NCBI GenBank assembly: GCA_016872555.1
Contig: VGZO01000042.1
Span: forward strand, 1 to 38,106
Origin: Planctomycetota bacterium
GTDB taxonomy: Bacteria > Planctomycetota > Planctomycetia > Pirellulales > UBA1268
Length of the DNA stretch: 38,106 nt
Direction of reading: 5' to 3'
The notes beneath the pieces are model-generated. The model saw only the letters and a program-made list of their open reading frames with translations, was not told where the DNA came from and searched no databases. The position numbers and the translations under genes were made by a program. Of this stretch, positions 1 through 38,106 are shown one piece after another (within the stretch, counting starts at the first letter, position 1; each line of letters opens with the position of its first letter).

Positions 1-61
1 CTGGATCAGGATTTCCAATGCAGGTCAATTGGAGGTCGGCAATTCCTTGAGGAGTACGCTT

Positions 62-325
62 GTGAAGAAACTGATGTCGATCGCGGCCGTCTGCGCTGTG
101 TTGTTCGTGGCGATGGGGGCCGGCCCCGAGGGTGAGAAGGACAAGGGCGTTTTGGAGAAGTTGGGATTCGAACTCGTCATGCCCGCAAAGGTCATGCCTG
201 GTGCTCCGCAGCAACTCAGAATCACGAAGAAGACCCTGAAAAAGCTCGAAGAGCTGATGGCGCAGGGCAAGGGCGTGGCCGTCTCCGACGGCGGTGAACT
301 CGAGATCGTCGTGATCGAGAAATAA
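62..325 (+). CDS. Small exported protein of unknown function
   Basis: An 87-residue protein that I do not recognise. I chose the GTG start at 62 because GAGGAG at 49-54 lies seven bases upstream; a TTG at 29 and an ATG at 74 are in the same frame. The N-terminus has lysines followed by a hydrophobic stretch (about residues 5-19, ending near AMGAG), which looks like a signal peptide or membrane anchor. The mature part is charged and lysine-rich (KKTLKKLEELMAQ) and ends in a short hydrophobic strand (ELEIVVIEK). A strong intrinsic terminator begins 12 bases after the stop, so this is probably the last or only gene of its transcript. The secretion call is inference from the N-terminus; the role is unknown. 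Confidence 0.6.
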   Translation: MKKLMSIAAVCAVLFVAMGAGPEGEKDKGVLEKLGFELVMPAKVMPGAPQQLRITKKTLKKLEELMAQGKGVAVSDGGELEIVVIEK

Positions 326-337
326 CTCGCTCATCTG

Positions 338-378
338 GATCGGCCGCGCTGGGACCCCAGCGCGGCCGATCTTTTTTT
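338..378 (+). terminator. Rho-independent terminator
   Basis: The 16-base arm GATCGGCCGCGCTGGG (338-353) is perfectly complementary to 356-371, with only two bases between the arms. Seven T follow at 372-378. It sits just after the stop of the small exported protein at 325 and is the clearest intrinsic terminator in the window. It would also help insulate that gene from the convergent toxin gene that ends at 388. Confidence 0.9.
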
Positions 379-387
379 CTTCCCGCG

Positions 388-828
388 TCAGCGGCGGCGT
401 GAGACGGGCATGACCCTCACGCTTGACCGGTCGACGTGCGCGATGAACGGTGGCGGCCTCGAGACCGCGATCCGTTCGATCTTCGGGAGTTGCCGCACCC
501 ATGTGTCGGAGGCTTCCGCGCTCGACAAGTGGCCGGCAGTCAGAACGAACGCCCGGATACGTGCAGCCAGAAGGGCCTCTCGCTGGATTCGCCTGTGGCG
601 GATTCTTTTGTCGTTGGTCAGAACGACCCATCCCCTGGAGCCGACGACTGGCAGCCAGCCTTCGTCGGGAATGTCGTCCGCAAAGTGGTCGGAGTGGCGC
701 TCGACGACTGCCCCCGCTGCCGTCAACGCGGCCACGAGCGTCCTCGAATTGGTGCACCGGTCGAGAAAGAAGACGACTTTCGGCCTACGCCGCGCGGCTC
801 TCGTACCGGATCGCTTCTTCGACTGCAT
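388..828 (-). CDS. VapC45-like PIN-domain toxin
   Basis: A 146-residue PIN-like protein of the VapC45 (PIN_10) kind, expected to be a metal-dependent ribonuclease toxin. The family pattern is visible: an early FFLDRC with the first acidic residue, then DIPDEGWLPVVG, then the very typical RGWVVLTNDKRIRHR with a second acidic residue, a RAFVLTAGHLS strand, and the terminal PPPFIAHV. I use the ATG at 828, which overlaps the antitoxin gene by 44 bases; a GTG at 873 is in frame but would overlap by 89. The basic leader before the PIN core (residues 2-17) is unusual. The gene lies downstream of a MerR-HTH/DUF433 protein in one transcript, the usual order for this toxin-antitoxin family. Toxicity is inferred from the family. 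Confidence 0.8.
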   Translation of the reverse strand: MQSKKRSGTRAARRRPKVVFFLDRCTNSRTLVAALTAAGAVVERHSDHFADDIPDEGWLPVVGSRGWVVLTNDKRIRHRRIQREALLAARIRAFVLTAGHLSSAEASDTWVRQLPKIERIAVSRPPPFIAHVDRSSVRVMPVSRRR

Positions 829-1495
829 CCGTATCCAGTCCCATGTCCGCGGCGATATCCCTCGGCGAATCACCTGCCAGGAATCGTTCCGCGACGATGG
901 CCGTCGGCATGCCGGTACCTGTCAGACATGGTCGCCCGAACTGTACGCGCGGATCGATGAAGACGGTCCGCCGACCGGGCTCCTCCCGGCTGGTCGTGAA
1001 GGGATAAAGCCGGACCGCTGCGCCTCGTGCATCGCGCTCGATTCGATCGAGGTGGCTGATGAGACACGCCTTCATGGCCATCTGGCCCTGATCGGACACA
1101 TCGACCAGTTCCCCGTAGCGCTCGACGAAGAGATTCGTTCCGTCGGTTTGCATCTCGACGTCGGCAAGCGGATGGCTGCTCTTGAACCTGCGGCGCAGGT
1201 AATCGACAGCCTTGCGGACCTCGACGAGCCTGACGCCGTGATCACGTCGAATCGCACTCAGAACGTGGAGCTCAACGAGGTTTCGAAAGGACAACGAACG
1301 GCTGCTGGGGTCTGCGATATGGATCACGGGCGCGAAGAGTTTTCGACGGTCCTCGACTGTCGGATATCGTCTGCCGAGAACCCACGAGCGAACGGTGGCC
1401 TGGGGCACTCGAATCAGATGGGCCACCTCGGGGATCGAGTACGCGGGCAACTCGACCGGATCGCGGCCGCGGTAAATGTCGAAGACTCGTGCCAC
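785..1495 (-). CDS. VapB45-like antitoxin (MerR-type HTH + DUF433)
   Basis: A 236-residue protein with a MerR-like winged helix at the N-terminus (YSIPEVAHLIRVPQATVRSW, about residues 19-38) and a DUF433 domain at the C-terminus (about 175-232), recognised by FIDPRVQFGRPCLTGTGMPT and the helix EEAIRYE. This pairing is the known antitoxin partner of VapC45 toxins: the HTH should autoregulate the operon and the DUF433 part should bind the toxin. The GTG at 1495 is preceded by GGAGGA ten bases upstream. The stop lies inside the start region of the toxin gene, so the two are translationally coupled. A promoter with near-consensus boxes lies 26 bases upstream. G+C is lower than in the surrounding core, compatible with acquisition as a module. 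Confidence 0.8.
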   Translation of the reverse strand: MARVFDIYRGRDPVELPAYSIPEVAHLIRVPQATVRSWVLGRRYPTVEDRRKLFAPVIHIADPSSRSLSFRNLVELHVLSAIRRDHGVRLVEVRKAVDYLRRRFKSSHPLADVEMQTDGTNLFVERYGELVDVSDQGQMAMKACLISHLDRIERDARGAAVRLYPFTTSREEPGRRTVFIDPRVQFGRPCLTGTGMPTAIVAERFLAGDSPRDIAADMGLDTDAVEEAIRYESRAA

Positions 1496-1520
1496 GAAGT
1501 CGCGATCCTCCGTGTGCCAG

Positions 1521-1548
1521 ACTAGAAACGGACGGGCCGGGTGGTCAA
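1521..1548 (-). promoter_or_regulatory. Candidate sigma70-type promoter of the toxin-antitoxin operon
   Basis: Read on the minus strand, TTGACC (1548-1543, five of six matches to the -35 consensus) is followed after 16 bases by TCTAGT (1526-1521, four of six matches to the -10). The antitoxin start codon is 26 bases further on with GGAGGA in between. The spacing and position are good. No operator palindrome for the MerR-type antitoxin is obvious to me. Confidence 0.5.
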
Positions 1549-1612
1549 GCGGATGCGCGCTGGCGACATTCGAACCGAGCTTCCATGAAACGGCTCGCGT
1601 TTCTCCTGCTCG

Positions 1613-2746
1613 CTACACCTTCTCCCAGCGGTGGCTCCGCGCACTGGCCAGCACCGCGTCGCAGACCTTCTGGGTGTCGAGGGCTTCGCGGAAGGTGGGG
1701 TGGGCCGGCTGCTTCTTGGCGTAGGCCTCGAGGAAGTCGGCCACCTGGTGGACGAACGAGTGCTCGTAGCCGATCGCCAGGCCCGGCACCCACCACTTGC
1801 CCATGTAGGGATGGTCGCCGTCGGTGACGTGGACGCTCTTCCAACCGCGCTCCGGGCCGGCGTCGGCGTAGTCGAAGACCTGCAGCCGGTGGAGATCGTG
1901 GAGATCCCACTTGAGGCTCATCTTCTCGCCGTTGATCTCGAACGTGTACAGCGCCTTGTGGCCGCGCGCGTAGCGGGTGCTCTCGAACAGCCCGAGCGAG
2001 CCGTTGGCGAAGTGGCAGAGAAACGAGCAGGCGTCGTCGATCGTCACCGGCTCGACCTTGCCGGTGAGCTGGTGCTTCCGCTCCTTGACGAACGTCTCGG
2101 TCATCGCCGTGACGTCGCGGACCTGGCCGTTGATCCAGATCGCGGTGTCGATGCAGTGCGCCAGCAGGTCGCCGGTCACGCCGCTGCCGGCGGCGGCCGC
2201 GTCGAGGCGCCACAGCGCCGTGCCCCCTTGGGGGAGGTCGGCCGAGATCGTCCAGTCCTGGAGGAAGTTGGCGCGGTAGTGGAAGATCCGCCCCAGGCGC
2301 CCGGCGTCGACGAGCTGCTTGGCGAACGTGACCGCGGGGATCCGGCGGTAGTTGTACCAGACGGTGTTCGGCACGCCTGCCTTCTCCACCGCCGCCACCA
2401 TCGTCTCCCCCTCGGCGACGTTCATCGACAGCGGCTTCTCGCAGAGGATCGCCTTGCCGTGCCGCGCCGCCTCGGTGGCGATCTCGGCGTGGAGGTTGTT
2501 GGGCGTGCAGATGTCGACCGCGTCGATGTCGTCGGCGGCGACGAGCTTCCGCCAGTCGCTCTCGACGCGGCCGTAGCCCCAGCGCTGGGCGAAGGCGGTG
2601 GCCTTCTCGACGTCGCGGGCCGCCACCGCCTGGAGGACCGGCAGGTACTCGAGGTCGAAGAAGTCCTTGACGCGGTTGTAGCCGTTGGAGTGGGCACGGC
2701 CCATGAAGCCGTAGCCGATCATGCCGATGCGGAGGGGCTTGGCCAT
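1613..2746 (-). CDS. Gfo/Idh/MocA family NAD(P)-dependent dehydrogenase
   Basis: A 377-residue cytoplasmic oxidoreductase of the Gfo/Idh/MocA family, which oxidises or epimerises sugars and inositols with NAD(P). A Rossmann fold starts at once: [17 protein letters not shown] carries the GxGxxG-type loop at residues 11-16. [11 protein letters not shown] and the family hallmark CEKPLS follow; the lysine of that motif is the catalytic one. The C-terminal alpha/beta domain includes [15 protein letters not shown], with the expected Asp/His. No signal peptide is seen. The ATG at 2746 has GAGGA upstream; the frame stays open further upstream, but that part overlaps the neighbouring gene and is non-coding. 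It is the last gene of a three-gene minus-strand set, 47 bases after a TIM-barrel epimerase-like protein. The substrate cannot be read from sequence. Confidence 0.9.
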
Positions 2747-2793
2747 CTGCGTGGTCCTCGGAATGGATGCCTGAACAGGGGGCCGGGGGACGG

Positions 2794-3828
2794 TCAGTCC
2801 CAGCCGTGGGCGTCGCGGACGGCGAGCATCGTCCGCAGGATCGTGTTCCAGGTGGCGGGGTTCTCGAGTGTGGCGTTGGGGAACATGCAGCCGTCCCAGC
2901 AGACGTGGCGGATCCCGCGCTCGGCCGCCCCCTCGAGCCACTGGCCCGCGCAGGCGACGATGTCGAGCTTGCCGGCCGGATCGTCGGCCCGGCAGTGCTT
3001 CCCCGTCTTGTCGTGGGAGCCGGCGCCGTGGACCTCGCCGTCGTTTTGGGCGACGTGGAAGTCGATCGTCCAGGGACGGAGCCGCTCGGTGAGCTGGCGG
3101 TAGGCCGATTGGAACTCGGCCGGCGAGTAGCCCTGGCGGAGCAGGGCGTGCTCGGGGGCGTTGTAGCCCATCAGATACAGGTAGGTGTGGGCGAGGTCGC
3201 ACTGGAACCCGAGCGACCCCGGCATGTCGACCGCCTCGAGGAGGTCGACCATGTCCTTCCAGGAGTGCATGCCCGCCCAGCAGATCTCCCCCTCGGCGGC
3301 GAGACGCTCGCCATGGGCGGCGGCCACGATCGCCGCCTCGCGGAACGTGGCGGCGATCGTGCGCGTGTGCTCGGCGGGGTGCTCGCGCCACCGGGCGATG
3401 CCGAACTCCGCCGAGTCGATCCGGATCACGCCGTAGTGGCGGATGCCGTGGTCGTTGAAGATCGCGGCGATCCGGCAGGCTTTCTTGACGGCGTTGATGA
3501 ACTTCGCCCGCTGCACCGGGCTGCCCATCGCCGAATCGCCCACGGTGCCCGGCCAGATCGGGGCGACGAGCGACCCGACGACGAAGCCGTGCGAGGCGAT
3601 CAGGTCGGCGGTCCGGCGGAGCTGGTCGTCGGAGGCGTCGGGATCGGTGTGGGGGTGGAAGAGGAAGTAGTCGATGCCGTCGAAGCGGCGGCCGTCGACG
3701 CTCGCCGCCGCGGTCAAGTGAAGCATCCGCTCCAGGCTGATCGGCGGTTCCTGGCCGGGATCGGTCCCCTTGCCGACCAGTCCCGGCCACATCGCGTTGT
3801 GGAGCTTGGGGTAGGCGTGGCTCGGCAT
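2794..3828 (-). CDS. Sugar phosphate isomerase/epimerase-like TIM barrel
   Basis: A 344-residue protein of the xylose isomerase-like/AP endonuclease 2 TIM-barrel superfamily. Segments typical of the barrel are [14 protein letters not shown], the Glu-containing strand [27 protein letters not shown] with an Asp-x-x-His pair, and [13 protein letters not shown] with a His near the C-terminal face; these probably bind a divalent metal. No signal peptide. I prefer the ATG at 3828 because GAGAGG lies about nine bases upstream; a GTG at 3837 is also in frame. It sits between a cupin isomerase-like gene and a Gfo/Idh/MocA dehydrogenase, a grouping common for uptake and conversion of unusual sugars or inositols. 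The exact reaction is unknown. Confidence 0.8.
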
Positions 3829-3902
3829 CGGGGGCACCTCTCAACTCGGGGAACGGGGCGCTCGGTGAAGGGACGTGACGACGGGAACGGGAGCCGGTTC
3901 GG

Positions 3903-5162
3903 TCACCATTGGCGGCCGGTCTTCGGGCAATCGGCATGGACGTCGGGGCCGAAGTAGCGCAGGGAGACGAGCGGCCCCGGCCCGGTGTTCACCACCTCGT
4001 AGCCCTCGGCGGCGGCACTGGCCGAGATGAATAACTCGTCGGCGGTCATCTGGCCGAAGCGGACGAGCGTCGGAGTGGCGACGGTGTGGCCGCCGACCGT
4101 GCCCTCCCCCTGGACGGTGATCCAGCCGCTGGCGCCGGCGTCCTTGATCGTGATCCGCGCTCCCGGCTCGAGCGTGAGCTCCTTGGCGCTGAACAGCTGC
4201 CGGCCGTCGACCTCGCCGTAGACGATCCAGCGGTCCTCGGCACCGGCGCTCGAGCGCGAGGCGTCGAGGATCGGTTCGAGGTAGTTGGCTTGCTTGAAGT
4301 GGGTGTCGACGTTCTTGTCCCAATCGAGCTGGCCGATGATGAAGTCGAGGTCGTGGTGCTTCTCCTTCGGCATGTCCTTGACCAGCAGGCTCCACGGCAC
4401 CGCCCGCCCCTCGACGAGCGACTGGAACATGCCGAACACGTCGCTCCCCCACTGCGGCTCGTAGGTGAGCAGCGAGCCCGGGGCGTGGAGGACTCCCGGC
4501 GGGATCAGCCAGCCGGTGCCGCGCTTCAGGCGGTAGGCCTTGGCGAGATCGATGATCCCGTTGTCGCCCCGGTTCCAGTTCTCGAGGCACCTCCGCACGT
4601 CCTCCTTCGTGGTCCCCGGCTCGAGGCCCATGAAGGTGTAGGGGAAGTTGTTGTCGCAGTTGTTGTACTGCGGCGGGAAGTAGTAGCTCTCGGGCTTCCC
4701 CTCCTGGCCGACGAGCTTGGCGTCTTCGAACGACTGGTGCATGTGGTGGGGGATCGGCCCCATGTTGTCGAAGAACTTCGAATACACCGGCCACTTGCGG
4801 TAGGTGTCCCAGATACCCCTGCCGACGAGCTTCGCCTTCCCCTCGGCGACCGCGTCGCGGAGCAGGAACCGCTCCCCCTCGAACACGCACCACGAGAGCC
4901 CCTCGTCGGGCGTGCGGTTCTCGTTTGCCGCCTCGGTGGTGCTCGCGAACCAGCGCTCGTCGATGCCGCCGCGATCGAGGCCGTAGGCGTAGTAGTCGTC
5001 GGGGTGGAGGCGGACGCGCTTCCCGGGATGGAGGAAGCTCCGCGGGACCCACGTCGGCGACAGGCGGAGCATCCCGCGGCCGGCGTCGAGCGCCCGGTCG
5101 AGGGCCCTGGGCAGGTTCTTGGCGGCGGGGAGGACGGCGGACCGGTCACTGGCGACGGACAT
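3903..5162 (-). CDS. Cupin protein related to mannose-6-phosphate isomerase
   Basis: A 419-residue cytoplasmic protein with a bicupin layout like class I phosphomannose isomerases. A central [11 protein letters not shown] stretch could provide metal-binding His and Glu. [17 protein letters not shown] is a typical cupin second motif (Pro-x-Gly-x-x-His). The C-terminal third has a second cupin-like beta-sheet ([19 protein letters not shown], then [17 protein letters not shown]). The ATG at 5162 has AGGGGG upstream. It heads a minus-strand set with an epimerase-like TIM barrel and a Gfo/Idh/MocA dehydrogenase, so a role in sugar isomerisation is reasonable. True phosphomannose isomerase activity is not certain, because the first-cupin motifs differ from the classical enzyme. 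A long open frame on the opposite strand is a G+C shadow. Confidence 0.65.
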
Positions 5163-5274
5163 GGAAAACCCCCTGGAAAACCGGCCGAAAGTGTGGCGAT
5201 GTTGTACGGCCCGCGCGCGAGGGCCGCAAGCCGCCGCCCCGCTCGCGACGCCGCCGCCGGGGAAGGCCGGACGC

Positions 5275-6084
5275 TCAGAAGAAGAACGGCAGCCCCTGCC
5301 GCGCGAACTCCTCCTTCTCCTTGGCGAGGAACTCGTCGCCGAGCCGGTCAAAGCCGCCGCCGGCGCGGAACTCCTCGAGGAACCGGTCGACCTCGGCCTT
5401 GAGGCGCTCGTCGCCCCGGCGCAGGCCGATCGCCCACGACTCGGCGCCGAAGATCTCGAGCACGGCCCGCGTGGTGTCGGGGTGACGGAGCTGGCTGCGG
5501 TACACCGACAGCGGGTCGTAGATGAAGGCGTCGGCCTTGCCCTGCGCCACCTCGAGCACGGCGGCCGCCTCCTTGTCGAGGACGAGGACCGTCGCCTTGG
5601 GGAGCGACGCGGTGGCGTAGGAATGGCCGATCGTCCCCTTCTTGACGGCCACCACCCGGCCGGGGGCGTCGAGGTCGGCGACGGAGCGCACCGGTGACTC
5701 GACCGCCACCAACAGCGCCAGCCCGCTCTTCATGTAGGGGGCCGAGAAGGCGATCGACTTGGCCCGCTCCGCCGTCGCCGTCATCGACGAGATGATGCAG
5801 TCGATCTTGCCGGTCTTGAGCGCGGGGATCAGGCCGTCGAAGGCGATGTTCTCGATCGTCACCGGCCGGCCGAGGTGGTTGCCGAGCGCTTCGGCCAGCC
5901 GGACGCTCAATCCCGCCGGCTTGCCGGCCGGATCGACCATCTCGAACGGCGGGTAAGCCAGCTCCATCCCGACGCGTAGCGGCGCCTGCCCGCGCGGCGC
6001 GCAGCCGCCCGTGAGCGTTACGGCGGCCAAGACCAGCGCCAGTGACCGGCGCGAGACGACGGCGGAGAGGGTGGCGTCGGGCAT
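5275..6084 (-). CDS. Family 3 solute-binding lipoprotein (amino-acid-type ABC transporter)
   Basis: A 269-residue periplasmic binding protein of the SBP_bac_3 family. The N-terminus has a hydrophobic stretch and the lipobox LTGGC (Cys28), so it should be a lipoprotein. Family signatures follow: LRVGMELAYPPFEMVDPAGK, FDGLIPALKTGKIDCIISSM (the usual GLIPAL-D pattern), TAERAKSIAFSAPY, and VAVKKGTIGHSYA. The C-terminal end (RFLEEFRAGGGFDRLGDEF) is also typical. Such proteins usually deliver polar amino acids to an ABC permease, but no permease or ATPase gene is adjacent; the flanking genes are a cupin and DUF72. It may use a distant transporter or act as a sensor. A TATCAT at 6139-6134 on the minus strand could be its -10 box. 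Confidence 0.85.
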   Translation of the reverse strand: MPDATLSAVVSRRSLALVLAAVTLTGGCAPRGQAPLRVGMELAYPPFEMVDPAGKPAGLSVRLAEALGNHLGRPVTIENIAFDGLIPALKTGKIDCIISSMTATAERAKSIAFSAPYMKSGLALLVAVESPVRSVADLDAPGRVVAVKKGTIGHSYATASLPKATVLVLDKEAAAVLEVAQGKADAFIYDPLSVYRSQLRHPDTTRAVLEIFGAESWAIGLRRGDERLKAEVDRFLEEFRAGGGFDRLGDEFLAKEKEEFARQGLPFFF

Positions 6085-6192
6085 CGGCAGGCGCTCCGGC
6101 GGGCGGGGGAACCGGCTCGGGCCGGGCGGGCCGATGATACCGTCCGCCGCGCTGCTCCCACGGGGCAGGATCGGGATCGACGGACGCGCCGC

Positions 6193-7200
6193 TCAGCCGT
6201 CGCGGCCCACGATCCGCCGCGCCAGTGCTTTCACCGACAGCGGCGCCGAGCCCTCGGCTTTGTTGTTGACCGTGATCAGCACCTCGGCGCCGCGGGCGGC
6301 GCGGGCCGCTGCCAGGTCGGCGAGCGCCGCCCGCGACTCCCGATCCTCGTCGACCAACCGGTCGAACGGGAAGTAGTGCTGCTTCGCCTCGTCGTAGGCC
6401 ATCCCGGCGTGGAGGTTCCAGCGGACCACCAGCGCCCCGGAGGACAACCCGCCGAGGCGCTCGACCTGCTCGGCGACCGGCGGCATCCGCGCGTGGACCG
6501 CGAGGCAGGGCACGGCACCGGCGTCGGCGAGGATCCGCACGCCGCCGGGGAGCAGGCACTGCGGGTCGCGGAACTCGATCGCGTAGCGGGGGCCGCGCGG
6601 CAGCACGGCGACGAAGGCGGCGATCCGCGCGGCGAGGCGCTCGGGATCGCGGGCCACACGCCCCAGCGGCGGGAACTGGAACACCAGCGCCCCCACCTTC
6701 CCCGCCAGCCCCTCGACCGCCGGCCGGACGAACGCCGCGGCGGCGGCGGCGCCGTCGAGGAACGAGGGATTGTCCCCCGCCGCCCCGCCGCGGAGCACCG
6801 GGTCGGTGAACGCCGCCGGCGCCTTGACGACGAACCGGAAGTCGTCGGGCACCTGCGCGGCGTAGCCGGCGAAGGCGTCGGCCGACAGCGGCGCGTAGAA
6901 CGTGCGGTCGAGGCTCACGGTGCGGAACAGCGGACAGGCGGCGTAGGCCGCCAGCCCCGCGCGCGCGAGGCGCTGCTCGCTCTCGGGCCGGCCCTCCCGG
7001 GGCGCGTAGACCAGCCCCGTCCAGCCGGGGAACGACCAGCTCGACGTGCCGAGCCGGATCGCCGCCGGCAGCGCCCGGGCCAGGGCAACGGCCTCCGCGT
7101 CGGCCGCCGCCGGCAGCACGGGCGCGGCGGAGGGGCGCGCACGGCTCCCGGCCGGGGCGGGATCGTCGTCGTCGAAGAAGGAGAGTTGGCGGGCGGGCAT
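6193..7200 (-). CDS. DUF72 family protein (YecE-like)
   Basis: A 335-residue member of the DUF72 family, a TIM-barrel family of unknown biochemical function. Signatures are IRLGTSSWSFPGWTGLVY (about 48-65), the RTFYAPLSADAF segment, FRFVVKAPAAFTDP, VGALVFQFPPL, YAIEFRDPQC, LVVRWNLHAG and VLITVNNKAEGSAP near the C-terminus. It has a low-complexity acidic/proline leader of about 45 residues (SFFDDDDPAPAG) also seen in other DUF72 proteins. The start lies inside the left arm of a 9-bp inverted repeat, and the gene is divergent from a D-lactate dehydrogenase-type gene 87 bases away. No function is assigned. Confidence 0.85.
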   Translation of the reverse strand: MPARQLSFFDDDDPAPAGSRARPSAAPVLPAAADAEAVALARALPAAIRLGTSSWSFPGWTGLVYAPREGRPESEQRLARAGLAAYAACPLFRTVSLDRTFYAPLSADAFAGYAAQVPDDFRFVVKAPAAFTDPVLRGGAAGDNPSFLDGAAAAAAFVRPAVEGLAGKVGALVFQFPPLGRVARDPERLAARIAAFVAVLPRGPRYAIEFRDPQCLLPGGVRILADAGAVPCLAVHARMPPVAEQVERLGGLSSGALVVRWNLHAGMAYDEAKQHYFPFDRLVDEDRESRAALADLAAARAARGAEVLITVNNKAEGSAPLSVKALARRIVGRDG

Positions 7201-7233
7201 CGCGCGACCCCGGGGACGGTCGCGATCATGCTA
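7199..7233. promoter_or_regulatory. Inverted repeat plus ATGCTAGC motif in a divergent promoter region
   Basis: ATCGCGACC (7199-7207) and GGTCGCGAT (7216-7224) form a perfect 9-bp inverted repeat with an 8-base centre. It overlaps the DUF72 start codon and is followed at 7226-7233 by ATGCTAGC, which reads GCTAGCAT toward DUF72 and contains the -10-like TAGCAT. A similar arrangement occurs at 37009-37037. It could be an operator or a 5-prime hairpin; this is inference. Confidence 0.35.
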
Positions 7234-7287
7234 GCTTTCCGCCGACGAAGCCCGCTGCCTCACCCGGCAGCGCGGCATACTGATGGC

Positions 7288-10284
7288 ATGGCCGTCACCG
7301 CGCCCCATCCGTCGGACATCGCCGCGCGCCTCGCCCGCCTCGCCGACAGCCTCGACGGCGAGTTGCTCGTCGACGAGTCGTGGCGTGCGATCTACGCCAC
7401 CGATGCATCGGAATACCAGGAGCGACCGCTGGCCGTCGCCCTGCCGAAGTCGGACGCCGACGTGCAGCGGCTCGTGCGCTTCGCCGCCGCCGAGCGGATC
7501 GGGTTCATCCCGCGTGGCGCCGGCACGTCGCTGGCGGGGCAGGTCGTCGGCGGCGGGATCGTCGTCGACCTCGGCCGCCACATGAACCGGATCGTCGCCC
7601 TCGACACGGCCGGGCGGCGCGTGCGCGTCCAGCCCGGCGTGGTCCGCAACGACCTCAACCGGTTCCTCGCGCCGCACGGGCTGTTCTTCGGCCCGGAGAC
7701 CTCGACCGCGTCGTGGGCCACGATCGGCGGGATGGTGGGCAACAACTCCTGCGGGAGCAACTCGATCGCCTACGGCGCGACGCGCGACCACTTGGTGAGC
7801 GCCCGCGGCTACCTGGCCGACGGTTCCGAGGCCCGCTTCGGGCCGCTGTCGGCGGCCGAGCTCGGGGCCGCGTGCACGGCCGGCGGAGCGCCCGAAGCCC
7901 GGATCCTCGCCGGCCTCCGCGACCTGCTCGCCGATCCGGCGGCGCGCGAGCTGGTGCGGCGGTCGTTTCCCAAGCCGGAGGTGACGCGGCGCAACACCGG
8001 CTACGCGCTCGACGCCCTCATGGACGCGGCGGTCTTCGATCCGGCGGGCGACCGGCCGTTCAACGTCTGCCGGCTGCTGGCCGGGTCAGAGGGGACGCTG
8101 TTCGTCGGTGTCGAGTTCGAGCTCGGCCTGATCCCGCTGCCGCCGCCGGGGGCGCTGCTGGTCGCCCACTGCCGCGCCGTCGACGAGGCGCTCCGCGGCG
8201 CGGTGGTCGTGATGCACGCCGGGCGGAGCGCGGCGGCGGCCGCCGGCGGCGCGCTGACCGGCTGCGAGCTGATCGACGACAAGATCCTCGCCTGCACCAA
8301 AGACAATCCCGAGCAGGCGCGCAACCGCAGCTTCGTCGTCGGCGATCCCGGCGCCGTCCTCGTCGTCGAGGTCCGCCACGCCGACGCCGGGGGGCGCGGC
8401 GCGATCCTCGACCGGATCGAGGCGGCGTTTGCCGCCGCCGGCATCGGCTACGCCTTCCCCCGGCTCCACGGCCGCGACGCCGAAAAGGTGTGGGAGCTGC
8501 GCCGCGCCGGGCAGGGGCTGGTGCAGAACATCCCCGGCGACGCGAAGCCGCGCGAGATCATCGAGGACACCGCCGTCGCCATCGACGACCTCCCCGCCTA
8601 CATCGCCGACATCGACCGTCTCCTCGGCGGCACGCACGGCCTCGACTGCATCCACTACGCCCACGCCGGCGCCGGCGAGCTCCACCTCCGCCCGCTGTTC
8701 GACCTCCGCACCGCGGAGGGCCTGCGGCTGTTCCGGGCGGTGGCGACCGACGTCGCGGCGCTGGTGAAGCGCTACCGCGGCAGCCTCTCGGGCGAGCATG
8801 GCGACGGCCGGCTGCGCGGCGAGTTCGTCCGCACGATGGTCGGCGACGAGTGCTACCGCCTGCTCGAGCGGGTGAAGCGGCTGTTCGACCCCGACGGGAT
8901 CCTCAATCCGGGGAAGATCATCGACACGCCGCCGATGGACACGGCGTTGCGGATCCTCACCGGCGCCGCCGAGCCCCGTCACGAGACGGTGTTCCGCTTC
9001 GGCGACACCGGGGGGATGCTCCGCGCCGCCGAGAAGTGCTCCGGGGTCGGGATGTGCCGCAAGCCGGCCGCCGCCGGGGGCACGATGTGCCCCAGCTACA
9101 TGGCGACGCGCTCCGAGCACGACACGACCCGGGCCCGTGCCAACCTCCTCCGCCAGGCGCTTGCCGATCCCTCCCGGGCCGACCCCTGGAGTTCGCCGGG
9201 GCTCGGGGAGGTGATGGACCTCTGCCTGTCGTGCAAGGCCTGCAAGAGCGAGTGCCCGTCGAACGTCGACATGGCGCGCCTCAAGGCGGAGTGGGAGCAG
9301 CACGTCCACGACGCCCGCGGCGTGCCGTGGCGGACGCGCCTCGTCGCGGCGACGGCGCCGCTGCTGCGCTGGGCCAGCGTCGCCCCGTGGGCCTACAACC
9401 TCGCCGTCGGCACGCCGGGGACGTCGTGGCTCGTCAAGCGGATCCTCGGGTTCGCGCCGCGCCGGTCGCTCCCCGCGCTCTCCCCGCAGCGGCTGTCGGG
9501 CTGGTTCTCGCGGCGCCGGCCGCGCTGGACGGCCGCCACGGCGCCGCGCGGGGCCGTGCACCTGTTGTGCGACGAGTTCACCGACACGCTCGACGCCGGC
9601 GTCGGGATCGCCGCGGTCGAGCTGCTCGAGGCGCTCGGCTACGCCGTCGTGATCCCGAAGCATGCCGACAGCGGCCGGGCGCAGCTCTCCAAGGGGCTCG
9701 TCCGCGCGGCGCGCGAGCTGGCGGTGAGGAACGTCACGGCGCTGGAGGGGGTGGTCAGCGACGGCATGCCGCTGGTCGGCCTCGAGCCGTCGGCGCTGTT
9801 GAGTTTCCGCGACGAATACCCCGACCTCGTCCCGGCCGGTCTCGCGGAGCCGGCGCGCCGGCTGGCGGGGCGGGCGCTGCTGCTGGAGGAGTTCCTCGCC
9901 CGCGAGGCGGCCGCCGGCCGGATCGGTCCCGGCGACTTCGACGACGCTCCCCGCGCGATCGCGCTGCATGGCCACTGCCACCAGAAGGCGCTGTCGAGCA
10001 TGGAGCCGGCGGTGGCGGCGCTGGCGCTGCCGGTGGGGCATGCGCTGAGCGTGATCCCGTCGGGGTGCTGCGGGATGGCGGGGAGCTTCGGCTACGACCG
10101 CGGCCACTTCGCCGTCTCGATGGCGATCGGCGAACTGGTCCTGCTGCCGGCGGTCCGTGCCCTGCCGCCCGGCACGCTCGTGGCCGCCGCGGGCACCAGC
10201 TGCCGCCACCAGATCGCCGACGGCACCGGCCGCCGAGCGCTACACCCGGCCGAGATCCTCCGCGCCGCCGTCCGCGTTGGTTGA
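7288..10284 (+). CDS. FAD-binding and Fe-S oxidoreductase, D-lactate dehydrogenase type
   Basis: A 998-residue fusion of an FAD-linked oxidase (GlcD/Dld type) with a GlpC-like Fe-S subunit; such proteins oxidise D-lactate, glycolate or other 2-hydroxy acids and pass electrons to the respiratory chain. The PCMH FAD domain has IPRGAGTSLAGQVVGGGI (about 73-90) and SWATIGGMVGNNSCGSNS. The C-terminal cap contains HYAHAGAGELHLRP and SGEHGDGRLRGEF with catalytic His residues. Two 4Fe-4S sites follow: CSGVGMCRK with TMCPSY, near 583, and CLSCKACKSECPSNVD, near 645. The end has cysteine-rich CCG-type motifs (HGHCHQKAL and SGCCGMAGSFGY). I use the ATG at 7288, although the frame is open far upstream; a CATACT 6 bases ahead could be a -10 box of a nearly leaderless transcript. 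The substrate is uncertain. Confidence 0.9.
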   Translation: MAVTAPHPSDIAARLARLADSLDGELLVDESWRAIYATDASEYQERPLAVALPKSDADVQRLVRFAAAERIGFIPRGAGTSLAGQVVGGGIVVDLGRHMNRIVALDTAGRRVRVQPGVVRNDLNRFLAPHGLFFGPETSTASWATIGGMVGNNSCGSNSIAYGATRDHLVSARGYLADGSEARFGPLSAAELGAACTAGGAPEARILAGLRDLLADPAARELVRRSFPKPEVTRRNTGYALDALMDAAVFDPAGDRPFNVCRLLAGSEGTLFVGVEFELGLIPLPPPGALLVAHCRAVDEALRGAVVVMHAGRSAAAAAGGALTGCELIDDKILACTKDNPEQARNRSFVVGDPGAVLVVEVRHADAGGRGAILDRIEAAFAAAGIGYAFPRLHGRDAEKVWELRRAGQGLVQNIPGDAKPREIIEDTAVAIDDLPAYIADIDRLLGGTHGLDCIHYAHAGAGELHLRPLFDLRTAEGLRLFRAVATDVAALVKRYRGSLSGEHGDGRLRGEFVRTMVGDECYRLLERVKRLFDPDGILNPGKIIDTPPMDTALRILTGAAEPRHETVFRFGDTGGMLRAAEKCSGVGMCRKPAAAGGTMCPSYMATRSEHDTTRARANLLRQALADPSRADPWSSPGLGEVMDLCLSCKACKSECPSNVDMARLKAEWEQHVHDARGVPWRTRLVAATAPLLRWASVAPWAYNLAVGTPGTSWLVKRILGFAPRRSLPALSPQRLSGWFSRRRPRWTAATAPRGAVHLLCDEFTDTLDAGVGIAAVELLEALGYAVVIPKHADSGRAQLSKGLVRAARELAVRNVTALEGVVSDGMPLVGLEPSALLSFRDEYPDLVPAGLAEPARRLAGRALLLEEFLAREAAAGRIGPGDFDDAPRAIALHGHCHQKALSSMEPAVAALALPVGHALSVIPSGCCGMAGSFGYDRGHFAVSMAIGELVLLPAVRALPPGTLVAAAGTSCRHQIADGTGRRALHPAEILRAAVRVG

Positions 10285-10304
10285 CGGGCCGCCCCTGCTA
10301 TGCT
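10276..10304 (+). promoter_or_regulatory. Weak promoter candidate for the YceI gene
   Basis: GTTGGT (10276-10281) and TATGCT (10299-10304) are 17 bases apart, upstream of the YceI start at 10339. The -10 box is fair (four of six matches), but the -35 box is poor. It lies across the end of the preceding gene, which stops at 10284. Low confidence. Confidence 0.3.
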
Positions 10305-10338
10305 CTGCCCGACCCCAGCCCCGAAAGGAACACATCCC

Positions 10339-10899
10339 ATGCGCCGCGTCGTCCTCGCCTGTGCCGCCGTGCTCCTCGCCCTGCCCGCGTTCGCCGCCGA
10401 CGAATACGCCTACGACGGCGTCCATTCGTCGGTCGGTTTCAAGGCCCGGTTCCTCGACATCAGCTGGATCCAAGGCCGGTTCAACGACGTCTCGGGGACG
10501 TTCGTCCTCGACCGCGACGATCCTTCGAAATCGTCGTTCACGCTCTCGATCAAGGTCGACAGCGTCGACACCGCCAACGCCGCCCGCGACGAGCATCTCC
10601 GCCAGCCCGACTATTTCGACTCCAAGCAGTTCCCGACGATCGACTTCAAGAGCACGAAGGTGAAGGGGGTGCCGGGGGGCTACGAGGTGACCGGCGATTT
10701 CACGATGCACGGCGTCACCAAGCCGGTGACATTCACGTTCATGGGCGGCCGCGAGATCACGGCGATGGGGAAGAAGCGCGTCGGCTTCGCCACCGAACTG
10801 CGCCTCAAGCGCAGCGACTTCAACTTCGACAAGACCGCGATCGGCAACATCGGCGACGAGGCGGTGATCATGATCGACTGCGCCGGGCAGCGGGACTGA
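10339..10899 (+). CDS. YceI family periplasmic protein
   Basis: A 186-residue secreted protein of the YceI family, lipocalin-like barrels that bind isoprenoid-type lipids. A clear signal peptide (MRRVVLACAAVLLALPAFA) precedes the mature start ADEYAYDGVHSSVGFKA. Family features are VHSSVGF, ISWIQGRFNDVSGTF, the DEHLRQPDYFDSKQFPTIDF segment, and GDFTMHGVTKPVTF. The ATG at 10339 has AAAGGA about nine bases upstream. It is followed 4 bases later by a polytopic membrane protein gene, which suggests co-transcription. The lipid-binding role is family knowledge, not seen here. Confidence 0.93.
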   Translation: MRRVVLACAAVLLALPAFAADEYAYDGVHSSVGFKARFLDISWIQGRFNDVSGTFVLDRDDPSKSSFTLSIKVDSVDTANAARDEHLRQPDYFDSKQFPTIDFKSTKVKGVPGGYEVTGDFTMHGVTKPVTFTFMGGREITAMGKKRVGFATELRLKRSDFNFDKTAIGNIGDEAVIMIDCAGQRD

Positions 10900-10903
10900 C
10901 GCC

Positions 10904-11839
10904 GTGGCTGGCGCGATGGCCGGCGCCGGCGCCGCGCTCGCCGCCGGGGTGGTCGCCGCGGCGACGGCAGCGGCGTGCCGGCGGGCCGGCGCGGCGGGCG
11001 CTCGCGTCGGGGCCGTGCCGGCGGTGCTGGCGGGAACCGTCGCCGGGGCGTGGCTGGTGGGGGCGCTGCCGCGGCTGCCGCCGGCTTCGGCGCTCGGGAG
11101 GCTGATCGCCGTCGGGTTGCCCGTGGCGGCGCTGGTCGAGCTGGCGGCGCTGTGGCGCCGGCCCGGGATCGCCGTGAGCCTCGTCCGTGGCCTCGCGGGG
11201 CTGGCGCTGGTCCGCGTGCTCCTCCACGGTTCGGTCCATCTGGGCGTTGAGGAGACCGGATCGCGCGGCGCTGTGATCGGCGCGGCGGCGCTGGCGGCCC
11301 TCGCCTGGCCGGCCGTGGCGGCCGGCGAGCGCCGCGACGACGGCGGCGTGGTGACGGCCGTCGCCGTCGTTCTGGCGCTGGCCGCCGCCGCCCTGGCGAT
11401 CCCGCTGGCAGGCTACGTCAAGGGGGGCATGGTGGCGCTCGTCCTCGCGGCGGCGCTCGCCGGCAGCCTCGCCGGCGGGGGGCGCGTGGGACTGGCCGGC
11501 TTCGGCTTCGCGGCGCTGGTGGGGATCGTCGGTGTCGGCCGGTTCTTCGGCGGACTGTCGACGCCGGCGGCGCTGCTGCTGGCAAGCGCGCCATTGATCG
11601 CGTGTGCCGCCGGCGGTGTCGGCGACCGTCTCGGCGCCGCGCCGGCGGGGAGGATGACGCGCTTGGTGGCCTTCCGGCTGGCGCTGGCGGGCGTGCCGCT
11701 GGCGGTCGTGGTGTTTCAAGGATACCGCGAATTCGAGCGTTCGTTCCGGCCGCTGCTCGCGCCCCCCCGCGCGGCGGCGCCGGTGGCCGGCTCCCGGGCA
11801 GGGCAAGCGCCCGCGGAGTGCCATCAGTGGTGGACGTGA
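10904..11839 (+). CDS. Polytopic membrane protein of unknown function
   Basis: A 311-residue, very alanine- and glycine-rich protein with perhaps seven to nine hydrophobic segments (for example AVPAVLAGTVAGAWLVGALP, VVTAVAVVLALAAAALAIPL and LVAFRLALAGVPLAVVVFQG). I do not recognise a family. The GTG at 10904 is four bases after the YceI stop; an ATG at 10916 is also possible. The tail (residues about 280-311) is proline/alanine-rich and presumably outside the membrane. Its last 16 bases overlap the end of the convergent rhomboid-like gene. Co-transcription with YceI is likely. The strong Ala/Gly bias could exaggerate coding appearance, but the long hydrophobic periodicity argues for a real protein. 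Confidence 0.6.
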   Translation: MAGAMAGAGAALAAGVVAAATAAACRRAGAAGARVGAVPAVLAGTVAGAWLVGALPRLPPASALGRLIAVGLPVAALVELAALWRRPGIAVSLVRGLAGLALVRVLLHGSVHLGVEETGSRGAVIGAAALAALAWPAVAAGERRDDGGVVTAVAVVLALAAAALAIPLAGYVKGGMVALVLAAALAGSLAGGGRVGLAGFGFAALVGIVGVGRFFGGLSTPAALLLASAPLIACAAGGVGDRLGAAPAGRMTRLVAFRLALAGVPLAVVVFQGYREFERSFRPLLAPPRAAAPVAGSRAGQAPAECHQWWT

Positions 11840-12654
11840 CCGGACAGATGCAGATCGCAGTAGGCCGGCGTGCCGGTGCACTGCGGGCAGTAGCGGAAGT
11901 CGCGCTCGGGGTGGGAGAGATTCGTCGCCCCGCAGACCACGCAGACGTGGCGCGGCCGCTCGGCGCCGCGTGACCGGGGCGCCAGCCGTCCCCTGGCCAG
12001 GCGCCGGCGGATCTCGGCGGTGATCTCGGGCCCGAGGAACAGCGCCAGATTGGCGTGTGCCGCCAGGATCAGCACGCACGACAGCCAGCCCCCGGCGGTG
12101 AAGCGCGCGACGCCGACGGCAAACTGCCAGACGGTGGCGACGACGGCCACGAGCGCCAGCCACTTCACCTTCACCGGGAGGACGAAGAACAGGAGGATTT
12201 CGTACTCGGGAAACAACCAGGCGAAGGCGAGGAAGATCGACGCGTAGAGGAAGAGGTTGCTGCCGACCGCGCCGTCGGGCACGACGAACCAGCCGAGCAG
12301 CGCCGCCGCCAGGCTCGCGCCCCATGAGAGGAGGACGAACAGGTTGTAGCGCGCCGTGCCCCATGTCGCCTCGAGCGCCGAGCCCATCGTGTGGAGGAAC
12401 ATCACGTACATGGCGAACAACAGGATGCTCAGGGGATTGAGGCCGATCCCGAGCGCCGGTGTGAACAGGAACGTGACCAGCCGCCACACCTCGCCGCCGA
12501 AGACCCGCGCGGGAACCAGCTCGAGCAGCCCGCCGAGCCCGGGATCGGCGGCCGAGAGCACGGCGACCGCCACCATCCCCGCGACCAGCACCTGCGTCAG
12601 GTTGGGGATCGCGACGGGCTCGAGGATGCGTTCGAGGCGGTGGAGCCACTTCAT
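11824..12654 (-). CDS. Rhomboid-like membrane protein with C-terminal zinc ribbon
   Basis: A 276-residue protein with about six membrane segments and a rhomboid-like order of motifs: a tryptophan-arginine loop (EVWRLVTFLFTP), a glycine/glutamate loop after the next helix (HTMGSALEATWGTARYN), a helix ending in FAWLFPEYEILLFFVLPVK, and a histidine in the last helix (AAHANLALFLGP). Where active rhomboids have Gly-x-Ser-Gly, this protein reads VGSNLFLYAS, so a serine is near the right place but the oxyanion glycine is lost. The cytoplasmic tail has CVVC (238-241), CPQC (256-259), then CDLH and several His, a likely zinc ribbon. It could be an inactive rhomboid or a Derlin-like relative. The ATG at 12654 has only a weak ribosome binding site. 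Confidence 0.65.
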   Translation of the reverse strand: MKWLHRLERILEPVAIPNLTQVLVAGMVAVAVLSAADPGLGGLLELVPARVFGGEVWRLVTFLFTPALGIGLNPLSILLFAMYVMFLHTMGSALEATWGTARYNLFVLLSWGASLAAALLGWFVVPDGAVGSNLFLYASIFLAFAWLFPEYEILLFFVLPVKVKWLALVAVVATVWQFAVGVARFTAGGWLSCVLILAAHANLALFLGPEITAEIRRRLARGRLAPRSRGAERPRHVCVVCGATNLSHPERDFRYCPQCTGTPAYCDLHLSGHVHH

Positions 12655-12751
12655 CGGAGCCTGCCTGGCGGTGGGCGGAGTCGTCCGGCGGGGTAGCGGC
12701 CTGCCGGGGCGAAGGTAGCCGGGACGGGGCGGCGTGGACAGGCGGCGCGCG

Positions 12752-13726
12752 TCAGCGGTGGAAGATCAGGCAGGTCCAGCCGGCGTCGGTCATGGCCCGC
12801 GGATCGATCCCCAACCGGCGCCGGTATTCCGCGGCGACGGGCGCCGCTTCCTCGTCGGGCAGGCCCGAGAGGACGAGGCTGCCGGGGCGCGCGAGGCGGG
12901 CGCAGACGCGATCGGCGATGCCGACGAGCACCGCGGCGACGATGTTGGCCATGACGAGGTCGAAGGGGGGCCCGGCCGGCAGGTCGGCGAGGTCCCGCTC
13001 GACCCGCACGCGGTCGGCGACGCCGTTGTGGGCCGCGTTGGCGGCGATCGCGCCGTGGACGCGGCTGTCGATTTCGACGGCCACCACGTCGGCGGCGCCG
13101 GCGCATGCCGCCGCGATCCCGAGGATCCCGCTGCCGGCGCCGACATCGAGGACGTGGCCGAGCGGACGGCCGGCGGCGGCGTGGGCCGCCAGGGCGCGGA
13201 GGCAGAGGCGCGTGGTCAGGTGGAGGCCGGTGCCGAAACCGATGCCGGCATCGAGGACGACGCGCGCCGTGCCGGCGGCGGTGTCATCGAGGTCCGCCTC
13301 ACAGCCGGGGGGCACGATCCAGCCGAACCCCGGCACGGCGACGGGCTCCTGCACTGGTGCCTGGCCCGAAGGCGGCGCTTGCCGGACGGCGCCGAGGCGG
13401 ACCCCCGTGAGCGTGGTCAGCAGCGCTGCGGCGCGTTCGGCCGCCTGTTCGCCGGCGAACACGAGGATCATCTCGGCGCCGCCCGCAGCAGCGACCCAGT
13501 CGCGTTCGACGGGGGCGGCGGCGGTGTCGATCACCAGTGCGCTGTCTGCGAGCCCCGCAGCCCATGCCGCCTCGGCATCGACGCTCCCTTCGTCGAGCGC
13601 GAGCAGTTCACCGTCGGCAAACTCCGTCCACAGCCACTCGATGAAGCCGTCGCGGTCGGTCGGCCCGGTCGCGGGGAGGTCGACCGCGGACGAAATCGCG
13701 ACGGTGACCAGCCAGGGGGTGGGCAT
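12752..13726 (-). CDS. prmA: Ribosomal protein L11 methyltransferase
   Basis: A 324-residue S-adenosylmethionine-dependent enzyme that trimethylates ribosomal protein L11. The C-terminal catalytic half has the PrmA hallmark GIGFGTGLHLTTRLCL (family: FGTGxHxTT), then motif I VLDVGAGSGILGIAA, the acidic VVAVEIDSRV, and the family loop MANIVAAVLVG. The N-terminal part is poorly conserved, as usual. The frame is open further upstream, but the ATG at 13726 matches the family length. It is divergent from the first dihaem cytochrome gene; a 12-bp inverted repeat lies between them. Possible alternatives are other L11-like methyltransferases, but the FGTGxHxTT motif makes the call firm. Confidence 0.92.
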   Translation of the reverse strand: MPTPWLVTVAISSAVDLPATGPTDRDGFIEWLWTEFADGELLALDEGSVDAEAAWAAGLADSALVIDTAAAPVERDWVAAAGGAEMILVFAGEQAAERAAALLTTLTGVRLGAVRQAPPSGQAPVQEPVAVPGFGWIVPPGCEADLDDTAAGTARVVLDAGIGFGTGLHLTTRLCLRALAAHAAAGRPLGHVLDVGAGSGILGIAAACAGAADVVAVEIDSRVHGAIAANAAHNGVADRVRVERDLADLPAGPPFDLVMANIVAAVLVGIADRVCARLARPGSLVLSGLPDEEAAPVAAEYRRRLGIDPRAMTDAGWTCLIFHR

Positions 13727-13832
13727 GTGGGGGTGGGGGCGCGGAGTGCGGTCAGTCCGAGATGGCAGGCGGTCACGCTCGCCAAGGAGCCTCTGCTCGG
13801 GCTCGACAGAGGGAGACGCCCCCCGCGCCTCT

Positions 13833-13879
13833 GCCCTCGCATCGACCCGCACGACATTGCGACGGGCCGATGCGAGGGC
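13833..13879. repeat. 12-bp inverted repeat in the prmA / dihaem-cytochrome intergenic region
   Basis: GCCCTCGCATCG (13833-13844) is perfectly complementary to 13868-13879, with a 23-base centre that itself pairs CCCG (13846-13849) with CGGG (13863-13866). There is no T-run, so it is not a standard terminator. The rest of the 308-base gap (13727-14034) holds no gene that I can support; a CATACT at 14003-14008 is the only -10-like box toward the cytochrome gene. A 10-bp inverted repeat with similar spacing lies upstream of the second cytochrome gene. Operator or structured leader are both possible. Confidence 0.45.
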
Positions 13880-14034
13880 GACGGCGGAGGGGCTTCGCGG
13901 GTCCCATTATGGGAGAAGATGGCCTGCTCGTCGGCTTCCGGGGCGTCTACCAGCGGCGTTTTCCCGGCATCTCCCGGCCTCCCCCCGCCTCGGTGCGCCA
14001 GGCATACTTGTCGGTATTCCGGGGAGACATGATC

Positions 14035-17000
14035 GTGAGGGCAGCTCCAAGGCCGTGGCGCGCGGCGGGCGGATCGATGACGCGTTCGCTGTGTCTCGTG
14101 ATAGTCGTCGCCGCGGGCGCGATGGTCCCCGGCCCGTTCGCCGGCATGGTCCGCGGCGCCTCGGCCGCCGAGCCGTCGTTCGTGCGCGACATCAAGCCGC
14201 TGCTGAGCAACAAGTGCCTGCGCTGCCACGGCCCCGACGCGACCGCGCGGCAGGGAGGGGGTGAGGGCGGCCTGCGGCTCGACACCGCCGACGGGGCACG
14301 CGTTGACCTCGGCGGCCACGCGGCGATCGTGCCGGGCGATCCGGCGGCGAGCGCCGTCGTCGCGCGCGTCACGTCGACCGACCCCGACACCGTCATGCCG
14401 CCGCCGGGCGCCGGCGAACGGCTCACCGACCACGAGGTCGATCTGCTCCGCCGCTGGATCGCCGCCGGGGCGGAATACCGGCCCCACTGGTCGTACACGG
14501 CTCCGGTGCGGCCGGCCGTGCCGACGGTGCGCGACGCGGCCTGGCCCGTCAACGACATCGACCGCTTCGTCCTCGCCCGCCTCGAGGGAGAGGGGCTCGC
14601 GCCGCGCCCTCCGGCGGCGCGGCCGGTCCTCGCCCGGCGGCTGGCGCTCGACCTCGTCGGCCTGCCGCTGCCCCCCGAGGAGGTCGACGCGTTCGTCGCC
14701 GACACCGCGCCCGATGCCGTCGAGCGCTTCGTCGATCGGCTCCTCGCCCACCCCGGCGCCGGCGAGCACCAGGCGCGGCAGTGGCTCGATCTGGCCCGCT
14801 ACGCCGACAGCGGCGGCTATGCCTCCGACGTGCCGCGCGAGATCTGGGGCTGGCGCGACTGGGTGATCCGTGCCTGCGACGCGAACATGCCGTTCGACGA
14901 GTTCACGATCAAGCAGCTCGCCGGCGACCTCCTTCCCGGTGCCACGACGGCCGATCGGATCGCGACCGCCTTCCACCGCAACACGCTGACCAACACCGAA
15001 GGGGGGACGATCGACGAGGAGTTCCGCTCGGCGGCGGTCGTCGACCGGGTGAACACGACGCTCGCCACCTGGATGGGGACGACGATCGCCTGCGCCCAGT
15101 GCCACGCACACAAGTACGACCCGATCTCACAGCAGGACTACTTCGCCCTGTACGCGATCTTCAACAACACTGCCGACGCCGACCGCGGCGACGAGGCGCC
15201 GCTCGAGGATTACCTCACGCCGGCGCAGGAGGCCGAACGCGGTCGGATCGACGCCGAATTGGCCGATGTCGAGCGCGTGCTCGCGACCGACACCGCCGAC
15301 CTGGCCGGCCAGCGCGCCGAGTGGGACCGGTCGTTCCCCCGCGACATTGCCTGGGAGCCGCTCGTGCCGGAATCGGCGGCGATCGACGGGGGCCCCGCCG
15401 GAACCGTCGGCGCCGACGGCACCGTGCGCCTCGCCGCCGCCGGGGCGACGGCGACGACGCGCGTCGTGGCGCCGCTGCCCGCCGGCACGCTGGCGGCCAT
15501 CCGCCTCGCGTTTCCCGCCGATCCCGCCCTCCCCGGCGGCGGCCCGGGGCACGGCGGCGGAAACTTCGTCGTCACCGGGATCTCGGCGCGGCTCGAGCCG
15601 GTGGCCGCCGCGGCGCCGCGCGGCCGCTTCGTGCGCGTCGAGCTGCCCGGCGCCGACAAGATCCTCTCGCTGGCCGAGGTCGAGGTGCTTTCCGTCGGCG
15701 CCAACGTCGCCCGTGGCAAGCCGGCGACGCAGGCCTCGACCGCCTACGACGGCGCCGCGGCCCGCGCCGTCGACGGCACCACCAGCGGCGTCTACACCGA
15801 CAACTCCGTGACCCACACCGCCACGCAGGCCGATCCGTGGTGGGAGGTCGATCTCGGTGGCGAGCTGCCGATCGACGCGATCGCCGTCTGGAACCGGACC
15901 GACAGCTCGGTCGGCGCGCGGCTGGCCGGCGCGCGGGTGATCGTCCTCGACGCCGCCCGGCAGCCGGTCTGGCAGGCGACGCTCGACCAGGCCCCGACAC
16001 CCTCCACGCAGTTGGCCCCCGACGGCGGCCGCGACCTGCCGCTGGCCGTCGCCTTCGCCGATCGCACGCAGCAGGGGTTCGCCGCGGCCAACGTCCTCCA
16101 CCCGGCCGACGAGAAGCGGGAGCGCGACGGCGGCTGGGCGCCGGGGGGGACCTCGCCGTCGCAGCTGTCGCTCGTCCTCGCCGCGCCGCAGCCGGTGCCG
16201 GAGGGGATGCGGCTGGTGCTGTCGCTGCGGCAGCGGAGCAAGCACGCCGGCCACACCGTCGGGGCGCTGGCGGTCGCGGCCACGGCCGATCCCCGCGCCG
16301 GCCAGTGGAGCGGCCTCCCCGCCGACGTCGCGGCGATCGTCGTCAAGCCGGCCGGCGAGCGGAGCGAGGTGGAGGCGGCGCGCCTGGCCGACCACCACCG
16401 CCGCCACGTCGCGGCGGCGACGGCGGAGGCGCGCACGCGCAAGGAAGCGCTCGAGCAGCAGCGTGCCGCGCTCAAGCCGGCGAAGGTGCCGGTGATGTTC
16501 GAGCTTGCCGGCGACCAGCGCCGCACGACCAAGCTCCAGTACCGCGGCAACTACCTCGACACCGGCCCCGAGGTGCGCGAGGGGGTGCCGGCGGTGTTTC
16601 CGCCGCCCGACGCCGGCCCGTCGGGGCGGATCGACCGGCTGGCGCTGGCGCGATGGCTGGTTGATCCGGCCAATCCGCTCACCGCGCGCGTCGTCGCCAA
16701 CCGGATCTGGGAGCGCCTGTTCGGCATCGGCCTGGTGGCGACCAGCGAGGAGTTCGGCAGCCAGGGAGAGCTGCCCAGCCACCCCGAGCTGCTCGACTGG
16801 CTGGCCGTCGAATTGGTCGAGCGCGGCTGGGACACGCGGTCGCTGACGCGCCTGATCGTCACCAGCGCCACCTACCGGCAATCGTCGCAGGCGCCGGCCG
16901 AGCTCGTCGCCCGCGATCCCGACAACCGGCTCCTCGCGCGCGGCCCGCGCGTGCGCCTGCCGGCCGAGGTGATCCGCGACCAGGCGCTGGCCGCGGCGGG

Positions 17001-17592
17001 CCTGTTGTCGGCGAAGAAGTTCGGGCCGAGCGTCAATCCGCCGCAGCCCGCCGTCGGCCTGTCGGCGGCGTTCGGTGGCGGCATCGACTGGCAGACCAGC
17101 GCCGGCGAGGACCGCTGGCGGCGGGCGCTGTACACGACGTGGCGGCGCAGCAATCCCTATCCGTCGATGGCGACGTTCGACGCCCCCAACCGCGAGGTCT
17201 GCACGATCCGCCGGCCGCGCACCAACACGCCGCTGCAGGCGCTGGTCACGCTCAACGACCCGGTCTACGTCGAGGCGGCGCAGGCCCTGGCACGGCGGAT
17301 GGCGCGCGAAGGGGGCGCTGCCGCCGCCGGGCGCGTGACGCGCGGGTTTCGGCTCGTGCTGGCCCGCGCGCCAACGCCGGCCGAGGTCGACCGGCTGGTG
17401 CGCCTCCACGACGACTGTCTCTCGACCTACCGCGCCGACGCCGCGGCCGCGAAGCAATTGGCGACCGCGTTCGGCATGCAGGAGAGCCCGCTGGGCGCGC
17501 TCCCCGACGATGTCGCTCCGGCCGACGCGGCGACGCTGACGGTCGTCGCCAACGTGATCCTCAACCTCGACGAAGCGTTCATGTGCCCGTGA
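14035..17592 (+). CDS. Dihaem PSCyt1-DUF1549-DUF1553 protein with F5/8-type C domain
   Basis: A 1185-residue exported multidomain protein of a planctomycete-specific family. The GTG at 14035 has GGAG eight bases upstream; an ATG at 14029 has almost no spacing to it. A signal peptide lies around residues 15-46. The PSCyt1 domain has haem motif CLRCH (61-65) and a likely Met ligand in [11 protein letters not shown]1549 follows, with ARYADSGGY and a second CxxCH, CAQCH (353-357). Residues about 530-650 look like an F5/8 type C/galactose-binding domain (RFVRVELPG, then [20 protein letters not shown]). DUF1553 is at about 865-1115 ([35 protein letters not shown]). It heads a run with DUF1501, a sulfatase and a kinase. 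A role in electron transfer during envelope polysaccharide breakdown is inference. Confidence 0.93.
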
Positions 17593-17621
17593 CGGGCAGG
17601 CCCCGTCCGAAGGAGTGTGCG

Positions 17622-19061
17622 ATGGACCCGCGGATCGAAGAGCGGCTGCTCGCCACCCGCCGCCACCTGCTCGGCGGGATGGGGGGCGGGATCGGCGCGG
17701 TGGCCCTGGCGAGCCTGCTCGGCGACGCGGCGGGGGCGGCCTCCGATCCACTCGCGGCGCGCCCCGCGCCGCTGCCGGCCAAAGCCCGGCGGATGATCGT
17801 CATCCACCTCACCGGCTCGCCCCCCCACCTCGACCTCTACGACCACAAGCCCGAATTGGTGAAGCGCGCCGGACAGGACTGCCCGGAGGAGTTCCTCGCC
17901 GGCAAGACATTTGCCTTCACCAGCGGCACCCCCAAGCTCCTCGGCACGCCGCGCTCGTTCGTGCGCTGCGGCGAGAGCGGGATGGAGCTGTCCGACGCCC
18001 TCCCCAACCTCCAGCGCGTCGCCGACCGGCTGTGTCTGGTGCGCTCGATGCACACCGACCAATTCAACCACGCCCCGGCCGAGCTGATGCTCTACACCGG
18101 CAGCGGCCGGTCGGGCCGGCCGAGCCTCGGGAGCTGGGTGACCTACGGCCTGGGCAGCGAGAACGCCGACCTTCCCGGGTTCGTCGTCCTGATCTCGTCG
18201 GGCGTCCAGCCCAACGGTGGCACGGCGAGCTTCGGCTCGGGATTCCTGCCGAGCGTCTACCAGGGGGTGCAGTGCCGCTCGAAGGGCGACCCGGTGCTGT
18301 ATGTCTCCGACCCGCCGGGGATGAGCCGGGCGACGCGGCGCACGAGCCTCGACGCCCTCAAGGATCTCAACGAACTGCAGGCGCGCGAGCTGGGAAACCC
18401 CGAGACGCTCACGCGGATCGCGCAGTACGAGCTCGCCTACCGGATGCAGGCCAGCGTCCCGGAGGTGATGGACATCGGCCGCGAGCCGGCCCACGTGCTG
18501 GCGGCCTACGGCGCGGTCCCGGGGCAGCCGAGCCTGGCGGCCAATTGCCTCCTCGCCCGGCGGCTCGTCGAGCAGGGGGTGCGGTTCGTGCACCTGTTCG
18601 ACTGGGGCTGGGACTTCCACGGCACCGGCCCGGCCGAAGACATCCGCGACGGGCTGACGAAGAAGGGGGCGACGTTCGACAAGCCGGCGGCGGCGTTGAT
18701 CGAGGATCTCGAGCAGCGCGGCCTCCTCGACGACACGCTGATCCTCTGCACGGGCGAGTTCGGGCGGACGCCGTTTCGCGAGGGGCGCACGGCCGGCGGC
18801 GGGATCCTCGGCCGCGACCACTACCCCGACTGTTATTCGCTGTGGCTGTGTGGCGGCGGCGTGCGCCCCGGCCACGTCCAGGGAGCCAGCGACGACCTCG
18901 GCTTCCGCCCGGCCCGCGACCCGGTCCACATCCACGACCTCCAGGCCACGATCCTCCACCTGCTCGGGTTCGACCACACCAAGCTCACCTGGCGCTTCCA
19001 GGGGCGCGACTTCCGCCTCACCGATGTCCACGGCCGGGTCGTCGACGGGATGCTGGCGTGA
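17622..19061 (+). CDS. DUF1501 family exported protein
   Basis: A 479-residue DUF1501 protein, a family related to alkaline phosphatase/sulfatase folds and usually found beside DUF1549/DUF1553 proteins in planctomycetes. The N-terminus has a twin-arginine-like signal (TRRHLLGG followed by a glycine/alanine-rich hydrophobic stretch), so Tat export is likely. Family motifs: HLTGSPPHLDLYDHKP (about 65-80), LVRSMHTDQFNHAPAE, RSGRPSLGSWVTYGLG, LAYRMQASVPE, ILCTGEFGRTP and the final FRLTDVHGRVV. The ATG at 17622 has AAGGAG six bases upstream, 29 bases after the cytochrome gene. The metal-site pattern of true phosphatases is only partly evident, so hydrolase activity is not assured. Confidence 0.93.
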   Translation: MDPRIEERLLATRRHLLGGMGGGIGAVALASLLGDAAGAASDPLAARPAPLPAKARRMIVIHLTGSPPHLDLYDHKPELVKRAGQDCPEEFLAGKTFAFTSGTPKLLGTPRSFVRCGESGMELSDALPNLQRVADRLCLVRSMHTDQFNHAPAELMLYTGSGRSGRPSLGSWVTYGLGSENADLPGFVVLISSGVQPNGGTASFGSGFLPSVYQGVQCRSKGDPVLYVSDPPGMSRATRRTSLDALKDLNELQARELGNPETLTRIAQYELAYRMQASVPEVMDIGREPAHVLAAYGAVPGQPSLAANCLLARRLVEQGVRFVHLFDWGWDFHGTGPAEDIRDGLTKKGATFDKPAAALIEDLEQRGLLDDTLILCTGEFGRTPFREGRTAGGGILGRDHYPDCYSLWLCGGGVRPGHVQGASDDLGFRPARDPVHIHDLQATILHLLGFDHTKLTWRFQGRDFRLTDVHGRVVDGMLA

Positions 19062-19096
19062 GCGGCGGACGGGCCGGCCACACCGGGAGGATGGCG

Positions 19097-20602
19097 ATGC
19101 GCGGCTCGGTGACACTGGCCATGGTGTCGTGCGTGGCGGTCATGGTGCTGGCCGTCGGCGCGGCGCTGGCAGGCGCCGCCGAGCCCGCCCCGCGCCCCAA
19201 CATCCTCTGGTTCGTGGTCGACGACATGTCGGCCGACTTCGGCTGCTACGGCGAGCGCCTCGTCGCCACGCCGCACGTCGACCGGCTGGCCGCCGAGGGC
19301 ACGCTCTTCCGCCACGCGTTCGTGACGGCGCCGGTCTGCTCCCCCTGCCGCTCGGCGCTGATCACCGGGATGTACCAGACGACGATCGGCGCCCACCACC
19401 ACCGCAGTGGCCGCGGCGCGCTGGCGATCGACCTGCCGGCTCCCGTGCGCCCGCTCCCCGAGCTGTTTCACGCGGCCGGCTACTGGACGGGCATCGGCGA
19501 GGGGCTCGGCGGCGACACCCCGGCCGCCAAGCGCCCAGGCAAGACCGACTACAACTTCCGCTGGGACGCGGCGCTGTACGACGGCGCCGACTGGGCCGGC
19601 CGGCGCGCGGGGCAGCCGTTTTTCATGCAGGTCACGCTCCCCGGCGGCAAGCTCCGCGGCCAGGGGGGCGAGGCGACGGCGAAGCTCGTCGCCCGGGCCC
19701 GTGATCGCTTCGGCAGCGCCGTCGACCCGGCCGCCGTGACGCTTCCGCCCTGTTACCCGCGCGACCCGGTCCTGCTCGCCGACCAGGCGGCCTACCTCGA
19801 TGCCGTGCGCTTCACCGACGACCATGTCGGGCAGGTGCTCGAGCGGCTCGATCGCGAGGGTCTCGCCGCCTCGACGGTCGTGGTGTTCATGACCGACCAC
19901 GGCATCAGCCACGCGCGCGGCAAGCAATTCCTCTACGACGAGGGGACGCACGTGCCGCTGGTGGTGCGCGGGCCGGGGATCGCGCGCGGGGCGGTGCGCG
20001 ACGACTTGGTCGAGCAGATCGACCTGGCGGCGCTGTCGCTGGCCGCCGCCGGCCTGCCGGTGCCGGAGTGGATGCAGGGGCGCGATCCGTTCGCCGCCGG
20101 GTACCTGCCGCGCGAGGCGGTGTTCGCCGCCCGCGACCGCTGCGACGAGACGGTCGAGCGGATCCGGAGCGTGCGGACGCCGACGCACCTCTACATCCGC
20201 AACTTCCACCCGCGCCGCCCCGCCCTCCAGCCCAACGCCTACAAGGACGACAAGACGATCGTCCAGCGCCTCCGCGAGCTCCATGCCGCCGGCACGCTCG
20301 ATCCGCTCGCCGAGCGGCTGCTGTTTGCCCCGGAGCGGCCGATGGAGGAGCTCTACGCCTGGACGACCGACCCCCACCAACTGGAAAACCTCGCCGCCGA
20401 CCCGGCCCACGCCGGGGTGCTGGCCGACCTGCGCGGCCGCCTGGCCGACTGGCAGGCGCGCACGGCCGACCCCGGCCCGGAGCCGGAGGCGATGTACGAC
20501 TCCGACATGGCGGTCTACCTGGAGGAGGCGAAAGGGGACCGGCGTCCGGAAATCGAACGGAATATCGCCCTCATGAAGGAGTGGGCCGCGGCGGGGAAAT
20601 GA
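19097..20602 (+). CDS. Exported sulfatase (alkaline phosphatase superfamily)
   Basis: A 501-residue sulfatase with a signal peptide (residues about 1-27, ALAGAAEP). The catalytic site is visible: metal ligands in WFVVDDMSADFGCYG (Asp42, Asp43) and the C-x-P-x-R motif APVCSPCRSALITG, where Cys81 would be converted to formylglycine. Further family pieces are VVFMTDHGISHARGK with Asp-His metal ligands, and LYDEGTHVPLVVRGPG. Of two starts, the ATG at 19097 has GGGAGG six bases upstream; the ATG at 19091 is too close. It lies 35 bases after the DUF1501 gene, so one transcript is likely. It may desulfate algal or host polysaccharides or act on other sulfate esters; a formylglycine-generating enzyme is not in this window. 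The N-sulfoglucosamine-type subfamily is possible but not assigned. Confidence 0.92.
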   Translation: MRGSVTLAMVSCVAVMVLAVGAALAGAAEPAPRPNILWFVVDDMSADFGCYGERLVATPHVDRLAAEGTLFRHAFVTAPVCSPCRSALITGMYQTTIGAHHHRSGRGALAIDLPAPVRPLPELFHAAGYWTGIGEGLGGDTPAAKRPGKTDYNFRWDAALYDGADWAGRRAGQPFFMQVTLPGGKLRGQGGEATAKLVARARDRFGSAVDPAAVTLPPCYPRDPVLLADQAAYLDAVRFTDDHVGQVLERLDREGLAASTVVVFMTDHGISHARGKQFLYDEGTHVPLVVRGPGIARGAVRDDLVEQIDLAALSLAAAGLPVPEWMQGRDPFAAGYLPREAVFAARDRCDETVERIRSVRTPTHLYIRNFHPRRPALQPNAYKDDKTIVQRLRELHAAGTLDPLAERLLFAPERPMEELYAWTTDPHQLENLAADPAHAGVLADLRGRLADWQARTADPGPEPEAMYDSDMAVYLEEAKGDRRPEIERNIALMKEWAAAGK

Positions 20603-20641
20603 CCCTCGGCGGCCGTCGTGACCCACCGGAACGACCCATCC

Positions 20642-23275
20642 ATGGCCGCCGACGACACCTGCAACCTGATCCATGGCCTGCTCGTCCAGCGGCTGGGGTT
20701 CGTGACCTCGGCGGCGGCGCTGGGGGCGATCGAGGCCTGGCGCGGCGACATGTCGCGGCCGCTATTGGCCGTGTTCGTCGAGCGCGGTCTGGTCAGTCCC
20801 GACACCCGCGCCGTCGTCGAGACGGTCACCGACCAGCTCGTCAGGACCCACGGCGGCGAGGCGGCTGCCCTGACGGCGCTGGTCGGCGTCGGCGTCCTTC
20901 CCGAAGACGAGCGCACCAAGTCGCTCCCCGGTGCCACGCCCCAGGGGACTCGCTACGAGATCCTCGACGAGCTCGCACATGGCGGGATGGGGCAGGTCCT
21001 CCGTGCCAGCGACGCGGTGCTCGGGCGCGAAGTGCTCGTCAAGCAGATGCTCGGCGAGATCGCCCACGACCCGCCGGCACAGGCGTCGTTCACCCGCGAG
21101 CGGCAGACGGCGGCGGCGCTCGAGCATCCCAACATCGGCCCGGTCTACGACGCCGGCGTCCATGGCGACGGTCGCCTGTACTACGTGATGCGCTACATCC
21201 GCGGCGACACGCTCAAGCAGGCGATCGAGCGCTATCACGATTCCGCCGCCGACCGTCCGTCGGCGGAGCGGGCACTGGCGCTGCGCGACCTCCTCGGCCG
21301 GTTCAGCGCCGTCTGCGAGGCGGTGAGCTACGCCCACGCCCGCGGCGTGCTCCACCGCGACATCAAGCCGGCCAATATCCTCCTCGGTGATTTCGGCGAG
21401 ACGCAGCTCATCGACTGGGGGCTGGCGAAGGTCGGTGGCGAAGAGATCGCGGCCGCCTCCGGGTCGGGGTCGGGGTCGGGTTCGGGAAGCCGGCCGGTGT
21501 TGGCCATCGACTCGGGAACTTCGGAACCGACTCGCGCCGGCCAGGCGAAAGGGACGCCGGCATTCATGGCGCCGGAACAGGCGGCCGGCGAGGTCGACCG
21601 GATCGGGCCCGCCTCCGACGTCTACGGTCTCGGGGCCACGCTCTACCAGCTCCTCGCTGGCGTTCCCCCGTTCGACGGCCGGTCCCCATCGGTGATGCAG
21701 GACGTGATCCGCGGCGTGTTTCCCCGGCCCAGGCGCGTCGCCCCCTCCGTGCCCCCGGCGCTCGAAGCGATCTGCCTCAAGGCGATGGCCCGCGACCCCG
21801 CCGCTCGCTACCTGTCGGCCAAGGCGCTGGCCGCCGACATCGGCCGGTGGCTGGGCGACGAGCCGGTGAGCGTGTACCGCGATCCGTGGCCGGTCAGGGC
21901 GGCCCGGTTCGCGAAGCGCCACCGGACGGCGGTGACGGCGGCGGGGGTGATGGCCGCCACGGGGCTGGTAGCGCTGGGGGTGGGGAACGTTCTCGTCCGC
22001 CAGCAGCGCGACATCGCGCAGGCCAATGCCGCGGCGGCCCGGCAGGTAATCGACACGCTTGGCAAGGAGATCGGCGACGACGCCTGGGCGGTGATTCCAA
22101 ATGCCGAGCTCAATCGCCTGAACGTGATGCGCGAGTCGAACCGGCAGTATGAAGCGCTCCTGCGCGTGCAGCGGCAGAACGACGCCCTTCGGCTCGAGGC
22201 CGCCGATGGCTACCACCGCGAGGGGAATCTCGCCCGGCTCGTGGTCCGCTATGGCGAGGCTGACCGTCTCTACGCCCGCGCTCATGAGCTCGTCACCGGT
22301 GTGCTCACCGCCACCCCCGGCAACGCGCGTGCGATCGGCGAGCGGTTCAACCTGCTCGCAGACCGCTGCGTGCTACAGCACTTCCAGGCCGACCCGGCCG
22401 CCGGGGATGGCTACCGCGAGGCGCTCGCCGCCGCCGCAGCAATCCAGCGGCAGTTTCCCGAGGTCAACGTCACCGTCGTGGTATCACGCATCAAGGCCGA
22501 CTACGGCGGTTGGCAGGTCGACGACGGCCGGCCGGCCGAAGGGCAGGCCATGCTCCGCGAGGCGGTCGACGGCCTCGTCATGACCGGTCCATCGATGCAG
22601 GACGGCATCGATCACACGCAGATGATACTGGTGGCCACACTCTGCGCACTCTCCCGGGCGGAGGCCGAGTCGGGCAATCTCCCCGCCGCGATCGCCACGG
22701 CCGACCGGGCGGTTGCCGCCGCCGACGCCGGCCTCGCGTCGGCGAAGGTGGCCAATCATCCCGACGTGGTCCAGATGAAGGGGGCGGCGCTTCTCCAGAG
22801 GGCGATTCTTGCCGCCGGCGCGCCCGATCAGCTCGACGACGCGATCGCGCAGGCCACCGCGGCGGTGGAGATCTACGGCGCCCTTGCGGCGCGGAACAAG
22901 AAGATCGCCGGCCACCACCACCATCTCGCCGAGGCGGTGATCACCCGCGGGGAGATGCTCTACACCGCCGGCCGTCGCGATGAGGCCCGGAAGGATGCCG
23001 CCGCGGCGCTCGCCGCGGTGGCAGCGGCGGAAGGGGGCGGATCGAGCGAACAGGCCGATGTCGTCCGGATGGTGAATCTCGACGCGGCCCGGGCGTGGCT
23101 CCTGCGGGCCCGGCTGCTGACCGATGCCAATGACCCCGCAAACGCCAAGCCCACCCTGCAGCAAGCCCGTGAACGGATCGACAAGGAGCTGAAGAATTTT
23201 CCCCGCTGCCCCGAATCACTGCGGGTGGAAAAAGCGATCGATGAAGTGGAGGGAGTGATCGAACGGCGGCGGTGA
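20642..23275 (+). CDS. Membrane-anchored Ser/Thr protein kinase with repeat-like C-terminal region
   Basis: An 877-residue Hanks-type kinase. The catalytic domain spans about 104-410: glycine loop LAHGGMGQVLRASD, the ATP-binding Lys134 in VLVKQM, catalytic loop LHRDIKPANILL (238-249), DWG instead of DFG (258-260), and GTPAFMAPEQ (304-313). The activation segment carries a Ser-Gly repeat insert. A membrane segment follows near 429-452, then an alpha-helical, alanine-rich outer region of about 420 residues with TPR-like helix pairs. An N-terminal leader of about 100 residues is of the planctomycete kinase type. The ATG at 20642 is used; a GTG at 20618 is possible, and neither has a strong ribosome binding site. 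It sits 39 bases after the sulfatase gene, suggesting that it senses or controls that pathway; this is inference. Confidence 0.92.
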   Translation: MAADDTCNLIHGLLVQRLGFVTSAAALGAIEAWRGDMSRPLLAVFVERGLVSPDTRAVVETVTDQLVRTHGGEAAALTALVGVGVLPEDERTKSLPGATPQGTRYEILDELAHGGMGQVLRASDAVLGREVLVKQMLGEIAHDPPAQASFTRERQTAAALEHPNIGPVYDAGVHGDGRLYYVMRYIRGDTLKQAIERYHDSAADRPSAERALALRDLLGRFSAVCEAVSYAHARGVLHRDIKPANILLGDFGETQLIDWGLAKVGGEEIAAASGSGSGSGSGSRPVLAIDSGTSEPTRAGQAKGTPAFMAPEQAAGEVDRIGPASDVYGLGATLYQLLAGVPPFDGRSPSVMQDVIRGVFPRPRRVAPSVPPALEAICLKAMARDPAARYLSAKALAADIGRWLGDEPVSVYRDPWPVRAARFAKRHRTAVTAAGVMAATGLVALGVGNVLVRQQRDIAQANAAAARQVIDTLGKEIGDDAWAVIPNAELNRLNVMRESNRQYEALLRVQRQNDALRLEAADGYHREGNLARLVVRYGEADRLYARAHELVTGVLTATPGNARAIGERFNLLADRCVLQHFQADPAAGDGYREALAAAAAIQRQFPEVNVTVVVSRIKADYGGWQVDDGRPAEGQAMLREAVDGLVMTGPSMQDGIDHTQMILVATLCALSRAEAESGNLPAAIATADRAVAAADAGLASAKVANHPDVVQMKGAALLQRAILAAGAPDQLDDAIAQATAAVEIYGALAARNKKIAGHHHHLAEAVITRGEMLYTAGRRDEARKDAAAALAAVAAAEGGGSSEQADVVRMVNLDAARAWLLRARLLTDANDPANAKPTLQQARERIDKELKNFPRCPESLRVEKAIDEVEGVIERRR
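21461..21486 (+). repeat. Hexanucleotide tandem repeat in the kinase activation segment
   Basis: GGGTCG is repeated three times, followed by a variant GGTTCG and two extra G. The six-base unit encodes Gly-Ser and keeps the reading frame, so length changes would alter the kinase activation segment (about residues 273-283) without breaking the gene. It lies between the DWG and APE motifs. Confidence 0.7.
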
Positions 23276-23517
23276 CTCGCCGTCATCGGCCCGGAACAAG
23301 TCCGCGGGCACTCCGCTGGCGAGTATCGAATTCACCTCGCAGTCCCCGCGATAATGCCCCGCCGTGGTGGCGGCCTTCCCCCCCTTGACAGGGAATTGGC
23401 CGGCAGCCCGCCAAGCACCCCCCATCAGGAGTCTAGTGCGCGGATCCCGTGACAAACGGTGCCGCTCGAGCAGTCAAATGCCGCGGATAAACTTTGGCCA
23501 CGCGCTGCTCAGACCGA

Positions 23518-23916
23518 TCACTCGACATACTCGACGGCATCGAACCAGCACTGTTCTTCAACCGGCGACCCCGGCGGTCCCAGCTTCAGACTCACCGTAA
23601 AGATACCGCTGACCGGCTCGCCTACCCCGATCGCGATCATGTTCTTCGACCCTTTGACAGACCGCGTCGTCTTTACCCGACGGAGTGTCAGGACCGCATA
23701 GTCGTCCCGGACTCTGATTCCTTTGCAGCAATAAGTCGTCTTCGTGTTCGAGCCCGGGCGACCGATGAACTCAGCCTTTGTCACCGCGATTTTCCTGGGA
23801 CTCAGAGAGCCGAAATCGCCCTGGACGACGACCTTTAACGTGTTTGGCCTCGGCGCAGATCCCTTGGTGGGACGAAACAGGGCGTCGCCGACTCTGGCTA
23901 TTGTAATACGAGCCAT
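23518..23916 (-). CDS. Small cytoplasmic protein of unknown function (island protein 1)
   Basis: A 132-residue protein that I do not recognise. It has no signal peptide or membrane segment. It is rich in short beta-type stretches (NTLKVVVQGDFGSL, YAVLTLRRVKTT, NMIAIGVGEPVSGIFTVSLK) and looks like an all-beta domain. AAGG lies eight bases before the ATG at 23916. It sits in a patch of lower G+C (35 of 60 bases, 58%, at 23701-23760). The downstream minus-strand side is a 241-base gap with no gene that I can support. The C-terminus (VSLKLGPPGSPVEEQCWFDA, then VEYVE) resembles the end of the next small protein, so the two could be divergent paralogues. Horizontal gain is possible. Confidence 0.6.
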   Translation of the reverse strand: MARITIARVGDALFRPTKGSAPRPNTLKVVVQGDFGSLSPRKIAVTKAEFIGRPGSNTKTTYCCKGIRVRDDYAVLTLRRVKTTRSVKGSKNMIAIGVGEPVSGIFTVSLKLGPPGSPVEEQCWFDAVEYVE

Positions 23917-24180
23917 TGTTTGACCTTGGGGTGGGGTGTAATGGGTGGAAGAAGAAGCAGTCGGCAGATCGGAGCCCGTTCATCAGGCGAGTGGCGCGGG
24001 GTTGGAGGCAGCCGTCATCAGGGTTAAAGGACCTCTTTTCGCCCGAACGCACCCATCGAATCGGTCGGTCGCCCTGCCTGGCAGTTCGGGCCAGATTGAT
24101 CACACCCGACGTGTTCTCGATGGCCTATGGAAGCCGCCGGCGAAGTGAACCGGATGTGATCATCACCGCGACGGCAGGTC

Positions 24181-24531
24181 CTATTCAGGATAGAAGGCCG
24201 TTTCCAGAGTGCCCTGAATGGTCGCCGGAGGGCCCGGAGGGTTCTTGAGCGTGAGTGAAACGACGATATGTCCGTCTTGAGGCGCGGTCCCGGGATTCGA
24301 TGGAGAGACGTCGATGACAAGGTAGCCATCGGAGCACGTCGACGTAATGACTGTGAGCGGCGTTTCGTTAACGCCGACAGTAGGGTAGTAAAATGTGACC
24401 ACAATGTCGCTTGCAGAGCTCGTGGTGTTGTTGATACGAGCATCCTGGAGAAAAAGGCGAGCAGCGCCCGCGGACGAGAAGCCCGACTTCATGGTCTGTA
24501 ATGAGACGGCGGCGGCAGTCTTTTTTGCCAT
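24181..24531 (-). CDS. Small cytoplasmic protein of unknown function (island protein 2)
   Basis: A 116-residue protein with no recognised family and no signal peptide. It begins MAKKTAAAVSLQTMKSGFSS and then has alternating beta-type stretches (ASDIVVTFYYPTVG, ETPLTVITSTC, GYLVIDVSPSNPG, HIVVSLTLKNPPGPPAT) and ends LETAFYPE. GGAG lies upstream of the ATG at 24531, at a rather long spacing. It sits 264 bases upstream of island protein 1 on the same strand, in the lowest-G+C stretch of the window (48% at 24361-24420). The shared end pattern with its neighbour suggests paralogy, but I could not align the rest convincingly. The flanking 263-base gap to 24794 holds nothing that I can support. Confidence 0.6.
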   Translation of the reverse strand: MAKKTAAAVSLQTMKSGFSSAGAARLFLQDARINNTTSSASDIVVTFYYPTVGVNETPLTVITSTCSDGYLVIDVSPSNPGTAPQDGHIVVSLTLKNPPGPPATIQGTLETAFYPE

Positions 24532-24794
24532 TCGGTTGCATCTCCGGTGACAGCCAGGATCTGAATCCGAAAAAAGATCGGGAACTAGCCCCCCACAGTG
24601 AGGTCATCGTAGCGGCCCACTTGTTGCTGTCAATTCATCACCCGGGACCGATCTACTCGCTGGCTGGTCAGGGTGGGTCTACGTCGCGAAGTGGAGACGA
24701 TGACACCGGACTTTTCGCCGTTCGGATTGACTTCCATCGACGGCGAGTGAGAAATCGGAGATGGTTTGTCGATGTGCGGGGTTCATTTTCCGGA

Positions 24795-26060
24795 TTACTC
24801 ATCCACCCGATACACCGCCATCCCCTCCTGATCCCTCAGCCACAGCTTGCCATTGGCAATCACCGGATGCGGCCACGCCGGTCGGTCGCTGCGGTCGGCC
24901 GGTGTGAACCGCCCCTTCTCGACATACCCGCGCGGTGAGCACTCCACCAGCGCCACCGGGCCGTCTTCACTCCGCAGCACGAGCAGGCCGTCGGCCCACA
25001 CGAGCGCGCCCTTCCCCACCGACCGGTTCTGCCACGCCACACGCCCGGTGCGCAGGTCGAGGCAGGTCAGCAGGCCTTCGTCGGTGCCGTAGACGAAGTC
25101 GCCGTCGACCACGAGGCCGCCGTGGTGGCTCTTGAGGTCCTTGGTCGCGTAGGCCAGCGACGCGGCCACGCCGCGGCGGTCGCCGGCAAGGCGGACCAGT
25201 GCGCCGCCCTTGCCATACCCCGAGGCGCTGAACACGTTGCCCTGCCAGGCGACGGGGGACGAGCAATTGGCCGTGCCATTGGCCGAGGAGTCGTTGCCCC
25301 AGAGGAATTGGCCGGTGTCGGCGCGGACGCCGATCACGCCGGTGTGGACAAAGTTCACGTACTGCTTCAGGCCACCGGTCTCGACGACGATGATCGACGA
25401 ATAGGCCGCCGCGGGATTGCCCGGCACGGCCGCCTTCCAGACGAGGCGCCCCGACTTCGCGTCGACGGCGACCATCGTCGCCCCCGGCCCGCCGGGGGTC
25501 ACGATCACGCGCCCGCCGTCGACCAGCGGCGATTCGCTGATCCCCCAGGTGATGTTGCTGCCGCCGGAATTGGTCAGCACGTTCCCGGCCCAGCGCACCC
25601 GGCCATCGGCCAGCGCCAGGCAGGCAAGATCGCCGTTGGCGCCCAGCGCGTAGACGGCGTCGCCGGCGATCGTCGGCGTGCCGCGCGGGCCGGCGCCCAT
25701 GCCGTCGGGGCGCGTGGCGCCGATCTTCGTCGCCCAGCGTTCGGCCAGGGTCTGTTCGTCGAGGCAGATCACCAGCTCGTCGTCGCCGCGGCTCCCCATC
25801 GTGAGGACGGCGCCGTCGGCGACGGCCACGCTGGCATAGCCGATGCCGAGGTTGCGCGCCGTGCCGAGCAGCGGCGGGCCGCTTTCTGGCCACTCCCGAG
25901 CGAGCCCCTCGGCGGTGGAGCGGTTGTCACGCTTCGGCCCACCGAACTGCGGCCAGTCGGTGTCGGCCGCTGCGGCCGGCAGCGGCATCGCGACGATCCA
26001 GCCGACGACCAGGCCGGCAGCGAGCCTGGCGACACGTCCGGCCCCGAACGACGCGATCAT
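24795..26060 (-). CDS. Exported PQQ-like beta-propeller protein
   Basis: A 421-residue secreted beta-propeller with PQQ_2-type (WD40-like) blades. A signal peptide covers about residues 1-33 (VVGWIVAMPLPAAAAD). The mature part opens with DWPQFGGPKRDNRS, the typical start of planctomycete PQQ-repeat proteins. Blades are seen as repeats such as LVICLDEQTLAERWATKIG, LACLALADGRVRWAG, MVAVDAKSGRLVWKAAVPG, TGQFLWG and LTCLDLRTGRVAWQNRSVG. No catalytic residues of quinoprotein dehydrogenases are evident, so it may be a scaffold or binding protein. The ATG at 26060 has GAGG six bases upstream. It is divergent from the second dihaem cytochrome gene, and a 10-bp inverted repeat lies between them. Confidence 0.9.
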   Translation of the reverse strand: MIASFGAGRVARLAAGLVVGWIVAMPLPAAAADTDWPQFGGPKRDNRSTAEGLAREWPESGPPLLGTARNLGIGYASVAVADGAVLTMGSRGDDELVICLDEQTLAERWATKIGATRPDGMGAGPRGTPTIAGDAVYALGANGDLACLALADGRVRWAGNVLTNSGGSNITWGISESPLVDGGRVIVTPGGPGATMVAVDAKSGRLVWKAAVPGNPAAAYSSIIVVETGGLKQYVNFVHTGVIGVRADTGQFLWGNDSSANGTANCSSPVAWQGNVFSASGYGKGGALVRLAGDRRGVAASLAYATKDLKSHHGGLVVDGDFVYGTDEGLLTCLDLRTGRVAWQNRSVGKGALVWADGLLVLRSEDGPVALVECSPRGYVEKGRFTPADRSDRPAWPHPVIANGKLWLRDQEGMAVYRVDE

Positions 26061-26137
26061 GGAAACCTCGCTCCAGACGCCGAGCTCGCCGGCGCGACCG
26101 CCACCCATCCCGCCCAGCCAGCAACCAGTCTGCGCCA

Positions 26138-26182
26138 GGCCGCGCCATCACCACAACCCGGATAGTGTTGCGTGGCGCGGCC
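26138..26182. repeat. 10-bp inverted repeat between the propeller and second dihaem-cytochrome genes
   Basis: GGCCGCGCCA (26138-26147) is perfectly complementary to TGGCGCGGCC (26173-26182), 25 bases apart. It lies 47 bases ahead of the cytochrome start and 77 bases from the propeller start. There is no T-run. A similar repeat (12 bp, 23 bases apart) lies upstream of the first cytochrome gene, but the arm sequences differ. A regulatory site or leader hairpin is possible. Confidence 0.4.
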
Positions 26183-26229
26183 GGCCGTGTGAAATTCTTG
26201 CGGGGAACGGCAGGCCCCGGGAGGTGACG

Positions 26230-28779
26230 ATGGCAGGCGCACGAACCAGACACCGGCTCGGGATGGCCGCGATTGCCTTCGCGCTTGCGGCACCGCTCCC
26301 CGCGGCGGCGGGGCCGATCTCGTTCGACCGCGACATCCGCCCGATCCTCGCCGAGCACTGCTTCGCCTGCCACGGCCCCGATGCGGCCGCCCGGCAGGCC
26401 GACCTCCGGCTCGACACCGCCGCGGGGGCCACGGCGGCGCGCGACGGCCACCGGGCGATCGTCCCGGGGGACCAGGCCGCCAGCGCCCTGGTCGCCCGGA
26501 TCGGCAGTACCGACCCCGATCTCGTCATGCCGCCGCCGGAGACGAACAAGCCCTTGTCGGCGGCGCACCGCGACCTGCTCGTGCAGTGGATCGCATCGGG
26601 GGCGGCCTACGAGGAGCACTGGGCGTGGCGGCCGCTCGGGCGCCCGGCCGTGCCCGCGGCCGGCCATCCGGTCGACGCGTTCATCGACGCCGAGCTGGCC
26701 CGCGCCGGGGTCGAGGGGCTCCCCGAGGCCGACCGGGCGACGCTCATCCGCCGCTTGTCGTTCGACCTCACGGGCCTCCCGCCAGAGCCCGAGGAGGTCG
26801 ATGCGTTCGTCGCCGACACCGCGCCCGCGGCCTGGGAGCGGCTCGTCGATCGGCTCCTCGCCAGCCCGCACCACGCCGAGCGGCTGGCCGTCTGGTGGCT
26901 CGATCTGGTGCGCTACGCCGACAGCGTCGGCTACCACGGCGACCAGCCGATCACGATGTGGCCCTACCGCGACTGGGTGATCCTCGCGTTTCGCGACAAC
27001 ATGCCGTTCGACCGGTTCACGCGCGAGCAGCTTGCCGGAGACCTGCTCCCCGGAGCGACACGGGCGCAGACGATCGCCGCCGCCTACAACCGGCTCAACA
27101 TGATGAGCGCCGAGGGGGGCGGGCAGGACAAGGAGTACCACGCCAAATACGCCGCCGACCGCGTCCGGGCGACCGCCGGCGCCTGGCTCGGGGCCACGCT
27201 CGGCTGCGCCGAGTGCCACGACCACAAGTTCGACCCGTTCACGACGCGCGACTTTTATTCGTTCGCGGCGTTCTTCGCCGACGTCGCCGAACGGGGGATC
27301 TACCACGGCGCCAACGCCGACGGCTCGTGGGGGGAGATGATCCGGCTCCCCACGCCGGCCCAGGCGGCGCGGCAGCGCGAGCTGGAAGCCCTCGTGGCCC
27401 GCGCCCGGGAGCGTCTCGCCGTCGACACGCCCGCGCTCGAGGCCGAGCGCGCGGCCTGGATCGCCGCCGAGACGGCGCGGCTCGCGGCCCCGCCCGACCC
27501 CGCTGCCAAGGCGGCGAAGCTCCCCGACGGCGTCGAACAGGCGCTGCGGACCGCCGCCGGCGAGAGGTCGGCCGAGCAGGCGAAGCTGCTGGCCGACCAC
27601 CATCGCACGATCGCCGCGGCCACCGCTCCGCTCCGCGCCGAGCTGTCGCGCCTCGAAGAGGATCTCAAGGCGATCGTCGCCGCCCAGCCGCGGATGCCGG
27701 TGACGGTCGCCGTCGCGCCGCGCACGGTGCGCGTCCTCCCCCGCGGCAATTGGATGGACGACTCGGGGCCCGAGGTCGTCCCCGCCACCCCGGCGTTTCT
27801 TTCGGCGCGGGGCGGCGACCCGGCGCGGCGCCTGTCGCGGGCCGATCTGGCCGACTGGCTCACCGGCCGCGACAACCCGGTCGTGCCGCGCGTGCTCGCC
27901 AACCGGCTGTGGGCGATCGGCTTCGGCCAGGGGCTGTCGCGCCGGCTCGACGACCATGGCGCCCAGGGGGAGGCGCCGAGCCATCCGGAGCTGCTCGACT
28001 GGTTGGCCTGCGAGCTGCGCGACGGCGGCGCCGGGGCGGGCGCATGGGACATCCGCCACCTCCTGCGGCTGCTCGTCACGTCGCGCGCCTACCGCCGGCA
28101 GGCGGCGGCCGGGGAAGGCCGCGATCCCGACAACCGGCTCCTCGCCCGGCAGTCGCGCTACCGGATCGACGCCGAGATGGTCCGCGACACGGCGCTGGCC
28201 GCCGCCGGGCTGCTCGTGCGCGACGTCGGTGGCCCGAGCGTGAAGCCCTACCAGCCGGAGGGCTACTGGGATTACCTCAACTTCCCGCGCCGCACCTGGC
28301 AGGCCGATTCCGGCGAGCCTGCGTGGCGGCGCGGGATGTATGTCCACTGGCAGCGGCAATACCTCCATCCGGCGCTGCAGGTCTTCGACGCGCCGAGCCG
28401 CGAGGAGTGCACGGCGCGGCGGCCGCGGACGAGCACGCCGCTGCAGGCGCTGGTGCTGCTCAACGACCCGGCGCTGGTCGAGGTGGCGCGGGCGCTGGCC
28501 GCGCGGGCGCTGGCCGCGGCCGACGCGCCGGCCGACCGGGCGGCGTTCATCCTCCGCCGTGCCCTCGGCCGCCGCCCCGAAGCCGCCGAGGTGGCGGTGC
28601 TCGTCGGCCTCGCCGAGCGCCACCGCGCGGCGCTCGAGACCGACCCCGAAGCGGCGGCGCGCCTCCTCGGCGTGGGCACGCTGCCCGCCCCCGCCGGCAC
28701 CGATCCGGTGGCGCTCGCCGCCTGGACAAGCTGCGCGCGCGCCGCCCTCAACCTCCACGAGACCTACACGCGGCCATGA
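26230..28779 (+). CDS. Dihaem PSCyt1-DUF1549-DUF1553 protein (second copy)
   Basis: An 849-residue exported protein of the same family as the 14035-17592 gene, without the F5/8-type region. A signal peptide covers about residues 1-28 (ALAAPLPAAAGP). PSCyt1: haem motif CFACH (44-48) and VMPPPETNK as possible Met ligand. DUF1549: VRYADSVGYHGDQ and a second haem motif, CAECH (326-330). An Ala/Glu-rich helical segment lies at about 375-490, then DUF1553 (VLANRLWAIGFGQGLSRR; RRPRTSTPLQALVLLNDPAL). The ATG at 26230 has GGGAGG five bases upstream. It overlaps the next DUF1501 gene by ATGA, indicating translational coupling. Its likely role is periplasmic electron transfer linked to a DUF1501 partner; the substrate is unknown. 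Confidence 0.93.
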   Translation: MAGARTRHRLGMAAIAFALAAPLPAAAGPISFDRDIRPILAEHCFACHGPDAAARQADLRLDTAAGATAARDGHRAIVPGDQAASALVARIGSTDPDLVMPPPETNKPLSAAHRDLLVQWIASGAAYEEHWAWRPLGRPAVPAAGHPVDAFIDAELARAGVEGLPEADRATLIRRLSFDLTGLPPEPEEVDAFVADTAPAAWERLVDRLLASPHHAERLAVWWLDLVRYADSVGYHGDQPITMWPYRDWVILAFRDNMPFDRFTREQLAGDLLPGATRAQTIAAAYNRLNMMSAEGGGQDKEYHAKYAADRVRATAGAWLGATLGCAECHDHKFDPFTTRDFYSFAAFFADVAERGIYHGANADGSWGEMIRLPTPAQAARQRELEALVARARERLAVDTPALEAERAAWIAAETARLAAPPDPAAKAAKLPDGVEQALRTAAGERSAEQAKLLADHHRTIAAATAPLRAELSRLEEDLKAIVAAQPRMPVTVAVAPRTVRVLPRGNWMDDSGPEVVPATPAFLSARGGDPARRLSRADLADWLTGRDNPVVPRVLANRLWAIGFGQGLSRRLDDHGAQGEAPSHPELLDWLACELRDGGAGAGAWDIRHLLRLLVTSRAYRRQAAAGEGRDPDNRLLARQSRYRIDAEMVRDTALAAAGLLVRDVGGPSVKPYQPEGYWDYLNFPRRTWQADSGEPAWRRGMYVHWQRQYLHPALQVFDAPSREECTARRPRTSTPLQALVLLNDPALVEVARALAARALAAADAPADRAAFILRRALGRRPEAAEVAVLVGLAERHRAALETDPEAAARLLGVGTLPAPAGTDPVALAAWTSCARAALNLHETYTRP

Positions 28780-30209
28780 CCATGCCCCACCCCGTCGTGC
28801 TGGCGCCGGCGCTTGCCCGGCGCGGATTCCTCTCGCACGCCTCAGGCCTCGGGGGGATCGCCCTGGCGTCGCTCCTCGGCCGCGCCGCCGCCGCCGCGCC
28901 GCTGGCCGGCACGTGGCCCGGGATCGTGCGCCCGCTGCACCTTCCCGCGCGGGCGAAGCGCGTGATCTGGCTCTACATGGCCGGCGGGATGACCCACCTC
29001 GACACGTTCGACCACAAGCCGAAGCTCGCGGCGATGGACGGCCAGCCGATGCCGGAGAGCTTCACCAAGGGGCAGCAGATCGCGCAGCTCCAGGGGCAGG
29101 CGCTGCGCTGCCTGGCGCCGCAGCATCCCTTCGCGCGCGCCGGCGCGAGCGGCCAGGAGATCGCCACGATCTTCCCCGAGATCGCCGCCCGGATCGCCGA
29201 CCGGATCGCGATCGTCAGGAGCCTCCACACCGAGGCGATCAACCACGATCCGGCCCACACCTTCATGAACACCGGCTCGATGATCTCCGGCCGGCCGTCG
29301 GCGGGGAGCTGGTTGTGGTACGGCCTGGGGAGCGACGCGGCCGACCTCCCCGGGTTCGTCGTCATGGTGAGCACGGGGCGGTTCGGCCAGAGCCAGCCGA
29401 TCGCCAGCCGGCAGTGGCATTCGGGGCTGCTCCCGAGCCGGTTCCAGGGAGTGGAGTTCCGCTCCAAGGGGGATCCGGTGCTGTATGTCGGCCGTCCCGC
29501 CGGGGTCACGCCCGACCGCCAGCGCGACGTCGTCGACGCCGTCGCCCGCCTCGACCGGCTGCGCGGCGACGTCGTCGACGATCCGGAGATCGCCGCACGC
29601 CTCGCGCAGTACGAGCTCGCTTTCCGGATGCAGGCCAGCGTGCCGGAGCTGGTCGATCTGGCCGACGAGCCGGCGAGCACGTTCGAGCTCTACGGCACCA
29701 AGGGGGGCGACGGGTCGTTTGCCGCCAATTGCCTGCTCGCGAGGCGGCTTGCCGAGCGCGGCGTGCGCTTCATCCAGCTCTACCACCGCGACTGGGACCA
29801 CCACGGCAGCGTGCGCGACCATGTCAAGGGGACGGCCGCCGAGGTCGACCGCGGCGCGGCGGCGCTGGTCGAGGATCTCGCCCGGCGCGGGATGCTCGAC
29901 GAGACGCTGGTCGTGTTCGGCACCGAGTTCGGGCGCACGCCGATGGCCCAGGGCAACGGCCGCGACCACCACATGAAGGCGTTCTCGATCTGGCTGGCCG
30001 GTGGCGGGATCAAGGGGGGGATCACCCATGGCGCCACCGACGACCTCGGCTACGGCGTGGTGGAAAACCCGGTCACCGTCCACGACCTCCACGCGACGCT
30101 GCTCCACCTCCTCGGGATCGACCACACGCGCCTCACGATCCCCGCCCAGGGGCGCGACTTCCGCCTCACCGACGTCCACGGCCGCGTCGTCCACGAGCTC
30201 GTCGCCTGA
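28776..30209 (+). CDS. DUF1501 family exported protein (second copy)
   Basis: A 477-residue DUF1501 protein, homologous in layout to the 17622-19061 gene. The N-terminus carries a Tat-like motif, LARRGFLSHASGLGG, followed by a hydrophobic stretch. Matching blocks: YMAGGMTHLDTFDHKP, IVRSLHTEAINHDPAHTF, GRPSAGSWLWYGLGSDAADL, LAFRMQASVPELVDL, VVFGTEFGRTP, the terminal FRLTDVHGRVVHELVA. ATG at 28776 overlaps the TGA of the dihaem cytochrome (ATGA), so the two are translated together. Compared with the first copy it keeps an extra HMKAFSIWLAGGG segment in the position of CYSLWLCGGG. Enzymatic role not established for the family. Confidence 0.93.
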   Translation: MTMPHPVVLAPALARRGFLSHASGLGGIALASLLGRAAAAAPLAGTWPGIVRPLHLPARAKRVIWLYMAGGMTHLDTFDHKPKLAAMDGQPMPESFTKGQQIAQLQGQALRCLAPQHPFARAGASGQEIATIFPEIAARIADRIAIVRSLHTEAINHDPAHTFMNTGSMISGRPSAGSWLWYGLGSDAADLPGFVVMVSTGRFGQSQPIASRQWHSGLLPSRFQGVEFRSKGDPVLYVGRPAGVTPDRQRDVVDAVARLDRLRGDVVDDPEIAARLAQYELAFRMQASVPELVDLADEPASTFELYGTKGGDGSFAANCLLARRLAERGVRFIQLYHRDWDHHGSVRDHVKGTAAEVDRGAAALVEDLARRGMLDETLVVFGTEFGRTPMAQGNGRDHHMKAFSIWLAGGGIKGGITHGATDDLGYGVVENPVTVHDLHATLLHLLGIDHTRLTIPAQGRDFRLTDVHGRVVHELVA

Positions 30210-30216
30210 GCGGAGG

Positions 30217-30237
30217 CCACGCCCGGACCGGGGGTGG
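30217..30237 (+). terminator. G+C-rich hairpin after the second DUF1501 gene
   Basis: CCACGCCCGG (30217-30226) can pair with CCGGGGGTGG (30228-30237) with one mismatch in ten. It starts seven bases after the DUF1501 stop at 30209. No T-run follows, so it is at best a non-canonical terminator or a transcript-end hairpin. The photolyase start lies 27 bases further on. Confidence 0.25.
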
Positions 30238-30264
30238 TGTAGGCTGTCGCCGCGAGGCACTCCC

Positions 30265-31725
30265 ATGGCCGTCACAATCGTCTGGTTCCGCCGCGACCTG
30301 CGCCTCGACGACAACCCGGCGCTGGCCAGCGCCGCGGCCCGCGGCGCCGTCGTGCCGCTCTATGTCCACGCCCCCGAGGAGGAGGCGCCCTGGGAGCCCG
30401 GCGGGGCGTCGCGGTGGTGGCTCCACGGGTCGCTCGGCAGCCTCTCCGGCGCGCTTGCCAAGGCCGGGGTGGCGCTCGTCGTGCGGCGCGGGCCGTCGGC
30501 GAAGGCCCTCCGCGAGGTGGCGCAGGCCACCGGCGCCACGCACGTCGCCTGGAACCGCGTCCGTGAGCCGGCGCTCGTGGCCCGCGACACCACGATCAAG
30601 AAGGAGCTCGCTGCCGCCGGCCTCGAGGTCGAGAGCTTCAACGGCACGCTGCTCCACGAGCCGACGCACGTGGCGACGAAAGAGGGGCGGCCCTACCAGG
30701 TGTTCACGCCGTTCTGGCGGGCACTGTTGTCGCGCGACGAGCCCGATCTGCCGCGTGGCGCGCCGCGGAAGCTGACGGCCGTCGCCAACGCCGCCGCACT
30801 CGACAGCGCGCCTGTCGACTCGCTGGGGCTACTGCCAAAGATCGACTGGGCCGGCACGATGCGCACGACCTGGTCGCCCGGCGAGGCGGCGGCGCGAAAG
30901 CGGCTCGATCGGTTCCTCGACCGCGGCCTGGCCGGCTACGGCACCGAGCGCGACCGCCCCGACCACGACGGCACGAGCGCCCTGAGCCCGCACCTCCACT
31001 TCGGCGAGATCTCGCCGCGGCGGATCTGGCACGCGGTCCGCGACGCGGTGGGGGGCAAACCGGCGGCGAAGATCACCGGCAGCCCCGAGGTCTATCTCCG
31101 CGAGCTGGGCTGGCGCGAGTTCGCCTCCCACCTGCTCCACCACTTCCCGCACACCCCAGACGCGCCGCTGCGGCAGCAGTACGCTGCCTTCCCCTGGGTC
31201 GACGATCCGGTGGGGCTCGAGGCCTGGCAGCGCGGCCGGACCGGGTTTCCGATCGTCGACGCCGGGATGCGGCAGTTGTGGGCCACCGGCTGGATGCACA
31301 ACCGCGTGCGGATGATCGTCGCGAGCTTTCTCGTCAAGGACCTGCGGATCTCCTGGCTCGAGGGGGCACGCTGGTTTCACGACACGCTCCTCGACGCCGA
31401 CCTCGCCGCCAACACGCTCGGCTGGCAATGGGCCGCCGGCTGCGGCGCCGACGCCGCCCCTTATTTCCGGATCTTCAATCCGACGAGCCAAGGGGAGAAG
31501 TTCGACCCCGACGGCGCCTACGTGCGGAAATGGGTGCCGGAGTTGGGCCGGCTCGACGCCGACGTGATCCACGAACCGGCGGCGGCCAAGCCGCTCGAGC
31601 GCAACGGCCTCGTCCTCGGCCGCGACTACCCCGAGCCGATCGTCGACCACGCCGAGGCGCGGAAACTGGCGCTGGCGGCGCTGGCGAAGGTGTCGGCGAA
31701 CGCCTCCTCGACACGCTCGGCCTGA
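30265..31725 (+). CDS. phrB: Deoxyribodipyrimidine photolyase
   Basis: A 486-residue FAD-dependent DNA repair enzyme of the cryptochrome/photolyase family that splits cyclobutane pyrimidine dimers with light. The N-terminal antenna-binding domain begins VTIVWFRRDLRLDDNPAL. The C-terminal FAD domain shows GTSALSPHLHFGEISPRRIW, the LRELGWREFASHLLHHFP helix, GRTGFPIVDAGMRQLWATGW, MHNRVRMIVASFLVKDL and the AANTLGWQWAAGCGADAAPY FAD/substrate region, all typical of class I CPD photolyases. The ATG at 30265 fits the family start. It follows the DUF1501 gene by 55 bases, and a tiny open frame starts two bases after its stop. It is unlikely to be functionally linked to its left neighbours. Confidence 0.95.
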   Translation: MAVTIVWFRRDLRLDDNPALASAAARGAVVPLYVHAPEEEAPWEPGGASRWWLHGSLGSLSGALAKAGVALVVRRGPSAKALREVAQATGATHVAWNRVREPALVARDTTIKKELAAAGLEVESFNGTLLHEPTHVATKEGRPYQVFTPFWRALLSRDEPDLPRGAPRKLTAVANAAALDSAPVDSLGLLPKIDWAGTMRTTWSPGEAAARKRLDRFLDRGLAGYGTERDRPDHDGTSALSPHLHFGEISPRRIWHAVRDAVGGKPAAKITGSPEVYLRELGWREFASHLLHHFPHTPDAPLRQQYAAFPWVDDPVGLEAWQRGRTGFPIVDAGMRQLWATGWMHNRVRMIVASFLVKDLRISWLEGARWFHDTLLDADLAANTLGWQWAAGCGADAAPYFRIFNPTSQGEKFDPDGAYVRKWVPELGRLDADVIHEPAAAKPLERNGLVLGRDYPEPIVDHAEARKLALAALAKVSANASSTRSA

Positions 31726-31727
31726 AT

Positions 31728-31844
31728 GTGGTGGAACGCTGGGTGGTGACACCGTCCGGAGGGGAGAGCCAGGCGACGGCGAAAGTGGTCCCGTTCACCG
31801 CGATCTGGGACGAGCTCGACCGCGTGGAGCCGTCGCTCCAGTGA
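31728..31844 (+). CDS. Tiny possible reading frame after the photolyase
   Basis: A 38-residue frame from GTG at 31728 to TGA at 31844, beginning two bases after the photolyase stop. It reads VVERWVVTPSGGESQATAKV then VVPF-type and acidic segments (TAIWDELDRVEP). The composition looks more protein-like than a random frame, but there is no ribosome binding site, so expression would need re-initiation after the photolyase. It could also be the 3-prime remnant of a decayed gene. I do not recognise it. Confidence 0.25.
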   Translation: MVERWVVTPSGGESQATAKVVPFTAIWDELDRVEPSLQ

Positions 31845-31964
31845 ATGCCCACCGATCGCGGTGCGCGGCCGCCGACGCGGCCAGAAAAGGCGCATCCAGG
31901 AAGTTCATGGGCAAAACGCTGCTGGCCGACGCTGGCTGTCGTGACCGGCCCTTTCGGTCCCGTG

Positions 31965-32906
31965 CTACTGCCGCTTCTCGACCTCGGCCAAGCGCGTCCG
32001 CACCTTGTCGACGACGATCTTCCGCTGCTGGTCGTCCCCCACTTTGTCGGCCGCCTTGTCGGCCTCGCCGAGGAGGGCGAGGGCGGTCTTCGTGTCGCCG
32101 GCGGCGACGGCGGCGTTGGCCACGGCGAGCAGGGCATAGGCGCGGCTCTCGGCCCGTTCCACGCTCTTCGCCGCGGCGGCTGCCTCCTCGACGAGCTTGC
32201 CGGCCTCGTCCTTCTGGCCGCTCCGGGCGCGGACGTCGGCCGCGGCCGCGAGGGCCTCCGCCTTGGCCCGCGCCTCGCCGACCCCACGGGCGCTCTCCTC
32301 CAACCGGCCGACCATGTCGGCGGCGGCGTCGGCGATGCCGGCGCGCGTGTAGCCGAGCGCCACGGCCGCCAGCGCCTCGGCGCGGAACCGGTCGTCGGCG
32401 GCATCGGCCGCGGTGGTTGCCTTGCCGAGGAGATCGCGGGCCAGCGCCGCATCTCCCCCCGCATCCTTGTCGCCGGCGATTCCCCCCGCTCCGGCGAGCG
32501 CTTGGGCGCGGCGGACGGGGTCTTCGATCGCCGCGCCGCGCGTGCCCGCCAGCGCCGCCGCCTCGCGGGCCTTCTTCTTGTCGCCCACCTCGCCGAGCGC
32601 TGCAGCGACGTCGACGAGCCGGGGGGCGAAGATCGCCGCGTCGCCGTCGGCCTTGAGGCGGTCGAAGGCGCGGTTGGCGGTGTCGCGGGCGCCCGACAGA
32701 TCGCCCACCGACAACTGCTGCCGGGCGATTTTCACCAGGGCCGCCGCCTGCTTTTCGGGAGTCGCCTCCTTCTCGGCGCGCTCGAGGCGCTGCGCGATCG
32801 AAAGCGTGCCCCCCTTCTTCGCCGGTTTCGTGCCGCAGCCGACGGCAGCCAAGGCCGCCGCGAGCGCGAGGAACAGGGCATTCGACCGATGGCGGCGCGC
32901 GGGCAT
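31965..32906 (-). CDS. Repeat-containing lipoprotein, TPR-like
   Basis: A 313-residue predicted lipoprotein with signal LFLALAAALAAVGCG (Cys24 lipobox). The mature part is an all-helical, alanine-rich array of TPR-like helix pairs (AAALVKIARQQLSVGDLSGA, AEALAAVALGYTRAGIADAA, AYALLAVANAAVAAGDTKTA, ALALLGEADKAADKVGD). It has no enzymatic motifs and probably serves as an envelope-side interaction scaffold. The ATG at 32906 has GAGGA about ten bases upstream; the open frame continues upstream into the aminotransferase but that part is not coding. It lies 41 bases downstream of an aminotransferase gene on the same strand, so co-transcription is likely though the functional link is obscure. Confidence 0.8.
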   Translation of the reverse strand: MPARRHRSNALFLALAAALAAVGCGTKPAKKGGTLSIAQRLERAEKEATPEKQAAALVKIARQQLSVGDLSGARDTANRAFDRLKADGDAAIFAPRLVDVAAALGEVGDKKKAREAAALAGTRGAAIEDPVRRAQALAGAGGIAGDKDAGGDAALARDLLGKATTAADAADDRFRAEALAAVALGYTRAGIADAAADMVGRLEESARGVGEARAKAEALAAAADVRARSGQKDEAGKLVEEAAAAAKSVERAESRAYALLAVANAAVAAGDTKTALALLGEADKAADKVGDDQQRKIVVDKVRTRLAEVEKRQ

Positions 32907-32947
32907 GGCGGCGGGATCCTCGGGCGTTCGGGAAGGGATGGAAAGTT

Positions 32948-34198
32948 TCAGAACCGCAGCCGCGCCCGGGCGAGCCGGTCGCGCGTCTCGGCCATCAGCT
33001 CGTCTTCCGCGGCTGCGTCGGCGGCCTCGTAGGTGACCGAGAAGCGGAGGTGGGCGCCGCAGTCGTCCCACGGGACGGTCGAGACCGACAGCTCGTGGAT
33101 CAGGAACTGGCTGGCGTCCTGGGCGGTGGCAAACGAGCGCTGGCCGGCGCCGACGGGGCTTTTTGTGTAGAGGAAGTAGGTGCCGCCGGGCATCCGGCAG
33201 TCGAAACCCACCTGGCGGAGGACGGCGACCAGCTTCTCGAGGCGCCGGCGGTACTTGGCTCTCACCGCCTGCGGGATCGCCGGGTCGGCCAGCGCCGTCA
33301 CCGCCGCCTTCTGGATCGCCATGAACTGGCCGGAGTCGCAGTTGTCCTTGATGTCGGCGAAGGCCCGGACGAGCCGCTCGTGACCGCACACCCACCCCAG
33401 GCGCCAGCCGATCATGTGGAACCCCTTCGACATCGAGTGGACCTCGACGCCGACCTCCTTGGCGCCATCGACAGAGAGGAACGAGAGCGGCTCGGCGTCG
33501 TAGGAGAGCATGATGTGCGCCGCATCCTGGACGACGACGATCCGGTGGCGGTGGGCGAACTCGACCACCCGGGAATAGAAGTCGCGCGTCGCCGCCCGGC
33601 CGGTCGGGCTGTTGGGATAGCAGAGGACGAGGAGCTTGGCCCGGGCGAGGACGTCGGCGGGGATGCCGTCGAAATCGGGGAAGAAGCCGTTTTCCGGCAG
33701 GAGCGGCAGACGGTGGACCGTGCCGCCGAACCAGCGCGTGGCGGTGCCGGCGACGGGGTAGCCGGGGACCGTCATCAGGGTGACGTCACCCGGGTCGATG
33801 AACGCCGCGGGGATCATCGACAGGGCGGTTTTCGAGCCGATGCAGTGGTTGACCTCGGTGACGGGGTCGAGGACGACGCCGAACTCGCGGGCCATGAAGG
33901 CCGCGGCCGCCTCCTTGTAGGCGGCGATGCCGTTGTCGGCGTAGCCGCGGTTCTCGGGGCGGTCGATCTCGCGGCGCATCGCCTCGCGGACCGCGGCGGG
34001 GGCCATCTCGTCATTCTCGCCGATCCCGAAATCGAGCATCCGGCGCTCCGGGTGGTCGGCCATCGCCTTTCGCTTGGCGCGCTTGATGAGCTCGAATTTG
34101 TAGATCTCGTTCCCTTTGCCGAACTGCGCGCCGCCGATCCGGGCGGCGAACCGGTCTTGGAACCAGGGGTCGGCGGCGGGGGCGGTGATCGTGGCCAT
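32948..34198 (-). CDS. Class I/II aminotransferase, LL-diaminopimelate aminotransferase type
   Basis: A 416-residue pyridoxal-phosphate aminotransferase. Class I/II signatures: FGIGENDEMAP, RGYADNGIAAYKEAAAAFM, VPGYPVAGTATRW, CYPNSPTGRAATRDF, VVVQDAAHIMLSYD, and the PLP-lysine region SMSKGFHMIGWRLGWVCG, with Lys258 as the Schiff-base lysine. A C-terminal arginine in HLRFSVTYEA probably binds the substrate carboxylate. The PENGFFPDF plus NSPTG combination is reminiscent of DapL (LL-diaminopimelate aminotransferase), which makes the peptidoglycan/lysine precursor in one step; this is an analogy from memory and an aspartate- or alanine-type activity is possible. The ATG at 34198 is used; a TATACT at 34266-34261 could be its -10 box. 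Confidence 0.85.
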   Translation of the reverse strand: MATITAPAADPWFQDRFAARIGGAQFGKGNEIYKFELIKRAKRKAMADHPERRMLDFGIGENDEMAPAAVREAMRREIDRPENRGYADNGIAAYKEAAAAFMAREFGVVLDPVTEVNHCIGSKTALSMIPAAFIDPGDVTLMTVPGYPVAGTATRWFGGTVHRLPLLPENGFFPDFDGIPADVLARAKLLVLCYPNSPTGRAATRDFYSRVVEFAHRHRIVVVQDAAHIMLSYDAEPLSFLSVDGAKEVGVEVHSMSKGFHMIGWRLGWVCGHERLVRAFADIKDNCDSGQFMAIQKAAVTALADPAIPQAVRAKYRRRLEKLVAVLRQVGFDCRMPGGTYFLYTKSPVGAGQRSFATAQDASQFLIHELSVSTVPWDDCGAHLRFSVTYEAADAAAEDELMAETRDRLARARLRF

Positions 34199-34260
34199 GC
34201 GTCGGGAAACACTCCGTGTCGGGCAGCGCGGCGCGCGAGAAGGCATCGCGAAAGTGGAAA

Positions 34261-34266
34261 AGTATA
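34261..34266 (-). promoter_or_regulatory. Candidate -10 box for the aminotransferase gene
   Basis: TATACT on the minus strand (five of six matches to TATAAT) lies 62 bases ahead of the aminotransferase start at 34198. No convincing -35 box is found 16-18 bases upstream. The gap 34199-34495 otherwise holds nothing that I can support as a gene. Confidence 0.3.
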
Positions 34267-34462
34267 CGGATCGCCCGCGCGGCGCCCGCCGTCACGGGCG
34301 TGTGGCACGGGGCCGACGACCACCGGGGGGCATCGTCAATGGCATCCCCAGACGAGGGGTTTGTGCGGTCGTCCTCACAAGGGGGGTGCGGGGGAAAAAG
34401 GGTTCCAACCCGCGGAGATTTGCCCTGATTGATTCCGCTGCGGCGCGGGGGTGGAGTGAGGA

Positions 34463-34490
34463 GATCGGTTTTCCCCGTCCACCACCGATC
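34463..34490 (+). repeat. 7-bp inverted repeat just before a 43-residue reading frame
   Basis: GATCGGT (34463-34469) pairs perfectly with ACCGATC (34484-34490) around a 14-base centre. It ends five bases before the ATG at 34496. As RNA it would hide the leader region of the small gene, so it could modulate translation, or be a protein-binding site in DNA. It is short and may be chance. Confidence 0.3.
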
Positions 34491-34495
34491 CCGCC

Positions 34496-34627
34496 ATGCA
34501 CCAGCCTGCCTTCCACACCTGCCCACCGAAGACTCGGAGAGCACCGGGGGGATTCGGGCCCTTCGACGACGACTTCGATCCGTTCGAGGACGAAAACGAG
34601 GCCTGCGTCCTCATTCCGCTCGATTGA
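34496..34627 (+). CDS. Small acidic protein of unknown function (43 residues)
   Basis: A 43-residue frame, ATG at 34496 to TGA at 34627. The N-terminal third is basic/proline-rich (CPPKTRRAPGG); the rest is strongly acidic with phenylalanines (FGPFDDDFDPFEDENEA) and ends hydrophobically (CVLIPLD). The codons are G/C-rich in the third position, as in neighbouring genes. No good ribosome binding site is seen: GAGGAG at 34459-34464 is too far away. A small inverted repeat is in the leader. It ends 18 bases before the convergent Gfo/Idh/MocA stop at 34646, filling an otherwise empty gap. Acidic small proteins are common in planctomycetes, but I cannot name a family. Confidence 0.4.
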   Translation: MHQPAFHTCPPKTRRAPGGFGPFDDDFDPFEDENEACVLIPLD

Positions 34628-34645
34628 CCGCGGCGGAAACGACCG

Positions 34646-35998
34646 TCAAACGCTCTCCGGCGTCGGGTGTTGCCAGGGAGCGCGGTAGGGGCGGGCGAGC
34701 AGCGCCTCGGCTTCGGCATCGCCGACGACGTTGCCCTGCCGATCGAGGTGGATCGTCCGGCCGAGGCGCATCGCCAGGTTGGCGAGGATGCACGCCGCCG
34801 ACGAGACATGCCCCTCTTCGATGTCGGCCACGGGCCTGCGCCCCTCGGCCCGGGCGGCGAGGAAGTCGCGCATGTGTCGGCGGGTCGCCGGAGCGGCGAA
34901 CGCCTCGGTCTCTTTGTGGGCGGTGTCGGCGGGAAATTGCTCCCGCTCGTCGAGAAACGTCCCCTTCTCGGCCGCGCCACCCCCCTTGGGCTGGAAGTCG
35001 TAGGACTGGACGGAGAGCTTGAGCGTGCCCTTGTCGCCGTACAGCGTCGCCCCCCAGGGATAGGCCGGGTCGGGGTTTTCGCCCCAGTTGCGCTGCGTCC
35101 ACACCACCTGGACGTCGCCGTGGTCGAAGAGGGCCGTCTGGGTGTCGTGGAGTTTGATCGTCGACTCCGCCGGCCGGAGCAGGGCGCCGCCGCTGGCGGC
35201 GATCCGCTTCGGCCACGACAGGCCGAGGAAGAACCGCACCAGATCGTAGAAGTGCACGCACAAGTCGCCGGTCTGGCCGTTGCTGAACTCGATGCAGTCG
35301 CGCCACGACCGCGGGTGGAGCTGGGGGTGGAAGTCGATCAGCGGCGCCGGGCCGCAGTAGGCGTCCCAGTCGAGCGTGGGCGGGGGATCCGCGGCCGGTG
35401 GAAACGCGGCGCGCGAGCCGTAGTAGCTGTGGATGTCGACGGCGGCGATCTTCCCGAGCTTCCCCGTGGCGATGTAGCGGTCGCGGGCCTCGAGGAGGTG
35501 CGGGGTGCTGCGCCGCTGGAGGCCGACCTGGACGGTGCGGCCGTGCTTCCGTGCCGCGGCCACCATCGCCCGCCCCTCGACCACGTCGAAGCTGATCGGC
35601 TTTTGCACGTAGACGTCGCAGCCCGCCTGGCAGGCGGCGATCAAGGGCAGACAGTGCCAGTGGTCGGGGGTGGCGACGAGGACCACCTGCGGCCGCGTCT
35701 CGGCCAGCAGCGTGCGGTAGTCGCCGAACAGTGGCGGCTTGTTTCCCGACGGCTGTCGGGCGGCGACCAGTTCCGCCGCCGCCGCGCGCATCGCCGAGTC
35801 GACGTCGCACAGCCCGACCACCTCCACCGGCGTGACCTGGATGAGGTGGAACAGGTCGGTCTTGCCGTACCAGCCGCAGCCGACGAGCGCCACCCGCAGC
35901 GGAGCGCCGGCCACCGGCTCGGCGCCGTCGGCCGCTGCCGCGAGGGTGCCGAGCGCCGCGGCGTGGGCGCCAGTGACAAGGAAGTCGCGCCGCTGCAT
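34646..35998 (-). CDS. Tat-exported Gfo/Idh/MocA family oxidoreductase
   Basis: A 450-residue protein with a Tat-type leader (MQRRDFLVTGAHAAALGTLA, residues 1-20), so it should be folded with its cofactor and exported. The Rossmann domain has RVALVGCGWYGKTDLF (GxGxxG near 40-45), and LVATPDHWHCLPLIAA. The usual (C/E)EKP catalytic motif reads VQKPIS here, keeping the lysine. The C-terminal domain includes DLCVHFYDLVRFFLG, a typical Asp-His pair. GGAGG lies seven bases before the ATG at 35998. It is downstream of a glutamine-amidotransferase-like gene with a 38-base gap on the same strand. Exported members of this family are expanded in planctomycetes and are thought to act on sugars; the substrate is unknown. 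Confidence 0.9.
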   Translation of the reverse strand: MQRRDFLVTGAHAAALGTLAAAADGAEPVAGAPLRVALVGCGWYGKTDLFHLIQVTPVEVVGLCDVDSAMRAAAAELVAARQPSGNKPPLFGDYRTLLAETRPQVVLVATPDHWHCLPLIAACQAGCDVYVQKPISFDVVEGRAMVAAARKHGRTVQVGLQRRSTPHLLEARDRYIATGKLGKIAAVDIHSYYGSRAAFPPAADPPPTLDWDAYCGPAPLIDFHPQLHPRSWRDCIEFSNGQTGDLCVHFYDLVRFFLGLSWPKRIAASGGALLRPAESTIKLHDTQTALFDHGDVQVVWTQRNWGENPDPAYPWGATLYGDKGTLKLSVQSYDFQPKGGGAAEKGTFLDEREQFPADTAHKETEAFAAPATRRHMRDFLAARAEGRRPVADIEEGHVSSAACILANLAMRLGRTIHLDRQGNVVGDAEAEALLARPYRAPWQHPTPESV

Positions 35999-36036
35999 GG
36001 GAGGGCCTCCGGTGAAAACAGAGGGAATGAAACAGG

Positions 36037-36864
36037 TCACGGCACGGTCGGTGCCGGAGCCGTGGCCGGCTCGGCGACCAAAACAGGTCTGTCGTCGCGC
36101 CCCGCGGCCCACCGGGTGCCGCGGCGGATCACCGCCTCGAGCCCGGATGTCTTTTCCGGGTGGGGGCTGAAGCAGATCACCCGCCCCTGACCGAATGAGC
36201 CGGCCGCGATCGCCGTGGTGCCGACCATCACGCCGCTCGGAGCGCCGTTCTTGGCGATCTCGGTGCCGTACGTCGCCAGCCCCTCGTAGTCGGGCAGGTC
36301 GTCGCGGTTTCCAGGGGCGAGGAGCGGGCCCTGGCCGTAGTAGCAGTCGACTTCGTCTCCGTCGATGCCGAGGAGCCGTCGTCCCGCCGGGGAGACCTCG
36401 AGAACGACCGACCCGGTGCCACGGGCCCAGTGGCGCGTGTCGAGCACGTGGGCATCGAGAATTGCCAGCGACCAGGGGTAGTGGGACGTCGCCAGATAGG
36501 CTCCGGCACAGATGCCGACATAACCGCCGCCGCGGCGCACGAACTCCTGGATCGCCGCGCGTCCCTCGGCTTCGAGGAGCTTGCTCTGCCCCGACCCGCT
36601 CCCGCCGGGGCAGACGACGACGTCGCACGCCTCGAGGGCCGTGCCGCGAAACTCCGCCGGCGCCGCCGTGCGGAACGCGAATTCGTCCCGGTCGCCGAGG
36701 CAGCGGAGGAGATTCGTCGGGGCGACCCCGGCCGTGCCGGTGCCATGCACGTCGAGGCAGACGACGCGGATCGGCCGCGGCGGCGGTTCATCGGCGCCGA
36801 CCGGGGCGCTGGCGAGGCCGGCGCACACCGCGCCGCAGGCGAGCCACAGGCTGAGTCGTGTCAA
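36037..36864 (-). CDS. BPL_N-type glutamine-amidotransferase-like exported protein
   Basis: A 275-residue protein with a class I glutamine amidotransferase-like fold, of the kind known as BPL_N (biotin-protein-ligase N-terminal). DVVVCPGGSGSGQSKLLEAE and FVRRGGGYVGICAGAYLATS hold the nucleophile elbow G-I-C-A-G with the probable Cys. The start is uncertain: no ATG is suitable, and I use the TTG at 36864, which gives a signal peptide (LSLWLACGAVCAGLASAPVG) after GGAG 12 bases upstream. The frame is open to 37050. It is followed by the Tat-exported Gfo/Idh/MocA gene. Later motifs are GDEVDCYYGQGPLL and ICFSPHPEKTSG, where the His may complete the catalytic dyad/triad. The role is unknown. Confidence 0.7.
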   Translation of the reverse strand: MTRLSLWLACGAVCAGLASAPVGADEPPPRPIRVVCLDVHGTGTAGVAPTNLLRCLGDRDEFAFRTAAPAEFRGTALEACDVVVCPGGSGSGQSKLLEAEGRAAIQEFVRRGGGYVGICAGAYLATSHYPWSLAILDAHVLDTRHWARGTGSVVLEVSPAGRRLLGIDGDEVDCYYGQGPLLAPGNRDDLPDYEGLATYGTEIAKNGAPSGVMVGTTAIAAGSFGQGRVICFSPHPEKTSGLEAVIRRGTRWAAGRDDRPVLVAEPATAPAPTVP

Positions 36865-37008
36865 TTGTGTGAATCGCTCCGCGATAGTCGTGGCGAGGTG
36901 ACCACCCTGGCATATGTCGATCGGGGAAACCGTCGGCGTTTCCCGGGGCTGTCTGAGCGGGCTGAACGAGCCGGGCGGTCGCGCGGCCGGCCGGAGCACG
37001 GAGGCCTC

Positions 37009-37037
37009 GGTCCGCGGACCGCTAGCATACGGTCCGC
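37009..37037. promoter_or_regulatory. GGTCCGC palindrome array with GCTAGCAT between divergent genes
   Basis: GGTCCGCGGACC (37009-37020) is a perfect 12-base palindrome. It is followed by GCTAGCAT (37021-37028), which contains the -10-like TAGCAT, and by a third half-site GGTCCGC (37031-37037). It lies in the gap between the BPL_N-type gene (minus) and DUF1653 (plus). The layout suits an operator surrounding a -10 box. No -35 consensus is visible. Confidence 0.45.
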
Positions 37038-37069
37038 GACGCCACGCCACCGCCCCGGAGGCACTTCCC

Positions 37070-37297
37070 GTGACCGCGCTTCAGCCGGGCCGATACCGCC
37101 ATTACAAGGGGCGCGACTACGTCGTCATCGGCGTCGCCCGCCACAGCGAGTCGCTCGAGGAGGTGGTCGTCTACCGCCAGGAATATGGCGACCGCGGCCT
37201 GTGGGTCCGGCCGGCGGCGATGTTTGCCGAAACGGTGGTCGTCGATGGCCAACCGGTGCCGCGCTTCAGGCGGATCGACGACGGGGCGGAAGGATGA
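37070..37297 (+). CDS. DUF1653 family protein
   Basis: A 75-residue protein, nearly all of it the DUF1653 domain (PGRYRHYKGRDYVVIGVARH, then VVVYRQEYGDRGLWVRPAAM and FAETV). The family is a small beta-rich fold of unknown function found widely in bacteria. The GTG at 37070 has GGAGG eight bases upstream; the open frame reaches back to 36914 but the family length favours this start. The promoter region holds a GGTCCGC palindrome array. It is followed by a remnant IS3-type element after a short gap, so it is probably a single-gene unit. Function unknown. Confidence 0.85.
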   Translation: MTALQPGRYRHYKGRDYVVIGVARHSESLEEVVVYRQEYGDRGLWVRPAAMFAETVVVDGQPVPRFRRIDDGAEG

Positions 37298-37382
37298 CCG
37301 AGCCGCGCGAAGATGGCCTGCATTGGAAAACCTGATCCAGGCGGTATGAAGGTCAACGCCCCCTTGGGGGAGGAGACTTTCG

Positions 37383-37668
37383 ATGACGCCACGACGACGG
37401 AGACGGCATAGCCCGGAGCAGGTGGTCGCGAAGCTGCGAGATGCACTCGCGTCTCAACGCTGGGAAGGAACTGGCAGCGGTGCTGCAGGCCTTGGAGATC
37501 AGCGAGGCGACGCTGGCCCGCTGGCGGGCCCAGTACGGCGGGATGAAGTCCGAGGAGGCGAAGCGACTGAAGGCCCTCGAGGATGAGAACCGTCGGCTGA
37601 AGCAGCTTGTGGCCGACCAAGCCCTCGACATCCAGAGACCCGAGCATCTCTCGGAGGGAAACGGGTGA
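37383..37668 (+). pseudogene. IS3-family transposase orfA, frameshifted
   Basis: The first part (MTPRRRRRHSPEQVVAKLRD, from 37383) is the helix-turn-helix start of an IS3-type OrfA, in one frame. Past about 37450 the family sequence continues in another frame: LNAGKELAAVLQALEISEAT, then the leucine-zipper-like KRLKALEDENRRLKQLVADQ. Neither frame alone gives a full OrfA. Family members have a three-residue segment at the junction where this copy has about two residues plus one base, so a two-base deletion is the simplest reading. The usual programmed frameshift of IS3 elements is at the orfA/orfB junction, not here. The end (DIQRPEHLSEGNG) is also diverged. Confidence 0.8.
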
Positions 37669-38106
37669 GCCCTTCCCGGAAGCGAGCGGCGGTGACCGAG
37701 CTTCAAGCGAAGTTCGGCATCTCCGAGCGAAGGGCCTGCAAAGCAATCGACCAGCCGCGTAGCAGTCAGCGATTCAAGGCCAAGCCGAGGTCCGACGAGG
37801 CACCGCTTGTGAAGCGGATGCTTCAGTTGGCTCGCGCCCGGCCGCGGTTCGGCTACCGGAGGATCGGCCGGCTGCTCGTCCTCGAAGGATGGCGAGCGGG
37901 GCTGTCCCGTGTGTTTCGACTGTGGCGACGGGAGGGGTTGAAAGTGCCGCTAAAGAAGCGAAAACGGCGTCGTCTGGGCACCAGGGCAATCGCATCTTCT
38001 GAGAGCGGCACAAGTATTGCGGTGAGTCGTCGAAAGGCAAGCGGGCGGCGGTGGCCGCACGTCGTTTCGCCTGTGTCACGGAGGACGACTTGTGATTGTT
38101 TCAACG
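37665..38106 (+). pseudogene. IS3-family transposase orfB fragment, decayed
   Basis: From the GTG at 37665, overlapping the orfA stop by GTGA, the frame reads VSPSRKRAAVTELQAKFGIS, ERRACKAIDQPRSSQRF, PRFGYRRIGRLLVLEGW and LWRREGLKVPLKKRKRRRLG, the N-terminal part of an IS3 OrfB (HTH_21-type). After about 37985 this frame loses the family pattern. A weak continuation (SHLLRA, then RHKYC) is seen in the two other frames, suggesting at least two small indels. The DDE integrase core is not seen before the window ends. The sequence 38015-38106 is unassigned and may be diverged or foreign. Confidence 0.7.

Follow-up and report, generated by a model that had tools for sequence, protein, structure and literature searches.

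The 8-base word GCTAGCAT, which is shared by two divergent gaps in the DNA studied here, is with a probability of about 0.8 a -10 box of the sigma-70 type, read as G-C-TAGCAT and belonging to a genome-wide family GnTAnnnT. On this reading, sequence alone would have sufficed to identify the -10 element used by an uncultured lineage of very GC-rich planctomycetes, and a striking shared 8-mer would be part of the core promoter and not the mark of a regulon. Overall, our analysis points to an ordinary core-promoter element, lying in what are probably two bidirectional promoters, with GC-rich neighbours that are incidental. The window, by which we mean the whole stretch of 38,106 nucleotides that was analysed, corresponds to contig C42 in a genome of 4.47 Mb. 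The features on which the argument turns are given below with their state in the closest congener, G027.

6193..7200, minus strand: DUF72 gene (PF01904), start codon 7198-7200.
7203..7209, plus strand: left arm, CGCGACC, of the inverted repeat GGTCGCG, considered incidental; altered in G027.
7218..7224, plus strand: right arm GGTCGCG of the DUF72 inverted repeat, judged incidental; altered in G027.
7228..7233, minus strand: putative -10 hexamer TAGCAT within GCTAGCAT for the DUF72 gene, predicted start ~7220-7221; unchanged in G027.
7232..7237, plus strand: putative -10-like TAGCTT towards the FAD-linked oxidase gene, overlapping the DUF72 -10 in AnnnTAnnnT geometry; unchanged in G027.
7288..10284, plus strand: divergent FAD-linked oxidase / 4Fe-4S gene (PF02913, PF01565).
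36037..36912, minus strand: divergent gene with a biotin-protein-ligase N-terminal-like (BPL_N-like) domain (PF09825), start 36912 by eye or 36828 by gene caller.
37009..37020, plus strand: palindrome GGTCCGCGGACC, sole copy in the genome; broken in G027.
37013..37038, no strand: perfect inverted repeat CGCGGACCG-CTAGCATA-CGGTCCGCG, dyad 37025.5, possible species-specific operator; right arm absent in G027.
37023..37028, plus strand: putative -10 hexamer TAGCAT for the DUF1653 gene, predicted start ~37035; TACCAT in G027.
37024..37029, minus strand: putative -10-like TATGCT towards the BPL_N-like gene, overlapping the DUF1653 -10 (TAGCATA is a TAnnnTA site); G027 keeps TACCATA.
37070..37297, plus strand: DUF1653 gene (PF07866).

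A preliminary description of the window had noted that two divergent promoters carry the same 8-base word and that in each the word points into a gene for a domain of unknown function, and both observations hold. GCTAGCAT lies at 7228-7235 on the minus strand and at 37021-37028 on the plus strand, and the genes that it faces encode DUF72 (PF01904, E 6.7e-36) and DUF1653 (PF07866, E 3.7e-29) proteins; judged by DUF72, the nearest named relative of the genome is a Planctomycetota MAG (97% identity). Two copies in 38 kb exceed chance, as dinucleotide shuffles contained a mean of 0.20 and reached two in 2 of 100 cases. Words of the form GGTC(C)GCG, also described near both copies, are indeed present: GGTCGCG at 7218-7224 (plus) and 7203-7209 (minus) in the DUF72 gap, and GGTCCGCGGACC at 37009-37020 and GGTCCGCG at 37031-37038 in the DUF1653 gap. 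The left arm at DUF72, however, had been misread. The letters at 7199 are ATCGCGCGACC, two bases longer than ATCGCGACC, so only the 7-base arms CGCGACC/GGTCGCG, separated by an 8-base loop, form an exact inverted repeat. The supposedly shared arrangement of word and half-sites did not survive either: in the DUF72 gap the whole inverted repeat falls downstream of the word and before the start codon, whereas at DUF1653 the repeat CGCGGACCG-CTAGCATA-CGGTCCGCG flanks the word on both sides.

The assignment of TAGCAT to a -10 family was made in a sample of 838 kb (40 stretches plus the window), in which a Viterbi caller called 619 genes and from which we took 434 upstream regions, each spanning a gap of 50 bases or more. 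TAnnnT occurred at 3.59 per kb on the same strand in these upstream regions, compared with 0.39 per kb sense and 0.27 per kb antisense in genes; where the upstream region was not divergent, its wrong strand had 0.95 per kb. The motif is thus concentrated before gene starts on the coding strand, as a -10 element should be. Its density peaked 30-60 bases before the start codon, and the spellings TATACT, TAGACT, TACACT and TATCCT were 26- to several-hundred-fold enriched over genes. Across 137 sites, G was the favoured base two positions before TA (60%), and T at -23 rose to 37%, forming a weak peak at -23/-24, where a -35 would lie. We saw no good -35 match by eye at either window site, where the -35 elements look weak; at the tRNA-Leu promoters, TTGCAC was noted by eye. 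TAGCAT itself was found three times upstream, never on the sense strand of a gene and twice antisense in the sample. This placement, together with the enrichment of TAnnnT, argues that TAGCAT is one of the forms that the housekeeping -10 box takes.

The resemblance to the sigma-70 (RpoD-type) -10 element (TATAAT, TAnnnT) covers the strong retention of the first T, the A and the last T, the upstream placement, the preferred G and the weak T peak at the expected -35 position. Here, in contrast, the interior is GC-rich (GC or CC), there is little -35 at the window sites, and the starts are predicted. RpoD-like sigma factors are present, although none passes the curated cut-off of 354 bits (best score 350.5), and we infer that an RpoD-type RNA polymerase uses these boxes and the predicted start sites. 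TAGCAT within GCTAGCAT would then drive the DUF72 gene at one site and the DUF1653 gene at the other. Judged by titles and the beginnings of abstracts, the literature that we found included no published planctomycete -10 motif.

Both sites lie in divergent gaps and each overlaps an opposite-strand TAnnnT hexamer, TAGCTT at DUF72 and TATGCT at DUF1653; for this reason each is probably a bidirectional promoter, with activity in both directions put at about even odds. Each -10 pair would thereby also serve the opposite gene, TAGCTT the FAD-linked oxidase gene and TATGCT the BPL_N-like gene. With starts placed seven bases after the last T of the hexamer, the predicted divergent starts are 23 bp apart at DUF72 and 18 bp apart at DUF1653, those for the opposite genes falling near 7244 (plus) and 37017 (minus); a bidirectional promoter would be expected to have starts on its two strands 7-25 bp apart. 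Bidirectional promoters with pseudo-symmetric -10 elements have been described by Warman, Grainger and colleagues (PMC12825309, PMC10268837), and one of these reports gives 18 bp as the most common spacing of divergent starts, 10 and 23 bp being common as well (PMC12825309). The window sites share with the published promoters the overlapping opposite hexamers and the spacings of 18 bp (DUF1653) and 23 bp (DUF72); the work in these two papers was done in E. coli and Salmonella. No title in the literature that we found dealt with bidirectional promoters in Planctomycetes.

The fixed overlapping geometry of opposite -10 elements is present in TAGCATA and in AAGCTAGCAT, and both symmetric patterns are kept in G027, the one as TACCATA, with an inner letter changed, and the other as AAGCTAGCAT. 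In the genome of the window, TAnnnTA accounted for 13 of 66 TAnnnT sites in divergent gaps versus 3 of 101-102 in co-directional gaps (p 0.0007, 0.0006), while AnnnTAnnnT, the DUF72 type, did not differ significantly (17 of 66 versus 16 of 101-102; p 0.16, 0.12). Two further genomes of the family had TAnnnTA at 18 of 98 divergent versus 12 of 136 co-directional sites (G003, p 0.046) and at 9 of 53 versus 4 of 62 (G021, p 0.09). Pooling of the three genomes gave 40 of 217 versus 19 of 300 for TAnnnTA (p 3e-5) and 54 of 217 versus 41 of 300 for AnnnTAnnnT (p 0.002), counts that we take as support and not as proof because the two offsets were picked after viewing the histogram of the window's own genome and because divergent gaps are richer in opposite-strand -10 boxes anyway, so that some overlap is expected. 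The symmetric -10 boxes in divergent gaps of the three genomes suggest that bidirectional promoters operate there too. In G011 and G020, which are more distant congeners, inspection by eye showed no overlapping opposite -10 at the DUF72 promoter. A -10-like CATACT lies at 7276-7281 (plus), ~12 bases upstream of the ATG that begins the FAD-linked oxidase gene; it could serve a leaderless transcript of that gene and is, for that gene, an alternative to transcription from the shared box.

At the DUF1653 gap, the 9-bp repeat at 37013-37038 might be a species-specific operator through which one repressor shuts both divergent directions, so that a symmetric operator would sit on a symmetric promoter. 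The arms are perfect and centred on the -10 (dyad 37025.5, versus 37026 for the two-way -10 pair), the strand folds far better than shuffles (z -4.95), and G027 retains the left arm CGCGGACCG. The right arm, however, is gone from G027, which has GGTACCATA where this genome has GCTAGCATA in an alignment that is gappy (103 of 276 columns identical). Moreover, 9-bp inverted repeats are not rare, with 322 matches in 838 kb (overlapping ones counted singly) and occurrence in 1.2% of random upstream windows, and no repressor gene was identified. We consider an operator at this gap unlikely.

The reading of GCTAGCAT as a -10 box draws further on where the exact word occurs. It looks special because CTAG is strongly avoided, by about sevenfold (77 seen versus 547 expected in the 838-kb sample), and 49 of these 77 lie outside called genes. 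CTAG words of Salmonella, as described in PMC5337935, are likewise rare and largely intergenic; the present ones are from a different phylum, and many of them may be explicable by the -10 box. Only six copies of GCTAGCAT exist in 4.47 Mb, and five are promoter-placed on the same strand as the downstream gene, although upstream sequence makes up 3.2% of position-strand pairs. Four lie 27-41 bases before infA (L006; protein MAEKEQALEVEGVV, named by eye), tRNA-Leu (L002), DUF72 and DUF1653, and the fifth (L003) stands ~100 bases before the conservative start call of a lipoprotein-like gene, whose start is uncertain. The sixth (L001, 1501-1508; G000:C12:2647-2654) is a clear non-promoter use of the word: in GCTAGCATG, a TAG stop is followed by the ATG of the next ORF, which is prenyltransferase-like (named by eye), and the ortholog L192 uses GCTAGCATG at the same stop/start junction.

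In the genus, covered by four genomes, the word has 23 copies, of which 20 stand in promoter position, a count that sets aside L001, L192 and an in-gene copy (L198, antisense inside an open frame with coding-like scores) and that includes L194, where the contig ends before a gene is callable and the sequence matches L193. Conservation of the -10 box at orthologous promoters extends to infA in four of four genomes, tRNA-Leu in three and DUF72 in the closest congener. By eye, the DUF72 promoter of G011 has GGTAGCAT before the gene, and no GCTAGCAT-type word was seen at that of G020. That the word is a chance occurrence with no promoter function could be argued from its mere six copies, one of them a stop/start junction, but the upstream placement of the other five and the retention of the infA copy across four genomes make this very improbable. 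Two other arrangements were noted at congeneric copies. In two congeners (L193 and L194, near 1501), GCTAGCAT, a few bases and GCTAGCA stand in near-tandem before one conserved gene, and at L190 two DnaA-box-like words (TTATCCAC, by eye) lie ~20 bases before 1501, immediately upstream of a conserved gene's -10.

The preliminary description had gone on to suggest a common regulator site over a -10 box. Placement and membership in the TAnnnT family support the -10 box; the common regulator found no support in the distribution of half-sites. A transcription factor bound to GGTC(C)GCG half-sites over both promoters, co-regulating DUF72 and DUF1653, would fit the inverted pair that both sites have no more than 30 bases from the -10, and also the genome-unique GGTCCGCGGACC, yet a sequence with a single genomic copy cannot be the mark of a regulon in this genome. 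The two sites also differ in sequence (GGTCGCG versus GGTCCGCG), spacing and position. Around the 192 TAnnnT sites of the 838-kb sample, half-sites showed no enrichment: they lay within 30-base flanks of 19 sites (9.9%), compared with 9.4% for random upstream and 10.2% for random genic controls, and within 21-base flanks of 13 (6.8%, controls 6.5% and 7.3%). Within the window, both GGTCGCG (30 seen versus 39.1 expected from shuffles) and GGTCCGCG (9 versus 12.1) are slightly under-represented. Inverted pairs occurred at five TAnnnT sites in four genes, but four of the five come from the two gaps of the window, which were scored on both strands or twice, and with the window left out the frequency (1 of 180 sites, 0.56%) equals that of the control. 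Among the 23 genus copies of GCTAGCAT, the inverted pair accompanies only the two in the window, and L196 has a single half-site.

Comparison with G027, in which the divergent gene order is the same at both loci, tells equally against a shared site. The 93 bases of the DUF72 gap contain 12 differences, none of them in the 13 bases of the -10 block; the arms are changed at 4 of 14 bases versus 8 of 79 elsewhere, and the comparison of the arms with the remainder of the gap (p 0.08) makes it certain that they are no better preserved. As the repeat at DUF1653 is broken as well, through the loss of one of its two arms, the pair of half-sites is intact at neither orthologous promoter in G027, an outcome of the kind that the preliminary description had itself named as a refutation. 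On the half-site controls at both flank sizes and this congener comparison, we rejected the shared regulator, which we now regard as highly improbable. The GGTC(C)GCG words are common GC-rich words that happen to lie near the two -10 boxes, and we judge their presence there incidental.

Hardly credible, and likewise rejected, is an RNA leader hairpin formed by the GGTCGCG repeat after the DUF72 box and controlling translation: a 6-bp stem does form, ending 3 bases before the ATG, but its energy is no better than that of shuffles (z 0.29) and the best fold of the same stretch falls from -14.8 kcal/mol here to -5.7 kcal/mol in G027. Compared with Rfam at gathering scores, the window showed no known RNA family. 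Near the contig end, at 37441-37668 on the plus strand, a short ORF resembles, by eye, the first ORF of an IS3-type transposase.
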